From positions 1,178,001-1,242,000 of the forward strand of contig NZ_AP019827.1 of the NCBI RefSeq assembly GCF_008327825.1: a stretch of 64,000 bases of DNA, in the 5' to 3' direction. Below are positions 1-64,000 of this stretch, piece by piece (the first letter of the stretch is position 1; every line of letters begins with the position of its first letter). Below the pieces are notes generated by a model, which was not told the origin of the DNA, searched no databases, and was given only the letters and a program-made list of their open reading frames with translations. The position numbers and the translations under genes are program-made. The stretch is from Leptotrichia shahii (GTDB lineage Bacteria > Fusobacteriota > Fusobacteriia > Fusobacteriales > Leptotrichiaceae).

Positions 1-165
1 CAATTATATTTAAGCCTTTAGCGTTGTACTTATTTTTTTATCTTTTCAGAAATTTCATAATCTAAAAAGTATATAACAATATTATTATACTTTATCGTCT
101 ATAATTTATCAACAATTTTCAGAAAATATTTCTCCCCATTTATATGTTTTATAAATTTTTAACAA

Positions 166-198
166 AAAATCACAGTTAATCTTAATAACCGTGATTTT
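166..198 (-). terminator. Rho-independent terminator-like hairpin
   Basis: AAAATCAC at 166-173 pairs with GTGATTTT at 191-198, and the minus strand continues into a T-rich run. It lies downstream of the RclA-like gene and could end that transcript; it may work in both directions. Confidence 0.55.
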
Positions 199-246
199 CA
201 TTTGCAAAAAGTTTTTGTTTTTATTTATTGTTCTATCTTTTATTTT

Positions 247-396
247 TTAAAATGCTGAAACTACATAAGTAATCAAGACAACATACGATATAACAATATT
301 TGTAATATCCAGTAAAGATAATGCTAAATTTCCATAATCCTTTAATTTATTCTTATTTTTTGATTTATTTTTACAATTATCTGTTCCTATTTTTAT
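247..396 (-). pseudogene. Short open fragment with a hydrophobic C-terminus
   Basis: A reading frame of 49 codons stays open between two stops, has no ATG and no ribosome binding site. Its first half is Lys/Asn-rich and its second half is a hydrophobic, membrane-like stretch ending YVVSAF. It may be the 3' end of a lost membrane-protein gene sitting between rclA and the terminator at 166-198. I do not recognise it and it may be chance. Confidence 0.2.
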
Positions 397-434
397 TTAA
401 ATTTAGCCTAATTTTTTCAACAAAACAAGAACTA

Positions 435-1808
435 TTATTTCACGCTTCCAAATAAATCATTCAAAGCCTCACTCATTGTTGGATGAGTAAATATCATATC
501 TTTTAGGAATGTATATTTTTGTTCAGCTTTCATAGCCGCTGCAACGATGTTTATCATTTCGTGGGAAGTGTTGCATAATAAAGTACATCCCAGTATTTTA
601 TCTGTTTTTGCATCTATAACTGCTTTAAGCAGTCCATCTGTTACACCTTCTATTTTTGCTTTTGGAATTGCCATTGCTTCAAGTCTTCCTGTTTTTACTT
701 CATATCCTTTGGCAATCGCTTCACTTTCAGTCATTCCAACTCTTGATAATGGCGGATTTATGAATACACTATATGGAATTACATTTCTGTCATTTACTGT
801 TCTATTTCCTCCATTGTAAAGATTATCTCTTATTATTCTAAAGTCATCAAGAGAAATATATGTGAATTGAAGTCCACCTTTCACATCTCCCATTGCCCAA
901 ATATTATCAGCTGTTGTTTTCAATGTTTCATCAACTACAACCGCACCTTTTTCGTCAGTTTTTACTCCTGCTGCTTCTAAATTAAGTCCTTCTGTATTAG
1001 GTCTTCTTCCAATTGCCACAAGAATTGCGTCTGATTCAATTTCAATCTTACTTGCTCCTTGTAAAATTTGCACATATCCTTTTCCATTTTTATCAACAAT
1101 TTCCTCAATTTTTGATTCCAGTAAAAATTTAACCCCTTTTGCCTCAAATATAGCCTTTGCCCTATCAGCAATTTCTTCATCTTCTCTAGGCATAAGTCTT
1201 TGTGCCAAATCAATCACTGTAACTTCTGACCCAAAATCAGCATACATCGAAGCAAATTCCAGTCCAATGTACCCTGCTCCTAAAACAGTCAATTTTTTAG
1301 GAAGTTCCTTCAATTCCATAATCGAAGTGCTTGTATACACATGGTTACTTTCTTTAAGCCCTTTTATACCAGGAATTATTGTAGTCGAACCTGTATTTAT
1401 AAATATCTTTTCTCCTTCAATCTGAACATTTTCACCATTGCTTTCAATATTAACTACATTTTTTGAAGCAAAACTTCCAAATCCATCGTAAATATCAATA
1501 TTTTCCTTTGTAGCCAGCATTTCATAATTTTTTCCACGCAATGCACCAATCAGTGTATTTTTATTATTTATACTTTCTTCATAAAATCTTTCTTTTTCTT
1601 CAATGCCATTTAACCCTTTATTTTTAAGAACTTTTGTACTGTCAACAAGCTTTTTCGTAGGAATACATCCAATATTTATACAAGTCCCTCCATACATCTT
1701 GTCCGATTTCTCAATCAAAGCGACATTCTGACCTTTCCCAGCCAAAAATCCTGCCAGAGTTTTTCCACCTTTTCCAAATCCAATTATTACTGCATCATAT
1801 TTTTTCAT
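435..1808 (-). CDS. rclA: RclA-like FAD/NAD(P) disulfide oxidoreductase (hypothiocyanous acid reductase family)
   Basis: This 457-aa protein has the layout of class I pyridine nucleotide-disulfide oxidoreductases. The N-terminal FAD site starts VIIGFGKGGK, the redox pair is Cys43/Cys48 in GGTCINIGCIPTK, a second Rossmann motif GAGYIGLEFAS binds NAD(P)H, and the C-terminal dimerisation domain carries the HPTMSEA active-site motif. The N-terminus resembles E. coli RclA and streptococcal Har, enzymes that reduce hypochlorous-acid products or the salivary oxidant hypothiocyanite, more than lipoamide dehydrogenase or MerA. An upstream in-frame ATG exists at 1835, but AAAGGA sits about 8 bases before the ATG at 1808, so the shorter start is chosen. 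It stands alone, with no dehydrogenase-complex genes nearby. Confidence 0.8.
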   Translation of the reverse strand: MKKYDAVIIGFGKGGKTLAGFLAGKGQNVALIEKSDKMYGGTCINIGCIPTKKLVDSTKVLKNKGLNGIEEKERFYEESINNKNTLIGALRGKNYEMLATKENIDIYDGFGSFASKNVVNIESNGENVQIEGEKIFINTGSTTIIPGIKGLKESNHVYTSTSIMELKELPKKLTVLGAGYIGLEFASMYADFGSEVTVIDLAQRLMPREDEEIADRAKAIFEAKGVKFLLESKIEEIVDKNGKGYVQILQGASKIEIESDAILVAIGRRPNTEGLNLEAAGVKTDEKGAVVVDETLKTTADNIWAMGDVKGGLQFTYISLDDFRIIRDNLYNGGNRTVNDRNVIPYSVFINPPLSRVGMTESEAIAKGYEVKTGRLEAMAIPKAKIEGVTDGLLKAVIDAKTDKILGCTLLCNTSHEMINIVAAAMKAEQKYTFLKDMIFTHPTMSEALNDLFGSVK

Positions 1809-2109
1809 TTTCTTCATCCTTTCTATTTCATACAACTATAATTACATAATTGTACTTATTATAAAATTAATTTTTATATTATAAGAATACCACATTTTTT
1901 GTAAAAAAACAAGAGTATTTGTGTTTACAAATTTTATTATTTTTTGATTCCAGTTTTATTAAATATTTTGCTTTTCTTACTTCTTATATAAAAACATCCG
2001 ATAATATTTTTAATACCTTTAACAAAAATACAACCTTTTATTACTTTTTTCTCTTTTAAAATAAATCTCACTTCTTTAATTCTTCCTAGATTTTAACTTT
2101 TCGATATTT

Positions 2110-3069
2110 CTATTTTTTTAACTCTTTCAATTCTTCATTTATTTTTATAGCTTGATTATATTTTCCTTGCTTTTCATACAGCTCTGCCAAGCTCGTTAAC
2201 GCAAGTTCCTTATGTGCAAGTTCTTTTGCTTTTAAAAGGTTATTTTCAGCCTTGCCATAATCTCCTTTCATTTCGTAAACTTTTGCTAACAGACGCAATA
2301 ATCTTGCTCTTTTTTCTTCAATATATTTTACATTGTTTTCTGAATGTGAAAACAATTTTTCCGATTCTTTTAATAACCATTCTTCAGCTTTGCCATAATC
2401 TTTTTTCGACATATAAAGTTCCCCTAAAAGTCTTTCTGCATTCGGATATTTTTCATTAACAAGCTCCTTGTAGAGTTTTTCAGCTTCATCAAAGCAATCA
2501 TGCCTCTGATAATAAAAAGCCAAAGTATTTTTTACCTCAATATTTTTATTTAAATTTCTTTTAAACGCTTCCACCACTTCGCTATCAATTTCTTTCCTTT
2601 CTCCATATACCCACACTCTAAACAAGGTATCTTCCCTATAATCTCCCTGATCCATTGCTTTTATATAATATTTTCTTGCATTCATTTCATCTCTCTGATT
2701 AGCATAAATCTGCCCTGCAAATGCACTTGCTTCCTTTACTCCTCTATCCGAGCCTTTTCTTGCCCATTTCAGTGCCTCTTCATTTTCTCCTCTCGCACTA
2801 TAGTTTCTTGCCAGATAATAATCTGTCATCGGAATGTCCTTTTCCACACTTTTAAAATACACTACCCCAATCCGTAAATATTTTCTCTGAACTTCTCTAC
2901 CCTTTTGCAAAATTCTTTCCTTTTCTGCCATTGTTGGATTTTTCTTCATTTCAGCAATTTCCATTTTTGCCTTTTTTAAAGCTCCTTTTTCCTCCTCCGA
3001 GAAAGGAATATTCCCACTACAGCTCACTAAAAATAATACACTTACCAAAATTAAAATTATCTTTTTCAT
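2110..3069 (-). CDS. Lipoprotein with TPR/Sel1-like repeats
   Basis: The 319-aa product starts with a lipoprotein signal peptide: basic MKK, a hydrophobic core, and lipobox LVSC with the acylated Cys at about residue 17. From about residue 80 onward the chain is made of helical pairs of TPR/Sel1 type, for example YYLARNYSARGENEEALKWARKG, YGKAEEWLLKE and YNQAIKINEELKELKK. Such repeats usually scaffold protein contacts; the likely site is the periplasmic face of a membrane. The start has a good AGAAAGGA binding site. The gene is monocistronic and its partner is unknown. Confidence 0.75.
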   Translation of the reverse strand: MKKIILILVSVLFLVSCSGNIPFSEEEKGALKKAKMEIAEMKKNPTMAEKERILQKGREVQRKYLRIGVVYFKSVEKDIPMTDYYLARNYSARGENEEALKWARKGSDRGVKEASAFAGQIYANQRDEMNARKYYIKAMDQGDYREDTLFRVWVYGERKEIDSEVVEAFKRNLNKNIEVKNTLAFYYQRHDCFDEAEKLYKELVNEKYPNAERLLGELYMSKKDYGKAEEWLLKESEKLFSHSENNVKYIEEKRARLLRLLAKVYEMKGDYGKAENNLLKAKELAHKELALTSLAELYEKQGKYNQAIKINEELKELKK

Positions 3070-3240
3070 AACTTGTCCTTTCTATATTTTTTCAATATTA
3101 ACAAAATTTATATTTCTAATTTTAAGTAGTAATATTATACCCTATTTTTTTCATAAATTTTCTTTAAATAAAATCTTTCTTCAAAATGACCCTACACAAT
3201 AATATTTACAAATTTTGTTATATAAATTTCAAAAAAATAA

Positions 3241-3292
3241 AAAAAGACTTCTTAAACTAAGATTTTTTCTTAATTTTAAAGACGTCTTTTTT
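3241..3292 (-). terminator. Terminator hairpin after yefM-yoeB
   Basis: AAAAAGAC at 3241-3248 pairs with GTCTTTTT at 3284-3291, about 30 bases beyond the yoeB stop on the minus strand. The outer A/T tracts make it look bidirectional. Confidence 0.6.
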
Positions 3293-3320
3293 ATTATTCT
3301 TTATTTTCTCATAATTTCCA

Positions 3321-3578
3321 TTATTTATAATGATTTGCACAGGCGATAACTACTATACTTGTTTCTGTCAGTTTATATATAAACCTGTGCTTATCTGTAA
3401 TTCTTCTGCTCCAATATCCACTCAGTTCATGCTTTAAAGGCTCAGGCTTTCCTATTCCTTCATTGCCGTTTCTTTTGATGTCTTTTATTATTTCATTTAT
3501 TTTTTTGACTATTTTTTTATCCTGTTTCTGCCATTGGAGATATTCTTCCCAAGCCTCATTATTCCAAATCAGATTCAT
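3321..3578 (-). CDS. yoeB: YoeB-family mRNA interferase toxin
   Basis: The 85-aa protein aligns along its length with E. coli YoeB, a ribosome-dependent endoribonuclease that cuts mRNA in the A site. The family's functional residues are present: Glu46 in KPEPLKH, Arg65 in DKHRF, and His83-Tyr84 near the C-terminus. The WSRRIT signature is also intact, so the toxin is probably active. Its ATG overlaps the antitoxin stop by one base (TAATG), the usual toxin-antitoxin coupling that keeps antitoxin translation first. Expression should be repressed by the YefM-YoeB complex at the palindrome before yefM. Confidence 0.93.
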   Translation of the reverse strand: MNLIWNNEAWEEYLQWQKQDKKIVKKINEIIKDIKRNGNEGIGKPEPLKHELSGYWSRRITDKHRFIYKLTETSIVVIACANHYK

Positions 3579-3835
3579 TATTCCACCTCAATTATATCAT
3601 GTATTTGTACATTTCCCGCCTCTACTTCTTCTTTTCTTTTTAACAGTTCATTATAATATTTCTTATTTGACATGATGTAAAAATTTTCCATCAAATTGTT
3701 ATACTCCTCTTCACTCATCAGCACCACATTTTTATCGTTTTTTCTTGTTATAATGACTGTTTCATAATCATCAGTTGCCTTATCACAATATTTTTTTAAA
3801 TTATTTCTTACATTTGAATAATTTGTAGCTATCAT
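3578..3835 (-). CDS. yefM: YefM-family antitoxin (Phd/YefM fold)
   Basis: The 85-aa antitoxin has the Phd/YefM layout: an N-terminal DNA-binding and dimerisation half (NYSNVRNNLKKYC, then the conserved VIITRKNDKNVVLMSEEEYNNL) and an acidic, probably flexible C-terminal tail ending DIIEVE that would wrap the toxin. A GTG lies three codons upstream at 3844, but AGAGGTGAT sits 6-7 bases before the ATG at 3835, so the ATG is chosen. The gene is directly coupled to yoeB. The start codon lies 17 bases from a perfect palindromic operator. Confidence 0.9.
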   Translation of the reverse strand: MIATNYSNVRNNLKKYCDKATDDYETVIITRKNDKNVVLMSEEEYNNLMENFYIMSNKKYYNELLKRKEEVEAGNVQIHDIIEVE

Positions 3836-3851
3836 ACTAATCACCTCTACT

Positions 3852-3863
3852 TATTGTACAATA
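3852..3863. promoter_or_regulatory. Probable YefM-YoeB operator
   Basis: TATTGTACAATA is a perfect 12-base palindrome just upstream of yefM. It holds the TGTACA core known as the YefM-YoeB operator core in E. coli. A second TGTACA lies inside yefM at 3606-3611. Autorepression is inferred from the family. Confidence 0.6.
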
Positions 3864-3985
3864 TTTTTGACAAAAAATCTACATGTTTTATATCATTTTT
3901 TATTTCTAAAGTCAGTTTACATTACAATAAATTCTTTTATTCTAAAATTCACCATAATATTCTGTTCTACACTAAATAAAAAAAT

Positions 3986-4014
3986 TTGAAAACCTTTACC
4001 AAATGTAGTAAAAT
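3986..4014 (+). promoter_or_regulatory. Sigma-70-like promoter of the MATE gene
   Basis: TTGAAA at 3986-3991 and TAAAAT at 4009-4014 are separated by 17 bases and face the MATE exporter gene. The predicted transcript would carry a 5' leader of roughly 135 bases. Confidence 0.5.
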
Positions 4015-4056
4015 ACTCTTAAGATATTATTTTTTACCATACTAATATGATGGCTT

Positions 4057-4121
4057 AAAACTGGGATTTTTTCTCAGTTTTCTTGTTACCAAAAATTTTT
4101 TCTCTTTTTATTAGAGAGAAT
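4057..4121 (+). promoter_or_regulatory. Two hairpins in the MATE 5' leader
   Basis: AAAACTG (4057-4063) pairs with CAGTTTT (4075-4081), followed by a T-rich stretch, and TTCTCT (4100-4105) pairs with AGAGAA (4115-4120). The first looks like a weak intrinsic terminator, so transcript attenuation of the exporter is possible. No known riboswitch class was recognised. Confidence 0.3.
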
Positions 4122-4157
4122 TTTATCATATTTAAAAATTTTTGAAAGGAAGGAAAA

Positions 4158-5546
4158 ATGGGAAAAACGAAAGCAATAAATGAACGAAAAACTAAATTTG
4201 GTACAGAACCTGTTGGAAAATTGCTGATTTCACTTGCGGTTCCTGCTATCATTGCTAACTTGGTTAATGCTCTTTACAATGTTGTGGATCAGATTTTTAT
4301 TGGACAAAAAATTGGGTTTCTTGGGAATGCGGCTACAAATGTGGCTTTTCCGCTTACGACGATTTGTCTTGCGATTGGGCTTATGACTGGAGTTGGAGCT
4401 GCGACTAATTTTAATTTAGAATTGGGAAGAAAGCGTCCAAAAAGGGCAAAAAGTGTGGCTGGAACTGCGGCTACAATACTACTTTTAAGTGGTGTTATTT
4501 TGTGTATATTAATTAATATTTTTTTAAAATCAATGTTGACGGCATTTGGAGCTACCGATCAAATTTTTAATTATGCGATTGAATATACTCAGATTACATC
4601 TCTTGGGATACCTTTTTTACTATTTTCAATAGGAGCAAATCCTATGGTAAGAGCTGATGGAAACGCCTTTTATTCAATGCTTGCAATAGTTATTGGAGCA
4701 GTTACAAATACTATTCTTGACCCGCTGTTTATGTTTGGATTTGATATGGGAATGGATGGTGCCGCTTGGGCGACTGTAATTGGGCAATTTATCTCAGCAG
4801 TTATGCTAGGATTATATTTTTTTAGATTTAAAAGTGTAAAATTTGAATTGAAGGATTTTAAGATAAAAATACGAGAAATTGGAATTTTGTTTGCATTAGG
4901 AACATCACCTTTTATTTTCCAATGTTCTGCGTTAATCATTCAAATTGTGACAAATAATTTACTGAAAGTATACGGTGCAAACTCTATTTATGGAAGTGAA
5001 ATCCCTATTGCCGTGGCTGGAATCGTTATGAAAATAAATGTTATATTCATAGCAATCCTTTTAGGATTAACCCAAGGGGCACAGCCCATCGCAGGATTTA
5101 ATTATGGTGCAAAAAAATATAGCAGAGTTTGGGAAATACTAAAACTAACATTAAAAGTGGCATTTATTATTTCATTGGTTTCATTTGCGGTATTTCAAAT
5201 TTTCCCAATCCAAATAATCTCTATTTTTGGTAAAGGAAGCAATTTATATTTTAAATACGGAACAAAGTATATGAGAGTCTTTTTATTCTTTATATTCCTA
5301 AACGGTATTCAAGGTGCGATTACAATGTTTTTAACTTCCATTGGAAAGGCTTCCCAAGGAGCTTTTCTATCACTTGTAAGACAAATTATATCACTTTTGC
5401 CATTGCTGATAATTTTACCGCATTTTATGGGAGTTGACGGAATTATGTTTGCATTCCCAATAGCAGATTTCATAGCTTTTGCAGTGTCGGTTATTGTTTT
5501 GAAAGGTGAAATGAAAAAAATTCCAAAAAAAGATGAAACTTATTAA
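4158..5546 (+). CDS. MATE-family multidrug/toxin efflux transporter
   Basis: The 462-aa integral membrane protein has about 12 hydrophobic segments in two homologous halves, as in MATE exporters that use Na+ or H+ gradients to expel drugs or metabolites. Family hallmarks include PVGKLLISLAVPAIIANLVNALYN at the start, the G(M)GMDGAAWATVIGQ segment near residue 195, and the second-half GLTQGAQPIAGFNYGAKKY motif. It belongs to the MepA/DinF-like branch by appearance; the substrate cannot be read from sequence. GAAAGGAAGGA precedes the ATG. It is monocistronic, with its own promoter, structured leader and strong terminator. Confidence 0.9.
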   Translation: MGKTKAINERKTKFGTEPVGKLLISLAVPAIIANLVNALYNVVDQIFIGQKIGFLGNAATNVAFPLTTICLAIGLMTGVGAATNFNLELGRKRPKRAKSVAGTAATILLLSGVILCILINIFLKSMLTAFGATDQIFNYAIEYTQITSLGIPFLLFSIGANPMVRADGNAFYSMLAIVIGAVTNTILDPLFMFGFDMGMDGAAWATVIGQFISAVMLGLYFFRFKSVKFELKDFKIKIREIGILFALGTSPFIFQCSALIIQIVTNNLLKVYGANSIYGSEIPIAVAGIVMKINVIFIAILLGLTQGAQPIAGFNYGAKKYSRVWEILKLTLKVAFIISLVSFAVFQIFPIQIISIFGKGSNLYFKYGTKYMRVFLFFIFLNGIQGAITMFLTSIGKASQGAFLSLVRQIISLLPLLIILPHFMGVDGIMFAFPIADFIAFAVSVIVLKGEMKKIPKKDETY

Positions 5547-5600
5547 AAAATTACATATTTTCAAAGATAAGGACAAGGGGATTCTAGAACAATAATAACC

Positions 5601-5648
5601 AAAAAGGGCAAATATTACATTTACTTATATGTAAAAAATGCCCTTTTT
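5601..5648. terminator. Bidirectional terminator
   Basis: AAAAAGGGCA (5601-5610) is perfectly complementary to TGCCCTTTTT (5639-5648). It lies between the convergent MATE and oxidoreductase genes and can serve both. Confidence 0.8.
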
Positions 5649-5774
5649 AATATTTCACTTTTTACTCATACCTTCAAACTTATAATCTATTTTCTATAAA
5701 ACTTGGTTTATATTCTTTTATTTCTTCATTTATTTCTCTTACGTGTGAATCATTTTCATGAATATTTTCATTCA

Positions 5775-6764
5775 CTATTCTTCTTCAGGATAAGTCATTC
5801 CCCATTCCTTACGTAATTTTGTCATAATATCCATAATATCTATCGTATATTCCAGTTTCATTTTATTAATTCCTGTTTTTACAGACTCTTCCATATTCTG
5901 AAGTTCATACTGAAGTGCATTTGATGTCATTCCTGCTGTAATTTCTTCAACTTCGCCAGTTTCAGTATAAACTATTTTAGCCTTATCAGCCCTTGGGTAT
6001 TCAGTAATTTCAATATATGCTTTCTCACATGCAATTACAACTCTTTTTGGCTGTTTTGAGTGAAGTGTAAGTGCTATTGTTGACATTTGCTGTTCCTTAT
6101 TCATCATAATTATACTTGCCTGTTCATCTACTCCAGTTGGTGCATACTTCACCTGTGAAAGTACATTATCTGGTTTTGAAGTCATAAACAGCCTTGCGAT
6201 AGAAATAGCATAAACTCCTATATCAAGCAATGCCCCTCCTGCCAGATTCCTGTTGAAAAATCTGTTATTCATATCATATTCCTTGTAACTTCCAAAATTA
6301 ACCTGTATCATTTTCACATCCCCCAGTTTACCTGAGTTTACAATTTCTAAAAGTTTAGTATAAAGTGGCATATTGAAAATTGTCATTGCTTCTCCAAGAA
6401 TAAGATTTTTTTCCTTTGCAATTTTTACTGCTTCTTCAAGTTCTTCGCTATTTAATGTAATTGATTTTTCACATAATACGTGCTTCCTATTTTTAAGTGC
6501 TTCAATCATAAACTTTATATGCGTATTATGGGGTGTTGTAATGTAGATTATATCAGTTTTCTCATCTGTAAACATATCTTCTATTTTATCATAAACTTTT
6601 TGAACTCCGTATTTCTCTGCAAATTCCACAGCCTTGCTATGTGTCCTGTTTGCTACTGCATAAAGTTTTTTCCCCATTTTTTCAAGAGCCTGTGCCATCT
6701 CATTTGCAATTATGCCAGTCCCCAGCACAGCCCATTTTAATTCTTTTTCTATTTTTTCTCCCAT
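5775..6764 (-). CDS. Gfo/Idh/MocA-family NAD(P)-dependent oxidoreductase
   Basis: The 329-aa protein has the N-terminal Rossmann fold (WAVLGTGIIANEMAQAL at about residues 10-26) and the family signature CEKSITLN, where the Lys of the EK pair is catalytic, at about residue 98. The C-terminal alpha/beta domain contains the GGALLDIGVYAISIARLF helix that lines the substrate pocket. Members oxidise or reduce sugars, inositols or related cyclic polyols; the substrate here is unknown. An in-frame TTG lies six codons upstream, but AGAGGGT is placed correctly for the ATG at 6764. It stands alone. Confidence 0.85.
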   Translation of the reverse strand: MGEKIEKELKWAVLGTGIIANEMAQALEKMGKKLYAVANRTHSKAVEFAEKYGVQKVYDKIEDMFTDEKTDIIYITTPHNTHIKFMIEALKNRKHVLCEKSITLNSEELEEAVKIAKEKNLILGEAMTIFNMPLYTKLLEIVNSGKLGDVKMIQVNFGSYKEYDMNNRFFNRNLAGGALLDIGVYAISIARLFMTSKPDNVLSQVKYAPTGVDEQASIIMMNKEQQMSTIALTLHSKQPKRVVIACEKAYIEITEYPRADKAKIVYTETGEVEEITAGMTSNALQYELQNMEESVKTGINKMKLEYTIDIMDIMTKLRKEWGMTYPEEE

Positions 6765-7116
6765 ATTTCTACCCTCTTTCAAAAAAAATATACTATATTA
6801 ATTTTTAGTTAATAAATTATACCCTCATTGCATATTAAAGTCAAGAAAAGAATAGTAATAATTTAATAAATAAGTTATTTAATCTTTTATTGCTATTCTT
6901 ACAATTTTACTGTTAATATTCAGCTTTTTTGATAATTATTCAGCAATAAATAAATAACCAAGTTTTCATCCATATTCCCTTCATATCTCAAACTATTAAG
7001 AACCATTACTGACATTACAAATCTCTATTTAGTAATTGCTTCATTAAGAAATTTTACTTTTTCAAATAATTTGTTAAATTTTCCAGTCATTCTTATCATT
7101 CCTTTACGTTATTTAA

Positions 7117-7205
7117 ATCTCATTAGATATGTTTTTTATCTCTACAAGGGGGCAAGACTCCTTTTTTCAAAATATTTTTATTTTGTTAAATTCTAGGTTT
7201 AACAG
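7117..7205. repeat. R1 dispersed repeat, degenerate copy
   Basis: The stretch from ATTAGATATG through TTTTTATCTCTACAAGGGGGCAAGACTCC to the TTAAATTCTAGGTTTA region matches, with substitutions, the better copy at about 61611-61717. This copy lacks the GTTCGATAAC inverted ends. The 6765-7527 gap holds no gene I can support, only this repeat and the R2 copy. Confidence 0.5.
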
Positions 7206-7350
7206 TTCTATTATTATAACTCGAAATTCAAGATTATCAATTATTTCTACCTAATAATAAAAAATAAATTCAATTAGCTATGCCATTTTTTCATTTTATA
7301 GGCTATAATAATATTAAAATATATAATTTTATGTGTAATAAAAACAAGTG

Positions 7351-7490
7351 ATTGTAAAAGCAAAAGACATAAAAAATGAATAACAGATGTACTTATAATT
7401 CCAAAAAGGTAAAATCCCTTATTAGAGAAAAAAAATTGGAACATTCAATAAAGAAATACTGTGCTTGTCATAATTTTTAGACTTTTACAA
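7351..7490 (-). repeat. R2 dispersed repeat with TTGTAAAAG ends
   Basis: The element begins ATTGTAAAAG (7351-7360) and ends ACTTTTACAA (7481-7490), giving inverted ends. Read on the minus strand its interior (GTCTAAAAATTATGACAAGCACTGT-like start, ATAAGTACATCTGTTATTC-like end) matches the copies at 46233-46377 and near 36030-36170. It looks like a non-coding, MITE-like family. Confidence 0.6.
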
Positions 7491-7527
7491 ATAACTATGT
7501 AATAAAAAAATAAGGAGGATTGATGAA

Positions 7528-8439
7528 ATGAAAAAAATTATATTTTTCATAATATTTTTATTACTACTATCATGCGGGAAAAATGAAGATGTCGCTAATT
7601 CAGATAATTTGGCTAATTCTAACAAATTTAGTAATAATAATGAAAATATAAAAAAAACTAACAATGAAAAAAGCACTGCTAATAATGAAAAAAGTACTGA
7701 AGAAGAGATAAAAAATATGGTCACTATATGGAATACAGCTTCCAGTAATGCTGATTTTAACACTTTGGAAAGAATATTGGGAGATAAGATTGACTATTAT
7801 CAGTCTTTAGTTTCTAGAAATTATTACATTGCAGATCAGAAAAGGTTTTTTCAAAAAAATCCTGTTTATAGTCAAAGAATAGTGGGCGACATTATAGTTA
7901 CACGACTTTCTGATAACAAAATGCTAGCAAAATTTGTTAAGGAAGTGTCTACAAAGCGTGAGACAAAAGAATACCCATCATATCTAACTTTTGAAAATGT
8001 TAATGGCAGCTGGAAATTAGTAGTGGAAAGTGATGCTGTTTCAGACGCCAATATTGCAAGGATAAGACAGAAAAAAAATAATGGTCAAGAAAAAGAGCAA
8101 AGACGACAACCTGTTATTATAACTCCTAACAAGTCACAATACTATTACAGTTCTTCAATTACACTTGTTGGAACGCTTATACACAGAAAATATCAAACAA
8201 CAGAGATATTCTTATTAAGATTAAGCACACCTATTACAGTAATCGGAGATGCTGAAGATAGCCCAACTGAAACAAATGTACAGGAAATTCAATTAATGGG
8301 AAATGCGACACTTTCTTTATTCAATAAAGATGTTTTAGGAAAAAGGGTACAAATTACTGGTGAGTTATTTCATTCGCACACAGGACATCATTACACTCAA
8401 GTTTTAATTTTGGCTTCAAATATAAATTTTTTAAATTAA
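7528..8439 (+). CDS. Lipoprotein with probable DUF4431-like C-terminal domain
   Basis: The 303-aa protein has a clear lipoprotein signal (MKKIIFFII..., lipobox LLSC, Cys about residue 16). A low-complexity Asn/Lys/Ser linker covers about residues 18-55. A globular NTF2-like region follows (MVTIWNTASSNADFNTLERILGDKIDYY), and the C-terminal part (from about residue 205, SITLVGTLI...STPITVIGD...GKRVQITGELFHSHTGHHYTQVLI) resembles the DUF4431 domain seen in secreted bacterial proteins. TAAGGAGGATTG precedes the ATG. The function is unknown and the domain assignment is from pattern memory only. Confidence 0.65.
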   Translation: MKKIIFFIIFLLLLSCGKNEDVANSDNLANSNKFSNNNENIKKTNNEKSTANNEKSTEEEIKNMVTIWNTASSNADFNTLERILGDKIDYYQSLVSRNYYIADQKRFFQKNPVYSQRIVGDIIVTRLSDNKMLAKFVKEVSTKRETKEYPSYLTFENVNGSWKLVVESDAVSDANIARIRQKKNNGQEKEQRRQPVIITPNKSQYYYSSSITLVGTLIHRKYQTTEIFLLRLSTPITVIGDAEDSPTETNVQEIQLMGNATLSLFNKDVLGKRVQITGELFHSHTGHHYTQVLILASNINFLN

Positions 8440-8699
8440 TCATGAAAAGTTAATATAAAAAATATTAACAATTATTCTGTTATCATTATTAACAGCAGTT
8501 TTCTTGTACGACTGAATTAACAATCTATTAATCTTACCTTAAATCACAAGGTATTTCAAATTCAAGAATAACTTCACATAATTACTGAAGCAAACAATCT
8601 TCGTAAATAATTTGAAAAAACTGGAACAGCTTAAAACAGAAGAGTAAAAATTGCTATAATTACAAATCAAAATTATTAAAATTTTTTGGGAGTTTTTTT

Positions 8700-8802
8700 G
8701 AGAGTGTTCAAAATTTCGTATAAACTTAAAATAGAGAATGTCCATAATTTTGTGTAAACTTAAAATACAATAGATACAGGATGGTAATTTTCATCATCCT
8801 GT
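8700..8802 (+). mobile_element. Two tandem insertion-sequence ends (IS256-like) with hairpin
   Basis: GAGAGTGTTCAAAATTTCGT... at 8700-8733 and GAGAATGTCCATAATTTTGT... at 8734-8770 are two head-to-tail copies of the same terminal sequence, each running into TAAACTTAAAATA. The second is followed by ACAGGATG (8776-8783) pairing with CATCCTGT (8795-8802) plus T-run, like the terminator at a transposase 3' end. The motif GAGAGTGTCC...TTTTGTGTAAA resembles IS256-family ends. No transposase remains. The rest of the 8440-8902 gap shows nothing else. Confidence 0.6.
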
Positions 8803-8902
8803 TTTTAAATTCTTCCTTCAAAATAAATACTTGATTGGAAGTATATTTCTCCCACACACTTGACAAATAGCCTTTATATACTTTAAAAAAATAATTTTCA
8901 TA

Positions 8903-9817
8903 TCATTTTTTCAACTTATATTTCACTGAACGTCCTTTTCCCACTTGTTCAACAATACTTTTTTCAATTAAGCCATTTACTGATCTTATGACTTTTGATT
9001 TGCTATATCCACTTAAATATTCGATTTCTTTCCTACTTAATTTTTCATATTTTTTAAGAATTTCAAAAACTTTTACTTCCCTATTAACTAAATTACTTAG
9101 AACTGTTTTAATCATTGGCAAAGTTATCCTTATGCTATTTTTATGTGTCTCAAAAGATGGCTTTACAATATTTTCCCGATATTCATATTTTATTTTTTTT
9201 ATTCCTATTCCAAATTTTTCAATTATTCCTAGCCGATAAAAAATATTTGCTATTATGGGATTTGTCAAAGTTGAGGCATATCCTCTCATATATTCATCTT
9301 CAGACATTCCTGATGATAAATTTCCTGGTAATATAATCTCTATTTTATCATTTGACATTATTATTTTTATATTTGCATTTATATCCCACAATCTATGAAC
9401 TATCGCACTTGCAACAGATTCCTTGAAAGCCTCTTTTGAAATTTTTTCTTTTTTTATACACTCAGCACCTTCTATCTCTTCATATTCATAACCTCTTTCA
9501 AATATACTGATAACTTCAAAATATTGTTCAAGTATTGATTTTTTTTCAATATTTTTCCTAAACAATATCCTATTTCTATTTTTCCCTGCTATATTCTCAC
9601 CTAAAACTACTATATCGATTCCAGAAAATTTTCTATTATTATTGTCTGCGAAAAGTTCAGCAGCTATAGTAAATTTCTTATTTTCATATAAATTCAATGT
9701 TTTTAATATATCTAAATTTAGTTCTTCTATTCCTACTATTTCTTTCATTTTCTGTTCTAAAAATTTAAACTCTAATTTCTCATTTTCTATTTCAATTGCC
9801 TCATAATCTTTTCTCAT
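8903..9817 (-). CDS. N-terminally truncated AlbA/RecG-like ATP-binding regulator
   Basis: The 304-aa product matches the middle and C-terminal parts of the widespread 'AlbA_2 domain / ATP-dependent DNA helicase RecG-related' transcription regulators. The signature ELFADNNNRKFSGIDIVVLGE leads into the HATPase_c_4-like part (ESVASAIVHRLW..IEIILPGNLSSGMSEDEY..NPIIANIFYRLGIIEKFGIGI), and the C-terminus is a winged helix (SRKEIEYLSGYSKSKVIRSVNGL). The N-terminal AlbA_2 domain, normally about 150 residues, is missing, and a stop codon lies directly before the ATG with only a poor binding site. It is probably a remnant next to the IS ends, though a stand-alone short form is possible. Confidence 0.6.
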   Translation of the reverse strand: MRKDYEAIEIENEKLEFKFLEQKMKEIVGIEELNLDILKTLNLYENKKFTIAAELFADNNNRKFSGIDIVVLGENIAGKNRNRILFRKNIEKKSILEQYFEVISIFERGYEYEEIEGAECIKKEKISKEAFKESVASAIVHRLWDINANIKIIMSNDKIEIILPGNLSSGMSEDEYMRGYASTLTNPIIANIFYRLGIIEKFGIGIKKIKYEYRENIVKPSFETHKNSIRITLPMIKTVLSNLVNREVKVFEILKKYEKLSRKEIEYLSGYSKSKVIRSVNGLIEKSIVEQVGKGRSVKYKLKK

Positions 9818-10157
9818 TTAAACCATCCATTCTTCTAATTATAACTTTATTTAAATTCATAAAAATAACTACAATCCATATATTTAATTTAAAATAATAT
9901 TTTATAAATTAATTATACTTTATTTCTACTTTTTTTGCAACGAAAAGCTTTTCGTTTCATTTTTTATTTGTCATAATATCTTATACAATCTGTGATTCAA
10001 TTAAAAATATAGAGATATTTTTAAAATTTATTCAATCATTTTCTTTATATTTCCACAATTTATACCAAAAGGTAACTATATAACAAAAAAGTGCATTCTT
10101 GCTATTTGTTTCATTATGTTATAAAATAAACACATAAAAGAAAAGGAGGAATCATAT

Positions 10158-10508
10158 ATGAAAAATTATTCAATAGGAATTGCGGATGGAGCAAGAACAG
10201 AATTCCATCAAACATTAGGATTAACAGGAGCGGAAGTAAGTTTTAACAGTTTACCTGCAGGTGTAAGCGTACCATTTGTTCATTCACATAAAGAAAATGA
10301 GGAAATATATATAATTACAGAGGGTAAAGGTACTCTGACAATTGATGGTGAAGTTGTTAAAATAAAAAAAGGAAATGTAATTAAAATATCCCCTAATGGT
10401 AAAAGACAATTTGCAGCTGCAGATGATGAAGGTATCAGCTATGTATGTGTTCAAGTAAAAGAAAATTCATTAACTTCATATACTGAAAATGATGCCATTA
10501 TATATTAA
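10158..10508 (+). CDS. Small cupin-domain protein
   Basis: This 116-aa single-domain cupin has both metal-binding motifs: motif 1 is FVHSHKENEEIYIITEGKGTL (two His and a Glu, about residues 40-60) and motif 2 covers VVKIKKGNVIKISPNGKRQF (about residues 72-91), in which the usual metal-ligand His is replaced. Such small cupins act as isomerases, dioxygenases or ligand sensors; the role here is unknown. AAAGGAGG precedes the ATG. The neighbouring HxlR regulator suggests a redox or electrophile response, but that is only context. Confidence 0.8.
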   Translation: MKNYSIGIADGARTEFHQTLGLTGAEVSFNSLPAGVSVPFVHSHKENEEIYIITEGKGTLTIDGEVVKIKKGNVIKISPNGKRQFAAADDEGISYVCVQVKENSLTSYTENDAIIY

Positions 10509-10523
10509 TATTATATATTAATA

Positions 10524-10612
10524 GGGTTTGTCTCAAAAAAAAATTTAAAAAATAATGTGGAAACTGTATTTTTGAATTATTTAAAATTTTACTATTTTGA
10601 GACAGCTCTTTT
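10524..10612 (+). terminator. Long inverted repeat / terminator between cupin and hxlR
   Basis: GGGTTTGTCTCAAAA (10524-10538) is nearly complementary to TTTTGAGACAGCTC (10595-10608), followed by TTTTTTT. It fits a terminator for the cupin gene; the long loop could instead mark a degenerate mobile-element end. Confidence 0.5.
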
Positions 10613-10667
10613 TTTGTACTTACTTAAAGTATCATATGATGGTATAATGAATGCAAGAGGTGATTTT

Positions 10668-10982
10668 ATGAGAAAAATATATACAGAATGTCCAGTTGAA
10701 TATACTGCTTCAATGATAGCTAATAAATGGAAAATACTAATATTGAGGGATTTATTAACTGGTATAAAAAGATATAATGAATTAACAAAATCTATAGTCG
10801 GAATCAGTGCAAAAGTTTTAACTGAAAATTTAAGACAACTTGAAAGTGATGGAATAGTTGTAAGAAAAGTATATCCAGTTGTTCCACCAAAAGTAGAATA
10901 TTCTCTTACAAAGAAAGGTAGTGAACTAAAACCTATTTTTGATTTAATGAACGAATATGGAAATAAATATAAGAAAAAATAA
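10668..10982 (+). CDS. HxlR-family transcriptional regulator
   Basis: This 104-aa protein is a single winged helix-turn-helix of the HxlR type. Marks are the N-terminal Cys in ECPVEYT, the IANKWKILILRDLLTGIKRYNELTKSI helix pair, the recognition helix GISAKVLTENLRQLESDGIVVRK, and the wing VPPKVEYSLTKKG. The N-terminal Cys often senses electrophiles or oxidants in this family. The frame stays open upstream, but AGAGGTGAT lies just before the ATG at 10668 and a TATAAT -10 box at 10643-10648 would exclude earlier starts. Confidence 0.85.
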   Translation: MRKIYTECPVEYTASMIANKWKILILRDLLTGIKRYNELTKSIVGISAKVLTENLRQLESDGIVVRKVYPVVPPKVEYSLTKKGSELKPIFDLMNEYGNKYKKK

Positions 10983-11139
10983 GATTTATAGATATTCAAA
11001 AAAGAGTAAGTAATTTAGATAATTTTTATAAGTTTATACTTGAAGTTATTACATTTTTTAAAAAAAGTACAATACCGTTTATAAAATGTGCTATAATTAA
11101 AATGCATACTAGAAATAAAAATTATATGAGGTGATTAAT

Positions 11140-11991
11140 ATGATAGAATTGGAACAACTTAAACAGCTTATTGCGTTTGCAACATATGGAACATTATCAA
11201 AAGCTGCTGAAAAGTTGTATATTTCACAGCCTGCACTTTCCCGTTCGATACAAAAGCTAGAAAAAACTTTAGGGGTTGAACTGTTTGACAGGAAAAAAAA
11301 TAAGATGGAATTAAATCCAAATGGAAAAACTGTTATCCAGTACGCAGAAAAAATATTCAATCTTGTAGATGAAATGGAAGAAAAAGTTAATAAAAATAAT
11401 CAGATTCAAAATAATTTTTCAATTGGTTCATGTGCTCCCGCTCCATTGTGGGATATGATTTCATTATTTGGAAGATTTTATCCTGAAAAATACATTCTTC
11501 ATAAAATAGAAAATAATCTTCAGCTATTTGAAAAACTTAAAAATGACAGTTATCAGATGATTATTCTTTCTGAGCCTATTGATAATTCTGAATTTTTCTG
11601 CATAAAATATAAAACTGAACAATTATTTTTATCAGTTCCTCTAAGTCATCCACTGGCTAAAAAGAAGGAAATACATTTTTCAGATATTACAGATGACAGA
11701 ATGCTCTTATTCAATCCAATCGGAATATGGAAGGATGTAGTTTTAGAAAAAATGCCTAATATGAACTTTCTTATCCAAAACGACAGGATTATTTATCAGG
11801 AATTAGCTGAAATGCAAAATTTACTTCATTTCCGTTCAAATTTTACACTTGAACGTGAAGACAATTTCAAAAATAATATTTCAATTCCAATTGCTGACAA
11901 GGAAGCAAAAATGACTTTCTACTGTGTCTGTAAGAAAAATATAAAAAATGAAATTGAGAAACTTTTTGATAGTTTTAGTAAAGATTCTTAA
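11140..11991 (+). CDS. LysR-family transcriptional regulator
   Basis: The 283-aa protein has the N-terminal LysR helix-turn-helix (LEQLKQLIAFATYGTLSKAAEKLYISQPALSRSIQKLEKTLGVELFDR, about residues 3-51) and a C-terminal effector-binding domain with two periplasmic-binding-like lobes from about residue 88. TGAGGTGAT before the ATG at 11140 decides the start over the GTG at 11131. A TATAAT box lies at 11092-11097. It converges on the aldo/keto reductase gene; whether it regulates that gene, hxlR or fucO is not visible from sequence. Confidence 0.9.
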   Translation: MIELEQLKQLIAFATYGTLSKAAEKLYISQPALSRSIQKLEKTLGVELFDRKKNKMELNPNGKTVIQYAEKIFNLVDEMEEKVNKNNQIQNNFSIGSCAPAPLWDMISLFGRFYPEKYILHKIENNLQLFEKLKNDSYQMIILSEPIDNSEFFCIKYKTEQLFLSVPLSHPLAKKKEIHFSDITDDRMLLFNPIGIWKDVVLEKMPNMNFLIQNDRIIYQELAEMQNLLHFRSNFTLEREDNFKNNISIPIADKEAKMTFYCVCKKNIKNEIEKLFDSFSKDS

Positions 11992-11998
11992 AAAATAA

Positions 11999-12017
11999 GA
12001 GGGAAGAAATCTCCCTC
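11999..12017. terminator. Bidirectional terminator
   Basis: GAGGGA (11999-12004) pairs with TCCCTC (12012-12017), flanked by AAAATAA and TATTTTT. It separates the convergent lysR-type and aldo/keto reductase genes. Confidence 0.7.
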
Positions 12018-12026
12018 GTATTTTTA

Positions 12027-12938
<912 letters not shown>

Positions 12939-13055
12939 TTATCAATTTTTTCTCTTGAAGTCTAATATCAATTTTGCAAATTCACTATAACTAAAACACA
13001 TACTATAAAATTATCCATCATAAATTACAATATTAAATACAACATTCTTTTAACC

Positions 13056-13083
13056 TTGACAACAAAAATTTTTGAGCTACAAT
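13056..13083 (+). promoter_or_regulatory. Sigma-70-like promoter of fucO
   Basis: TTGACA (13056-13061) and TACAAT (13078-13083) are spaced by 16 bases about 60 bases before the fucO ATG. The spacer holds the self-complementary AAAAATTTTT. Confidence 0.6.
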
Positions 13084-13142
13084 TATATTAGAGAAAAATA
13101 AAGAATTAAAAATTTTTTTATAATAAAAGGAAGTGACTTGTT

Positions 13143-14291
13143 ATGGCAAACCGTATCGTTTTAAATGAAGTATCTTATCATGGATTTGGAGCAATTGAAT
13201 CTATTCCAAGTGAAGTGGAAAAAAATAAATTCAAAAAGGCTTTTATTTGTACAGATCCTGGATTAATTAAGGCTGGAGCTGCTAAAAAAATTACTGATGT
13301 GCTTGATAAAGCTAATTTGGAATATTTAATATTTTCTGATGTTCAACAAAATCCTACGATTGAAAATGTAAAAGCTGGGGTTGAAAAATTTAAAGAAAGT
13401 GGTGCAGACTATATTATTGCAATTGGTGGAGGTTCTGCTATGGATTGTGCCAAAGCTGTGGCAATTATTATAAATAATCCTGAATTTTCTGATGTACGAA
13501 GTCTCGAAGGAGTTGCAGATACAAAGAATAAATGCGTTCCAATAATCGCAGTTGCAACTACAGCTGGAACAGCTGCCGAAGTTACAATAAATTATGTTAT
13601 AACAGATGTTGAAAAAAATAGAAAATTTGTCTGTGTTGACCCACACGATATGCCAATAGTTGCAATAGTTGATCCAGGAATGATGATGACAATGCCAAAA
13701 GAATTGACAGCTGCAACTGGACTTGATGCATTAACTCATGCAATCGAAGGATTTACAACAAAAGCTGCTTGGGAAATGACAGACATGTTCCATTTAAAAG
13801 CAATTGAATTAATAGCAAAATATTTGAGAAAAGCTGTGGAAAATGACGAAGAAGCTAAAGAAAAAATGGCTCTTGCCTCATATTTAGCAGGAATGGGATT
13901 CTCAAATGTAGGACTTGGAATCGTACACTCAATGGCTCATCCTCTAGGAGCATTCTACGGAACTCCACACGGTGTTGCAAACGCAATAATTTTACCAACT
14001 GTAATGGAATACAATGCTGAATATACAGGGGAAAAATTTAGAGAAATAGCAAAGGCTTTTGGAATAAAACATACTAAAAGAATGGCTCCCGAAGAATATA
14101 GAAAAGCAGCAGTAGATGCTGTAAGACAATTGGCACACGATGTAAATATTCCTGAAAATTTAAAGGGAATAATGGACATAAAAGATTTGGATTTTATTGC
14201 CGAATCAGCTTTGAATGATGTTTGTACTGGTGGAAATCCACGTGATACAAACTTGGAAGAAATAAAAGAACTTTATAAAAAATTATTGTAA
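13143..14291 (+). CDS. fucO: Lactaldehyde reductase, iron-dependent alcohol dehydrogenase
   Basis: The 382-aa protein is a group III (iron) alcohol dehydrogenase very close in sequence to E. coli FucO, which reduces L-lactaldehyde to 1,2-propanediol with NADH during fucose or rhamnose fermentation. It has the NAD loop IAIGGGSAMDCAK near residue 98, the TTAGTAAEVTINYVITD segment, and iron ligands Asp and three His in GLDALTHAIEG and VHSMAHPLGAFYGTPHG. The C-terminal DVCTGGNPRDTN is typical of FucO. It has its own promoter and terminator and no fucose genes nearby, so a general aldehyde reductase or ethanol/propanediol role is possible. Confidence 0.9.
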   Translation: MANRIVLNEVSYHGFGAIESIPSEVEKNKFKKAFICTDPGLIKAGAAKKITDVLDKANLEYLIFSDVQQNPTIENVKAGVEKFKESGADYIIAIGGGSAMDCAKAVAIIINNPEFSDVRSLEGVADTKNKCVPIIAVATTAGTAAEVTINYVITDVEKNRKFVCVDPHDMPIVAIVDPGMMMTMPKELTAATGLDALTHAIEGFTTKAAWEMTDMFHLKAIELIAKYLRKAVENDEEAKEKMALASYLAGMGFSNVGLGIVHSMAHPLGAFYGTPHGVANAIILPTVMEYNAEYTGEKFREIAKAFGIKHTKRMAPEEYRKAAVDAVRQLAHDVNIPENLKGIMDIKDLDFIAESALNDVCTGGNPRDTNLEEIKELYKKLL

Positions 14292-14300
14292 TTTACAAAA

Positions 14301-14330
14301 AAAACTCCATTCGTTTTAGAGTGGAGTTTT
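14301..14330 (+). terminator. fucO terminator
   Basis: AAAACTCCA (14301-14309) is perfectly complementary to TGGAGTTTT (14322-14330), just after the fucO stop. Confidence 0.8.
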
Positions 14331-14393
14331 CTATTCATATTAATTCCGAATTTAAATATTTAATTTTCTCAAAATTCAAGTCTATTTACTAAT

Positions 14394-14512
14394 TATACTA
14401 AACCCTATTTGAATAACGAATACATTATAAATCTTTTTAGTAGATTAAACCTAATATTTACTTTCAAATAATTAAATAAATATTCGCTTTTTAAACGAAG
14501 AATAGTATTAGA
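14394..14512. repeat. R3 foldback repeat
   Basis: The left arm (ACTAAACCCTATTTGAATAACGAA..., from 14396) resembles the reverse complement of the right arm (...ATATTCGCTTTTTAAACGAAGAATAGTATTAG, to 14512), so the unit can fold on itself. Similar sequence recurs at about 35325-35425, 37976-38447 and 46540-46640, always between genes. Confidence 0.5.
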
Positions 14513-14579
14513 CAAACAATTTAACCATATCTTCAGAAGAATTAACTAAATACATCTTTTTATGAAAATTTAGATATGA

Positions 14580-14649
14580 TAAAATGTGTAAATAAGATGC
14601 CTACATCATATATTGTATTTTGAATTTATACAAAATCACGGACACTCTC
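14580..14649 (-). mobile_element. Insertion-sequence end (IS256-like) abutting cas3
   Basis: Read on the minus strand, GAGAGTGTCCGTGATTTTGT begins exactly one base after the cas3 TAA and continues TATAAATTCAAAATACAATA. It is clearly homologous to the ends at 8700-8770 but points the other way. No transposase is present. Confidence 0.6.
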
Positions 14650-17082
14650 TTAAAAAAAATTATCTTCTTCTTCACCCTGAACAACTTCAAATCCCTTTTC
14701 ATAAGAATATCCACAATTCACAACTACCAATTCCTCATAGTCATTTATTTTAACCTTTTCAATCTCATTCTTTTTACTTTTTTCCAGTTTTCTATATTCA
14801 AAATCAGGAATCGTCACTTTAAATTTATTCAGTTCTCCCCTAGCTTCTATTTTTCTTATTCGCAATTTCCTCTTGTCGTTTTCTAATAAGCCTTTCATTT
14901 TTTCTTTTAAAATCTCAACATTTCTATTTATTTCTTCAAAATTCTCTTCGTAAATTATTTTTGGAATCACATCATATGAAGCAATATTTCTAAATATTTT
15001 TTGAACTTCAGATTTCGTTTTTTCATATTCAACAATATATTTTTTTAAATATTTTATATTATCCGTCACTTTATTAAAATATTTTGTATCCTTTAAACTT
15101 TCATAAGAATAAACACTATTAATCAAATCTAATTTCTGAGCTTCAGAAATAATTCCATCAACTTTTAATAGTACACTTTCAGATTTTTCATGAATTTCTT
15201 TATCTATAATAGCCTTCGCTCCTTTAATTCCAGAACATTCTTTTGTAAAAACAAAACAATTATATTCTTCATCAACTTTTTCCCTATTACGAAAACATCT
15301 CCCCATTCTCTGAAAAAGCCCATTCAAATCCGACAATTCTGTAATCAAAATATCAAAATCCAAATCAAGAGAAGCTTCTAAAACTTGAGTTCCAATCCAA
15401 ACCCCATTTTCTTGATATCCTTCTTTTTCTCTTCTATTTTTAATATCTTCTCTAAATCTCTTTGGATTCGCAAACTCAGTGATTTCCTTTTCTTTATTTG
15501 TCCGATCTCTTTTTATAAATCTACTATGTATCAAATTCAATTCCTCTTTCGGAATATCCAAATTTTCATAAATCTCTTTTGCTTTTTTAACTGTATTACA
15601 AACAACCAAAATTTTATTATTTCTATATTTTTCTTTTATAAATTCTGCATTTATATTTTCTTCCATCACTTTTAAACTATGTCTTTTCTTATCATTCGTA
15701 AACGGTTCTGTCGTAACAAATTTTACACCTTCTTTTTCAAGCAAATAAGTAACAATCCCAGGAAGAGTCGCAGTCATTATCGCAAATTTCCCTCCAAAAT
15801 CAGTAATATACTTCAATCCATAAATCAAATAAGCCAACAAATCTGCTGAATACATTTGAATTTCATCAATAACTACTTTAGAATAAGACAACGTCGCTAC
15901 CTTCAACTCAAATCCTGGAGCTCTAAACACAAAATCAAATAATTGATCTATTGTACAAATTGTAAGCGGAAGTGAAAATTGCTTTGTTCTATTTATATAT
16001 TCCGATAATTCTTCATTTTTTAGTAATTTATTTTCTTTAGAATTTTTTTCTGTATAATATTCTCTAAAATCAGAATGAAGCAAACCAATTCTTTTTTCTA
16101 CATTTTCTCTCACAATATTTTTCACAATCCTATCATAAATCGCATTAATTGCCACTCTCAAAGGCAATGTAAAAAATCCCTTATTATTTCCTATCCAAAG
16201 TAACCCAGCCTCTGTTTTCCCATATCCTGTCTGTGCCACAACTACCATATTCTCATCTTTATGCTGTTTCATAAATTTCTGCAAAGCATTCCAGTCATTT
16301 TTAGGATTGTCCTTTCTCAACACATCTTCCAAAAATTTTTCCATCTTAATTTCTAAAAAATCATTTTTTTCTTCAATAGTCGTATACGAACTTGCTGCAT
16401 AATCTATTTTATTTAACAATCCTTTTAACATAACGTATTTCTTAAAAATTTCAAGAGCTTCTTCTTTTTTCGTATACATTTTTTCTGAATAAATTCTGTC
16501 ATTTAATTTATAATATTTCTTACTCAATTTTTTTATTTTAAAATTATCATCTTCTCTTTTAAAAATCGAATATTTTTTTATTTCTCCATAAATTTCTTTA
16601 ATAATCTCAAAATAAATATTTTCCAAACTAGTCAATTCTGTTTCAAAATCATTAAGTTCAAATTCCATTTTCTTTATTTCTTCCTTAAAATCTTCATCTT
16701 CTATTTCAGAAATATCTCTTTCATGATGCAATGCAACAGAATGTGCTAAAATCTTTATATCCTCTTTATCAAAATTTTCTTTTAATAATTCATTACTATT
16801 AATAAATGCTGTACTCAAGATACCATGTGGAATTTCATTCTTTTTTAAATCAATTTCATATTTTTCTTTTAAAAGACTCTTTCGTTTTTCATTTGAAACT
16901 TTATATTGAAATTTTGCATTGATTTTCCCTAAATCGTGATAAATACAAGCTAAAAGTAATAATCTTTTATCAACTTCTATATTCGGATACAGCTCTATTA
17001 ATTTTTCAAAATTCTGTATTAATTTTTTTGTATGCTCAACTACTATTTCTCCATTAGATTTAGCTAAAAAAACATTTCCCAT
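14650..17082 (-). CDS. cas3: Cas3 HD nuclease-helicase, type I-B
   Basis: The 810-aa protein is a fused Cas3 that is recruited by Cascade to unwind and degrade target DNA. The N-terminal HD nuclease shows His17, His49-Asp50 in YHDLGK, His86 in PHG and His119-His120. The superfamily 2 helicase has Walker A QTGYGKTEAG near residue 285, DEIQ in VIDEIQMYS as motif II, TATLPG as motif III, and GTQVLEASLDLDFD plus LFQRMGRCFRN as motifs V and VI. GAGAGGGA precedes the ATG. It is the last gene of the cas6-8-7-5-3 operon. Its stop codon abuts an IS end, so the last residues may come from an insertion. Confidence 0.93.
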   Translation of the reverse strand: MGNVFLAKSNGEIVVEHTKKLIQNFEKLIELYPNIEVDKRLLLLACIYHDLGKINAKFQYKVSNEKRKSLLKEKYEIDLKKNEIPHGILSTAFINSNELLKENFDKEDIKILAHSVALHHERDISEIEDEDFKEEIKKMEFELNDFETELTSLENIYFEIIKEIYGEIKKYSIFKREDDNFKIKKLSKKYYKLNDRIYSEKMYTKKEEALEIFKKYVMLKGLLNKIDYAASSYTTIEEKNDFLEIKMEKFLEDVLRKDNPKNDWNALQKFMKQHKDENMVVVAQTGYGKTEAGLLWIGNNKGFFTLPLRVAINAIYDRIVKNIVRENVEKRIGLLHSDFREYYTEKNSKENKLLKNEELSEYINRTKQFSLPLTICTIDQLFDFVFRAPGFELKVATLSYSKVVIDEIQMYSADLLAYLIYGLKYITDFGGKFAIMTATLPGIVTYLLEKEGVKFVTTEPFTNDKKRHSLKVMEENINAEFIKEKYRNNKILVVCNTVKKAKEIYENLDIPKEELNLIHSRFIKRDRTNKEKEITEFANPKRFREDIKNRREKEGYQENGVWIGTQVLEASLDLDFDILITELSDLNGLFQRMGRCFRNREKVDEEYNCFVFTKECSGIKGAKAIIDKEIHEKSESVLLKVDGIISEAQKLDLINSVYSYESLKDTKYFNKVTDNIKYLKKYIVEYEKTKSEVQKIFRNIASYDVIPKIIYEENFEEINRNVEILKEKMKGLLENDKRKLRIRKIEARGELNKFKVTIPDFEYRKLEKSKKNEIEKVKINDYEELVVVNCGYSYEKGFEVVQGEEEDNFF

Positions 17083-17112
17083 CTAAAAATTCCCTCTCTT
17101 CTGACATTTAAA

Positions 17113-17889
<777 letters not shown>

Positions 17890-17934
17890 TTAATTTATTT
17901 TTTAAAATTTCATACACTTTCCCTCCCTTTTTTC

Positions 17935-18831
17935 CTATTTTTTATAATATTCGTCAATTTTATTTTTCAACTGTTTAAAAAATTCTGGAACATTTAAAAC
18001 TTTAATATTTCTTTTAGCTAATTCTGTTTTAATTTCTGTATCATTTTCAAATTGTTCTTTCACAATTCCAACAACCGTATCATTTTCAATAAAATCATAA
18101 ATTCCACTTGTCAATTTTTCAACCAAAATTTTATTATTTCTCACATCAACCACATTTTCAAAAAATGGATTTTTTATATCATAAACTCCACCAATTATAA
18201 ATAATGGCTTTAGGTCTTCTCTTCTTCCACGAATATCTCTATAAAGTAATGAAATTGTATCCAATAATTTATTTACTCTTCTAGCTTTTTCTTCATTTTC
18301 TATTTCAATTTCATCCAATTCATCAATACCTATTTTATCCAAATCAATCGTAACAGTATATTTATAATAAGACTTATGAATTTCCGCCTGTGCAATATTC
18401 GGAAAAACCTTTTCATTTCTATCAATTCTATCCACTAATCCTTTATTAGTCAAAAATTCCAAATCTCCCTTAAATGTTTCCAATGAAACTGCATTAGAAA
18501 GTCTAACTATTGCTGATCTATTTTTAGAATTATCACCTTTAACTGTTTTCATATACCCAAAAAAATCCAATTCTGGATAATCTTTTATCGTAGTTTCTGC
18601 AGAAAACTGAACAACTTTTTTATCTCCACTACCTTCTGCTTTCACATTCGCTTTATTCTCATCCAATTGTTCAACAATGTTATATCTAATAGCCTGTCTT
18701 GAAATATATGTATACTGTTCTCCTCTATTTCTCGATATTTTCTTCAATGTAGCAACATTTCCAATTCCTTCACCATAATTCGCACTTTCTGCTAAAAAAA
18801 TCGCTGTAAATGTCAATCCTTTTTTATCCAT
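17935..18831 (-). CDS. cas7: Cas7 (Cst2/DevR family), Cascade backbone
   Basis: The 298-aa protein is of the DevR/Cst2 type: it starts GLTFTAIFLAESANYGEGIGNVATLKKI, continues TYISRQAIRYNIV, and ends with IYDFI and a Lys-rich tail. Several copies would form the crRNA-binding backbone. The ATG lies three bases after the cas8 stop, with GGGAGATG inside the cas8 end as binding site, so the two are tightly coupled. Confidence 0.9.
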   Translation of the reverse strand: MDKKGLTFTAIFLAESANYGEGIGNVATLKKISRNRGEQYTYISRQAIRYNIVEQLDENKANVKAEGSGDKKVVQFSAETTIKDYPELDFFGYMKTVKGDNSKNRSAIVRLSNAVSLETFKGDLEFLTNKGLVDRIDRNEKVFPNIAQAEIHKSYYKYTVTIDLDKIGIDELDEIEIENEEKARRVNKLLDTISLLYRDIRGRREDLKPLFIIGGVYDIKNPFFENVVDVRNNKILVEKLTSGIYDFIENDTVVGIVKEQFENDTEIKTELAKRNIKVLNVPEFFKQLKNKIDEYYKK

Positions 18832-18834
18832 GAT

Positions 18835-20622
18835 TTATTCATCTCCCTTTGTCGTATTTTTTTCTTCACCTGTTTTTTCAAATTTATCTTCACCCAAAAG
18901 TCCTATCAAGAAAGCATGCCCCAATGTTTGGAAATTTTCATCATCAGTAAAAATTTTCCCAAACAAATAATGAACATTTCTTCCCGCATAAGAATGTCCT
19001 GAAATCAAAGTATCCATAAACATATTCACATCTTTTATTCTCAATGAATTTTGCAATCTATATAATAAACTTCCTAATTTCTTGTCATTTCCACTTTTTC
19101 CAAGATACGCTTTTCTAAATTCTATCCCATCTCTTCTAATAGAATAAACATCCTTTTCTTCCAATTCTTGCGAAACTTTTTTATTCTTGACTTCTTTTTC
19201 AGCTTTCTCCATTTCTTTCAACCTCCTAATATATTCAAGATTTACCAGCAACAAATCCTCAAGATTTCTTAAATTATAATTTCCTTTCACTTTAGAAATT
19301 TTGTAATGACACAATTTATTAATCAAAGAAAACAAATTTTCATTATTTAATAATTCCGAAATTGTAACATCATATAAATAAAAATATCTTCTATCTAAAA
19401 TATACCATTTATCCAGCAATCTATCTAATCTTAATTTATTTTTATTTAACAACTGCAAAATATTTTTTGACAGCAAAGTAAATCTATATGTTTCGTTTTC
19501 ATACTTAACAACCTGTATATCAGATAATTCATATTTAGACTCATTCGTTCTCTTTTGCATTTCTCTCAATAAATTTTTATACAAACTAATATTCTTTTCA
19601 TTAAAATTTTCATTATAAATTTCACTAGCCATACCATTATTAATACTCTCCAACTGTTCTATACTATGATTAGCATTAACAAACATTCCCTTACTTGCTC
19701 CATACACAAATCCCGCTGGAACACATGAATAAATTAATATAACCAACGGAGTAACCGCAATATCATTTACAAAATTCCAAACATGCGAAGGTTTTCTATT
19801 TACATCAAATCCTGTATTATTTAGAAATCCTAGAGTATTTTTAAAATCTTTCATTGGCATATTTGTAACTGCACATTTATATTTAAATTTTGATTTATCC
19901 ATTTCAATATATTCTTTCGCAGTATCAACAAAATACGATTTATATTCTTCATAAATATCTTTAGCAGAATTTCCTCTGTTTAAAAATGAAACACTATTCC
20001 AAGCATTATTTATTAAAATATATGCAATATTTTTTGCAGCCAAATAATTTTTGCTATAACCTCTTTCATTTGAAATCTTTAATTTAAAAAAATTAATAAT
20101 TTCCTTCATAATTTTAAGATTATTTTTTATATCTTGATTTATACTATCACTTATTTCTTCATTTTTCTTCGGTTCTTTTACTTTTTTCAACGCTTTTTCA
20201 AGTTTTTCGATCTCGTTTTTTCCATCATTTTTTATAAAATCATACGCCGCTTTATAACTATTTGATTTTAATTTTTCTTTAAAAAAACCAATTTTTTCGT
20301 TTATTCTTTTCAATTCTTCAATTTCTTCAATCTTTCGATTCTCATTTTCAAAATCATCAATATACTCCTCAAACTCCAAAATTTTCCCATAAGTTAAAGT
20401 TTTCCCATATCTTTTTATAAAAAAATCAAAATATTTATATTCAAAATCTTCTAAAAGTTCTAACAATTCTTCTTTTGAAAATTTCAAACATCTATTTTGA
20501 TCATCAATAAATTTTCTTACTTTTTCTTCTCCATCCGATGTTTCAAGTATATTAATAAATCCCAATAACCCTGCATTAAATAACCAATCTTTTAATTTTA
20601 ATTTCATTTTCCCGTCGCTCAT
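18835..20622 (-). CDS. cas8: Cas8 (Cas8b1/Cst1-like) large subunit of type I-B Cascade
   Basis: The 595-aa protein sits in the large-subunit position between cas6 and cas7 and starts with KLKLKDWLFNAGLLGFINIL, a pattern typical of Cst1-type Cas8 proteins. The large subunit recognises the PAM and recruits Cas3. Many Cst1 proteins carry a CxxC...CxxC zinc site in the middle; here the corresponding region (KYKCAVTNMPMKDFKNTLGFLNNTGF, near residues 248-273) keeps one Cys only, so the zinc site seems lost. The middle of the chain (about residues 70-165) is strongly charged coiled coil. AGAAGGAAGAG precedes the ATG. Confidence 0.85.
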   Translation of the reverse strand: MSDGKMKLKLKDWLFNAGLLGFINILETSDGEEKVRKFIDDQNRCLKFSKEELLELLEDFEYKYFDFFIKRYGKTLTYGKILEFEEYIDDFENENRKIEEIEELKRINEKIGFFKEKLKSNSYKAAYDFIKNDGKNEIEKLEKALKKVKEPKKNEEISDSINQDIKNNLKIMKEIINFFKLKISNERGYSKNYLAAKNIAYILINNAWNSVSFLNRGNSAKDIYEEYKSYFVDTAKEYIEMDKSKFKYKCAVTNMPMKDFKNTLGFLNNTGFDVNRKPSHVWNFVNDIAVTPLVILIYSCVPAGFVYGASKGMFVNANHSIEQLESINNGMASEIYNENFNEKNISLYKNLLREMQKRTNESKYELSDIQVVKYENETYRFTLLSKNILQLLNKNKLRLDRLLDKWYILDRRYFYLYDVTISELLNNENLFSLINKLCHYKISKVKGNYNLRNLEDLLLVNLEYIRRLKEMEKAEKEVKNKKVSQELEEKDVYSIRRDGIEFRKAYLGKSGNDKKLGSLLYRLQNSLRIKDVNMFMDTLISGHSYAGRNVHYLFGKIFTDDENFQTLGHAFLIGLLGEDKFEKTGEEKNTTKGDE

Positions 20623-20639
20623 TTCTCTTCCTTCTCACA

Positions 20640-21422
20640 CTAAATTATTTCAAGCATCCCAAATCCACTTCCAGTCACACTTCCAAGTCCTGCACTATAA
20701 ATATAATCTAAAAGATAACTTTTTCCTTCAAATTTTATTGTTCCTACTGAAGCGTCAATAAGTATTCCCTTAAATTCTTTTTCTGAACTTTCCTTCTGAG
20801 CAGCACTTCTTTTGTCATAATGCTTAACGACTACTTTCTTCGTTTTACTCGCATCTATCACTAAATTTTCAATATCTTTTTCTACATATTCCCCCATTAT
20901 TTCTTTCAATCTCAAATAAAGATTTCTTTTTATAATCACAGGAAATTCCTCATCAGTTCCTACATAATACTTATCTTTCTCAGTTTCTCTATCATGATCC
21001 CTACAAACCACTGGCGACAACGTTTTCACATTCAATACATTATTTTTTACAAATTTTCTTTGAACAACTGAAATATTAGTAATTCTAACTTTAGTTTCAT
21101 CTGATATTTTAAATTCTTTAAATCTAATACTAGAAAAAGCATTATAAATATTTAAACTATCTACATTATCAAAAATAGAAAAATTAATTATAAATCTTTT
21201 ATCATTCTCATTTAAAAATAAAATTCGTTCTTTCTCAAACTTAATCGCATGAAAATAAACAGCCCAAGTATAATTTTTTTGCTTTGCTGAATCAAAAAGT
21301 TCTTCAAAAATCTCCCTATCATATTCTTTCAACCCAACTTTCAACATATGCAAAATTTTAACCCTAAAATTAACTGGAAATGTGTTTCCTTCAATTAATT
21401 CAATATTAATTCTAAATCTCAT
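20640..21422 (-). CDS. cas6: Cas6 CRISPR RNA endonuclease
   Basis: The 260-aa protein has the RAMP fold and ends with the Cas6 Gly-rich signature SAGLGSVTGSGFGMLEI. Cas6 cuts the pre-crRNA within each repeat; the resulting 8-nt 5' handle would be TTGTAAAT here. A conserved N-terminal RFRINIELIEGNTFPVNF and a segment LSPVVCRD also fit. The catalytic His cannot be assigned confidently. AAGGGTGA lies about 10 bases before the ATG. It follows a 44-aa membrane protein and precedes cas8 by 17 bases. Confidence 0.9.
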   Translation of the reverse strand: MRFRINIELIEGNTFPVNFRVKILHMLKVGLKEYDREIFEELFDSAKQKNYTWAVYFHAIKFEKERILFLNENDKRFIINFSIFDNVDSLNIYNAFSSIRFKEFKISDETKVRITNISVVQRKFVKNNVLNVKTLSPVVCRDHDRETEKDKYYVGTDEEFPVIIKRNLYLRLKEIMGEYVEKDIENLVIDASKTKKVVVKHYDKRSAAQKESSEKEFKGILIDASVGTIKFEGKSYLLDYIYSAGLGSVTGSGFGMLEII

Positions 21423-21455
21423 ATTTTATTCACCCTTTTTTTTATTAATTTACAA

Positions 21456-21590
21456 CTATCTATTAAAAAAATATATCACTACAATTAAAATTACAATCCA
21501 AGTTAAAATCCCATAAAACTTTTCTTTTCTAGTTGCTTCTTTCCAACCAATTCTAAACTTAAAATTTATTTTTGTATTTCCAAATCTCAT
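21456..21590 (-). CDS. 44-aa single-span membrane protein at the head of the cas operon
   Basis: This short gene has ATG at 21590, AAAGGA about 10 bases upstream, and lies between the cas promoter and cas6, 33 bases before the cas6 ATG. The product has a basic N-terminal half (FKFRIGWKEATRKEKF) and one hydrophobic segment (GILTWIVILIVVIYFF) ending in Asn-Arg, so a small inner-membrane protein with the basic end in the cytoplasm is likely. I recognise no family. Promoter, binding site and position argue that it is translated; a role in the CRISPR system is only suggested by co-transcription. Confidence 0.6.
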   Translation of the reverse strand: MRFGNTKINFKFRIGWKEATRKEKFYGILTWIVILIVVIYFFNR

Positions 21591-21619
21591 TTTTAGAATT
21601 CCTTTCTTGTATTAATATT

Positions 21620-21647
21620 AGTATAACCCACACTTTAAATTTGTCAA
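21620..21647 (-). promoter_or_regulatory. Promoter of the cas6-8-7-5-3 operon
   Basis: Minus-strand TTGACA (at 21642-21647) and TATACT (21620-21625) are 16 bases apart, 30 bases before the ATG of the 44-aa membrane protein. It lies between that gene and the distal end of array 1. Confidence 0.7.
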
Positions 21648-21689
21648 TACCAGTTTTTCATTTTTTAAACAAAGTGATATGATATCGAT

Positions 21690-22563
21690 ATTTATAATAC
21701 AAAATGTTCCTATTAAATTATTAAAAAGAAAATATATTGTTATAAATGAAAAACATTTACAATACAAAATGTTCCTATTAAATAAAAATATAAAATTATA
21801 AAAAAATAAAGGATGATTTACAATACAAAATGTTCCTATTAAATCAGCAGGCAGAACAACAACTACATAGACTGCTAGATAATTTACAATACAAAATGTT
21901 CCTATTAAATAATGAAAAACTTAACAGTACAAAACGTTTATAATAAATTTACAATACAAAATGTTCCTATTAAATTGAAAAAAACACAATTATGATGAGC
22001 AATGGGGAAGATATTTACAATACAAAATGTTCCTATTAAATTATATCTAACAATAACAATAAAAATAAAATATAGAAATTTACAATACAAAATGTTCCTA
22101 TTAAATTTGGATTAATGTACAATCGCTTTATTCTTGGATTTGAATTTACAATACAAAATGTTCCTATTAAATTTGAAAAATGCTGGAGGTTCATTCAGCA
22201 TAAAAGGACATTTACAATACAAAATGTTCCTATTAAATCGGATAATAATGAGTATTATGGAATAGGATTTATTCATTTACAATACAAAATGTTCCTATTA
22301 AATTGAAAAACCCAAACGGAACTGGAAGTGTTGTTAATTATTTACAATACAAAATGTTCCTATTAAATTGTTGCATACGACTGCGACATATACAGTCGAC
22401 AATTATTTACAATACAAAATGTTCCTATTAAATTAATAAAAATCAAGATAATATAATAGTTAATGAAAAATTTACAATACAAAATGTTCCTATTAAATCT
22501 CATTAAAGGCTCTTCCAATATTTTCATCAAAAATATTTACAATACAAAATGTTCCTATTAAAT
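21690..22563 (-). CRISPR. CRISPR array 1, 14 repeats and 13 spacers
   Basis: Fourteen 29-base repeats are separated by 13 spacers of about 36-38 bases. Repeat starts are 21690, 21755, 21816, 21882, 21947, 22013, 22078, 22144, 22210, 22275, 22340, 22405, 22470 and 22535. On the transcribed (minus) strand the repeat begins ATTTAATAGGAAC and ends TTGTAAAT, like type I-B repeats of clostridia. The leftmost repeat has one substitution (TTTATAATAC instead of TTTACAATAC), which marks it as the distal, oldest end. The leader lies on the right, next to cas2. Confidence 0.97.
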
Positions 22564-22759
22564 CTTACTATCTCTAACCTACCTAAATAGTATACCATTT
22601 TTTTCTGTTTTTGTCGATACCAATATTTTTATATATTTTTACCAAAAATTCCTTTTTATTTTTTTATATAACAGTCAAAAAACTCAATAAAAATCAATAT
22701 TACTGAAAATCTGTCGACGTCCCGGCTTTTTAGTGTTATTACAGGTCGACAGATTTTGT
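22564..22759 (-). promoter_or_regulatory. Leader of CRISPR array 1
   Basis: The 196 bases between the cas2 stop and the first repeat contain, on the minus strand, TCGACA (22612-22617) and TATACT (22589-22594) with 17-base spacing, about 25 bases before the array. Further up, AAAATCTGTCGAC and GTCGACAGATTTT (within 22709-22754) form a 13-base inverted repeat around a 25-base loop. Nearly the same sequence precedes array 2, so these parts are probably functional for transcription and spacer integration. Confidence 0.85.
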
Positions 22760-23038
22760 TTAAAAGAAGTTTGAAGTTTTATCATCTTCGATTCCCCAAA
22801 ATTCTTTTTCTAGCCATTTTTCTTGACGAGATTTAAAAATTATTAGGGAGTCCTTATCTTTGCGAATAAATTTTCCTAGTTCTATATTTAATTTTTTTAA
22901 TAATACTGGTGTTATTTCGCCTTCAAATACTGATTTCTGAACATTTGTTAAATATTTTTTACAAATTTTAAATATATTTCTGGAAATTCTGGCTCCATTT
23001 TCATCAGAAAGAATATCATAAACTAAAATTATATACAT
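22760..23038 (-). CDS. cas2: Cas2
   Basis: The 92-aa protein is a standard Cas2, the dimeric scaffold of the Cas1-Cas2 integrase. The first strand is MYIILVYDIL with the conserved Asp8, followed by ARISRNIFKICKKYLTNVQKSVFEGEI. The length is normal. The ATG follows the cas1 stop by one base. The last 34 codons, together with the leader, are duplicated in inverted orientation at 25372-25669. Confidence 0.95.
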   Translation of the reverse strand: MYIILVYDILSDENGARISRNIFKICKKYLTNVQKSVFEGEITPVLLKKLNIELGKFIRKDKDSLIIFKSRQEKWLEKEFWGIEDDKTSNFF

Positions 23039-23039
23039 A

Positions 23040-24032
23040 TTACCACCATATTTTGAATCCTTCGTATTTTTTATCTTCTAATAAATGTTTTACTAACTTG
23101 TATGCTTCTAACCTCATTAAATGACGATAAGAAACTTTTCGATTCAAATCTCTGTGTTTTATGGTTGTTTCCAATCTTTCATTAAAAGTTTTCAAAATTA
23201 ATTTTTGAGTATTTTCTTTCATGTAGAAATAATTTGAGTCTTTTACAAAATCTTTTTCTGTTATCATTTTTTTATTCAGTAATGAAAAAATAATTCTATC
23301 TGCTAGAAGTGGCTTAAATACTTCAGAAATATCAAGCGATAAGGAAAATCTTCTTTCACCAACGCTATGTAAATAACTTATTGTTGGATTTAGTTGACTC
23401 ACATAAATTTCTGATAAACAAGATGTATAAACTAATGTATTCAAAAAAGAAATCATCGTATTAATCATGTTGTCAGGCGGTCTTTTTACTCTTTTTTCAA
23501 AATTTATTTCTTGATTTACAATAATATTCCATGTAGTATAATAAATACGACGAATACTTCCTTCTATTCCCATTAATTCTTCAACATTCTCTGTGCGAAA
23601 AATTCCTTTTCTAAGTGCTTTAATATCTGTTATTTCCGACTCCAATTCCTTTCCCCGCTCTTGATAATATCTCAAATTTCGCAAAATGTTTGTACTTGCT
23701 GCATCAATTATTAATTGTGCCAATTCAATTCTTTTTTTATTATCTGTATAATTTTCAACTTGTTTAACAAAAAGTTTCCCGGAAACATTTGATTCTTTTG
23801 GATAAAATGTTCCTGTATAAAATCCATAATAATTAAAAATATGAACTGGAATCTTATTTTGTGCCAAATAATTTAGAGCTTTTGTATTCAATGAAATTTC
23901 TCCAAATAGATAAATATCACGAGTAACTTCAATTTTTATATCCTTAAATCTTCCATCCGCTGCAGTAATTCTAATAACATTATCTTTTCGTTTTAATTCT
24001 CCATTTGAAAAAATAAAATAACTTTCTGACAT
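23040..24032 (-). CDS. cas1: Cas1 integrase
   Basis: The 330-aa protein is a type I-B-like Cas1 that inserts new spacers at the leader end. The catalytic residues are visible as Glu in MGIEGSIRRIYY (near 153), His in YLHSVGERRFSLSLDISE (near 220) and Asp in the same block (near 232). It starts with the usual beta-rich domain (YFIFSNGELKRKDNVIRI). It lies between cas4 and cas2, the normal adaptation module order. GAAAGAAGGA precedes the ATG. Confidence 0.96.
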   Translation of the reverse strand: MSESYFIFSNGELKRKDNVIRITAADGRFKDIKIEVTRDIYLFGEISLNTKALNYLAQNKIPVHIFNYYGFYTGTFYPKESNVSGKLFVKQVENYTDNKKRIELAQLIIDAASTNILRNLRYYQERGKELESEITDIKALRKGIFRTENVEELMGIEGSIRRIYYTTWNIIVNQEINFEKRVKRPPDNMINTMISFLNTLVYTSCLSEIYVSQLNPTISYLHSVGERRFSLSLDISEVFKPLLADRIIFSLLNKKMITEKDFVKDSNYFYMKENTQKLILKTFNERLETTIKHRDLNRKVSYRHLMRLEAYKLVKHLLEDKKYEGFKIWW

Positions 24033-24156
24033 TATGAATCCTTCTTTCCAGTAGTTTTTATAATTTAATTTTTTTGGTAATTTTTTTAAAATTCTAATAT
24101 ATAACTTTAAGCAATTTTAAAAATATTTTTAAATAAGTTTTATTTTTAGAGAATTA

Positions 24157-24645
24157 TCAAATATAGCAAAACTCATAATAAGAACATTGTTTACACATTT
24201 TTTCATTAATTACAGAAGGAATTTTTTTATCTAAACAAATTTTTTCAATATCTTTTAAAATATCCTTTAATATTTTTTCATCTTCCAATGTCAAAAATAC
24301 TTCTTTACGCTCTTTAATCACAGGATAATCAATGATCCCTTTTTCAATATTAATTCCTCTCTGTTTTAAAAAATAAATGTAATACTTCACTTGCCAAATA
24401 GCTGCTTTTTCAATAGATTTACTTTTTTTAACCTCATGAATAACTTTCCAATGTCTAATAAAATCAATATTTACAGTTTCTTCTATCATTATTTGTTTTG
24501 TTTCTAAATTATAACTATTTTCATCAATTAATTTCCCCATTTGAACGTTTTCATTGTCTTCTTCAAGATTAATATTTCGTGAGTTATACCACAACTTTCG
24601 TTTGCAAACAAAATAATAGTTTATCATCAATCCTGTTATTTTCAT
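24157..24645 (-). CDS. cas4: Cas4 exonuclease
   Basis: The 162-aa Cas4 has the four Cys that bind a 4Fe-4S cluster: Cys14 in YFVCKRKLW and Cys151, Cys154 and Cys160 in MCKQCSYYEFC. The RecB-like nuclease core shows HEVKKS and the WQVKYYIYFLKQRGI helix. Cas4 trims prespacers and helps choose the PAM side. It is first in the cas4-cas1-cas2 group, 124 bases before cas1. Upstream lies the decayed copy of the FtsZ-like operon, and no strong promoter was seen there. Confidence 0.93.
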   Translation of the reverse strand: MKITGLMINYYFVCKRKLWYNSRNINLEEDNENVQMGKLIDENSYNLETKQIMIEETVNIDFIRHWKVIHEVKKSKSIEKAAIWQVKYYIYFLKQRGINIEKGIIDYPVIKERKEVFLTLEDEKILKDILKDIEKICLDKKIPSVINEKMCKQCSYYEFCYI

Positions 24646-24759
24646 TTTGTATCGCCTTCTTTTACTAATCTTTATATTATTTATTTATTAAAAGTATACC
24701 GTTATTTTTTCTAATGTCAATGTCATTGTAGCTTTATTTATATTTTTTTTAGAATTCAA

Positions 24760-25110
24760 TACAAGATTTCTCTTTTCGCAATTTTATAACCCCAATAATT
24801 TTTTCTCTATTTTTTTTCTAAACTTTCTTTTTTCTTATATTTACCTTGCTCCCTTAATTCACTCACTCCATCTATATTTACTATTTTATCGTTTATTAAA
24901 CCACTCGCTATTCTGTTTATCCTTATTTTTATTTCTTCATAAGTTTTATAACTTATGATAAATTTATTTCCATATTAAAAATTCCTACGAAACTATTTTT
25001 TTTTAACACCTTTCATTATTTTTAAAACAGCATCTCTTTCATTTCCAAAATTTGTATTTAAATTTAATTTTTTACATATTATGCTAATTTATGCTTTTGA
25101 TTAATTTTTT
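24760..25110 (-). pseudogene. Decayed copy of the FtsZ-like gene and start of the nuclease gene
   Basis: Translated on the minus strand with frame changes and stops, the segment reads NTNFGNERDAVLKIMKG, NSFVGIFNMEIN, then TYEEIKIRINRIASGLIND and KIVNID. These match NTNLENERNIALKVIED, NFIGIFDIGNG, TAEEIKIGLNGIVSSLINE and GLVNID of the intact protein at 29207-29872. Next comes DNA matching the first codons of the nuclease gene (ATAGAGAAAAAATTATTGGGG, one base short), in the same order as in the intact operon. The copy is plainly dead. Confidence 0.75.
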
Positions 25111-25199
25111 TCAATGTTGTAAAAAAGTGTAATCAATTTTTTAATTTGTTGCAATACATTATATAATTTATGATTCATTAAATTTTTTATTATTTTTCT

Positions 25200-25295
25200 A
25201 TCATTTTAATTATACCTCAATTTATAATTTTTCAAAATTTAAAATATTATTCTAAATTTTTTATTAAAACGAAAACTTCTCTTAAATTTTTAAAC
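25200..25295 (-). pseudogene. Decayed copy of the WYL promoter region
   Basis: About 90 bases match the intact promoter region at 30878-30968: TTTTAATTATACCT..., TTTTTCAAAATTTAAAA, and a TATTAAAAC...CTCTTAAATTTTT end. TATAAT (25209-25214) and TTGAAA (25230-25235, both minus strand) survive, now 15 bases apart. Between here and 25110 little of the WYL gene is recognisable. Confidence 0.6.
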
Positions 25296-25371
25296 TTTTT
25301 TATCAATCACTTTAGGAACTAATACAAAAAATATCACTATCAAATATTATCAAAAAATGAAAATTCATTTT

Positions 25372-25474
25372 GAAAGAAAAAGACTTCTTAATAACTTTTA
25401 AATCTTATAAAGAAAAATGGCTAGAAAAAGAATTTTGGGGAATCGAAGATGATAAAACTTCAAACTTCTTTTAA
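25372..25474 (+). pseudogene. Duplicated 3' end of cas2
   Basis: From AAAGAAAAATGG at about 25409 to the TAA at 25472-25474 the sequence equals the last codons of cas2 (EKWLEKEFWGIEDDKTSNFF), on the opposite strand. A less exact match extends left to about 25372. No start is left. It continues without a break into a copy of the array 1 leader. Confidence 0.85.
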
Positions 25475-25669
25475 ACAAAATCTGTCGACCTGTAATAACA
25501 CTAAAAAGCCGGGACATCGACAGATTTTCGGTAATATTGATTTTTATTGGATTTTTTGACTGTTTTATAAAAAAATAAAAAGAAATTTTTGGTAAAAATA
25601 TATGAAAATATTGGTATCGACAAAAATGAGAAAAAGTGGTATACTATATAAGTAGTTTGGGGAGGATAA
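25475..25669 (+). promoter_or_regulatory. Leader of CRISPR array 2
   Basis: This is a roughly 90-95% identical inverted copy of leader 1. It keeps TCGACA (25617-25622) and TATACT (25640-25645) with 17-base spacing, and the palindrome AAAATCTGTCGAC...TCGACAGATTTT with one mismatch (CATCGAC instead of CGTCGAC). Transcription would enter array 2 to the right. Confidence 0.85.
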
Positions 25670-27779
25670 ATTTAATAGGAACATTTTGTATTGTAAATTT
25701 ATTTTTTATAATTCATAATTCATATAGTCTAAAAATTTAATAGGAACATTTTGTATTGTAAATATTTGATAAAAAAGTAGCTAAAAACGTGTATGATTTA
25801 ATTTAATAGGAACATTTTGTATTGTAAATATCTCATCTCCAAACTGCTTTAATAACACGTGTATCATTTAATAGGAACATTTTGTATTGTAAATGAATCT
25901 TTTACAACGGCTGGAAGTAAAGGAGCTTATGATTTAATAGGAACATTTTGTATTGTAAATCTTTGAGTATCGTTATCTGCTGTTTCTTCTTCGATATTTA
26001 ATAGGAACATTTTGTATTGTAAATCTTCAGAAGTTCGTTGTCTTCTTGTTGCAACTCTTTTATTTAATAGGAACATTTTGTATTGTAAATCTTGATTCTA
26101 AAAACATCAAAAGAAAATATATTGTATTTAATAGGAACATTTTGTATTGTAAATCTTCTCTAAGTTCATTTCAGGATCGTAAAATCTCATTTTAATAGGA
26201 ACATTTTGTATTGTAAATCAAATTACCGCCGCTATTCCAACGTCTGCAATATCTATTTAATAGGAACATTTTGTATTGTAAATGCTTTACAGTTTTACCA
26301 GTTCCAAGCGTTTTCATCATTTTTAATAGGAACATTTTGTATTGTAAATGCACTTGGCTCTATAATCCTTGAGAATTCCTTTATAAATTTAATAGGAACA
26401 TTTTGTATTGTAAATTTGCTTGTTCCACTCTCTGTATCAACTGTTTTTGCTTTAATAGGAACATTTTGTATTGTAAATACATATCTTTTTCAAAATTTTC
26501 TTTTTCGCCTTCTCATTTAATAGGAACATTTTGTATTGTAAATTTACCATTATCTCTAACAGTACCTCTTATATCATTCTTTAATAGGAACATTTTGTAT
26601 TGTAAATATGCTCCCAAAATCGATATTAGAAAATAATGTCATATTTAATAGGAACATTTTGTATTGTAAATCGATCAACATATGTTTGAAATGGCATATT
26701 ATCCTTTATTTAATAGGAACATTTTGTATTGTAAATCCGCGTGATGGTCCGGCACTTTATCCGAAGCAACAATTTAATAGGAACATTTTGTATTGTAAAT
26801 AACGAATGTTAAATCAAAGCAAATGACTTGGGAAATGGGAGTAAGGAACATTTTGTATTGTAAATAACGAATGGTTTTTGCATAAGAATGAAGGTATTTA
26901 TATTTAATAGGAACATTTTGTATTGTAAATGTTACTGGATCAAAATCCATTTTTGAATATTTTGACTTTAATAGGAACATTTTGTATTGTAAACGCCTAT
27001 TAAGACTTTTCCATCCCTCTGGAGTTGTAGAATTTAATAGGAACATTTTGTATTGTAAACCTTAATAAGGAGGATAAAAATGAGTTTTAGTGAAGCATTT
27101 AATAGGAACATTTTGTATTGTAAAGATGGCAACGTAATAATTTAATTGTTTTTTTGCCGTTGATTTAATAGGAACATTTTGTATTGTAAAGTATCTTCTA
27201 CATAACTATCATAAAAATTACTACAATCATTTAATAGGAACATTTTGTATTGTAAAGGTCAAATTATACAAATATTTAAAAGATATGGAATTAAGATTTA
27301 ATAGGAACATTTTGTATTGTAAAGCAGTAATGCACCCAAGACAATTAATACTGATAAAAATTTAATAGGAACATTTTGTATTGTAAAGAATGATAACATA
27401 CAATTATTAGTGTCTAAATTACAAATTTAATAGGAACATTTTGTATTGTAAAGACAAATAAATTTATATTTCCAGCTGTTATAAATCCAAATTTAATAGG
27501 AACATTTTGTATTGTAAAGTATAAATAAAAATATGTATAAATAAGGAGAATAGAAATTTAATAGGAACATTTTGTATTGTAAAGCAATATGATAAAGATA
27601 ATTATAAGATAAATATATTCGATTTAATAGGAACATTTTGTATTGTAAAGGTCAGAATATCCAATTTTCTTTCGTATATCTTTCATTTAATAGGAACATT
27701 TTGTATTGTAAATAAGACATCGGTTGTGGACAAGGAAAAATCAGATAAGGATTTAATAGGAACATTTTATATTGTAAAT
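25670..27779 (+). CRISPR. CRISPR array 2, 33 repeats and 32 spacers
   Basis: Thirty-three 29-base repeats begin at 25670, 25735, 25801, 25866, 25932, 25996, 26062, 26126, 26190, 26255, 26321, 26387, 26450, 26515, 26579, 26643, 26708, 26772, 26837, 26902, 26966, 27032, 27097, 27163, 27229, 27296, 27360, 27425, 27491, 27556, 27622, 27685 and 27751, with spacers of 34-38 bases. The repeat is that of array 1 on the plus strand. Repeat 19 (26837) has lost its first eight bases, repeats 21-22 end in C and 23-31 in G instead of T, and the last repeat has a G-to-A change. The leader is on the left. Confidence 0.97.
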
Positions 27780-27780
27780 A

Positions 27781-27933
27781 CATTACAACAGGAACATTGG
27801 AGCATTTGAAGTGTTAAAATATAAAAAAGCTAAAGTTGAACTTTTAATATTTGATATTGGATATAATTTAAGAAAATATATTCATAAAAAAAGACAAGAA
27901 GATATAAAACTTCATAAATTAACTAAAAACTAA
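27781..27933 (+). mobile_element. C-terminal remnant of an IS1182-like transposase
   Basis: Starting two bases after the last repeat, an open frame reads HYNRNIGAFEVLKYKKAKV, ELLIFDIGYNLRKYIHKK and ends in LTKN-stop. The pattern YNR(N)...A..E...YNLRK is typical of the C-terminus of IS1182/DDE transposases. Everything upstream is missing, so an insertion followed by deletion probably trimmed the distal end of array 2. Confidence 0.65.
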
Positions 27934-28035
27934 GTTTTAAGAGAAATAAAGTTTTTTAATTTTTCTTTGATCAAAAAAAAATTGTAATCAAAGAACTATA
28001 AAAAATTAGTGAGTGTTTAATTTAGGCAAAAAAAT

Positions 28036-28077
28036 AGAAGCTAAACTCAAAATTTTAATCATTTTGAGATAACTTCT
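28036..28077. terminator. Hairpin between transposase remnant and nuclease gene
   Basis: AGAAGCTAAACTCAAAA (28036-28052) is nearly complementary to TTTTGAGATAACTTCT (28062-28077). It could be the inverted end of the lost IS or a terminator for the convergent genes. The rest of 27934-28136 shows only a weak CTTTGAT...ATCAAAG pair near 27964-28000. Confidence 0.45.
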
Positions 28078-28136
28078 TATACTAATATTAATTCTTAAAT
28101 TTAAGTATTTAACCTTCTAATAATCTGTATATATTA

Positions 28137-28997
28137 TTATTCCTGTAACATCTCATCAAAAATTTCTTTTAAATCAATACTTTCAATAATAGATCGAAGA
28201 ATTAATTTTTCTAGTTCTTCTGAAAAAATAACTTTAATATTTTCTTTTTTACATTCTTCAATTAATTTTGGATTTTCCTCTTTTTTTGCTGAAGTTATGA
28301 CCAAAATTTTATCAATTAGTTTACCATTATTTTCCCATACATATTCCTCGGCTTTATTTATTTGTTTTATAATATTATCAATATTATTATCAGAAATCAC
28401 ATCGTTGTAATTTTTTACTTGCATAGCTATATTGTATTTTTCCAAATTTGAAAGTCCTGATATAGTTACCAAAATATCCGTCCCATGTTTTTCTTCTTTA
28501 CTACCACCAATTCTTTCAATTTCATATCCAGGATAGATTTTTTCTAAAATATTTTTTATTACTTCTTCCCACTGAGAAGCTGTAAATTTTCGATTATATT
28601 CATCAATAACTTTTTCAGAAAATCTCTTTAAATCAAAAGAAGATTTCACTTGTTCTGATACAATGTTTTTTATATTTTCAATAACACTTGTTGATTCCCT
28701 ATTTCCTTCTAAATTTCCCATAATTTTTTCAATATCTTCTGAAAAACGGCTAATATTCCAAAATCTATTTCTTGCTTTTAACGTACTTTGTATATTTCCA
28801 GAAACATCTTTTCCATGTCTGTTAAAACATCCTTTGTACTTTGCAGGAAAAATATGTCCATAATCTTTCTTTTCATCATCAATCTCAAACCCATATGCTT
28901 TATCCCAATCTTCAGTTGCTTCAACTATAGCAACGCTCCCCCAATCTGGCAATCTAGGTATTAACAGTATATCTCCTTTTTTTACATTATGATACAT
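28137..28997 (-). CDS. PUA/EVE-like plus Mrr-like nuclease protein, main open frame (C-terminal part)
   Basis: This 286-aa frame holds most of a two-domain protein. The first part (KKGDILLIPRLPDWGSVAIVEATEDWDKAYGF, then DYGHIFPAKYKGCFNR and LKARNRFWNI) looks like a PUA/EVE-type nucleic-acid or modified-base binding fold. From about residue 135 a PD-(D/E)xK nuclease of Mrr type follows: FTASQWEEVIKNILEKI, then HGTDILVTI and AMQVKNY, which supply the Asp and QxK catalytic elements, and later DKILVITSAKK. The ATG at 28997 has no binding site; the true N-terminus is the 56-aa frame upstream, one base out of phase. Last gene of the WYL/FtsZ-like operon. Confidence 0.65.
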   Translation of the reverse strand: MYHNVKKGDILLIPRLPDWGSVAIVEATEDWDKAYGFEIDDEKKDYGHIFPAKYKGCFNRHGKDVSGNIQSTLKARNRFWNISRFSEDIEKIMGNLEGNRESTSVIENIKNIVSEQVKSSFDLKRFSEKVIDEYNRKFTASQWEEVIKNILEKIYPGYEIERIGGSKEEKHGTDILVTISGLSNLEKYNIAMQVKNYNDVISDNNIDNIIKQINKAEEYVWENNGKLIDKILVITSAKKEENPKLIEECKKENIKVIFSEELEKLILRSIIESIDLKEIFDEMLQE

Positions 28998-29152
28998 TTT
29001 CTAGCACCACTATCCTTTGTATTAGGCAATTTTTGATTTTCAGCATACCCCAAACCTTGTCGTAAACGTCCTTGCTGTAATTCCTTAAAAAAGAAATCTT
29101 GATTCTTTACATCAATTCTGTATCCCCAATAATTTTTTTCTCTATTTTCCAT
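28982..29152 (-). CDS. N-terminal piece of the nuclease gene, separated by a frameshift
   Basis: The 56-codon frame starts at an ATG with GAAGGGAT about 8 bases upstream and reads MENREKNYWGYRIDVKNQ, then FKELQQGRLRQGLGY. It has the YWGYRI...LxQGRLRQGxGY opening expected in front of the GDILLIPRL domain. It overlaps the main frame by 16 bases around AGAAAATG; one extra A would join them. Causes could be real inactivation, an A-tract sequencing error, or -1 slippage. The same start is seen in the decayed copy near 24770-24810, which supports it as the real N-terminus. Confidence 0.6.
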   Translation of the reverse strand: MENREKNYWGYRIDVKNQDFFFKELQQGRLRQGLGYAENQKLPNTKDSGARKCIIM

Positions 29153-29206
29153 CTAAAATCCCTTCTTTCCTGTATTAATTCTATTTCTTCAATTTTCCAT
29201 TCCTAA

Positions 29207-29872
29207 CTACATACTATAAACAGTAACCTTTATGCTTTCTTCATATTCTGGATTCAAAAGACAACACCAAATAATTGTTGCTTTCTCAAAAATATTTGAC
29301 ACAACTTCAACTGTATCCTTTATTTGATCCAATGAAATTTCAGGTCCTCCTGTTATATTAATAAAGACTCTACCGTCTTTATTTTTTTGTAAAGTTCCCA
29401 ATTTTAATTTCAAGTTTTCTAAAAATGTTTCAATATTTTTCAATTCTCCCACTTCAGAAATAAAAGAAACTTTTGACGTTTTTTCAAATAATACTTTTAA
29501 ATCATCTAGGTCAATATTTACTAGTCCTTCATTTATCAAACTACTGACTATTCCATTTAGACCTATTTTTATCTCTTCAGCAGTTTCACAATTTGTGATA
29601 AAATTTATTTTTGAATCAAATAATTCGGCATCGCCATTTCCAATATCGAAAATTCCTATAAAATTACTTCTTTCTGCATCCTCAATTACTTTTAAAGCAA
29701 TGTTTCTTTCATTTTCCAAATTCGTATTTAAAACTATAAAAATTGCATCTGTATTTTGAAAATCTATTCTCAAATTTGCATAGCTATCTTTTGCTCCAAT
29801 GATTTCTAAATTTTCATTTTCAACCACATCTAATGGTGTTTCTCCTAAATTGATTATTTTTATTTTTTTCAC
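29207..29872 (-). CDS. FtsZ/tubulin-like protein lacking the GTP-binding glycine motif
   Basis: The 221-aa protein aligns with FtsZ in its second half: EEIKIGLNGIVSSLINEGLVNID matches the H7-T7 region, with NxDxxD kept as Asn119, Asp121, Asp124, and NITGGPEISLDQIKDTVEVV plus IKVTVYS match the last strands (NITGGP at about 172-177). The N-terminal GTPase half is shortened: the GGGTGTG tubulin signature is replaced by NTNLENERN, so GTP is probably not bound. AAGGAGG is correctly spaced for GTG at 29872. It lies 25 bases after the WYL gene. Function unknown; it may act on housekeeping FtsZ. Similarity was judged by eye. Confidence 0.7.
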   Translation of the reverse strand: MKKIKIINLGETPLDVVENENLEIIGAKDSYANLRIDFQNTDAIFIVLNTNLENERNIALKVIEDAERSNFIGIFDIGNGDAELFDSKINFITNCETAEEIKIGLNGIVSSLINEGLVNIDLDDLKVLFEKTSKVSFISEVGELKNIETFLENLKLKLGTLQKNKDGRVFINITGGPEISLDQIKDTVEVVSNIFEKATIIWCCLLNPEYEESIKVTVYSM

Positions 29873-29897
29873 AGCAATCCTCCTTAATTTCAATAAT

Positions 29898-30839
29898 TTA
29901 TTTTAAAATCTCATATTTAATAACATAATCCCCTTGACTTTTTAGCCACATTTCTGCTCCAAAACTCCCATAAACCTCGGTTAAAACATTATAAATCGTA
30001 TATTCTACATTTTTTTCTTCTCTTTTTTCCTCTTTTAATATTCTTGCAGTTGGAAATTTATCAAGAACGTATTCAATATAACCTTTGTACTCAAATTTAA
30101 TTTTTGTGAGAGGTCCAGAATGCATAAAATGTATATATTTTCTAAATTCACCATCTTTAAATTTGTCAGAATAATTTAAGATTTTAAATTTTCTGCCTGT
30201 ATTTTCTATCTTTTTCATTCTATCAATTCTAAAAATTGCAGGATATTCTTCTTTATTTTCAATATATCCAATTAGATAAAAATAATATTCAGAAAACATT
30301 ATTGACAGTGGCTTTATTCTGTATTCTTTATATTGTTTATCTTTTTTTGTATAATTTAAATGCACCCATTCTTGGTTTTTTATACATTGCGCTAATTTCC
30401 AAATGCTTTCGAGTAGTTTCTGTCCATGTTGTAAAGGAATATAATTCACCTTTTCACTATTTATCAAATTTTTTATTATCTCCCTATCGTTTATTGAGGA
30501 ATTGTTAACTAGTTTCGTTATTAATTTTTCAGTTTCTTCTTTATTAAAAGCCCGACTTTCAAGGATAATTTTACTTATAGCCAAAAGTTCTTCGTTTGTA
30601 AAAGCTATCTTGTCATTCTTTTCAAGACAATAACCTTTTTTTGAACTAGAATATTTTATATCCGATTCACCTTCTTCAAAAAAATAATTCCTCAAAGTAG
30701 CTATATCTCGTTGTATCGTTTTTTTATCGACTCTAAATTCATTAGCTAAATCACTTCTATTCACTATCTCTTTTTGATTCAACCTTTTCATTATTTTTAA
30801 TATTCTAATCGATTTTTCCTCAGAATTTTCATTTTTCAT
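29898..30839 (-). CDS. WYL-domain transcriptional regulator (HTH-WYL)
   Basis: The 313-aa protein has an N-terminal winged HTH (RILKIMKRLNQKEIVNRSDLANEFRVDKKTIQRDIATLRNY, about residues 11-52) and a WYL domain (WVHLNYTKKDKQYKEYRIKPLSIMFSEYYFYLIGYIE, then FRIDRMKKIENT), ending with a WCX-like region. WYL regulators sense ligands, possibly nucleic acids or nucleotides, and often repress defence or CRISPR loci. It is the first gene of a three-gene operon with its own promoter. GAAAGG lies upstream of the ATG. It probably regulates its own operon, and possibly the nearby cas genes. Confidence 0.88.
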   Translation of the reverse strand: MKNENSEEKSIRILKIMKRLNQKEIVNRSDLANEFRVDKKTIQRDIATLRNYFFEEGESDIKYSSSKKGYCLEKNDKIAFTNEELLAISKIILESRAFNKEETEKLITKLVNNSSINDREIIKNLINSEKVNYIPLQHGQKLLESIWKLAQCIKNQEWVHLNYTKKDKQYKEYRIKPLSIMFSEYYFYLIGYIENKEEYPAIFRIDRMKKIENTGRKFKILNYSDKFKDGEFRKYIHFMHSGPLTKIKFEYKGYIEYVLDKFPTARILKEEKREEKNVEYTIYNVLTEVYGSFGAEMWLKSQGDYVIKYEILK

Positions 30840-30882
30840 GATTAAGATTAAGCCTTTCTAAAAAATTCTTCTCAACGTTTTA

Positions 30883-30910
30883 ATTATACCTTGATTTATC
30901 ACTTTTTCAA
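30883..30910 (-). promoter_or_regulatory. Promoter of the WYL/FtsZ-like operon
   Basis: Minus-strand TTGAAA (30905-30910) and TATAAT (30883-30888) are 16 bases apart, about 45 bases before the WYL ATG. The same segment survives in decayed form at 25200-25295. The remaining gap to 31353 is A/T-rich with no recognisable gene. Confidence 0.6.
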
Positions 30911-31353
30911 AATTTAAAACTTTTTCCTAATTTTTCTATTAAAACAAAATTTTCTCTTAAATTTTTTTCTTCAAGATATCTAATATCTCTAACATTCTTT
31001 ATCTCCTTACATTTGTTATTTAATTATACTTTTATATGAGACATCTTTTGTCCCTTTAGAATAAAATTTATTTTTTCAAAAAAATTATGTAATTTCCTAA
31101 ATTTTCAGAATTTTTAAATTTTTATTCTATTCAGATTTTTCTTAAATTCTATAACTAAAATCATAAATTTTAATACTAAATGCAATGTTTTTTTTTAATT
31201 TTTTCAAATTTAATTTCATTACTCCTATACTCAATTTCTTATTATTTTCAGTATATTAAATTAATTTTTTCAGTCAATTAAAAAGATGATATTCCTTTTT
31301 TTCTCAATCTTAACTGAATTAAAACAAGTTACAAAAATAACTTTATTAATAAA

Positions 31354-31382
31354 TTGTCATTTTTTTTCATTTATGTTATAAT
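31354..31382 (+). promoter_or_regulatory. Promoter of the acyl-CoA dehydrogenase-like gene
   Basis: TTGTCA (31354-31359) and TATAAT (31377-31382) are 17 bases apart. Immediately downstream, ATAACAACTGTTAT is a small palindrome that could be an operator. Confidence 0.55.
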
Positions 31383-31456
31383 AACAACTGTTATATAAAC
31401 AAATTATTTTAAAATCAAAATATTTTGATTTAAATTACTTACTTGGGAGGAGAAAA

Positions 31457-32899
31457 ATGAATAAATTTATAAATGGAAATTTGCTAAAAATGAATACAGA
31501 AGAATTTCTGTCTAATATAAAGAAGGCTTTTAACGAAGTTTTTTCAAATGGAAATATTGAAAAGATAAATTTGATGAGCTATTTGTCAGAGAAGAAATGG
31601 TTAGGTATAAAAAAATGTGGACTTTTACTGCCTTTTCTGCCAGAAAAATTTGGAGGAAGAAAAAACAGCCAGTTTGAAATTCAGGAAGTACTTAGAATTG
31701 CAGGTAGCTATGGTGTACCAATTACACTTAGAACAGGAATTGAAGGAGCATTAGTATTGCAGCCGCTTCTTGAATATGGGAATGAGGAGCAAATTGAAAA
31801 AGGTCTGGAAATGATATTTAACGGAGAAGGTGGAGGACTAGCTATAACAGAGCCTGAAACTTCTGGATCTGCCATAGCAAAAGAAATGCAGTCTTACTAT
31901 GAATATGTTGATGAAAATACAGTTCATGTTAAAGCTGATAAATATTGGCAAGGAAATTCTCAAAGTGATTTTTTATTAATTGCAGCAAAGGAAAAGAAAG
32001 AAGGAAAATTATCAAAAATAATTAGCTTAATTTTAGTTCCAAGAGAATATATAACTTATGATGTGCTAAATTCGGAAGGTTTAAAAGCAGTAAGATATGC
32101 TGTAAATCATGTTGATGCAGAAATTCCTGCAAGATATATAATAAAACTTTCAGAAAGCAAGGCAAACTGTCTTAGAGAATTTCAAAATATCTTTATAAGA
32201 AGCCGATTACAGCTAGTTGGAATGACACATGGAATTATGGAATATATTGTAAAAAATATAAAAAAATATTCTAAATCTGATATTCCATTTGTAAAAGGGG
32301 AGCTGGACGAAATAGAAACAATTTATGGTGTGTCAAAAATTATGTATGATTACACTTGCGATAATGTTGATCCTGAAAAATCGGTGTCAGACAAACTTAT
32401 GGAAGCAAATATTATAAAGAGCCTTGCTACTGAGTACACATACAATGCTGCAAAAACAGCGCAAAAGTTATTGGGGGCAAAAGGATTTGAAGCTGGGCAT
32501 CCGATGAGCAATGTGGCAATTGACTTTAGACCATTTACTATCTTTGAAGGTCCAAATGATATGCTTTATGCAGAAATTTATGACCATTTTTCAAAAGCTA
32601 CGGCTGTGGAGAAGAAGGAGGGAATCCGAATTAATAAAAATTCTACGATTTATGAAAGATTTATTTCGGATAGACGATTTGAAAATATATCAGTAAATAA
32701 TATTGTTAATAAGGTAGACGATTTAATCAGTTTTCTAAAACATCATACATTAAATGAGATGGATCAGATAAAAAAAGTTTTTGTTGGGAAAATACTGGCA
32801 AGATTGTTTCTTTTAATTCAAACAGAATCAGATAATTTAATAAAATTTTTGATAAGGGATATTAGAAAAGATATTTTGGATTTTGAATATAACAGTTAA
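31457..32899 (+). CDS. Acyl-CoA dehydrogenase-family flavoprotein
   Basis: The 480-aa protein has the acyl-CoA dehydrogenase order: N-terminal helices with GLLLPFLPEKFGGRKNS, the middle beta domain with GLAITEPETSGSAIA (flavin contact), and a C-terminal helical domain with KLLGAKGFEAGHPMSNVAIDFRPFTIFEGPNDML. The last motif resembles the FEGTNEI active-site loop, but the protein has an extra C-terminal part of about 90 residues. No electron-transfer flavoprotein or thiolase genes are nearby, so the substrate is unclear. TGGGAGGAG precedes the ATG. It has its own promoter and terminator. Confidence 0.8.
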   Translation: MNKFINGNLLKMNTEEFLSNIKKAFNEVFSNGNIEKINLMSYLSEKKWLGIKKCGLLLPFLPEKFGGRKNSQFEIQEVLRIAGSYGVPITLRTGIEGALVLQPLLEYGNEEQIEKGLEMIFNGEGGGLAITEPETSGSAIAKEMQSYYEYVDENTVHVKADKYWQGNSQSDFLLIAAKEKKEGKLSKIISLILVPREYITYDVLNSEGLKAVRYAVNHVDAEIPARYIIKLSESKANCLREFQNIFIRSRLQLVGMTHGIMEYIVKNIKKYSKSDIPFVKGELDEIETIYGVSKIMYDYTCDNVDPEKSVSDKLMEANIIKSLATEYTYNAAKTAQKLLGAKGFEAGHPMSNVAIDFRPFTIFEGPNDMLYAEIYDHFSKATAVEKKEGIRINKNSTIYERFISDRRFENISVNNIVNKVDDLISFLKHHTLNEMDQIKKVFVGKILARLFLLIQTESDNLIKFLIRDIRKDILDFEYNS

Positions 32900-32908
32900 A
32901 TTAATAAA

Positions 32909-32944
32909 AAAAGAAGGATAACCAATAAAAGCTATTCTTCTTTT
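32909..32944 (+). terminator. Terminator after the acyl-CoA dehydrogenase-like gene
   Basis: AAAAGAAGGATA (32909-32920) pairs with TATTCTTCTTTT (32933-32944), followed by GTTTTTTT. Confidence 0.75.
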
Positions 32945-32992
32945 GTTTTTTTCTTTAATAAATTAAATATCAAATTTTCTCAAAATTCAAGT

Positions 32993-33550
32993 CTATTTAA
33001 TAAATTCCAAAAATTCTTTTACTTGTTTTTTCAAGGCTTCTTTATGCTCGTCAGTCAAGTTCAATATTCCTGTTCCCCATGCTTCTGCTGGTACGATTAA
33101 CCCTGTTCCAGTTCCTTCCATTGGATTCATACGGATATATGAAAATAATGTTGAAAGATTTTGTCTTACAAATTTTCCTTCAGTTGAACCTGCAATACTA
33201 CTCACAGTTACTGGTTTTCCTGCTATTACTGTTGGTGTTTCCCTATCAAAAGCCACTAACGGACGAGATAGCCAATCCAATAAATTTTTTAATACAGCAG
33301 GGTAAGAACCGTTGTATTCTGGTGAAACTACCCACATAGCATCTGCTTTTCCAACTTGGTCACGAACATCTTTAACTGATTGAGGTGCTGGAAATTCTGT
33401 ATCTTGCTCCAATAATGGCACATCTCTATAATTTAAAAATTCCACATTCACATCTTTTTTCAATTTCTCTGCAATATAATCCGCAATTGTTTAATTAAAT
33501 GAATTTTTTCTAAATGATCCTACGATTAATAATACTGTTTTTTTTGACAT
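32993..33550 (-). pseudogene. NADPH-dependent FMN reductase with an internal stop codon
   Basis: The full gene starts at ATG 33550 with GGAGGAAAA upstream and reads MSKKTVLLIVGSFRKNSFN, then TAA at 33491-33493, then TIADYIAEKLKKDVNVEFL in the same frame and on to FLEFIK. The rest (156 aa from the next Met) has the flavodoxin-like MWVVSPEYNGSYPAVLKNLLDWLSRP motif of chromate/quinone/azo FMN reductases. A single change of a Lys AAA to TAA explains the break. The GSFRKNS phosphate loop lies before the stop, so a downstream restart product would lack FMN binding. A sequencing error is possible. Confidence 0.75.
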
Positions 33551-33796
33551 TTTATTTTCCTCCAATTTTTATTTTTTTATTTATAAATTATACTCGAACC
33601 TATTTAAAATCAAACTACTAAAATTGTACAAATTTAGGTTTTGAGTAAATAGTTACAATTTTTGAGTTTGCTTTTAAAGTAGTTTTACTTTAAATTATCA
33701 AATACAATAACTTTTAAAATTTTTCAATTTATATTTATTTTAATTCTTCCAAATTTTATAACGATCTACTTTCACTTTTTCATTAAATTACTAATT

Positions 33797-34228
33797 CTAA
33801 ATATCTTTAAATTTTTTCAAAATCCTAATTAACTCTCGCCTTTCCTCATCTGAAAGAATCCCATAAGTTTCCTCTATTTCCTTACGGTGCTCTGGTAAAA
33901 GATTCTCAAATATTTTTTTCCCTTCATCTGTCAGCCCTACCAAAAATGCACGTTTATCTTTTGGACAACCTTTTCGATATAACCAGCCCTTTTTCTCCAT
34001 ATTTTTCACAACAACCGTCATATTCCCCGAAGTAGAAAGTACCTTTTCAATCAATTCACAAATACGCATCTCACCTTTAGTATAAAGCACATCTAAAACG
34101 CTAAACTGCGAACTTGTAATCCCTTTTTCTCGAAAATCCTTTCCAATTTTTCCATCAATTTTTCTCACAGCCCTCTGCAATACGATCTGCAAATGGACAT
34201 CTGAATTCCTTTCCCAGTCAGTATTCAT
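33797..34228 (-). CDS. MarR-family transcriptional regulator
   Basis: The 143-aa protein has the MarR winged helix: FSVLDVLYTKGEMRICELIEKVLSTSGNMTVVVKNMEKKGWLYRKGCPKDKRAFLVGLTDEG (about residues 43-104) between N- and C-terminal dimerisation helices. AAGGAGAGA precedes the ATG. Two palindromic sites in and next to its own promoter indicate autoregulation. The FMN reductase gene follows 246 bases later on the same strand, so a quinone or electrophile response is a reasonable guess; that target is now broken. Confidence 0.9.
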   Translation of the reverse strand: MNTDWERNSDVHLQIVLQRAVRKIDGKIGKDFREKGITSSQFSVLDVLYTKGEMRICELIEKVLSTSGNMTVVVKNMEKKGWLYRKGCPKDKRAFLVGLTDEGKKIFENLLPEHRKEIEETYGILSDEERRELIRILKKFKDI

Positions 34229-34248
34229 AAATTCTCTCCTTCTAAATT

Positions 34249-34299
34249 TATCACTAATTAGTAATAATTTATTATATCACTAGTTAGTGATATTGTCAA
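34249..34299 (-). promoter_or_regulatory. marR promoter with two operator palindromes
   Basis: Minus-strand TTGACA (34294-34299) and TATAAT (34271-34276) are 17 bases apart. TATCACTAGTTAGTGATA (34275-34292) fills the spacer as a palindrome with perfect 8-base arms, and TATCACTAATTAGTAATA (34249-34266) is a second copy with one mismatch between gene and -10 box. MarR binding here would block RNA polymerase. Confidence 0.8.
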
Positions 34300-34474
34300 G
34301 TAATTTTTATTTTAAAATTTTTTAGCTATTATTATATTCAATATCAAAATTTATAATATTGTAAACTAAAATTCATTTAAACCTTGAATTTTTCCCCATT
34401 TTACTATACAATATTCTGAAGTATTCAAAACTAATTTTTTAAAGTTTATTTCAAAATAAACAGAAAGGAAAAAT

Positions 34475-35263
34475 ATGAAGCAATATATCGTAGACGCTTT
34501 TACAGATACCGTTTTCAAAGGAAATCCTGCTGCTGTGTGCATTATGGATTCTTGGATAGATGACGACTTGATGCTTTCGATTACGAGAGAGAATAATTTG
34601 TCAGAGACGGCTTTTGCTGTGAAGGAAAATGAGAAATATAGATTGCGTTGGTTCACTTCTGGCGGAGAAATCGACCTTTGTGGACATGCTACTTTGGCGA
34701 CAGCCTTTGTGATAACTAATTTTTATGAAAAAAATATTGATAAAATCGTGTTTGACACATTGAGTGGCGATTTAACTGTTCACAAAAAAGGAGAATTATT
34801 TGAATTGAATTTTCCTTCTTACGACTTAAAATCTGTTGAAATTACGAAAGAAATAATTGATGCGATTGGGGTTAAGCCACTGGAAGTCTTTATTGACAGG
34901 GATTTAGTTTGTGTTTTGGAAAATTCTGAACTTGTGAAAAAGTTTGAGCCAAATTTGGAAAAAATTAAATTGCTCGATGGGCTTCTTTTGCACATTACGG
35001 CTAAAGTTGATGAAAACTCGGAATTTGATTGTATTTCTCGTTCTTTTGCACCAAAATTGAATGTTGCTGAAGATCCAGTTTGTGGCTCTGGTCATTGTCA
35101 TCTTGTGCCACTTTGGTCATATAAATTGGGAAAAAATGAGATTGCTGCATTTCAGGCTTCCAAACGTACGGGAACTCTTTATTGTAAATTGGACAAAGAA
35201 AAAAATCGAGTTTCGTTAAGAGGGAAAGCTGTGTTATTTGCAGTTTCAGAGATTTTTATCTAA
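34475..35263 (+). CDS. PhzF-family isomerase/epimerase
   Basis: The 262-aa protein has the PhzF fold with its start YIVDAFTDTVFKGNPAAVCIM, the catalytic Glu44 in NNLSETAFA, and FTSGGEIDLCGHATLATAFV; the second-half motif EDPVCGSGHCHLVPLW completes the active site. PhzF enzymes isomerise ring compounds; in organisms without phenazine genes their substrates are mostly unknown. CAGAAAGGA lies before the ATG. It is monocistronic and divergent from the marR gene. Confidence 0.9.
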   Translation: MKQYIVDAFTDTVFKGNPAAVCIMDSWIDDDLMLSITRENNLSETAFAVKENEKYRLRWFTSGGEIDLCGHATLATAFVITNFYEKNIDKIVFDTLSGDLTVHKKGELFELNFPSYDLKSVEITKEIIDAIGVKPLEVFIDRDLVCVLENSELVKKFEPNLEKIKLLDGLLLHITAKVDENSEFDCISRSFAPKLNVAEDPVCGSGHCHLVPLWSYKLGKNEIAAFQASKRTGTLYCKLDKEKNRVSLRGKAVLFAVSEIFI

Positions 35264-35324
35264 AATTTTCTCTTTTTTTATTTTTCAAAATTTAAATAGC
35301 AGTATAAAATCATAAATTCAATTT

Positions 35325-35425
35325 TTTTTAATACTATTCCCTATTGGAATAACAGATTTATTATAAATTTCAAATTACATACTATTTAGCAAGGGGGCTT
35401 AATCCCTTGCTTTAGAACATTTGCT
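35325..35425. repeat. R3 dispersed repeat copy
   Basis: ATACTATTCCCTATTGGAATAAC, then a TTATTATAAATTT and AATTACATACTATT stretch, matches the left arm of the element at 37976. It ends with GCAAGGG (35389-35395) pairing with CCCTTGC (35404-35410). Confidence 0.5.
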
Positions 35426-35468
35426 TTATCAAATTTCGGATACATATAGTTTTTTCCTAACAAGTCTA

Positions 35469-35969
35469 TCAAATTTCTTCCATTAGCAAATCCACAATCG
35501 CTCCATTTACAATTTCAACTAATTTTCTTGTTTCCACTTCCATCTGCAACCCTCTTCTACCAGCTGAAACCATTATTTTTTCAAATTTCTCCACTTCCTT
35601 GTCAAAAAAAGTCCTAAACAGCCTTTTCATTCCCACAGGAGAACAACCCCCACGAATATATCCTGTTTCCTTCTCAAGCTCTCCAAGTGGTAACAAATCA
35701 ATATTTTTCTCTCCAGAAGCCTTTGCCACTTTTTTCAAATCCAAATGTGCTTCCCCATGAATAACACAAACATACAAATTCTTACTTTTCCCCTTCAGCA
35801 CGATCGTTTTAAAGACTCTCTCTGCCAATTCAGGAAACTTTTCAGCAACACCAAGTCCCCCGCTTTTATCTTCGCTCCACTCATAAGTATGAATAATATA
35901 TGGAATTTTCTGTTTATCCAGTTGTCTTAAAGCATTTGTCTTTGCTACTTTATCTTTTTTATGTTTCAT
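35469..35969 (-). CDS. ybaK: YbaK/EbsC-family Cys-tRNA(Pro) deacylase
   Basis: The 166-aa protein matches YbaK, which hydrolyses Cys-tRNA(Pro) formed by mischarging prolyl-tRNA synthetase. It shows TNALRQLDKQKIPYIIHTYEW at the N-terminus, FKTIVLKGKSKNLYVCVIHGEAHLDLKKVAK with the conserved active-site Lys, GYIRGGCSPVGMKR, and SAGRRGLQMEV near the C-terminus. Length and motifs are complete. ATAGGAG precedes the ATG. It stands alone. Confidence 0.9.
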   Translation of the reverse strand: MKHKKDKVAKTNALRQLDKQKIPYIIHTYEWSEDKSGGLGVAEKFPELAERVFKTIVLKGKSKNLYVCVIHGEAHLDLKKVAKASGEKNIDLLPLGELEKETGYIRGGCSPVGMKRLFRTFFDKEVEKFEKIMVSAGRRGLQMEVETRKLVEIVNGAIVDLLMEEI

Positions 35970-36029
35970 AATTACTCCTATATTCTTTATTTTATATTAA
36001 ATATTTCAGTTAAATCTAATATATTGGCA

Positions 36030-36170
36030 ATTTATTTGCTATCATCTCCACCTTTTCTTTACATAATTATTTTTCCTCTTTTTGTATTTTCTCCACTCTC
36101 TGACAAGAGCTTTTAACCCTTTGTGATTATAAATACTGCTGTTATTCTTGATATCTTTTACTTTTACAAT
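36030..36170. repeat. R2 dispersed repeat copy overlapping a gene end
   Basis: CTGACAAG..., TTATAAATACTGCTGTTATTC and ATATCTTTTACTTTTACAATTGCC match the copy at 46233-46377; the left end is diverged. The right inverted end (ACTTTTACAAT, 36160-36170) contains the stop codon of the flavoprotein gene that begins at 37819. Confidence 0.5.
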
Positions 36171-37819
36171 TGCCTACATAAATTATTTTGATAATACTCA
36201 ATCACATACTCTGCACATTTTATCCCATCAACTGCCGCCGACATAATTCCACCAGCATATCCTGCACCTTCTCCGCAAGGCATAAGACCTTCGATATTTG
36301 AGAAAAATCTTTCATTTCTAGGGATTTTCACTGGAGATGAGCTACGGCTTTCGACACCTGACAGAATTGCGTCATCATTAGCAAAACCCTTTATTTTTTT
36401 ATCCATTAAGGTAATTCCTTCTTTTATAGAATCGTTTATAAATTGTGGAAAAATTTCATTTAAGTTTGCAAATTTGTAGCCTGCCAGATAGCTTGGCTTT
36501 ACTTTTCCTAATTTTGTTGAAATTTTATTGTTTACAAAATCGCCAAATAATTGAATAGGAGCTTTGTAATCCTTTCCGCCAAGTTCAAATGCTTTTTCTT
36601 CCAGTTTCCTTTGAAACTCTACTCCAGCCAGAACACTTTCTCCTGGAAAATCCTCAGGAAATACATTTACCAAAATTGCTGAATTTGCATTTTCTAAATC
36701 TCTCTGTGAATAACTCATTCCATTTACGACAAGTCTGCCTTCTTCGCTTGAAGATGGTACAACTACACCACCAGGACACATACAGAAAGTATAAACTCCA
36801 CGTCCATTGCTTGTCTTTACATTTAATTTATATTCTGCAGCAGGTAATTTATCAGCAAATTTTCCATATTGCGAATAATTTATCATACTTTGAAGATGCT
36901 CAATTCTGACTCCTACCGAAAAAGTTTTCCGTTCCATTGTAACATTTTCTTCGTTCAGCATAAAGAAAGTTTCTCTTGCACTATGCCCAATTGCGAGAAT
37001 TACAATATTTGTTGGAATTTCATAAATTTTATTTTTATCAGAATTTTCTACATTTTCAACTAAAATACTTTTTATTTTATTATTTTTAGAATCAGATTTT
37101 TCATAATTTATTTTTGTTAATTTTGTGTTAAATCTGTATTCTCCTCCAAGGCTTTCGATTTTATGCCTGATTTTACGCATTATTTCAATTAATTTATCAG
37201 TTCCAATGTGGGGTTTGGACATATAATTTATTTTTGGATCAGCACCAGCGAGAATTAATTCATCATAAACCTTCTGAATCCGAAAATTATTTGTATTCGT
37301 GTTTAGTTTCCCGTCTGAAAATGTTCCAGCTCCGCCTTCTCCAAACTGCACATTTGAATATTTGTCAAGGTTTCCAGTTTTGAAAAAATTATATACATCT
37401 TTTTCACGTTCATCTACATTTTTTCCCTGCTCAATGATAATTGGCTTTAATCCAGCTTCAGTAAGCACAAGTCCAGCAAAAATTCCAGCAGGACCGCTTC
37501 CGACAATAACAGGACGTTTCACATTTTCATTTTCTGTAAAATTCTCAATTTTTTTCGTAGAATAAGGGTTTTTTTCAATTTTTCTCACATTTTTCACATT
37601 TTCAAATCTTTTCTTTTCCGTTTCCTCGTCAAACTTAAAAGAAATATCCACCGCATAAACAAATACAACATTATCTTTTTTTCTCGCATCAATTGCCTGT
37701 CCTGCAATCTCAAAACTTTTTACCTCATTCTCATTGATTTTGTAAAGTTTGTAAACTGTTTTTTTTAAATCATTTTCGCTGTGTTTTACAGGCATTTTTA
37801 TATTATTTATTCTAATCAT
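36164..37819 (-). CDS. FAD-dependent dehydrogenase of the COG2509 family
   Basis: The 551-aa protein has an N-terminal domain of about 100 residues, then a Rossmann FAD site PVIVGSGPAGIFAGLVLTEAG, the family block QFGEGGAGTFSDGKLNT, GHSARETFFML, VGVRIEHLQSMIN, and a C-terminal SSSPVKIPRNERFFSNIEGLMPCGEGAGYAGGIMSAAVDGIKCAE. This uncharacterised family occurs in many anaerobes; the reaction is unknown. The last codons (Cys-Arg-Gln-Leu and stop) lie in an R2 repeat end, so the C-terminus has probably been replaced or trimmed by that element. Confidence 0.85.
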   Translation of the reverse strand: MIRINNIKMPVKHSENDLKKTVYKLYKINENEVKSFEIAGQAIDARKKDNVVFVYAVDISFKFDEETEKKRFENVKNVRKIEKNPYSTKKIENFTENENVKRPVIVGSGPAGIFAGLVLTEAGLKPIIIEQGKNVDEREKDVYNFFKTGNLDKYSNVQFGEGGAGTFSDGKLNTNTNNFRIQKVYDELILAGADPKINYMSKPHIGTDKLIEIMRKIRHKIESLGGEYRFNTKLTKINYEKSDSKNNKIKSILVENVENSDKNKIYEIPTNIVILAIGHSARETFFMLNEENVTMERKTFSVGVRIEHLQSMINYSQYGKFADKLPAAEYKLNVKTSNGRGVYTFCMCPGGVVVPSSSEEGRLVVNGMSYSQRDLENANSAILVNVFPEDFPGESVLAGVEFQRKLEEKAFELGGKDYKAPIQLFGDFVNNKISTKLGKVKPSYLAGYKFANLNEIFPQFINDSIKEGITLMDKKIKGFANDDAILSGVESRSSSPVKIPRNERFFSNIEGLMPCGEGAGYAGGIMSAAVDGIKCAEYVIEYYQNNLCRQL

Positions 37820-37975
37820 TTTTTCTCCTTATTAGTTTAGTTATTTTTAAAAGTTTGGGACATTGTTTTTCATTTAATATAGTAATTTTGCTATAAATCC
37901 ATTTTAGCAAGGGAGTAAAATTTTGTTGTTATCAAGTAAATAAAATACTAAAATTTATATTTATAGTAACATTTT

Positions 37976-38447
37976 ATACTATTCCCCGTTTAAATAGCGA
38001 ATTTTTAATAAATTTTGAATTACATACTATTGTTAGTAAAGAATTAAAACTTTTGTTCTTAACATAGTTCCTATTTTATAATGGGATTTAGTATTGGATT
38101 ATTTTATTTAATATCAGTTTTTACTATTTTTGTTATGTTTTTTCTTTTTTTCGCAGGATTGCTCATTGCGGCAAATCCTTGTCTTGCAGTAAAGACTTAT
38201 CCTAATAATTAAAACTGTGGCAAGATTGCTACGCAATACCTATGGCTAGACTACGACTTTTATTTGCTCAATTCCGAAACTTCTCCTTCCAGTCGTCAAA
38301 CAGTCGTAGTTGAACAAATAAAAGCTCCGTCGGTTTATTAAAAACAAAAAATTATATTTTAATTATTTTGAAATACTAGGTTCTTATCCTTTGTTAGAAA
38401 AATTTGTAATAAATTCGTTATTTAAATGGGGTTTGGTATTAAATTAT
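37976..38447. repeat. R3-type long foldback element
   Basis: The left arm (ATACTATTCCCCGTTTAAATAGCGAA..., from about 37978) matches the reverse complement of the right arm (...TTCGTTATTTAAATGGGGTTTGGTATT, to about 38442), and each continues into an AACAAAG/GTTCTTA-like stretch. The middle has higher GC and nested palindromes: CTACGACT pairs with AGTCGTAG, and TTTTATTTG with CAAATAAAA near 38250-38330. No coding frame fits. It fills most of the 37820-38459 gap. Confidence 0.55.
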
Positions 38448-38459
38448 ACAGTTGTTTTT

Positions 38460-39695
38460 TTAAAGATTTTTTCCTAAAAAATATCCAGATGTCCAAGCCC
38501 ATTGTAAATTAAATCCACCACACTCACCATAAACATCTAGTATTTCACCAGCAAAATATAAATTTTTAACTTTTTTTGATTTCAAATTTTCCAGATTTAC
38601 TTCACTTAGAGGAATACCTCCAGCGGTAACTTGAGCAGCTTTAAAGCCATTTGTATCAATAATTTTTATTCTATATTTTTTTAAAGTTGTGCAAATTTTG
38701 CGAATTTCGTTGTCTGTCAGTTCATTTATACTTTTTGATAACTTTTCTATTCCTGCCGATTTTGTCAAAAATTGTCCTAGTTTTTTGTTGACAACTCCAT
38801 TAAAAAATTGTTCCATTGTAAAATCCTTTAATATTGTCCGACGTTTTTTTAAAATTTCAAAAATTTCATTATAAGTAAATTTTGGCATAAAGTCAATTTC
38901 AAATTCTACATTTTTATAAATTGGGAAAACATATGAAATATTAAAAACCACATTTCCAGAAATTCCAAAATCCGTAAACAGTAGTTCGCCGTCATAAGTA
39001 CAAATTTTTATTTTCTCTCCATTTTTATTTTCTCCAAAAGCCGTAACTTCCGCATCCGACTTAATCCCTTTTAATCCTTTAATTTTTTCTTTTTCTGCCT
39101 TTAGCTGTACAATAACAGGGATTAATTTCGTAACAGTATGTCCAAAGCTCTTTGCCAGCTCATAGCCGCTCCCATTTGAACCAAGTTCAGGATACGATTT
39201 TCCACCAGTTGCAAGTACTACCTTTTTGGCAATTATCTGTCTTTTATCCTCAGAAATTATCTTAAAATTAAACATTTCCTTCTCAATTTTTGTAACATAA
39301 AAGTCTGTAATTATCTCTATTCCAAGACTTTGTGCATAAAATCGTAGTCCATCTACAATTGATGCCGCCTGTCCACTAAGTGGATAAACTTTCCCACGAT
39401 TTTCCTCATTGCAAATAATTCCAACTTCATCTTCAAAAAATTTCATCGCATCCTGTGAAGTAAAACTTTCCAAAATCTTCTCAATCGGCTGCTTCGTTTT
39501 CTCAATTCCAAAATAATTTTGATTTGAAGCATTCACATTTGTTAAGTTACATCGTCCATTTCCAGTTGTCAGCACTTTTTTTAAAACTCTGTCCTTTCTC
39601 TCCAGAATGACAACATCTCTTCCATTTTTCCTTGCAGTAATCGCCGTCAGAAAACCTGAAGCGCCACCTCCAATTATCACTATTTCTCTTTTCAT
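38460..39695 (-). CDS. HI0933/BaiN-like NAD(P)/FAD-dependent oxidoreductase
   Basis: The 411-aa flavoprotein starts with IVIIGGGASGFLTAITARKNGRDVVILERKDRVLKKVLTTGNGRCNLTN, the hallmark of the HI0933 family, and later has VVLATGGKSYPELGSNGSGYELAKSFGH and the C-terminal AAQVTAGGIPLSEVN...NLYFAGEILDVYGECGGFNLQWAWTSGY. BaiN of this family was linked to bile-acid reduction, but most members are uncharacterised. GGAGAATG lies about 12 bases before the ATG. It is monocistronic. Confidence 0.88.
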   Translation of the reverse strand: MKREIVIIGGGASGFLTAITARKNGRDVVILERKDRVLKKVLTTGNGRCNLTNVNASNQNYFGIEKTKQPIEKILESFTSQDAMKFFEDEVGIICNEENRGKVYPLSGQAASIVDGLRFYAQSLGIEIITDFYVTKIEKEMFNFKIISEDKRQIIAKKVVLATGGKSYPELGSNGSGYELAKSFGHTVTKLIPVIVQLKAEKEKIKGLKGIKSDAEVTAFGENKNGEKIKICTYDGELLFTDFGISGNVVFNISYVFPIYKNVEFEIDFMPKFTYNEIFEILKKRRTILKDFTMEQFFNGVVNKKLGQFLTKSAGIEKLSKSINELTDNEIRKICTTLKKYRIKIIDTNGFKAAQVTAGGIPLSEVNLENLKSKKVKNLYFAGEILDVYGECGGFNLQWAWTSGYFLGKNL

Positions 39696-39776
39696 TTTAT
39701 AATTTCATTCTCCTAAATATTTATAATAAATTTTAAAATTTTTATTAATTTCCTGCTTAAAAGTCAGTTTAAAAAT

Positions 39777-39803
39777 AAAAACGAGCCGTGTGCTCGTTTT
39801 TTT
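39777..39803. terminator. Terminator-like hairpin
   Basis: AAAAACGAGC (39777-39786) pairs with GCTCGTTTTT (39792-39801), T-run following. It sits upstream of the minus-strand flavoprotein gene, so its transcript is not clear; it may bound the 39896-40205 element. Confidence 0.65.
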
Positions 39804-39895
39804 GTATGAAAGAAGTCTAAATGTAGAGATGGGGCATCTCTATTAGACAATGTATTTATATCATATAAATGTTTTTTTGTCAATATTAAAAAAAA

Positions 39896-40205
39896 TAAAA
39901 AATATAGGGGCAATTACTAAATAATATAATAAACACTTTTTGACTATTTTTTTGATCATTCTACTTTCAAAACTTTCCTCATTGAATATTCTCCGCCTTT
40001 CAAATAAAAGCTTAAACTGCTGCTTCAAACAGAATCTGAAAGAAAAAATATTTTTAAAAAAAGTCTTTACAAGCGAGGAAAAATCTGATATTCTAATCAT
40101 AGAGGGAACCACCTTTCAATAGGATTTGGCGATTATATTGTAACTGGTTTCCTCTTTTTTGTTAATTTGAAATTTAATTAAATTTATTTGCCCCTATATT
40201 TTTTA
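39896..40205. mobile_element. 310-bp MITE-like element with 18-bp inverted ends
   Basis: TAAAAAATATAGGGGCAA (39896-39913) is exactly reverse-complementary to TTGCCCCTATATTTTTTA (40188-40205). No target duplication is obvious and no transposase is inside. Short open frames inside on both strands have no binding sites. It carries a possible small RNA gene. Confidence 0.6.
40066..40160 (+). ncRNA. Candidate small RNA inside the MITE-like element
   Basis: TTTACA (40066-40071) and TATTCT (40089-40094) with a 17-base spacer form a promoter, and about 7 bases later a hairpin starts: AGAGGGAACCA (40101-40111) pairs with TGGTTTCCTCT (40145-40155), ending in TTTTTT. A transcript of about 60 bases from 40101 is predicted. 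It is known to me only from this pattern. Confidence 0.35.
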
Positions 40206-40262
40206 CTCTGTCAGCTCAGTAACTAAGGAAACTTTTAAATAACAATGGTGTTTTTAGCAAAC

Positions 40263-40278
40263 TGATAAAATTTTATCA
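40263..40278. promoter_or_regulatory. Palindrome upstream of scrB
   Basis: TGATAAAATTTTATCA is a perfect 16-base palindrome 69 bases before the scrB start. It could be an operator for a sugar regulator, although A/T-rich palindromes can arise by chance. Confidence 0.35.
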
Positions 40279-40347
40279 AAAATTGAATAGATTTTAAATA
40301 ATATCCAAAAAAAATGAATGTATATTAAATTGAAAGGTGGATAAAAT

Positions 40348-41808
40348 ATGGATTTCAAAGATATTAAAAAAAATGAAGAAAAATCGGTTTTGGAAAAAAA
40401 AGGAATTGTGGAAAAGGATTTTTGGCGACAAAAATATCATATTCAAGGAATTGTGGGACTTATTAATGATCCAAATGGATTCTCACAGTTTAAGGGGAAG
40501 TATCATATGTTTTATCAATGGAATCCATTAGGGACAATTCATAAAAATAAAACTTGGGCTCATAGTGTAAGTAAAGATTTACTGCATTGGGAAAGATTGG
40601 AAACAGCTTTACGACCTGATACTTGGTATTCTAAGGATGGAGTTTATTCTGGAAGCGCAATTGCAGATGATGGAAAACTTTACCTGTTTTATACTGGAAA
40701 TGTAAAAGATGCTGATGGAAACAGAGAATCTTACCAGTGTCTGGCAGTTTCTAGCGATGGGGAGAATTTTGAAAGATGGGAACCAAGCATTATTAATCAG
40801 CCAGATGGATATACTCGACATATAAGAGACCCGAAAATTTGGAAAAAAGATGGAAAGTTTTATGCTGTAATCGGTATTCAAAGTGAAGATTTAGAAGGAA
40901 AAGCAGTTTTATACAGTTCAGAAAATATAAAAGACTGGAAGTTTGAAGGGGAAATTGCTGGGGCAAATCATGGAAAAATTAAAGATTTTGGATTTATGTG
41001 GGAATGTCCTGACTATTTTCAGCTAAAAGATGAAAAAACTGGAGAAGTAAAGGATTTATTGGTATTTTCTCCACAAGGGCTGGAACCAGAAGGAGATTTG
41101 TACAATAATAAATATCAGACAGGATATTTATTTGGAAAACTGGATTATGAAAAACCTGAATTTGAAATCACATCAGATTTTGTGGAAATTGATAGAGGGC
41201 ATGACTTTTATGCACCACAGTCAATGGAAGATGACAAAGGAAGAAGAATTATTGTAGGCTGGATGGGAGTTCCTGAAGAAGAAGACTTTCCAACTGTGAA
41301 AAATGAATGGCTTCACTGCCTGACTTTGCCAAGGGAATTAAAGGTAATTGATGGAAGACTTTATCAATTGCCGATAAAGGAAATGGAAAGCATTCGAGGA
41401 GAAAAACTTGAGTTTAATGAAAAGGTGGCTGGAGAAGTTCAAGTTGGAACTGGGACAACTTATGAATTAAAAGCTAAATTTGCTGATTTTAATTCTGATT
41501 TTGGATTGAAATTGAGAACGGGCAAAAATAGTGAAACTGTTTTAAAATTTGATTACAATGATAAGAAATTCGTATTGGACAGAACAAAGGGTGAGCAGCC
41601 TGATAAGAGATTAAGAAAAGTTTATTTGGGAGATATTTCAGAACTGGAACTTACAGTATTTGTAGATAATTCTTCTGTGGAAGTGTTTATTAATGGTGGA
41701 CAGGAAGTGTTTTCATCGAGAATATTCCCAGAAAAAGGTGCACATGGTATAAGTGTATTTACAGATGGAGATGTAAGTGCAGAAATTGAAAAATGGGAAT
41801 GGAAATAA
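40348..41808 (+). CDS. scrB: Sucrose-6-phosphate hydrolase, GH32
   Basis: The 486-aa enzyme is a glycoside hydrolase family 32 protein that would split sucrose-6-phosphate delivered by a sucrose PTS. The catalytic triad is visible: nucleophile Asp in LINDPNGF (near residue 41), Asp in HIRDPKIW (near 162) and acid/base Glu in MWECPDYF (near 218). The GH32 C-terminal beta-sandwich is complete, with VDNSSVEVFINGGQEVFSSRIFP. GAAAGGTGG precedes the ATG. No sucrose transporter or ScrR lies in the window, so the rest of the system must be elsewhere. An invertase acting on plain sucrose is the alternative. Confidence 0.9.
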   Translation: MDFKDIKKNEEKSVLEKKGIVEKDFWRQKYHIQGIVGLINDPNGFSQFKGKYHMFYQWNPLGTIHKNKTWAHSVSKDLLHWERLETALRPDTWYSKDGVYSGSAIADDGKLYLFYTGNVKDADGNRESYQCLAVSSDGENFERWEPSIINQPDGYTRHIRDPKIWKKDGKFYAVIGIQSEDLEGKAVLYSSENIKDWKFEGEIAGANHGKIKDFGFMWECPDYFQLKDEKTGEVKDLLVFSPQGLEPEGDLYNNKYQTGYLFGKLDYEKPEFEITSDFVEIDRGHDFYAPQSMEDDKGRRIIVGWMGVPEEEDFPTVKNEWLHCLTLPRELKVIDGRLYQLPIKEMESIRGEKLEFNEKVAGEVQVGTGTTYELKAKFADFNSDFGLKLRTGKNSETVLKFDYNDKKFVLDRTKGEQPDKRLRKVYLGDISELELTVFVDNSSVEVFINGGQEVFSSRIFPEKGAHGISVFTDGDVSAEIEKWEWK

Positions 41809-41840
41809 AAAATTAATTAGAAAATCTAGAAGGGAAAAAA

Positions 41841-43175
41841 TTGGTAAAAAATAAAATAACAGAAAAAAAAATGATAAGAAGCAATAATATTAAATTAGAC
41901 ATTATAAATATTATTGATGATATTTTGCATGAGAAAAAATATAGCAATATTCAGTTAAATTATTATTTTTCTAAAAAAAATTATGCACAAAAGGAAAAGA
42001 CTTTTATTACAAATGTTATAAATACTACAATAAAAAATTTAATTTATATTGATTATTTAATTGAAAAAGGCACACGAAGTGTAAAAAAGCGAAAAATAAA
42101 GCAACTTTTGAGAATCTCAGTTGCACAGCTATTTTTTATGGAATCGGATGATGCAGGAGTGATATTTGAAGCTGGAGAAGTTGCGAAAATTATAAATGAG
42201 CATCAAGTTGGATTTGTAAATGCATCTTTACAGGCAATTTTAAAAAATAAGAAAAAGTTTGATAGCGAGATTCCAATGGATAAAAGAGAAAGTATTGCTT
42301 TATCATATCCACAATGGTTTGTGAATAAAATTAAAATTGATTTTCCAGATAATTATTTGGAAATAATGGAATCTTATAAAAAAAGAAGTTATCTATCGGT
42401 TAGATTTGATAAAAGTAAAATCACAAAAGAGAAATTTGAAAAATTATTGAAGGAAATTAATACGAAATTCTTATTTTCAATTGATGAAGTCTATTATTTA
42501 TCAAATGCGAATATTTTTGATACTGAAATTTATAAAAATGGAGGAATTGTGATTCAAGATGCTTCATCTTATCTAGCTGTGAAAAATTTAAATGTGAAAG
42601 ATGGAGATGTTGTGCTTGATGCTTGTGCCGCTCCAGGTGGAAAATCTCTTGGAATTTTGCAATTATTTAATCCAGAAAAATTGATTTCTACTGATATTCA
42701 TGAGCATAAAGTGAAATTGTTAAATGAACTTAAAGATAAATATGGGTATAATAATTTTCAAATAAAGTTAAATAATGCAACACAAATTGAAAATTTAGGA
42801 GTTAAATTTGATAAAATATTGTTGGATATGCCATGTAGCGGACTTGGAGTGCTTAGGAAAAAGCCAGAGAAAATATATGAATTGACTTCAAATGACATAA
42901 AAACTTTGAAAAAACTTCAGAAAAAAATATTTGAAAGTGCGTATAAATGCTTAAAAAATGGCGGAGAGATCGTCTATAGCACTTGCACTTTTTCTAAAAA
43001 TGAAAATACAAATAATATTCAGTATCTCTTGGAAAAATATGAGGATTTGGAAATTTTAGATTTGGAAATTCCAGAAAATGTGGAAATTGAAAAAGATGAA
43101 CTTGGCGGGGTTTATATTTCATATAAAAATAAATATATGGATGGATTTTATATTGCAAAATTGAGAAAAAATTAA
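41841..43175 (+). CDS. rsmB: RsmB-like 16S rRNA m5C methyltransferase
   Basis: The 444-aa protein has an N-terminal NusB-like RNA-binding domain (about residues 15-145) and a C-terminal RsmB/RsmF methyltransferase domain. S-adenosylmethionine contacts are in VVLDACAAPGGKSLGI (near residue 258), and the two catalytic Cys lie in DMPCSGLGVL and STCTFS. It would methylate C967 of 16S rRNA. TTG at 41841 is preceded by AGAAGGGA at good distance; the first ATG at 41871 has no binding site, so a TTG start is chosen. It starts a run of three same-strand genes for RNA and protein upkeep. Confidence 0.88.
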   Translation: MVKNKITEKKMIRSNNIKLDIINIIDDILHEKKYSNIQLNYYFSKKNYAQKEKTFITNVINTTIKNLIYIDYLIEKGTRSVKKRKIKQLLRISVAQLFFMESDDAGVIFEAGEVAKIINEHQVGFVNASLQAILKNKKKFDSEIPMDKRESIALSYPQWFVNKIKIDFPDNYLEIMESYKKRSYLSVRFDKSKITKEKFEKLLKEINTKFLFSIDEVYYLSNANIFDTEIYKNGGIVIQDASSYLAVKNLNVKDGDVVLDACAAPGGKSLGILQLFNPEKLISTDIHEHKVKLLNELKDKYGYNNFQIKLNNATQIENLGVKFDKILLDMPCSGLGVLRKKPEKIYELTSNDIKTLKKLQKKIFESAYKCLKNGGEIVYSTCTFSKNENTNNIQYLLEKYEDLEILDLEIPENVEIEKDELGGVYISYKNKYMDGFYIAKLRKN

Positions 43176-43249
43176 TAGATTATATTCTGGCTTGAAACAA
43201 AAAGATTAGTTGGTTGAGCTAAAAAAATAATTGAAAGGACGTATTTGGA

Positions 43250-45025
43250 ATGCGATTTGATCTGGATAATGATGTGAAATTCATATTGGAACAATTAAAT
43301 AAAAATGGAAAAGGATTTATTGTTGGAGGAGCAATTAGGGATAAAATTCTAAATAGGGATCCAGGAGATTATGATTTTGCGACTGACATAGAATATTCAG
43401 AATTAAAAAGAATTTTTGCAGATTACAATCCAAAGGAAATGGGAGCACATTTTGGAATTCTTATGATAAAGGTCAATGGGAAAAATTATGAAATAGCAAA
43501 ATTTCGTAAAGAAACAGGAATTTATAATAGCAGATATCCAAAGGAAATTAAATTTGTAAAAACAATTGAAGAAGATTTGGCAAGACGGGATTTTACGATA
43601 AATTCACTAGCTTATAGCAAACAGACTGGAATAATTGATTTGTATGGGGGAAAGCAGGATATTAGGCGGAAAGTGATAAGATTTGTCGGAAAGCCTAAAT
43701 TGAGAATAGAAGAGGATGCACTTAGAATTTTGCGAGCTTTTAGATTTATTTCTAAATTAGGATTTAATTTGGATAAGAAAACAGCGGAAGCTATTTATAA
43801 AAAAAGAAAATTTTTATTAAAAATATCAAAGGAAAGGCTCTTTGATGAGCTAAGTAAAATTTTGATGGGGAATTTTGTAAAAAAGGCGTTTATTGAAATG
43901 AAAAAACTAAAAGTTCTGGAAATGCTAATTCCAGAATTTCGTTATGCATATAATTTTGATCAGAATAATCCAAATAATCCAGATGATTTATTTCATCATA
44001 TAATAAAAGTTATTCATCTTTGTGATTATGATTTAATTACTAGATTTGCTGCACTTTTTCACGATTTGGGAAAAATTAATGCAAAAATTATTGATGCAAA
44101 GGGAGTTTTCCACTTTTACGGGCATGAAAAGGAAAGTACATTGATTGCTGAAGAAGAATTGAGGCAGCTTAGGGCTTCAAATGAATTTACAAATTCTGTA
44201 AAAAAAATTGTTAAAAACCACATGCTGATTTATCAGGATGTTTCAGATAAAACACTGAAAAAGTTGATTATTGAGATGGATGAAAGGAATTTGAAACGGC
44301 TATTTAATCTATTTTCTGCTGATTTAAATTCAAAAGGTATAAGAACTCGTGCAGAAAATAATGAAATTTTACAAAATTTTAGGAATAGAATTGAAAATAT
44401 AAAAAAACAGGGAGAAGTACCGCAATTTAATGATTTGGATATAACAGGAATTGATTTGATAAATCTTAAGTTTAGCAATCGTGAAATTGGGGAAGTTAAA
44501 AATAGGCTGTATGAGCTTGTTCTTGAAGATAAAATTGTTAACGAGAAGGAAGAGCTGTTAAAATACATTGTGAAACACTACAATTTGAAGGGTGATTTTA
44601 AATATGAAAATTCTTGTGGAGCAATTGTTTTTAATGAGAATACAGAGAAAATTCTGCTTGTAAAAATGCACAACGGAAATTGGGGATTTCCAAAGGGACA
44701 TATTGAAAATAATGAAACTAAGGAAGAAACGGCAATTCGTGAAGTTTTTGAAGAAACAAATATAAATATAAAAATTATTCCAGGCTTTGAACATTTGATA
44801 AAATATATTCCAAATGAAAAAACCATTAAAAAAGTTACAATTTTTGCGGGAATTACTCAAGATGAGGATGTTAAAATTGATGTTTCTGAAATTGAGGCTT
44901 TTCAATGGTGCACCTATGAAGAGGCTTTAAAATTGACAACTTATAAACTGCAAAAAGATGTGCTTGAAAATGCGAGGAAAGTATTTGTTAGTTCAAAAAT
45001 AATAAAAAAAAGAAATTCAGAATAA
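43250..45025 (+). CDS. cca: CCA tRNA nucleotidyltransferase fused to a C-terminal NUDIX hydrolase
   Basis: Residues 1 to about 440 form a class II CCA-adding enzyme: nucleotidyltransferase motif FIVGGAIRDKILNRDPGDYDFATD, template motif EEDLARRDFTINSLAY, RIEEDALRILRAFRF, and an HD domain with AALFHDLGKINAK. From about residue 450 a NUDIX domain follows with the box GHIENNETKEETAIREVFEE (GX5EX7REVXEE) and the start NSCGAIVFNENTEKILLVKMHNGNWGFPKGH. The NUDIX part resembles Ap4A hydrolases. There is no stop or restart site between them. GAAAGGA precedes the ATG. Confidence 0.9.
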   Translation: MRFDLDNDVKFILEQLNKNGKGFIVGGAIRDKILNRDPGDYDFATDIEYSELKRIFADYNPKEMGAHFGILMIKVNGKNYEIAKFRKETGIYNSRYPKEIKFVKTIEEDLARRDFTINSLAYSKQTGIIDLYGGKQDIRRKVIRFVGKPKLRIEEDALRILRAFRFISKLGFNLDKKTAEAIYKKRKFLLKISKERLFDELSKILMGNFVKKAFIEMKKLKVLEMLIPEFRYAYNFDQNNPNNPDDLFHHIIKVIHLCDYDLITRFAALFHDLGKINAKIIDAKGVFHFYGHEKESTLIAEEELRQLRASNEFTNSVKKIVKNHMLIYQDVSDKTLKKLIIEMDERNLKRLFNLFSADLNSKGIRTRAENNEILQNFRNRIENIKKQGEVPQFNDLDITGIDLINLKFSNREIGEVKNRLYELVLEDKIVNEKEELLKYIVKHYNLKGDFKYENSCGAIVFNENTEKILLVKMHNGNWGFPKGHIENNETKEETAIREVFEETNINIKIIPGFEHLIKYIPNEKTIKKVTIFAGITQDEDVKIDVSEIEAFQWCTYEEALKLTTYKLQKDVLENARKVFVSSKIIKKRNSE

Positions 45026-45053
45026 AAAAATTAGGAAATAAATTGGATAGAAA

Positions 45054-45758
45054 ATGAATAAAGAGAGAATTTTAGGATATGAAATTCATCGGAAAAAGGT
45101 AAAAAATATAAATTTACGCATAAAACCTAATCTGGAAGTTTATATTTCAGTTCCAATGAATTTGCATCGTGATTACATTGAAAATTTTATTCGTTCTAAA
45201 GAAGAATGGATAAAAAGTGTTTTGAAGAAAGTTGAGAATGTAAAGGAAAAGCAAAAAGACTTTGAATATAAAACTGGAGAGATTCATAAATTTTTGGGGA
45301 AAGAATATAATTTAATTGTAAAAACAGGAAATTTTAATGCTGTAAGTTTAAAGAATAATATCAGGCCAAATGAGATAATTTTAACTGTAAATGAAAATAT
45401 TTTTGAAAATATTGATGAAAAGAAAAAAATTATGGAAAAGTGGTATTTTGAGAATGCCAAAAAATTATTTCTTCAATTTATGGAAAAATGGCTGGAAATA
45501 TTGGATGAGAATGTGGAAAAGGTGGCAATAAAGCCGATGAAAACTAGATGGGGTTCGTGTAATTATGTAAAAAGGTATATAAATCTTAATATAGAACTCA
45601 TAAAAAGGACACCTTTTGAAATAGAGTATGTTATTTTACATGAATTGACACATTTAAAATACCCAAATCACGGAAGAGGTTTTTATAATTACATAGAGCG
45701 ATATATGCCAAATTACAAGGTTGCTGAAAAAATGTTAAATGCTAAACATTATTATTAA
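45054..45758 (+). CDS. YgjP/SprT-like M48-type metallopeptidase
   Basis: The 234-aa protein belongs to the YgjP-like (DUF45) group: VRIKP-like start INLRIKPNLEVYISVP, then MKTRWGSCN, and the zinc site HELTHLKYPNHGRGF, with two His and the catalytic Glu in HELTH and a third His in NHGRGF. Members are small soluble zinc peptidases of unclear substrate; restriction-system versions also exist. GGATAG lies before the ATG, 28 bases after the cca stop. A terminator follows. Confidence 0.85.
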   Translation: MNKERILGYEIHRKKVKNINLRIKPNLEVYISVPMNLHRDYIENFIRSKEEWIKSVLKKVENVKEKQKDFEYKTGEIHKFLGKEYNLIVKTGNFNAVSLKNNIRPNEIILTVNENIFENIDEKKKIMEKWYFENAKKLFLQFMEKWLEILDENVEKVAIKPMKTRWGSCNYVKRYINLNIELIKRTPFEIEYVILHELTHLKYPNHGRGFYNYIERYMPNYKVAEKMLNAKHYY

Positions 45759-45771
45759 TTTAAAAATAAAA

Positions 45772-45810
45772 AGGAACTATCCATTAATTAAGAAAGTTCC
45801 TCTATTTTTT
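45772..45810. terminator. Terminator
   Basis: AGGAACT (45772-45778) pairs with AGTTCCT (45795-45801), followed by CTATTTTTT. It separates the convergent peptidase and carbonic anhydrase-like genes. Confidence 0.7.
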
Positions 45811-45813
45811 ATA

Positions 45814-46200
45814 CTAATTATCTATATCATAATCAACTAAAACTTCAATTTCTCCATTTTCATAAACAAAGAGTCCTGTTACAGCTTCATGAGGTAAATC
45901 GGTATGCATCTTTTGAGCAGCTTGGCAAATATACTTCTTTTGAGTTTCATCGCTAGTTTGACATCCTGCACAGTCACTATGTCCTGCTACAAAAATATGA
46001 TCAGATTTATGTTTATTTACTGAAATTAAGACAACCTTATCTTCAATACTTCTTAAAAAATTTTCATCACTAACAATTTTATTTACAGCTCCAGCATCGG
46101 TAATAGTATCCACAAAGGTATATCTGTAATTATTCCTAATATATTCATTTAAAATATGGATAAATCTTCCATCCATACAGCAAACTAAAGTACAAAACAT
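45814..46200 (-). CDS. Small beta-carbonic anhydrase-like protein
   Basis: The 128-aa protein keeps the beta-class zinc site: Cys8 with Asp10 and Arg12 in CCMDGRF, and His74 with Cys77 in AGHSDCAGC. It is much shorter than usual beta-carbonic anhydrases (about 180-220 aa) and lacks the N-terminal arm, so it resembles the putative Pro_CA_2 type. CO2 hydration is possible but not proven. AAAGGAGG precedes the ATG. It is monocistronic. Confidence 0.75.
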   Translation of the reverse strand: MFCTLVCCMDGRFIHILNEYIRNNYRYTFVDTITDAGAVNKIVSDENFLRSIEDKVVLISVNKHKSDHIFVAGHSDCAGCQTSDETQKKYICQAAQKMHTDLPHEAVTGLFVYENGEIEVLVDYDIDN

Positions 46201-46232
46201 AACTTCCTCCTTTAATCAAATAATTTTAGTCG

Positions 46233-46377
46233 TTTGTAAAAGTCTAAAAATTACGATAAACACTGTATTTTTCAATTTTTAATTTCTTATTTCCTCCACC
46301 TACTGACAAGGTGTCAAGACCTCTTATTATTATAAATACTACTGTTATTCAATCTTTATATCTTTTACTTTTACAAT
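46233..46377 (+). repeat. R2 dispersed repeat, best copy
   Basis: It begins TTTGTAAAAGT (46233-46243) and ends ACTTTTACAAT (46367-46377), so the ends are inverted. The centre has CTGACAAGGTGTCAAGACCTC. Copies lie at 7351-7490 (opposite strand) and about 36030-36170. Confidence 0.65.
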
Positions 46378-46539
46378 TGCCTATCAAATAATTTCTTTAA
46401 ATAATAAACATTTTTAATTATTACAATTTTGAAGTTATTTAATACATATCCTAAAGATATTGAGATTATAACATATTTTTTAATAAAAATCAAAATTTTT
46501 ACTCTATCGAAAATATTATACAGCAACTTATACTATTTT

Positions 46540-46640
46540 TTTTTAATAACGGAATAGTTATGAATTTTTTTGCAAGGGTTTAAAACCCCTAACAAAAATA
46601 TTTTTCAAATAGGATTTAGAATTACATAAAAGTATTACTG
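46540..46640. repeat. R3-related dispersed repeat copy
   Basis: TAACGGAATAGTTATGAA..., GCAAGGGTTTAAAACCCCTA and CAAATAGGATTTAGAATTAC resemble the reverse complement of the R3 copies, with a GGGTTTTAAACCC palindrome. Together with R2 it explains much of the 46201-46780 gap. Confidence 0.4.
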
Positions 46641-46717
46641 TCTGAACAGCAGTAAGTTTTTTGACAATATATAATCGTAAACTAATCAGAGTTCCAAATA
46701 ACATCCTCGTTAAAAAA

Positions 46718-46756
46718 AAGAAAAAGAAGCACTATTTCTAATACTTCTTTCTCTAT
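46718..46756 (-). terminator. clpB terminator
   Basis: On the minus strand AGAGAAAGAAG pairs with CTTCTTTTTCT, around an A/T-rich loop, and runs into TTTTTTT. It lies about 30 bases after the clpB stop. Confidence 0.65.
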
Positions 46757-46780
46757 TTTTCAAAAAACTAATCTAACAAT

Positions 46781-49351
46781 TTACTTTTCTACTTTATAAA
46801 TCAAATCCTTACCATCGCTATCAACTTTAACAATACTATTTTCAGGAACTTCTCCACCTAAGATCATTTTAGATAAATTAGTTTCAATATCCTTTTGTAC
46901 AAATCGTTTCAATGGTCTTGCACCGTAAGCTGGGTCGTATGCTTCGTCTACGATGAAATCCAACGCTTTGTCGGTAAATTCAACTTTGATGTATTGTTCT
47001 TTCAATCTTTCGTTAATACCTTCAAGGATAAGATTAACAATATTTTTAACACTTTCTTTTCCTAATGCTTTAAACACGATAATATCGTCAATTCTGTTTA
47101 AGAATTCAGGTTTAAATCTGTGTTTCATTTCATCTAAAACAGCTTCTTTTGTAGGTTCACTTACCATTGGGTCATTCAAGATGATTTCACTACCGATGTT
47201 TGATGTCATAATTACAATTGTGTTTTTGAAGTCGACCATTTTACCTTTACCGTCAGTAAGTCTACCATCATCTAGCAATTGCAACAATACATTGAATACA
47301 TCAGGATGTGCTTTTTCAATTTCATCAAATAGGATTACAGAATAAGGTTTTCTTCTAACAGCTTCTGTCAATTGTCCACCTTCTTCATATCCAACATATC
47401 CTGGAGGCGCTCCTATTAATCTAGTGACGCTGAATTTATCCATATATTCCGACATATCGATTCTTACAATATTGTCTTCATCATCAAACAAGTTAAATGC
47501 TAATGTCTTAGTCAAATAAGTTTTACCAACACCAGTAGGTCCTAAGAATATGAACGAACCGATTGGTCTGTTTGGATCTTTTAATCCAGCACGAGAACGG
47601 ATGATTGTATCGCTAATAGTTTCGATTGCTTCATCTTGTCCAATTACCCGTTTTTTCATATGTTCAGCCAAGTGCAAGATTTTTTCTCTTTCCCCTTGCA
47701 ACAATTTCGCAACTGGAATTCCTGTCCATTTTCCAACAACTTCAGCAATTTCTTCACTGTCAATTTCTTGTTTCAATAATTTATTTGCAACAGAAGAATT
47801 ATCTTTCGCTTTTTCTTCTTCAGCTTCTTTTTGTTTTTCTAATTCTGGCAATTTACCATATTGAAGTTCAGCCAATTTATTGTAATCATTTTTTCTTTGA
47901 GCTTCTTCAATTTGCAATTTAATTTTTTCAATTTCTTCATTAATTTTAGCAACTTTTCCAGCTTCTTCTTTTTCTCTTTCCCATTGTGATTTCAATTCTT
48001 TTTCTTCATCCTTCAAATCAGCAATTTCTTTTTCAAGAGTAGTCAATCTTTCTTTAGAAGCCTTGTCAGTTTCTTTGCTCAATGCAACTTTTTCAATTTC
48101 CAATTGCATCAATCTTCTTGTAATTTCATCCAATTCAACTGGCATCGAATTAATTTCAGTTTTTACCTTCGCAGCAGCTTCATCAATTAAGTCAATTGCT
48201 TTATCTGGCAAAAATCTGTCATTAATATATCTGTCACTCATTGTTGCAGCAGTAACTATCGCATTGTCAGTTATTCTAATTCCATGGAAGATTTCAAATT
48301 TTTCCTTCAATCCACGAAGAATTGAAATTGTATCTTCAATTGTTGGCTCATTAACCATTACAGGCTGGAATCTTCTTTCAAGAGCCGCATCTTTTTCGAT
48401 ATATTTTCTATATTCATCAATTGTTGTTGCACCGATTACTTTTACTTCACCACGAGCAAGCATTGGTTTTAAAAGGTTTCCAGCATCCATTGAACCTTCA
48501 GTTTTTCCAGCTCCAACGATGTTATGAACTTCATCAATGAATAAAATTATTCTACCTTCACTATTTTCAATTTCTTCAAGAACCGCTTTCAATCTTTCTT
48601 CAAATTCCCCACGATATTTAGCACCAGCTACCAACGCTCCTAAATCCAATGAAAAGATTGTTTTATCCTTCAAGTTTTCAGGTACATCTCCTTTCAAGAT
48701 TCTCTGAGCAATTCCTTCAGCGATAGCAGTTTTACCAACACCAGGTTCCCCAATTAAGATCGGATTATTTTTATTTCTTCTTGATAAAATTTGGATTGCA
48801 CGACGAATTTCCTGGTCACGACCAATTATTGGGTCTAATTTACCTTTTCTCGCCAGCTCAACCAAATCCTTACCAAACTTATCTAAGGCTTCGTAAGTAC
48901 TTTCAGGGTTGTCTGTCATAATTTTTCTTCCTCCTCTAACCTCATTTAAAACATTTTCAAATTGTTTTTTATTAACGCCATTTTCCTTCAAGAAAGAGTT
49001 GTTATCAAATGCCGCAAGAAATAAGTGCTCTGTACTAATGTAGCTGTCACCCATCTTTTTAGCATAATCTTCAGCACCAACAATTATTCTATTAACTTCA
49101 ACGTTCGGTCTTGCTTCACCAACTCCACCTTCAATTTTTGGCATACTATTCAATTTCGCTTCAAGCTTTTTAGTCAGTTCGGCAGGATTAATTCCCATCT
49201 TTTGCAGAATGTTAGGAATAAGTCCATCCATCTGATTAATTAAGGCAAGAAGCAAATGCTCCGTTTTTATTTCGGAATGTTTATATCTAATCGCAAAGTT
49301 ATGAGCTTCTGAGATAGCACTCATACTCTTTTGTGTAAAGTTTTGTTCCAT
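46781..49351 (-). CDS. clpB: ClpB disaggregase chaperone
   Basis: The 856-aa protein is a full-length ClpB: N-terminal repeats with [17 protein letters not shown], first AAA+ domain with Walker [14 protein letters not shown] and RRFQPV, the coiled-coil middle domain from about residue 405 to 520 (rich in Glu/Lys), and the second AAA+ domain with [12 protein letters not shown]. It rescues aggregated proteins with DnaK. A GTG at 49360 is in frame, but AAAAGGTGAT is spaced for the ATG at 49351. It is controlled by a CIRCE-like operator, so HrcA regulation is likely. Confidence 0.97.
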
Positions 49352-49394
49352 ATTTATCACCTTTTTTCATTAAAGTTTATTTTAAAATTATTTG

Positions 49395-49457
49395 TTAGCA
49401 CTCTATGTAGTATGTTGCTAACAAATATAATATATCACTATTTAATATTTTTGTCAA
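49395..49457 (-). promoter_or_regulatory. clpB promoter with CIRCE-like HrcA operator
   Basis: Minus-strand TTGACA (49452-49457) and TATATT (49429-49434) are 17 bases apart. Just downstream lies TTAGCAACA, nine bases, GAGTGCTAA (49395-49421). The CIRCE consensus is TTAGCACTC-N9-GAGTGCTAA; one arm is perfect and the other has lost its last three positions. Confidence 0.8.
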
Positions 49458-49509
49458 CTACTTTTTTAAAATTTTTTCATATTTTTTAAAGTAATTATTG
49501 AATACTTAA

Positions 49510-50412
49510 ATGGTACAATTATTTGAATCAAGACTTGAGTATGAGGAAATGGAATTGAAAAATCCTGGTAAAAAATTAGAAACTCATATTTTTAATCCGT
49601 CTTACAGGGATGATGAGTTTGATGAAATAATGGAAATAACAAATCATATTGTTTTTAATTCTTTCAATCAATGGAAAAAATTTAAAAGTAAAGTGAAGGA
49701 ATTTGAAGAAAAGAATGGTAAAAAAATTAGCTGTGGACTTCGGTTAAATCCAGAATTTTCAGAAGTTGAAACAGAGCTTTATAATCCAGCGGAAAGATTT
49801 TCGAGATTCGGAGTAACATTTGAAAATTTTAAGGAAGATGAACTTGAAGGATTGGATGGATTTCATTTTCATGCACTTTGTGAACAAAATTCGGATGCCC
49901 TTGAAAATGTATTAAAAATTTTTGAAGAAAAATTTGGAAAATATTTGCATAATATGAAATGGCTTAATTTTGGTGGGGGACATCATATTACAAGAGAAGA
50001 TTATGATATTGAAAAACTTGTAAAATGTATAAATTATATAAAAGAAAAATATAATAATGAGATGGATATTTTATTAATGGATACTTCGGCCTCCTGCCAT
50101 ATGCCTGATGTAATCGAAATGCCATACCGTCCATTTATTTTTGGTTCAGGAATGCCAAATGAGAAGAAATACACTTATAGATTGGGAGGGCCTACTTGTC
50201 TTGCTGGAGATATAATCGGAGATTATTCCTTTGATGAACCTGTAAAAGTGGGAGATAAGCTTATTTTTACTGATATGGCACATTACAGCATGGTTAAGAC
50301 GAATACTTTCAATGGGATAAATTTGCCTGTGATTGCAGTTTATACAGAAAAAGGTGGAGTTGAGGTTATTAGAAAATTTGAATACGAAGACTTTAGGAAT
50401 AGATTGTCATAA
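49510..50412 (+). pseudogene. nspC: Remnant of carboxynorspermidine decarboxylase with two deletions
   Basis: The 300-codon frame matches NspC from about residue 75 on (LFESRLEYEEME, HIFNPSYRDDEFDEI, LRLNPEFSE, FHFHALCEQ, NFGGGHHI, DTSASCHMPDVIEMPYRP, and GPTCLAGD). The N-terminal part with the PLP-binding Lys is absent, and so is the segment with EPGEA between about residues 180 and 190, which holds PLP phosphate. No ribosome binding site precedes the ATG. The frame is still open, but the enzyme cannot be catalytic. It would have made norspermidine or spermidine. Confidence 0.75.
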
Positions 50413-50427
50413 TTTGAAATAAAAAAA

Positions 50428-50462
50428 TGGGGTTGTCTCATAAGGTAATACAAGACAACCTC
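50428..50462. terminator. Terminator
   Basis: GGGGTTGTCT (50430-50439) pairs with AGACAACCTC (50453-50462), with one mismatch, between the nspC remnant and the convergent ABC-F gene. Confidence 0.7.
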
Positions 50463-50505
50463 TTCTTGTGTTAGTTTTTTTCTAGTTGCTAATTATTCAT
50501 TTTAT

Positions 50506-51984
50506 CTACAATTGTATTATTTTATTAGCTACATCTTCAACAAATCTCTTATCGTGTTCTACCAATATTAAAGTTAAAGTTGACTTTTTTATAATTTCCT
50601 CAATCTGTATTCTTGATATTACATCTATATAATTAATTGGCTCATCCCAAATAAACAAATGAGCTGGTTTTGATAAACTTGCAGCAATCAATACTTTCTT
50701 TTTTTGTCCATTACTATAATTTTTCATGTCCATTTCAAATAATTCTATTGAAAAATCTAATTTTCTAAGAATTGTTTTAAACAAAGTTTCATCAATATCT
50801 TGTTTTTGAATATACTCATTTAAATTTCCTATTAAATCAGAAGTATCTTGAGGTATATATGATAGTTTTAAATTACTTGCTAATTTTACTTCTCCCGTGT
50901 AATTATGATTGATCCCTAGTAAAATTTTAATTAGTGTTGATTTTCCACAGCCATTGCAACCATATATGGCTGCTATGTCGCCTTGTTTTATCTCGAAATT
51001 TACACCACTTAATATCTGTTTTTCTCCATAATATAATGATAAATTGTTAACTGATATTAGAGTTTCTTTGTGATGATGCAACGAATGTAGCAGCAAATTT
51101 TCCTTTACCTCGATATCTTTTAATAAGTTTTGTTTTTCTTTTATCGCCTTGATGTATCTGTTTTCCAAATTCTTTGATTTTTTCATCATCTTAGCAGACT
51201 GATGACCGATATGCCCTTTGTCTGGTTTTACACCAGATACTTTTACTCCATTTTTTGTATTTTCAATTTTATCTGACCAGATTTTACTTTGTTTTGCAGC
51301 TTTCTTTAATCGCTTAATATCCTTTTTTAATCTCTCATTTTGACTAATTTCAAACTGATCTTTGATCATTTTATTTTCATACCATGATGTAAAATTTCCC
51401 GATTGAACATCAATAGTATTTCTGTTAATAGAAATAATATGATTGATACATCCATCTAAAAAATCTCTATCATGGGATATAAGTAAAAATCCCTTTTTAT
51501 TTTTCAGATATTTGCTTACAATTTTTCTCCCATCTATATCTAAATGATTCGTTGGTTCGTCAATAAGTAAAAATCCATTTTCGTTTGTAAATAAAATAGC
51601 TAAAAGGATTTTTGCCTGTTCTCCCTTAGACAGAGTTTCAAATTCTCTGTGAATAAGATTTTCGTCTACATTTAACAAATTAAGTTCTCTAAATAATCTC
51701 CACTCTTCCTCACTTGATGTCAGTTCTTTAAATAATTCTATACCTGATTTTGAAGTATCAGTTATATTTGGCGGGAATTTAATAAAGTCTGTACTTTTAC
51801 TGATTTTACCCTGATAAGTTTCCTGATTTAAAAGCAGTTTAAATAGAGTTGACTTTCCAATTCCATTCCTACCTATTAACCCTGTTTTCCAGCTAGTATC
51901 AAAAGAAAATGATACATTTTCAAAAACAGGTTTTACATATCCATAATATGAAAATGTAAGGTTTTCAACTTTAATTGTCGACAT
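50506..51984 (-). CDS. ABC-F ribosomal protection protein, Lsa-like
   Basis: The 492-aa protein has two ABC ATPase domains and no membrane part, as in ABC-F proteins. The first has Walker A GLIGRNGIGKSTL, LSKGEQAK and LIDEPTNHLD; the second has YGCNGCGKSTL, YSNGQKKK and the unusual FIWDEPINYIDVISRIQIEE, seen in Lsa-type proteins. The linker (about residues 215-300) is a basic helical hairpin that would reach the ribosomal P site. Lsa proteins protect against lincosamides, streptogramin A and pleuromutilins; the drug range here is not proven. AGAGGTGAT precedes the ATG. Confidence 0.8.
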   Translation of the reverse strand: MSTIKVENLTFSYYGYVKPVFENVSFSFDTSWKTGLIGRNGIGKSTLFKLLLNQETYQGKISKSTDFIKFPPNITDTSKSGIELFKELTSSEEEWRLFRELNLLNVDENLIHREFETLSKGEQAKILLAILFTNENGFLLIDEPTNHLDIDGRKIVSKYLKNKKGFLLISHDRDFLDGCINHIISINRNTIDVQSGNFTSWYENKMIKDQFEISQNERLKKDIKRLKKAAKQSKIWSDKIENTKNGVKVSGVKPDKGHIGHQSAKMMKKSKNLENRYIKAIKEKQNLLKDIEVKENLLLHSLHHHKETLISVNNLSLYYGEKQILSGVNFEIKQGDIAAIYGCNGCGKSTLIKILLGINHNYTGEVKLASNLKLSYIPQDTSDLIGNLNEYIQKQDIDETLFKTILRKLDFSIELFEMDMKNYSNGQKKKVLIAASLSKPAHLFIWDEPINYIDVISRIQIEEIIKKSTLTLILVEHDKRFVEDVANKIIQL

Positions 51985-52229
51985 AAAATCACCTCTTCAT
52001 AAGTCTGATTTTGTTTGATATTACACCATTTTCAATTCCTGCATTTACAAAACTTTATTTTTCCTGCACTTTCACTAATTTTACACTGTTATTTTTATCT
52101 AAAGGTATTAAATAATCAGTATTTTGTTCATTTTCTTCAAAAAGTAATTTTATTTTTGGAGAAATACTTTTCAAAATATCTGTTTTGTTATCTTTTTCAT
52201 CTTTTATTTTTTACCTTCTTTCCTTATTT

Positions 52230-52450
52230 TTCATATTGTTCTACGTTTAAAATTTTAAGAATATCACTATAAATTTCATCAAAAATATCTAAAGTGTTTT
52301 TTAAAAAATTTACATTACTTTTATTTAAGGATATTTCTTTATAATCAGCTTTTATTTTATATTTCCAGCATTTTTAAATTCTTTGGATTTTTTCTCCAAA
52401 GCAATTCTAGTATCTTGATATCGCCCTATATACGTATTTTCCCCTTTAAT
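52230..52450 (-). pseudogene. Decayed gene fragments of unknown family
   Basis: On the minus strand, broken frames read GRYQDTRIALEKKSKEFKNAGN and then KADYKEISLNKSNVNFLKN, TLDIFDEIYSDILKILNVEQYEK, with a frame change between them. The look is that of a soluble helical protein, but I recognise no family. Further remnants may reach 52050. Nothing else is seen in the 51985-52589 gap. Confidence 0.35.
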
Positions 52451-52555
52451 CAATATTATTATTTATTCAATTATACCTTAAGAATTTAAAAAAATAAAGA
52501 TTTTTTATAATAAATTTAATATATTTTATTTGTTTAATCTTTTTTTGTTATAAAA

Positions 52556-52579
52556 AAGATAGCCATTTCTGACCATCTT
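52556..52579 (-). terminator. trp operon terminator
   Basis: On the minus strand AAGATGGTC, a six-base loop and GGCTATCTT form a 9-base stem with G-T pairs, followed by TTTTTTAT, 11 bases beyond the trpA stop. Confidence 0.75.
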
Positions 52580-52589
52580 CGCTAAATAC

Positions 52590-53363
52590 TTATTTAAAAA
52601 GTTCATTAATTTTCTGAATCAAATAATTTACATCATTTTTCTCTAAAAATTCAACAATACTCGTTCCTACAATCACTCCATCCGCATATTTTCTCATCGT
52701 ATTCACGTTATCGTTATTTTTTATTCCAAAACCTAATGAAACTGGCAAGTCTGAAACTTCTCTAATTTCATTAATAAAAGATTCTAAACGTGGTAAATCA
52801 ACTTGTTTTGAACCTGTAACTCCAAGAGAACCGATTGCGTAAATGAAGCCGTCACCTTGAGAGATAATTTTTTTCATTCTATTTCCAGAAGTAACGCTTA
52901 CAAGAGGGATAAGAGCAATATTGTTTTCTCTTAATTTTTCTGACATTTCAAAGGCTTCCTCATAAGGCAAATCTGGAATAATTATTCCTTTAATGTTAGC
53001 TTCACAGCATTTTTTGATAAATTCGTCAATTCCATAAGCAAATATTAAGTTATAATAAATTAAAAAAATTAAAGGTTTTGAAATATCGTTTTTTATTTCT
53101 GTTAGTAAATCAAATACAGTATCAGTAGTAACTCCAGCTTCCGAAGCAAGAAATGAAGCATGTGAAATCAATTTCCCATCGGCTAGAGGATCGGAATAGG
53201 GAATACCGACTTCTAGCATATCAAGAGCCGTATTATCTAAATTTTGTAAAAATTGTTTTGTAAAATCAACGCTTGGGTAACCTGCGACAATATAACCAAT
53301 GTTTACTTTTTCTTTCTCTCTAAAAATATCAATAATTTTCTTATCTAAATTTTTTTCATTCAT
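52590..53363 (-). CDS. trpA: Tryptophan synthase alpha chain
   Basis: The 257-aa TIM-barrel enzyme splits indole-3-glycerol phosphate and passes indole to TrpB. It has GYIVAGYPS near the start, the catalytic Glu in [16 protein letters not shown] (near residue 45), the Asp in [10 protein letters not shown] (near 125), and the phosphate loop [11 protein letters not shown]. The ATG at 53363 lies inside the trpB end (8-base overlap) with GGAGG upstream; an in-frame start five codons earlier is less likely. It is the last gene of the operon. Confidence 0.95.
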
Positions 53364-54603
53364 TTTCCAAACCTCCATTTAACTCATAAATTCCATTTTT
53401 TCCGCCAGTTTCCTTATCTTTTAACACGGAAAAAACAGTATGCATATCCTTATCTCCACGTCCAGACACATTTACAACGATAGTTTCTCTCTTATTTTTA
53501 GAAAGTACAGGACATAATTTTTCAAGATAGGCTAAAGCGTGGGAACTCTCAATTGCTGGAATAATACCTTCTTTTCTTGTAACAAGCATTAGAGCCTTCA
53601 TTGCCTCATCATCAGTAATTGGTGCGTAAGTTGCTCTTTTTGTATCAAATAAGTGTGAATGTTCAGGGCCTACTCCTGGATAGTCAAGTCCAGCAGAAAT
53701 TGAATGAACTGGACTTATTTGTCCATATTTATTTTGAAGAACATAAGTTTTCATTCCATGAATAATTCCAGGTTTTCCAAGTGTCAATGTGGCAGCGTGC
53801 ATATCTGTGTCAATTCCATATCCTCCAGCTTCGACGCCATAAAGTTTTGTTGAGCTATCTTCCAAAAATGCACTAAAAATACCGATAGCATTACTTCCAC
53901 CACCAACACAGGCAATAACATGATCAGCATGTTTTCCCAGTTCCTCCAGCTGTGCTTTTGCTTCATAACCAATAATTGACTGAAAATCACGCACGATAGT
54001 CGGATATGGATGAGGCCCTACAACTGAACCAATTACATAAAACACAGTTTCTATCTCTGCAACCCAAGACTGAATAGCGGCAGTTGTCGCTTCCTTCAAG
54101 GTTTTCAGCCCATCTTCAATAGAAATAACTCTCGCACCCAAAAGTTCCATTCTAAAAACATTTAATTTTTGCCGTTCAATGTCAACAGCCCCCATGTAAA
54201 CGTCACACTCCAAACCTAAAAGAGCGGCCGCAGTAGCAGTAGCAACTCCGTGCTGTCCAGCCCCAGTTTCAGCAATAACTTTTTTCTTTCCCATTTTTTT
54301 AGCAAGTAAAACTTGCCCAAGTGCATTATTAATTTTATGAGCGCCAGTATGGTTCAAGTCTTCTCTTTTCAAGTAAATATCGTGATTATAATGTTCACTC
54401 AAATTTTTTGCATAATAGAGCGGAGTTTCACGCCCAACATAATTTTTTAGCAAATTATCAAATTCTTTAAAAAATTCTTTGTCATTTTTTAGCTTTTCAT
54501 ATTCAGATTCTAGTTCTGACAGAGCAAACATCGCAGTTTCAGGTACAAATTGTCCACCAAATTGCCCAAAATATGCCTTTTCATTAAAATGTTTATTTTC
54601 CAT
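53356..54603 (-). CDS. trpB: Tryptophan synthase beta chain
   Basis: The 415-aa PLP enzyme joins indole and serine to give tryptophan. Marks are [15 protein letters not shown], the PLP Lys in [18 protein letters not shown] (near residue 90), [31 protein letters not shown] and [10 protein letters not shown]. Length is normal for TrpB1. GAAAGGA lies before the ATG. It overlaps trpA by 8 bases and follows trpF. Confidence 0.97.
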
Positions 54604-54640
54604 ATTTTTTTCCTTTCGTATTCATCTTTTAAAATTATTA

Positions 54641-55366
54641 TTATTTCTTTTTTACCAAATTTACAATATTTTCAACTAATTTTTTATTTTTTCTATTATT
54701 AACTTCAACTTTGCTGTTTATATCCAAAATTGCAGGCTTGTACTCAAGTGCTTTCTGAATATTCTCAATTGACAGCCCTCCAGCCAGCACAAACGAATAT
54801 TCCTCTAATTCTTTTAAAATATTCCAATCAAAGACAATTCCATTTCCCCCACGATTTTCTCCTTTTGCATCAAATAGAGGATATTCAATATACGGCTTAT
54901 AGTCAGTAATATTCGGAAGTTCATCGGTTACTCCAAAAACCTTCCAAAGTTTTGTTTTAACAGGAAAATTTTTACGTTTTCTAAAACAATTTTTTTCATA
55001 CAATTTTTCTAATTTTTGAATAAGTTCCATGCAATATTCCACTGACTCATCTCCATGTAGCTGTACGACATCAATATCTGTTTCTTTCACAATTTTTATA
55101 ACATTCTCAATCATCGCATTTACAAATACCCCAACTGTCTTTTTCCCATGTCTATGTGCAGTCCGAGTAATTTTAGCAGCAAGTTCGCTATCCACTTGCC
55201 TTTGACTTTCTGCGAAAATACATCCGAAATAGTCAATATCCAAAGTTTTCAATTCATTAATTTCAGTAATGCTTCTAATTCCACAAACTTTTAATTTGGT
55301 AGTATTTTCTGTGAAATTATCAGTTGCCACATTATTTTCTTTTTTCTCCAATTTTTTTCCTTCCAT
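54641..55366 (-). CDS. trpF: Phosphoribosylanthranilate isomerase
   Basis: The 241-aa protein has TrpF motifs: catalytic Cys in LKVCGIRSITEI (near residue 28), QLHGDES, and the C-terminal FVLAGGLSIENIQKAL and LDINSKVEV, where the Ser-Gly usual in DVSSGVE is changed to Asn-Ser. Before the barrel lies a polar N-terminal extension of about 23 residues, and a basic insert (KNCFRKRKNFPVKTK) lengthens one loop. GGAAAAAAATTGG-type sequence precedes the ATG; a later start cannot be excluded. It sits between trpC and trpB. Confidence 0.88.
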   Translation of the reverse strand: MEGKKLEKKENNVATDNFTENTTKLKVCGIRSITEINELKTLDIDYFGCIFAESQRQVDSELAAKITRTAHRHGKKTVGVFVNAMIENVIKIVKETDIDVVQLHGDESVEYCMELIQKLEKLYEKNCFRKRKNFPVKTKLWKVFGVTDELPNITDYKPYIEYPLFDAKGENRGGNGIVFDWNILKELEEYSFVLAGGLSIENIQKALEYKPAILDINSKVEVNNRKNKKLVENIVNLVKKK

Positions 55367-55382
55367 AAATTTATTTTTCTTT

Positions 55383-56108
55383 CTAAAGAAGTCCCTTCAT
55401 AAGTGCCTCCCCAATTAGCAGTCCATCCACGTTCAATTTTTCTGCATACTCCACATCCTCTTTTGACAAAAATCCACTTTCACTTACAATAGTCAAATTT
55501 TTTAAAACATCGCTTGGAATTTCATTTATCAGTTTTTCCGTAGTTCTAATATCAACTTCAAAAGTATTCAAATTTCGGTTATTTATCCCCAAAATTTCCA
55601 AATTTGGAATCTTCAAAGCTCTTCTTATTTCCTCTTCATCATGAGTTTCTACTAAAACATCCATTTCTAAATCCTGTGCCAGCTTATGAAGTTCCAAAAG
55701 CGTCTTATCATCCAGCATTCTCACAATCAATAAAATCGCTGAAGCCCCCAAAAACTTAGCATGAGCCACCTGAAACGGAGTATAAATAAAATCTTTCCTC
55801 AAAATCGGCATTTCTGGAAATTTTTGTCTTACAATTTTTATAAAATCATTCTCCCCTTTAAAATATTCCTTTTCTGTCAATATCGAAAAAGCTGAAACTC
55901 CTTTATCCACATAACTTTGTGCCTGTTTTAACAAATCAAAATCATCTTTTGCAATTTTTCCCTTCGATGGAGAAGCCCTCTTAATTTCCCCAATAATCTG
56001 AATTCCCTTTTGATTAAGTGCCTTTTTTAAAGATGGCTGTTTAAAAGACTTTAATTCGTCTTCAAGCTGTATATCTCTTTTAATTTTTATTTTTTCTAAA
56101 ATATCCAT
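55383..56108 (-). CDS. trpC: Indole-3-glycerol phosphate synthase
   Basis: The 241-aa barrel enzyme shows QIIGEIKRASPSKGKI with the catalytic Lys, ILTEKEYFKG, PILRKDFI, LGINNRNLNTFEVD and SESGFLSKEDV, all typical of IGPS. The frame extends 12 codons upstream, but AAAGGAG is placed for the ATG at 56108. It lies 17 bases before trpF and just after a small membrane-protein gene. Confidence 0.95.
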   Translation of the reverse strand: MDILEKIKIKRDIQLEDELKSFKQPSLKKALNQKGIQIIGEIKRASPSKGKIAKDDFDLLKQAQSYVDKGVSAFSILTEKEYFKGENDFIKIVRQKFPEMPILRKDFIYTPFQVAHAKFLGASAILLIVRMLDDKTLLELHKLAQDLEMDVLVETHDEEEIRRALKIPNLEILGINNRNLNTFEVDIRTTEKLINEIPSDVLKNLTIVSESGFLSKEDVEYAEKLNVDGLLIGEALMKGLL

Positions 56109-56124
56109 ATTTCTCCTTTCGATT

Positions 56125-56487
56125 TTAAATGTATGGTAATGCATTCAAAACATCATTTATCATTAAGCCAGCATAAATACTGAATATTGTTATATTTACT
56201 AGAAAAATTACTAATTTGAATCTATTTTTTGATTTTTTCTTTTTTTCTTCATCTTCAATTTTATTTATTTTTTTCAATTTCATTGAACTTAAATACATTA
56301 GTATTATTTTAAGAAAAAGATAAATTAGAGGAATATTTTGAAAAATATTACCAAATAAATTATTTAAAAGATAGATTAATAATACAGTAAACCCAAATGG
56401 AATAAAACAGATAAATATAGCTAACAATACTATTTCAGGTACTATAAAATATCTTAAACAATGTTCCCTATATAAAGTTTTTATCAT
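56125..56487 (-). CDS. Small membrane protein within the trp operon
   Basis: The 120-aa protein has about three hydrophobic segments (residues 14-41, 50-67 and 93-111) and a Lys/Glu-rich cytoplasmic loop (about 70-90). It resembles small DUF-type membrane proteins of Fusobacteria, but I do not recognise a family. The binding site GGAAAG is a little far from the ATG. It lies between the AAA ATPase gene and trpC, is on the same strand, and has no known link with tryptophan synthesis. Confidence 0.6.
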   Translation of the reverse strand: MIKTLYREHCLRYFIVPEIVLLAIFICFIPFGFTVLLIYLLNNLFGNIFQNIPLIYLFLKIILMYLSSMKLKKINKIEDEEKKKKSKNRFKLVIFLVNITIFSIYAGLMINDVLNALPYI

Positions 56488-56538
56488 ATTCGCACCATTC
56501 TTTCCAAAAATTTTAATTTATAAATATTTTTAACTTTT

Positions 56539-57750
56539 TTAGTCTTTCAATAAAAAATCAATAATATTCAAATGTTTTATCCCGTTTCTTGACATATCAA
56601 ACCTGTCCATAGAAATTACATATTTGGGATAATTATCATTAATTTTTTCAAATGGTAAAAATTCCCTTTTTATAGTGTCTTCAGAGGCAAGTAAATATGC
56701 TACCTGGATATAAATTTTTTCATTATTTGTTTTTGTACAGACAAAATCTATTTCTAAATTATTCAATTTTCCGATTTTTATGTTATAGCCTTTTCGCAAT
56801 AATTCCATATAGACAATATTTTCAAGAATTTGATTTATATCTCTTTCGTTTGTTTCCAAAATAGCTTCTCTTATTCCATGGTCTGCAATATAATATTTTT
56901 CACTCACATTTAGAACTTCTTTACCTTGTATTTCGTAACGAGGGACTTTGTGAATCAAAAATGCGTTTTCACAGGCTTTTATGTAATTTAGCACAGTATC
57001 TACTGCAACTTTTCTATTTTCGCTTTTAAAATATTTTGAAATTGAATTTGCAGAAAATGTATTCCCAATGTTCATTACAATGTAATTGATGATTCGCTCT
57101 AATAATTCAGTATTTCTTATATTATTTCTTTGAGTAATATCTTTTAATATTATTGATGAATATATATCTTTTAAATATTGCATGCTTGATTCCACTTCAT
57201 AATTCAAATTATGTAAAAATGGCATCCCACCTAGTTTGACATACTTTTCAAATATTTCTTCTTTTGAAATATTTTGATTTATATTTTGGTATATTGAATA
57301 AAACTCTTTGAAAGAAAAAGGGTAAATTTCAACTTCAACGTATCTTCCTGCAAGGTAAGTTGCAAGTTCTCCCGATAATAGTTTAGCGTTGGAACCTGTT
57401 ATATAAATATCGAATTGCTTATCTTCTGTTCTTAATGAATTTATGCACTTTTCCCATTCTTTTACTTCCTGAATTTCATCCAAAAACAAATAGCATTTTT
57501 CTTGAATATTCTCTGCTTTTTCCAATATATATTCATTTAATGTATCCGCATAGCAAAGATGTCTATTTCTTAAATTTTCAAAATTGATATAAATAAATTG
57601 ATTTTCATCAACACCGTTTTTTTTCAATTCTTTCATAATCAATTTTAACATTACAGATTTGCCGCTTCTCCTAATTCCTGTCAAAACTTTGATAATATCT
57701 TTATCTATAAAGGGCTTAATTTTTTCAAAATAAATTTTTCTTTCTATCAT
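56539..57750 (-). CDS. AAA_14/DUF4143-type ATP-binding protein
   Basis: The 403-aa protein has a Walker A motif at VLTGIRRSGKSVMLKLI (near residue 25), Walker B CYLFLDEIQEVKEWEKCI (near 90), the sensor ITGSNAKLLSGELATYLAGRYVEVEIYPFSFKEF, and a C-terminal DUF4143 domain with GKLNNLEIDFVCTKTNNEKIYIQVAY that looks like a PD-(D/E)xK-type fold. These common mobile ATPases have no defined role. AGAGGTGAT precedes the ATG, so it is independently translated. It splits the trp operon between trpGD and trpC. Confidence 0.85.
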   Translation of the reverse strand: MIERKIYFEKIKPFIDKDIIKVLTGIRRSGKSVMLKLIMKELKKNGVDENQFIYINFENLRNRHLCYADTLNEYILEKAENIQEKCYLFLDEIQEVKEWEKCINSLRTEDKQFDIYITGSNAKLLSGELATYLAGRYVEVEIYPFSFKEFYSIYQNINQNISKEEIFEKYVKLGGMPFLHNLNYEVESSMQYLKDIYSSIILKDITQRNNIRNTELLERIINYIVMNIGNTFSANSISKYFKSENRKVAVDTVLNYIKACENAFLIHKVPRYEIQGKEVLNVSEKYYIADHGIREAILETNERDINQILENIVYMELLRKGYNIKIGKLNNLEIDFVCTKTNNEKIYIQVAYLLASEDTIKREFLPFEKINDNYPKYVISMDRFDMSRNGIKHLNIIDFLLKD

Positions 57751-57873
57751 AAAATCACCTCTATAAATATTTTATCATATTTACAACTAATAAAAAAGAT
57801 ATTTTTTTGATTTTTATCAGTTATAATCTATAAAAAACATAAATTAGTAATTTTATCAATTATATCTAAAAAA

Positions 57874-59520
57874 TTATTTTGTAATTTTCACATAATCTTT
57901 ATAAAACTCATAAACCTTCCCACTCTCAATCGCCTCGAAAACCATATCCTTTGCTTTCGCAGGATGATCTACTACATTCGCAGTATAAAGTGCAAACATT
58001 GCATTCAATACAACAATATCAAATTTTGCCGATTTTTCTCCACCTTTCAAGATTTTTACCAAAATTTCAGCATTTTCCTCTGGAGTTCCGCCTTCAATTT
58101 CAGAATGAAAAGCCCGTTTAAAGCCAAAACTTTCAGGCGAGATTGTATATTCCAGAATTTGTTCGCCCTTTACTTCGATAATTCTTGTATCATCGCAAAT
58201 CGTGATTTCATCAAGCCCGTCATTTCCTCGAACAACTAATGCGTGTTTTCTTCCTAGTAATTGTAATGTTTCGGCGTACAATCTGTGTACTGGCTCATGG
58301 TAAAGCCCAACCAATTGGTATTTTAATTTTGTGTTTGGGTGAAGCAGTGGACCTAAAATGTTAAAGACAGTTCTTATTCCAAGACGGCTTCTAACTTCTC
58401 GGACTTCTCCGACTAATTTGTGAAAAAATGGGGCATGAAAGAAAGCAAGATTTTTTACGTGCAGTTTTTCAATTTGATTTGCAAGAGAATTTTCAAGAGG
58501 TACTCCTAGTTTATCAAGTACATCACTGCTTCCACTTTTACTCGAAATTGCACGGTTTCCGTGTTTTGCCACATTTACTCCCATTGCTCCCAAAATAAAT
58601 GCCACAGCGGTTGAAATATTTATTGTCTTGAATCCATCGCCACCAGTTCCGCAAACATCAATCATTGGAGTTTCGTCCTCAAAAGTCGTGCTGTATTCTA
58701 GAATATTTTTTACAAATGCTGTAAGCGATTCAGGATAAAGACTTTTTTCTGAAATTAGTACAAGCAAGGCTCCAAGCTGTACAATGTCATAATTTTTGCT
58801 GTCAATAATTTTACAGATTTCACGAAAATCAGTATCTGTTAATGCAATATTTTCCTGTAATTTTTTTAAATATTTATTCATATCTATAAAGTTTCCTTTC
58901 TCTTTAGTATTTTTAGAATTTTCATTATTTTGCAAAGTTTCTGAAACTTCAATATTCAAGAAGTTTCGTATCATATTTTTTCCATATTCAGTAAAAATTG
59001 ATTCTGGATGAAACTGTATTCCAAAAATATTTTTACTTTTGTGTTCTACAGCCATTGCAACCCCATCTTCAGACTTTGCAGTAACTTCAAGAGTTTCTGG
59101 AATATCGTCAACATAAAGTGAATGATACCTCATAACTTTAAATTTTTTTGGCAAGTTTTTAAATAATACAGAATTTCCCGATAAAACTGTAATCTCTGAA
59201 GTTTTACCATGCAATGGATTTTCAAGCCTCTTTATTTCTCCACCAAAATTCATTCCAATTGCCTGATGTCCAAGACAAATTCCTAAAATTGGAATATTGC
59301 CCAGTTCATCAGTATTATTTAAAATTTCTAGGCAAATTCCACTGTCTTTCGGATGTTTTGGACCGGGAGAAAAAATTATTTTACTAGGATTCATTTTTTT
59401 TATATCATCAATTGTAATTGCGTCATTTCTCACGGTAATAACTTCATCATCAGTCATTTCCTTCAAATACTGCTCAACATTAAATACAAACGAATCATAA
59501 TTGTCAATCATCAAAATCAT
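57874..59520 (-). CDS. trpGD: Fused anthranilate synthase glutaminase and anthranilate phosphoribosyltransferase
   Basis: Residues 1 to about 195 are the TrpG glutamine amidotransferase with Cys82 in ILGICLGHQ and the His-Glu pair in GIQFHPESI. A polar linker (SETLQNNENSKNTKEKGNF) joins it to TrpD, from about residue 214, with DVCGTGGDGFKT, AKHGNRAISSKSGSSD and RSRLGIRTVFNILGPL. It makes ammonia for TrpE and moves phosphoribosyl onto anthranilate. The ATG follows the trpE stop directly, with AGAAAGGA inside trpE. The fusion resembles that of enterobacteria. Confidence 0.95.
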   Translation of the reverse strand: MILMIDNYDSFVFNVEQYLKEMTDDEVITVRNDAITIDDIKKMNPSKIIFSPGPKHPKDSGICLEILNNTDELGNIPILGICLGHQAIGMNFGGEIKRLENPLHGKTSEITVLSGNSVLFKNLPKKFKVMRYHSLYVDDIPETLEVTAKSEDGVAMAVEHKSKNIFGIQFHPESIFTEYGKNMIRNFLNIEVSETLQNNENSKNTKEKGNFIDMNKYLKKLQENIALTDTDFREICKIIDSKNYDIVQLGALLVLISEKSLYPESLTAFVKNILEYSTTFEDETPMIDVCGTGGDGFKTINISTAVAFILGAMGVNVAKHGNRAISSKSGSSDVLDKLGVPLENSLANQIEKLHVKNLAFFHAPFFHKLVGEVREVRSRLGIRTVFNILGPLLHPNTKLKYQLVGLYHEPVHRLYAETLQLLGRKHALVVRGNDGLDEITICDDTRIIEVKGEQILEYTISPESFGFKRAFHSEIEGGTPEENAEILVKILKGGEKSAKFDIVVLNAMFALYTANVVDHPAKAKDMVFEAIESGKVYEFYKDYVKITK

Positions 59521-60855
59521 TTATTTCACATCCTTTCTATTTTCATTTTTATCATTTTTATTTTTTTCTTCATTACAGAATTTTTTAAAAATATTCAGCA
59601 CAGACGCTCTTTTATGGCAAATTTCTTCATATTCCTTTTCTTTCACAGAATCAAACACAATTCCTGCCCCAGCCTGAATAAATATATTCCGAACCTCATC
59701 AACTTCATTTAAGTCGGAATTTTTATTTTCAAAAAATGCAGTACGAATAATAATCGCAAGCTGAACATCCCCATTAAATCTCAAAAATCCAATTCCGCCA
59801 GCATAAACATTTCTTTTAAATTTCTCCAGTTCTGAAATAATTTGCATAGCACGAATTTTTGGCGATCCAGAAAGAGTTCCCGCTGGAAGAGCCTGAGCAA
59901 TAACTTCAAATATCGACACATCCTTTCGCTTTTTCCCGTAAACATCAGTTACAATGTGCATTACATGTTCATAATTCTTAATATGCATAAGATTTTTTAC
60001 AACAACTGAGCCACTTTCTGCAAATTTCCCAATATCATTTCTAGCCAAGTCAACAAGCATTCGATGTTCAGCACATTCCTTTTCATCATTTAATAAGTCA
60101 TTCGCTAAAAATGCGTCTTCGTTGGCATCTTTTCCTCTGGGACGAGTTCCAGCGATAGGAGCAATATAGATATTATCCGATGAAATATCAACCAGTATTT
60201 CAGGGCTAGACCCAACTATATCTCCATATTTTGTAGGAAAATGGTACATATACGGACTAGGATTTGCCTTTGACAATTTTTCATAAAAATCAAGTGAATC
60301 CATATTTGACGTAAGTTTTAACTGCTCACTTAGCACAACCTGAAAAATATCTCCAGCTTTAATATATTCCTTCGCTTTTTCAAGAATAGCATAAAAATGT
60401 GATTTTTCCTCATCAAAATCTGTTTTTATATCATAAAATAACCCATTATTTTCAGTTTTTTTCTTAATTTCATCCTTCAAAAGATCAAAATATTTCTTTT
60501 CATTCCCATAAAACGAATATTCCTTATTAATCTTTGAATAATGTAAATAAGCCTTCGCATTGGCAAAAATAAACTGTGGAAATTTAAACTGCTCCTCTTT
60601 TATCTTCTCAATCTTCTCAAAAAAATGTATAGACTCGTAAGCAAATGTTCCAAAAAGTCCAGCAAATGGAGCAATCTTTTTTTGCTTTACAAAAGAATTG
60701 TAAATTTTTTTCAAGGAATCATAGCTATATTTATTAGAATCAAAATATTCACAGTCAATCCCAATAATAACTTGCCTTTCATCTTCAGCAAAATAGGAAT
60801 TGCTAAATTTTTTTCTAATAATGGAATAATAATAAGTAGGCTTGTTTATTAACAT
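59521..60855 (-). CDS. trpE: Anthranilate synthase component I
   Basis: The 444-aa protein has the chorismate-binding domain: EYIKAGDIFQVVLSEQ, IAGTRPRGKD, LLNDEKECAEHRMLVDLARNDIGK, HIVTDVYG, LPAGTLSGSPKIRAMQIISELE and GAGIVFDSVKEKEYEE. The N-terminal regulatory region is shorter than usual (about 120 residues before the core), so the LLESx feedback motif is not evident; sensitivity to tryptophan cannot be judged. PabB is the alternative, but the linked trpGD makes TrpE far more likely. It is the first enzyme gene after the attenuator. Confidence 0.93.
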   Translation of the reverse strand: MLINKPTYYYSIIRKKFSNSYFAEDERQVIIGIDCEYFDSNKYSYDSLKKIYNSFVKQKKIAPFAGLFGTFAYESIHFFEKIEKIKEEQFKFPQFIFANAKAYLHYSKINKEYSFYGNEKKYFDLLKDEIKKKTENNGLFYDIKTDFDEEKSHFYAILEKAKEYIKAGDIFQVVLSEQLKLTSNMDSLDFYEKLSKANPSPYMYHFPTKYGDIVGSSPEILVDISSDNIYIAPIAGTRPRGKDANEDAFLANDLLNDEKECAEHRMLVDLARNDIGKFAESGSVVVKNLMHIKNYEHVMHIVTDVYGKKRKDVSIFEVIAQALPAGTLSGSPKIRAMQIISELEKFKRNVYAGGIGFLRFNGDVQLAIIIRTAFFENKNSDLNEVDEVRNIFIQAGAGIVFDSVKEKEYEEICHKRASVLNIFKKFCNEEKNKNDKNENRKDVK

Positions 60856-60980
60856 AAAGTATCTCGCTTTCTATATTTTATATTTTTTCTAATTTTTTCT
60901 TTTTAATATTTCCTTTTTTGCTGAAATTTATAAAAAAATTCCCTTAAATCGTTTTACCGTCTAAGAGAATTGTATAAAAT

Positions 60981-61013
60981 AAAAGCATTGATCCTTACTT
61001 CACCAATGCTTTT
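60981..61013 (-). terminator. trp attenuator terminator
   Basis: On the minus strand AAAAGCATTG (61013-61004) pairs with CAATGCTTTT (60990-60981), followed by ATTTTAT. An outer pair, AGAGAA and TTCTCT near 61016 and 60966, may extend it. It lies between the leader peptide and trpE. Confidence 0.7.
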
Positions 61014-61069
61014 CTCTAATATTTATAATCGTAATTACAATAAATTTCAACATAGCTGGCAAAAAAATA

Positions 61070-61117
61070 TTAAATTGTATTTAATTTTTTCCACCATGTC
61101 CAAGTTTGTCTAATCAT
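61070..61117 (-). CDS. trpL: trp leader peptide with three Trp codons
   Basis: The 15-residue frame reads MIRQTWTWWKKLNTI and carries Trp at positions 6, 8 and 9. GAGGAGTGA stands before its ATG. It lies about 45 bases after a promoter and before an intrinsic terminator, the arrangement of a tryptophan-starvation attenuator. CATGGTGG in the Trp-codon stretch can pair with CCAGCTATG further on, a possible 1:2 hairpin. A clear antiterminator pairing was not found by eye. Confidence 0.8.
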   Translation of the reverse strand: MIRQTWTWWKKLNTI

Positions 61118-61164
61118 TGTAATCACTCCTCAAAATCTTTTATCTATTATTTTAATTTACAAAT

Positions 61165-61193
61165 ACTATATCACAAAAAATATATTTTGTAAA
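61165..61193 (-). promoter_or_regulatory. trp operon promoter
   Basis: Minus-strand TTTACA (61188-61193) and TATAGT (61165-61170) have a 17-base spacer and lead into the trp leader peptide. Confidence 0.6.
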
Positions 61194-61251
61194 ATATATT
61201 TTATTAATTTAATCATAAATTTTTTTTATGATTAGATTATTTAATAACTTT

Positions 61252-61557
61252 TTATTTAAGTAATTCTAATGCTTGATCCAATACTTTTGATCCATTCATC
61301 ATTCCATAATCAACCATATTAATTACATCTATATTAATATTATTTTCTTCAGCTACTTTTTTAGCTTCTGGCAAAGCGTATTTTACTTGTGGTCCTAATA
61401 AAACAACATCAGCTTTTGCAAATTCACCTTTTGCCTTTTCAAGAGGTTCAGCTCGTATTTCAACTTCTAATCCTCTTTTCTCAGCTTCAGCTTTCATCTT
61501 GTTTATTAATAGACTAGTCGACATCCCTGCTGCACAGCATAATAAAATTTTTTTCAT
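61252..61557 (-). CDS. PTS lactose/cellobiose-type EIIB component
   Basis: The 101-aa protein starts MKKILLCCAAGMSTSLLINKM, the phosphocysteine loop of cellobiose-type IIB, with Cys8 as the likely phosphorylated residue, and has the DVVLLGPQVKYALPEAKK segment. It passes phosphate from IIA to sugar in IIC. No IIA or IIC gene is next to it, so it works with subunits from elsewhere. GAGAGGATG precedes the ATG. Confidence 0.9.
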   Translation of the reverse strand: MKKILLCCAAGMSTSLLINKMKAEAEKRGLEVEIRAEPLEKAKGEFAKADVVLLGPQVKYALPEAKKVAEENNINIDVINMVDYGMMNGSKVLDQALELLK

Positions 61558-61610
61558 TTCTTATCATCCTCTCTTCTTTTTAACTTTTTTTCTTAAATTT
61601 TTTTTATTAT

Positions 61611-61717
61611 ATTAGATATGTTCGATAACCTAAGTTTTTTTATCTATACAAGGGGTCAAGACCCCTTGCTCCAAGATATTTATTTTATTAAATTCTAAGT
61701 TTGTATAGTTATCGAAC
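61611..61717. repeat. R1 dispersed repeat, best copy
   Basis: GTTCGATAAC (61620-61629) and GTTATCGAAC (61708-61717) are exact inverted ends. The centre is a hairpin, CAAGGGGTC (61649-61657) and GACCCCTTG (61660-61668). A degenerate relative is at 7117-7205. The rest of 61558-62009 is A/T-rich with no gene. Confidence 0.6.
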
Positions 61718-62009
61718 AGGTCTATTGTATAATTAATGGACTTTACCCATATATTTTTGTTTCTATATTCATAGTATACCACTAAATTTTAATAAGTCAA
61801 ATTTTATAAAAAATCATTATTTTAAATTTTTAACTGATTCATAAAACACAATAAAAATTTTCACTATTTTTTATATAATATTTAATAAATATTTTTTACT
61901 TCTTTTTAGTATTATACACAACAACATATACATTTGTAAATCATTTATTTTTAAAATTATGTTTAATTGTATTGTAATACTACAATTAAATTTATTTACT
62001 AAACTTCAA

Positions 62010-62780
62010 CTAATTTTCCATAATTTCCACTGCTTGTGGATAAATTTCTCTAATTTCATTTGCAATTTTATCAATTTCTGCAATCAAATAATCTGTACTT
62101 CCACGATCTCCTTTCATCGCAATTCTAACATGAACACATCCTTCCTTCGCATAAGGGGCAACTGTCGGATTCGACATTTCAAAATAACCTTTTAGTCTAT
62201 CATCAATTCTCCCTTCTGGAACTCCTTTTATTTCAAGAGTCTTCATTAATAAAACATCATTTGAATATTGCTTCAAAAGTGGCAAAACCTGATTATCAAC
62301 CATCCATGTCATTTCTCTTGGAGGTCCTGGCAAAACTATTATTTTTTTATTATTTTTTTCATAAAAAAATCCAGGTGCAAGCCCAACTTCATTTTCCAGC
62401 AATTTTGAATTTTTCAAAATTGAAGCCTCTTTTCTTCCGCCAGAAGCCACTTCTCCAAAGCCCCTTTCATTATATTTTTTCACAATCAAATCATAATATC
62501 TCTCAATAACTTCCAGCTCTTCTCCAAAATAATCAGCCACAACTTCCTTCGTAATATCATCAACCGTAGGTCCAAGCCCTCCAGTAGTAATTACCAGATC
62601 AACCCTTTTAAAAGCATTTTCCAAACATTCCTTAAGCCTTCCATAATTATCTCCAACAGTAGTTTGATAATACAAATCAATCCCGATATTTGTAAACTTT
62701 GCTGAAATATATTGTGCATTTGTATTTACAATATCTCCAACCAGTAATTCTGTTCCAACGCATATAATTTCTGTTTTCAT
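62010..62780 (-). CDS. CinA N-terminal domain protein (MoaB/Mog-like, COG1058)
   Basis: The 256-aa protein is the MoCF-like half of CinA: ICVGTELLVGDIVNTNAQYIS, TTVGDN, DLVITTGGLGPTVDDITKE, and VLPGPPREMTWMVDNQVLP. It has the ADP-ribose pyrophosphatase-type domain only; the C-terminal amidohydrolase domain (PncC) of full CinA is missing, as in many short COG1058 proteins. A role in NAD by-product repair is known for relatives. CAGTTTCCTTTC upstream gives GAAAGGAAACTG before the ATG. Confidence 0.88.
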   Translation of the reverse strand: MKTEIICVGTELLVGDIVNTNAQYISAKFTNIGIDLYYQTTVGDNYGRLKECLENAFKRVDLVITTGGLGPTVDDITKEVVADYFGEELEVIERYYDLIVKKYNERGFGEVASGGRKEASILKNSKLLENEVGLAPGFFYEKNNKKIIVLPGPPREMTWMVDNQVLPLLKQYSNDVLLMKTLEIKGVPEGRIDDRLKGYFEMSNPTVAPYAKEGCVHVRIAMKGDRGSTDYLIAEIDKIANEIREIYPQAVEIMEN

Positions 62781-62890
62781 CTCAGTTTCCTTTCTTTTTT
62801 ATTTTTCTGCTTTTTTATTTAAAATACCGCTAAATAAGTTTTAAAGTTAAAAATCCTATTCAACGGTAAATTTATATTTTCAATATTTAA

Positions 62891-64000
62891 CTATTTTTTT
62901 AAAATAATGCTTTCATAAGGTTTCAAAATAATTTTATCATTTGAAATTTTAGGCCCTTCAATGTAATTTGACAATAAAATCGACGTATTTTCTAAATCCA
63001 ATCCTTTAACATCAAACTCGCAAGTTTCACCATAAAAATTAGAAATTACTATCAATTCAGCATTTTCTCCAACTCTCTTGTAGGCATAAACCTTTTCATT
63101 TTCAATATCAAAATCTTCATATCTTCCAGTTATCAGCAATTCTTCATTTCTTCTCAATTTAATCAAATTTTGATAATGATAGAATACAGAATTTAGATCT
63201 TCCATCGCTTTTTTCGCATTAATTTCTTTGTAATTTTCTGAAACTGAAATCCAAGGTATTCCTTCTGTAAATCCTGCATTTTTAGAGTCATCCCATTGAA
63301 CAGGCGTTCTTGAATTATCTCTTGATTTTTGCATTAAAATTTCAATAGCTTCTTCTTCTGAACATCCTTTATCTAATAAAATTTTATAATTATTAGTTGA
63401 CTCAACATCACGATATTTTTCAATTTTATCAAAATACGGATTTGTCATTCCAAATTCTTCACCTTGATAAACATAAGGCGTTCCTTGTAATCCATGAAGA
63501 ACTGTCGCTAACATTTTTGCTGATTCATCGTGATATTCTTTATCATTCCCAAATCTCGATAATGCCCTTGGCTGATCATGATTATTCCAGAAAGTCGCAT
63601 TCCATCCGTTCCCTTCATACATCCCAATTTGCCATTTAGACAATATCTTTTTCAATTGTACAAAATCAAACGGAGCTTTTACCCATTTTTCACCATTTGG
63701 ATAATCAACCTTCAAATGATGAAATGAAAATGTCATTGCCAATTCTTTTTCTTTTGGATTTGAATATTTTATACAATTTTCAATAGCAGTAGACGACATT
63801 TCTCCAACTGTCAATAAATCACTTTCTCCAAATGCTTCTTTATGCAATTCTTTCAAAAATTCATGAATTCTAGGACCATCTGTGTAATATCTTCTCCCAT
63901 CAGCCACAAATCTTTTATCTGTTCCGTCATCATTCAAAAATCTCTGGTCTTTTGAAATCAAATTTATTACATCGAATCTAAATCCATCTACTCCTTTATT
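62891..64000 (-). CDS. treC: TreC-like alpha-phosphotrehalase (GH13), 3' part
   Basis: The gene runs off the right edge; about 370 C-terminal codons are visible. It is a GH13 alpha-glucosidase: VDGFRFDVINLISKD holds the nucleophile Asp, LTVGEMSS the acid/base Glu, and FWNNHDQPRALSRFG the transition-state Asp. FHHLKVDYPNGEKW, GTPYVYQGEEFGMTNPYF and KSRDNSRTPVQWDDSKNAGFT closely resemble E. coli TreC, which cuts trehalose-6-phosphate. Other oligo-1,6-glucosidases are the alternative. The C-terminal beta domain is complete. Confidence 0.78.
   Translation of the reverse strand, partial: NKGVDGFRFDVINLISKDQRFLNDDGTDKRFVADGRRYYTDGPRIHEFLKELHKEAFGESDLLTVGEMSSTAIENCIKYSNPKEKELAMTFSFHHLKVDYPNGEKWVKAPFDFVQLKKILSKWQIGMYEGNGWNATFWNNHDQPRALSRFGNDKEYHDESAKMLATVLHGLQGTPYVYQGEEFGMTNPYFDKIEKYRDVESTNNYKILLDKGCSEEEAIEILMQKSRDNSRTPVQWDDSKNAGFTEGIPWISVSENYKEINAKKAMEDLNSVFYHYQNLIKLRRNEELLITGRYEDFDIENEKVYAYKRVGENAELIVISNFYGETCEFDVKGLDLENTSILLSNYIEGPKISNDKIILKPYESIILKK

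Follow-up and report, generated by a model that had tools for sequence, protein, structure and literature searches.

A damaged copy of a WYL-headed nuclease operon with an FtsZ-derived protein in Leptotrichia shahii

On balance, we read the locus described here as one damaged representative of a modular operon under WYL control that is directed against phages (or mobile elements) and, when complete, runs A - WYL - Z - D. In this order, found in Leptotrichiaceae, A is a nuclease-like gene, WYL the regulator, Z an FtsZ-derived protein and D one of two nucleases, D1 or D2. The locus lies in a 64,000-nucleotide stretch of DNA from Leptotrichia shahii, which we call the window; the genome that carries it has 2.16 Mb and is Leptotrichia-like.

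What is new is a nuclease operon under a WYL regulator that includes an FtsZ mimic; in the searches made it was confined to one family, and the window copy is damaged. A preceding reading made from the sequence alone (the sequence-only reading) knew of no system with this set, and we found no description of it in PADLOC, NCBIfam or the literature, of which the papers were covered in part. PADLOC 2.0 returned no match to the set, only a generic WYL match plus partial, weak ones, and no defence system containing an FtsZ relative is described in the literature searched, again with partial coverage. A dead FtsZ together with a nuclease under a defence-type regulator would give a testable link between cell division and immunity, through an arrest of division or by baiting phage inhibitors of FtsZ. 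FtsZ is a common phage target. Moreover, two unrelated nucleases that are swapped behind the same A-WYL-Z core offer a clean way to separate sensor from effector parts.

Layout of the operon and state of the window copy

Three closely spaced genes on the minus strand, coding for WYL, Z and the Mrr-type nuclease D2, form the operon in the window, together with the remains of a second copy:

30980-31012, no strand: site of the lost gene A (dead PDDEXK_4 paralogue, ~1.1 kb), which genome G079 has; the two sequences cease to align between 30979 and 31012
30883-30910, minus strand: candidate promoter upstream of the WYL gene, TTGAAA-16-TATAAT, 11 of 12 consensus positions
29898-30839, minus strand: WYL transcriptional regulator, 313 aa, with HTH_11, WYL and C-terminal domains (Pfam); 92-96% identical in five related loci
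29207-29872, minus strand: Z, FtsZ-derived; GTP-binding loops lost, T7 loop (NIDLDDLK) and C-terminal domain kept
28985-29152, minus strand: 5' part of D2, covering the initial ~56 codons (reader domain), in a different frame from the main part
28137-28997, minus strand: main part of D2, with the remaining reader domain and the Mrr-like PD-(D/E)xK domain, GTD...QVK kept
24779-25291, minus strand: second operon copy, now a fossil, with its genes in the same order (promoter 25291-25192; WYL fragment 25123-25068; Z fragments 25062-24871; start of D2 24841-24779)

The tight spacing given in the sequence-only reading is confirmed, but the third gene is frame-broken and an upstream gene, A, has been deleted. 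The promoter that the genes were said to share is retained as a candidate, and the segment that bears it is ~99% identical across five related loci. No RNA family and no terminator were found in the region scanned. The fossil copy, of ~0.5 kb, still keeps the promoter segment at 83% identity and has cas4 to one side and the CRISPR array (about 25671-27778) to the other; beyond the array comes the main copy, so that the array is flanked by two operon copies in the same orientation. The placement at the edge of a CRISPR locus is thus true of this genome, but no cas genes were recognized in the 20-kb neighbourhoods of the relatives, and we have dropped CRISPR association as a conserved feature.

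WYL and Z are intact, but with A gone and D2 thrown out of frame by a deletion near 29000, the operon is probably impaired in this strain. Gene A is also absent elsewhere in the window genome. The ~56 starting codons of D2 (29152-28985) stand in another frame than the main part, whereas in four relatives the gene is a single open reading frame of 341-350 aa. We see almost an even chance that the window operon is a functionless remnant, which would be compatible with the same type of operon defending cells elsewhere; the loss of A, the broken D2 and a second copy that is already fossil all point that way. What speaks against it is the intact state of WYL and Z, the conservation of the promoter segment, and D2 itself, which may restart at ATG 28997, keeps its catalytic motif and shows a dN/dS of 0.30-0.42.

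Regulator, nucleases and exchange of modules

The first gene matches Pfam WYL (E=5e-11) plus HTH_11 and PADLOC WYL (E=6e-25), in agreement with its earlier naming as a WYL regulator, and its protein presents the HTH and WYL domain layout of WYL-domain defence regulators. The regulation of phage defence by WYL proteins is well described (PMC9122601, PMC9122588, PMC4012209). Regulators of the BrxR/CapW type (PMC9122601, PMC9122588) share the HTH-WYL-C-terminal layout and the association with defence operons, but differ in the systems associated with them. Its relatives keep similar company. Proteins 38-44% identical to it, on plasmids of Lactococcus, Lachnospira and C. difficile, stand at the head of operons that encode BnzB together with full-length BnzA (E=5e-128), LeoA-like dynamins or a homologue of PDC-M40B; other relatives, 48-49% identical, head HPr-dynamin and NERD-helicase operons in Leptotrichiaceae. 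These operons are established or predicted defence systems. The Leptotrichia operon therefore resembles the Bunzi and LeoA/LeoBC operons in having such a regulator in head position, but apart from WYL it is without a BnzA, BnzB or dynamin match; neither BnzA nor BnzB was matched among the operon genes tested.

Two of the WYL-headed operons contain host-like proteins. On the lactococcal plasmid pNP40 (L105:3986-7573), WYL is followed by a BnzB-like gene and by one for a 486-aa protein that ends in EF-Tu domain 3 (E=7e-23). In another Leptotrichia WYL operon (L072:8535-10381, L073:7707-10312), an HPr-domain protein is followed by dynamin-like GTPases; its phosphorylation-site motif reads GIDIYFA, where GLHARPA is expected in HPr.

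The only recognizable catalytic motif of the operon sits in D. In the window D2, the match to Mrr_cat (E=1e-3) falls just below the curated cut-off, reaching 6e-11 in a homologue of the same architecture, and GTD...QVK is conserved in all five homologues. The Mrr-like nuclease of the sequence-only reading is thus borne out. The EVE/PUA assignment of the domain in front of it, in turn, found no Pfam match, and the model of this domain has a pLDDT of 53. The N-terminal domain is nevertheless conserved and turns up in fusions with both Mrr and GmrSD nucleases, which would suit a DNA reader; in G050 (L058:1-2088) it is joined to GmrSD_N in place of Mrr. A low-confidence model of D2 gives weak but consistent matches to MspJI, Cap4 and AspBHI, and D2 shares with such enzymes an N-terminal domain before an Mrr-like nuclease. 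What sets D2 apart from them is its place in a WYL operon, next to A and Z.

The alternative nuclease, D1, is a PDDEXK_4 protein that passes the Pfam cut-off in G074 and keeps the PD-(D/E)xK motif IDVLL...IIEDK. It shares its family with the PDDEXK_4 proteins (PF14281) and partially matches the PADLOC candidate PDC-S26, but it is paired with its dead paralogue A, with WYL and with Z. A and D1 are homologous (BLASTP E=1e-7). In A, motif III of D1, IIEDK, is replaced by YFRDF, FFKCF or YFRNY, and the Asp of motif II is not invariant; judged by these motifs, A is of PD-(D/E)xK descent but has lost the catalytic residues.

Orthologues of Z were surveyed in 98 Fusobacteriota genomes and found in ten, all of Leptotrichiaceae (two genus labels). 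In all ten, Z lies directly behind the WYL gene, at several chromosomal sites, so that the linkage is more than chance. A precedes WYL in nine of the ten Z-bearing loci and was found only beside the WYL gene of this operon. Each locus has one D, which is D1 in six and D2 in five (including G081), never both. G074 shows the intact arrangement A-WYL-Z-D1 and G079 shows A-WYL-Z-D2, while in G081 the order is A-WYL-D2, and Z must therefore be dispensable. Damage is found in A (G080, G071), D1 (G077, G078) and Z (G071), besides D2 and A of the window. G076 has the genes that flank the second location but no operon. The sequence-only reading had proposed a neighbourhood analysis and counted confinement of the linkage to the genus against itself: the linkage is consistent, but only within Leptotrichiaceae. 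Beyond Fusobacteriota, searches of viral, plasmid, phage and genome collections found Z only in L. hongkongensis, and this absence elsewhere is weak evidence because the searches used short exact peptide patterns or single-sequence tblastn.

The identity between the window and G079 changes along the operon: it is 96-100% from 30936 to about 30120, about 58-85% from ~30120 through the C-terminal part of WYL and Z, and mostly 80-98% again in D2 from ~29165. This alignment pattern indicates that the modules recombine and that a breakpoint is inside the WYL gene. The N-terminal part of WYL and A form diverged alleles shared by location; the C-terminal part of WYL and Z form two alleles, and D exists as two unrelated types. 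G074 combines a window-like C-terminal part of WYL with the common Z. The syntenic blocks of related genomes are mostly 84-94% identical, and the N-terminal part of WYL, gene A and the window Z form the diverged alleles. Z goes down to 47% identity between alleles, while host FtsZ is conserved. Between alleles, dN/dS is about 0.5 for A and Z and 0.12-0.17 for WYL at comparable or greater silent divergence, a comparison limited by saturation; within the main allele, the values for Z (dN/dS 0.06-0.46) indicate purifying selection. G079 and G070 share 97% identity in Z, which was considered as a sign of recent transfer; we have withdrawn this, the synonymous divergence of 0.15 being close to the 0.19 of another gene, P311, between related genomes (G000 vs G070).

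The FtsZ-derived protein and its possible action

Z matches FtsZ_C of Pfam (E=5e-7) and the NCBIfam FtsZ model (E=5e-10). Its start is likelier at GTG 29872, behind AGGAGG, than at TTG 29893 of the ORF list, which gives a product of about 221 aa within a range of 221-235 aa for Z proteins. The AF2 model of a relative has a pLDDT of 79.6, and the 50 best PDB matches listed are all FtsZ, with TM scores of 0.67-0.78. In an alignment that includes canonical FtsZ and three further Leptotrichia paralogues, Z shows neither the GGGTGTG signature nor the GTP loops, and much of its N-terminal domain is missing. The C-terminal domain is kept, and so is the T7 loop, which reads NIDLDDLK in the window and TLDLADLK in relatives, where the first residue is changed. 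The FtsZ likeness claimed by the sequence-only reading therefore stands, but without the GTPase signature Z is not a functional FtsZ; by its motifs it is a catalytically dead FtsZ paralogue. We have rejected a role as functional FtsZ or as a TubZ-like plasmid protein, given the missing GTP loops and the lack of a plasmid or phage homologue in the collections searched.

Leptotrichia genomes (G000, G070, G066) hold up to five FtsZ-family genes with a stepwise loss of the GTP signature: GGGTGTG in the canonical protein, GGSTGSG in one of ~314 aa, GEKTGT in one of ~311 aa, SEKKNN in one of ~284 aa, and none recognizable in Z of ~235 aa. Which of these paralogues is the exact parent of Z is unsure because its branch is long. 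In G070, two FtsZ paralogues have a gene for a ToxN-type toxin (E=4e-36) between them (L046:8533-11196).

Diverged FtsZ relatives in conserved gene neighbourhoods have been described before as FtsZl1 and FtsZl2 (Makarova and Koonin 2010, PMC2875224), and Z is like them in both respects. However, both are described as retaining the GTP-binding loop that Z has lost. For FtsZl1, moreover, no T6-H7 part and no standard C-terminal domain could be recognized (PMC2875224), which is the reverse of Z, and neither the coiled coil of FtsZl1 nor the C-terminal region of ~300 aa of FtsZl2 is seen in Z, with its 221-235 aa and no GTP loop.

As a dead FtsZ, Z most likely works by binding, either as a filament cap or as a decoy. 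It may be a division poison, a nucleotide-blind subunit that docks through its T7/C-terminal face onto the GTP-bearing end of FtsZ filaments, so that division halts during the action of the nuclease. The kept aspartates of the T7 loop beside the lost GTP loops would suit such a subunit, and so would a predicted fold that is shrunken yet FtsZ-like. We nevertheless hold this to be rather unlikely, since the N-terminal domain is reduced and a divergence of Z alleles down to 47%, next to a conserved host FtsZ, is unexpected if host FtsZ is the sole target. The growth arrest that the sequence-only reading attributed to a division-type protein is something that we can only infer.

The divergence and exchange of Z alleles also speak for a decoy, in which a dead FtsZ imitates the host protein, phage inhibitors of FtsZ bind to it, and their binding releases the nuclease. 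The presence of host-like proteins (HPr-domain, EF-Tu domain 3) in other WYL-headed operons adds some weight. We still regard the decoy as unlikely, as the examples number only three, HPr and EF-Tu may have been co-opted for unrelated ends, and G081 does without Z. The wider proposal, that WYL-headed defence operons use dead imitations of essential host proteins (Z for FtsZ, HPr, EF-Tu domain 3) as bait, so that phage attackers trigger the effector, seems doubtful to us. It can be likened to the integrated decoys of plant immunity.

Defence or another function

A role in defence, as the sequence-only reading proposed, is likely from the context: the nuclease is exchangeable, the copies are patchy and often broken, restriction-modification and CRISPR-Cas genes are neighbours, and the WYL relatives head defence operons. 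Type I restriction-modification genes lie within about 10 kb of four loci (G077, G080, G066, G074), and the window locus adjoins CRISPR-Cas. On the contrary side, other selfish or conflict genes would be expected to be mosaic and decayed too, operons with Z are found only in Leptotrichiaceae, four loci are set among housekeeping genes, and Z is dispensable in G081. WYL regulators also control non-defence genes.

The operon could instead be a regulatory or toxin-antitoxin-like module that tunes division or DNA turnover, with WYL sensing metabolism or DNA damage. Family restriction and housekeeping surroundings would agree with this, and WYL proteins that control DNA-damage responses are described (PMC10693628, PMC11804915). 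We consider it improbable given the patchy presence, the exchange of unrelated nucleases, the frequent decay, the neighbouring defence genes and the company of the WYL relatives.

Returning to the defence operon, its mechanism might be as follows. WYL would hold expression low and release it on a ligand derived from infection. A and Z would be non-catalytic partners that sense or gate by binding, and Z would most likely bind a protein through its FtsZ-like face, capping FtsZ filaments or baiting phage proteins that attack FtsZ. D would cut DNA, destroying either foreign DNA or the infected cell. A further defence context is found for a D2 homologue in G020, a genome of the same taxonomic order, where a gene of the reader-Mrr type adjoins a SMODS CD-NTase and an S_4TM effector (L080:6285-10293).

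Follow-up and report, generated by a model that had tools for sequence, protein, structure and literature searches.

A predicted ribosome-mediated attenuator with two terminators in series ahead of the trp operon of Leptotrichia shahii

Background

Leader-peptide systems were at one time known in Proteobacteria and Actinobacteria only, and Firmicutes were then added, according to the available excerpt of a 2010 survey (PMC2965389). The closest described relative of the locus analyzed here is E. coli trpL (RF00513), with which it shares a short ORF whose adjacent Trp codons end just before the antiterminator strand, as well as an intrinsic terminator before trpE and competing pairings. Outside the proteobacteria, the excerpt of PMC1262725 describes trp attenuators of Corynebacterium and Streptomyces that likewise combine a leader ORF containing a double or triple UGG with a terminator and an antiterminator. 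More than one attenuation element per leader is also on record: the excerpt of PMC3641672 describes tandem attenuators in Salmonella mgtCBR, and that of PMC2965389 describes tandem terminators plus a potential antiterminator in the rimP leader of some Gammaproteobacteria. Control of trp genes by a T-box or TRAP is also transcription attenuation by tryptophan status, although the sensor there is a tRNA or a protein, whereas in the fusobacterial trp leader it would be the ribosome.

The leader and the operon behind it

The window (the whole stretch of 64,000 nt that was analyzed) contains a trp leader and operon on its minus strand. In order of transcription, the features are as follows (coordinates are positions in the window).

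61165–61193, minus strand: promoter, with -35 TTTACA (61193–61188), -10 TATAGT (61170–61165), a spacer of 17 nt, and an upstream TG
61070–61117, minus strand: trpL leader ORF, MIRQTWTWWKKLNTI, 15 residues, ATG at 61117, stop codon included, with a GAGGAG Shine-Dalgarno sequence
61115–61126, minus strand: strand 0, GTGATTACAATG, around the start codon and directly downstream of the Shine-Dalgarno sequence; 13-bp helix with strand 2'
61085–61102, minus strand: region 1, the Trp codons TGGACATGGTGGAAAAAA, partner of region 2 in folds with the ribosome absent
61044–61067, minus strand: region 2, the predicted antiterminator strand TTTTTTTGCCAGCTATGTTGAAAT, from folds and from duplex and permutation tests
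61031–61043, minus strand: strand 2', TTATTGTAATTAC, which is predicted to close the leader ribosome-binding site; variable columns 0 of 13
60981–61013, minus strand: T1 terminator hairpin, tail ATTTTATAC extending to 60972; loop segment GGTGAA is the partner of region 2
60932–60971, minus strand: T2 terminator hairpin with U tract; loop segment GGTAAAA able to pair with region 2
60920–60931, minus strand: post-T2 segment ATAAATTTCAGC, complementary over 12 bp to GTTGAAATTTAT of regions 2 and 2', a pairing supported in the genus Leptotrichia only
59521–60855, minus strand: trpE, anthranilate synthase component I (Pfam PF00425)
57874–59520, minus strand: trpGD fusion (Pfam GATase and Glycos_transf_3)
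52590–56144, minus strand: trpC, trpF, trpB, and trpA (Pfam)

The operon behind the leader is complete, with the gene order trpE, trpGD, AAA/DUF4143 gene, small ORF, trpC, trpF, trpB, trpA. Its TrpE is 91%–92% identical to those of L. hongkongensis JMUB5056 and Leptotrichia sp. oral taxon 879. The two genes that lie between trpGD and trpC encode an AAA_14/DUF4143 ATPase (56539–57750, minus strand) and a small hydrophobic product without a Pfam family (56125–56487).

A first-pass annotation of this DNA had proposed leader-peptide attenuation on the basis of a promoter, a Trp-rich peptide of 15 residues, and a terminator ahead of trpE. The promoter is where it had been placed. Promoter-like sequences are no more frequent in the region than in shuffles when simply counted (10 vs. 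8.0, sd 2.9); the one at 61193–61165 is kept in all 10 close relatives, with no variable column in the -35 element and three of nine in the -10 region. The peptide was also read correctly. With three Trp within 15 codons and a Shine-Dalgarno sequence ahead, trpL is predicted to be translated, and an ORF of this kind (Shine-Dalgarno sequence plus ATG, 7–35 codons, at least three Trp) arose in only one of 5000 dinucleotide shuffles. The fold of the leader as far as T1 beats 200 of 200 shuffles (z −5.5).

Spread of the leader in Fusobacteriota

If the peptide is a sensor, its Trp codons should be kept in relatives, a test that the first-pass annotation had itself proposed. TrpE-type matches (better than about E 1e-70, plus one partial match, in G093) were sought in 98 Fusobacteriota genomes and the regions upstream of them were inspected; weaker, PabB-like matches were left uncounted, although part of their upstream regions was inspected too. 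Trp-rich leader ORFs (WxWW, WWW, or SWW) precede trpE, or trpB, in 33 genomes. Within Leptotrichia, the leader stands before trpE in 12 of the 12 genomes with a TrpE match, and in 13 of 13 when the trpB case (G010, below) is included. Outside the genus, among genomes that have a TrpE-type match, six of seven other Leptotrichiaceae and 14 of 16 Fusobacteriaceae carry it. The Shine-Dalgarno sequence and start of the ORF are conserved phylum-wide, as are the Trp codons. No leader was found upstream of trpE in G013, G033, G034, or G054, the last of which offers just 483 nt upstream of the match; G033 and G034 are the single genomes representing two further families.

Several of these genomes have departed from the usual arrangement. 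In one member of the Fusobacteriaceae (G076), a T-box (L116 992–1263, 95.5 bits) occupies the position before trpE where relatives have the leader peptide, an apparent swap of sensor as judged from sequence. The Leptotrichia genome G010 has no TrpE match and carries the leader directly before trpB (L145 479–1965), with no trpA after trpB in the 4.4 kb fetched. The attenuator thus seems to have been kept on an apparently lone trpB, possibly for indole salvage. The leader of G005 and G007 is separated from trpE by some 0.9 kb of DNA, most of it noncoding (L143 650–1530, and L144). In G012 (L030/L016), trpE is split, with stop codons in its first half, and the leader is intact.

A search for further copies of the leader in the genus returned only trp-linked sites, apart from three short fragments, rich in AT, that lie in non-trp contexts. 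Among 79 named loci scanned, L035 alone has a Trp leader; other W-rich ORFs in this set were dropped because the pattern is absent. In Bacteroidota, TrpE of Capnocytophaga (L032, L033) is 63%–65% identical to that of L. shahii, far above other non-fusobacterial matches. This probably reflects transfer between oral bacteria; no Trp-rich ORF lies upstream of the Capnocytophaga gene.

The sensors that might replace a leader peptide were searched for as well. No T-box (RF00230) was found in L. shahii or in any of the 13 Leptotrichia genomes, and the control T-box genomes were detected. TRAP (PF02081) has no match in the L. shahii genome, and the B. subtilis control was detected. No TrpR scored above the cut-off in 33 family genomes, that of L. 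shahii included; the matches below the cut-off are short stretches of reading frames of 135–337 amino acids and were not taken as TrpR.

Two terminators in series

The terminator that the first-pass annotation had placed ahead of trpE is T1 (61013–60981). That annotation missed a second one, T2 (60971–60932), so the single-terminator picture was incomplete rather than wrong. Both are intrinsic terminators between the leader ORF and the first gene. The quality of T1 is reached by none of 60 shuffles in L. shahii. It should be noted that a strict scan (loop of at most 8, at least three G–C pairs) reports no terminator here, the T1 loop being at least 9. T2 follows directly after the T1 tail, with −12.5 kcal/mol and a strong U tract.

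Two terminators in series are present in 29 of the 33 leaders. A scan for hairpins with U tracts found the tandem pair in 18 of 19 Leptotrichiaceae leaders, where T2 starts 7–12 nt past the end of T1. In the 19th, from G022, the scan missed T1, the U tract of which is degraded (TTTTCTCG), and this hairpin was entered by hand; its T2 is strong and must therefore be the working terminator there. In Fusobacteriaceae, two terminators are found in 10 of 14 leaders, and one in the four leaders of genera g23 and g25. Against 60 shuffles each, T1 scored above all in nine of 10 representatives (the exception is the tail-less T1 of G022), and so did T2 (the exception is L117, for which three of 60 shuffles reach it). 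The stem sequence of T2 varies among genera and the hairpin persists. Hairpins at nt 57–105 in L111 and L113 were dropped because they overlap the ORF and have a poor tail.

Antiterminator pairing at T1

The other test that had been proposed was for an alternative, antiterminator fold. The front edge of the ribosome was set 12 nt past the start of the A-site codon (the last Trp codon or the stop codon), and the remainder of the RNA was folded. When the ribosome stands on the last Trp codon, UUUGCCAG of region 2 pairs with UUGGUGAA of T1, and this pairing is found by unconstrained folding in 10 of 10 close relatives. With altered bases it recurs in clade B, where CGCCA or CACCA meets UGGUG, and in G022 and G019, where both sides have changed and CACCGG faces UCGGUG. 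It is missing from the minimum-energy fold in three g9 leaders and several Fusobacteriaceae. When the ribosome stands at the stop codon, region 2 lies beneath it.

The mean probability that the 5' half of a terminator is paired upstream follows ribosome position. In L. shahii, the values for T1 and T2 are 0.65 and 0.62 with the ribosome stalled, 0.42 and 0.45 with it at the stop codon, and 0.10 and 0.23 with it absent. Across the leaders, the stalled value is above the at-stop value at T1 in 28 of 33 and at T2 in 22 of 29. Part of this gap arises because less RNA is free when the ribosome has reached the stop codon, and a comparison with shuffled hairpin halves was therefore added. Over ten lineages, the resulting Fisher p values are 0.023 (T1) and 0.024 (T2) for the stalled state, and 0.86 and 0.64 at the stop codon. 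Based on folds, probabilities, and the permutation test (p 0.011), the predicted antiterminator of T1 is exclusive with the terminator and dependent on ribosome position. Within the T1 loop, GGTGAA has no variable column in six among the 10 close relatives, and the rest of the loop has five in eight.

Single values must be read with care. In the duplex test, L001 gives p 0.43 for region 2 with T1 and 0.005 for region 2 with T2. The same procedure applied to E. coli trpL found its one terminator and gave p 0.40 for the proven antiterminator; a weak value for one leader here therefore does not mean that the pairing is absent. Also, the finished terminators are still more stable in the stalled state, by 5.7 kcal/mol (T1) and 7.8 kcal/mol (T2) in L. 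shahii, and the E. coli terminator is likewise favored, by 4.4 kcal/mol. Release would therefore be kinetic, here as in E. coli.

Covariation, and a helix over the leader ribosome-binding site

The pairing statistics draw on 10 of the 33 leaders (11 in the test with 20,000 permutations, which also covered the post-T2 segment) or, in the duplex test, on 17 of 33, chosen by hand with one or a few per genus; L017, L019, and L125 are in the 17 and outside the 10. The strongest signal comes from the helix between strand 0 and strand 2', which folding revealed and which the first-pass annotation had also lacked. In permutations of cognate against non-cognate partners, it was equaled in 0 of 5000 and 0 of 20,000 (Fisher 1.4e-5 and 2.6e-5). 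The helix shows strong covariation from genus to genus, and we infer that it closes the leader's own ribosome-binding site once the pioneer ribosome is past.

The other pairings yield smaller effects. Cross-lineage permutation over ten lineages gives p 0.011 for region 2 with T1, 0.015 for region 2 with T2, and 0.074 for the T1 3' arm with T2, and three pairings without an expected role give 0.52–0.98. Because eight pairings were tried, 0.011 and 0.015 are suggestive and not proof. The Trp-codon strand pairs with region 2 better than expected (Fisher p 0.0047) without covariation (p 0.57), as the codons are invariant. The duplex of the post-T2 segment with 61051–61040 is strong in Leptotrichia only (p 0.07 in L001, 0.002 in L008, and 0.006 in L010); for this segment with regions 2 and 2', ten lineages jointly give Fisher 0.086 and permutation 0.034. 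The conserved segment is transcribed too late to influence T2.

A proposed mechanism, and the release of T2

With its conserved Trp codons and predicted antiterminator, and with T-box, TRAP, and TrpR not found, the trp leader is very probably a ribosome-mediated transcription attenuator, as the first-pass annotation had suggested. The ORF, hairpins, conservation, and alternative pairings come from computation, and stalling, termination at both hairpins, and the response to tryptophan are inferred from them. RNA polymerase would transcribe the leader as a ribosome translates trpL. With charged tRNA-Trp plentiful, the ribosome would arrive at the stop codon and cover region 2, or else depart, in which case region 1 would pair with region 2 and strand 2' would shut the leader ribosome-binding site. 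Either way, T1 would form, followed by T2, and transcription would stop before trpE. With charged tRNA-Trp scarce, the ribosome would stall on the Trp codons, leaving region 2 free to pair with the 5' side of T1, which would then form too late. T2 would be a second checkpoint just downstream, likewise to be overcome, and its release is the weakest step of the scheme.

The best candidate for release of both terminators by one stalled ribosome, for which the statistics are modest, is a hand-over in which region 2 pairs first with the 5' side of T1 and then with the 5' half of T2, T1 re-forming within the loop that this second antiterminator encloses. This would be an elaboration of attenuation and not an alternative to it, and we would give it a little under an even chance. 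With the ribosome stalled and the RNA extending to the T2 loop, 26 of the 29 tandem leaders keep T1 folded and join the T2 5' half to RNA upstream of it by at least eight pairs, although 16 of 29 also reach at least eight such pairs when the ribosome is placed at the stop codon. The background in this AT-rich DNA is high: shuffled T2 halves average 4–14 pairs, and p values per leader range from 0.03 to 1.0. In L. shahii, the partner is region 2, with UUUUGCC, CUA, G, and GAA facing UUC, C, UAG, and GGUAAAA (p 0.005). The permutation p is 0.015 over 10 lineages and 0.045 within the six Leptotrichiaceae lineages, but the former is one of eight pairings and fails Bonferroni correction. GGTAAAA in the T2 loop has one variable column in seven among 10 relatives, and the flanking loop has five in seven; conservation of this segment and of GGTGAA amid variable loops fits both as partners of region 2. 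The G022 leader, with its T1 tail degraded yet T2 strong, is also as the hand-over would have it, whereas L115 and L120 fold differently.

Alternatively, T2 could be an unregulated fail-safe that trims leakage by a fixed factor, T1 alone being controlled. Genera g23 and g25 (four leaders) do cope with one terminator, and T2 stays the more stable fold at equilibrium. However, a terminator that always acts, at about −9 to −18 kcal/mol, would block transcription in starvation also, and the conserved T2 loop segment and the poor T1 tail of G022 likewise speak against this reading; overall, it seems unlikely, if worth keeping in mind. It is harder still to credit a relay, in which the 3' arm of T1, freed when region 2 holds the 5' arm, pairs with the 5' arm of T2. 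Two lineages score strongly for the relay (p 0.004 in L115 and 0.002 in L122), and it is the minimum-energy fold of L115 and L120, but it is missing in Leptotrichiaceae (Fisher 0.54; p 0.86 in L. shahii), and T1 and T2 in L115 and L122 resemble copies of one hairpin, which would cross-pair without selection. Finally, the W-rich ORF might be neither translated nor regulatory, and the two hairpins might simply terminate a short transcript, perhaps a leader RNA that acts in trans (a trans role of a trp leader peptide is reported for Sinorhizobium in the excerpt of PMC7298713). This is scarcely credible given the phylum-wide conservation of Shine-Dalgarno sequence, start, and Trp codons, and given that the ORF is linked to trpE and, where that gene has been lost, to trpB.

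Returning to the hand-over, an overall picture to which we give somewhat less than even odds is a two-checkpoint attenuator: one stalled ribosome would free one strand that disarms T1 and then T2, with T1 refolding within. If this is true, transcription would depend on a ribosome that remains stalled through both terminators, and the serial check, conserved across Fusobacteriota with sequence changes, would multiply dynamic range and filter out brief stalls.

Comparison with known systems

The fusobacterial leader lies outside RF00513 as modeled, though it would work in a similar way: at E up to 1, the Trp_leader model matched no leader in a set of seven from Fusobacteriota, and the E. coli control scored 93.1 bits. 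Rfam at gathering thresholds returned nothing in the whole window, and at E up to 10 only chance-level matches in the leader. In the open-access literature, we found no report of a trp leader in Fusobacteriota and no description of a trp leader that combines one ORF and two terminators; subscription papers were outside the scope, so an earlier mention of the former is possible. The leader probably adds a phylum to those with leader-peptide attenuators of trp genes.

Each of the described systems differs in some respect. In the excerpt of PMC1262725, the terminators of Corynebacterium and Streptomyces are GC-rich with conserved gGCC-rGCy-GGCC triples, unlike the fusobacterial ones, and the words “tandem” and “two terminators” have no occurrence in that text. 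The mgtCBR leader has two ORFs for two signals (excerpt of PMC3641672), whereas here one ORF precedes two serial terminators. The rimP leader belongs to a different gene, and the excerpt of PMC2965389 leaves an amino-acid leader peptide unmentioned. The resemblance to E. coli trpL extends to pairing of the leader Shine-Dalgarno region with a segment that immediately precedes the terminator (in E. coli AGGGUAUCG/AGAUACCC, p 0.037). Unlike E. coli trpL, with its one terminator, the Leptotrichia leader has two, and a single stalled ribosome would have to get polymerase past both. Natural comparisons are at hand in relatives that have one terminator, that use a T-box, or in which the leader stands ahead of a lone trpB.
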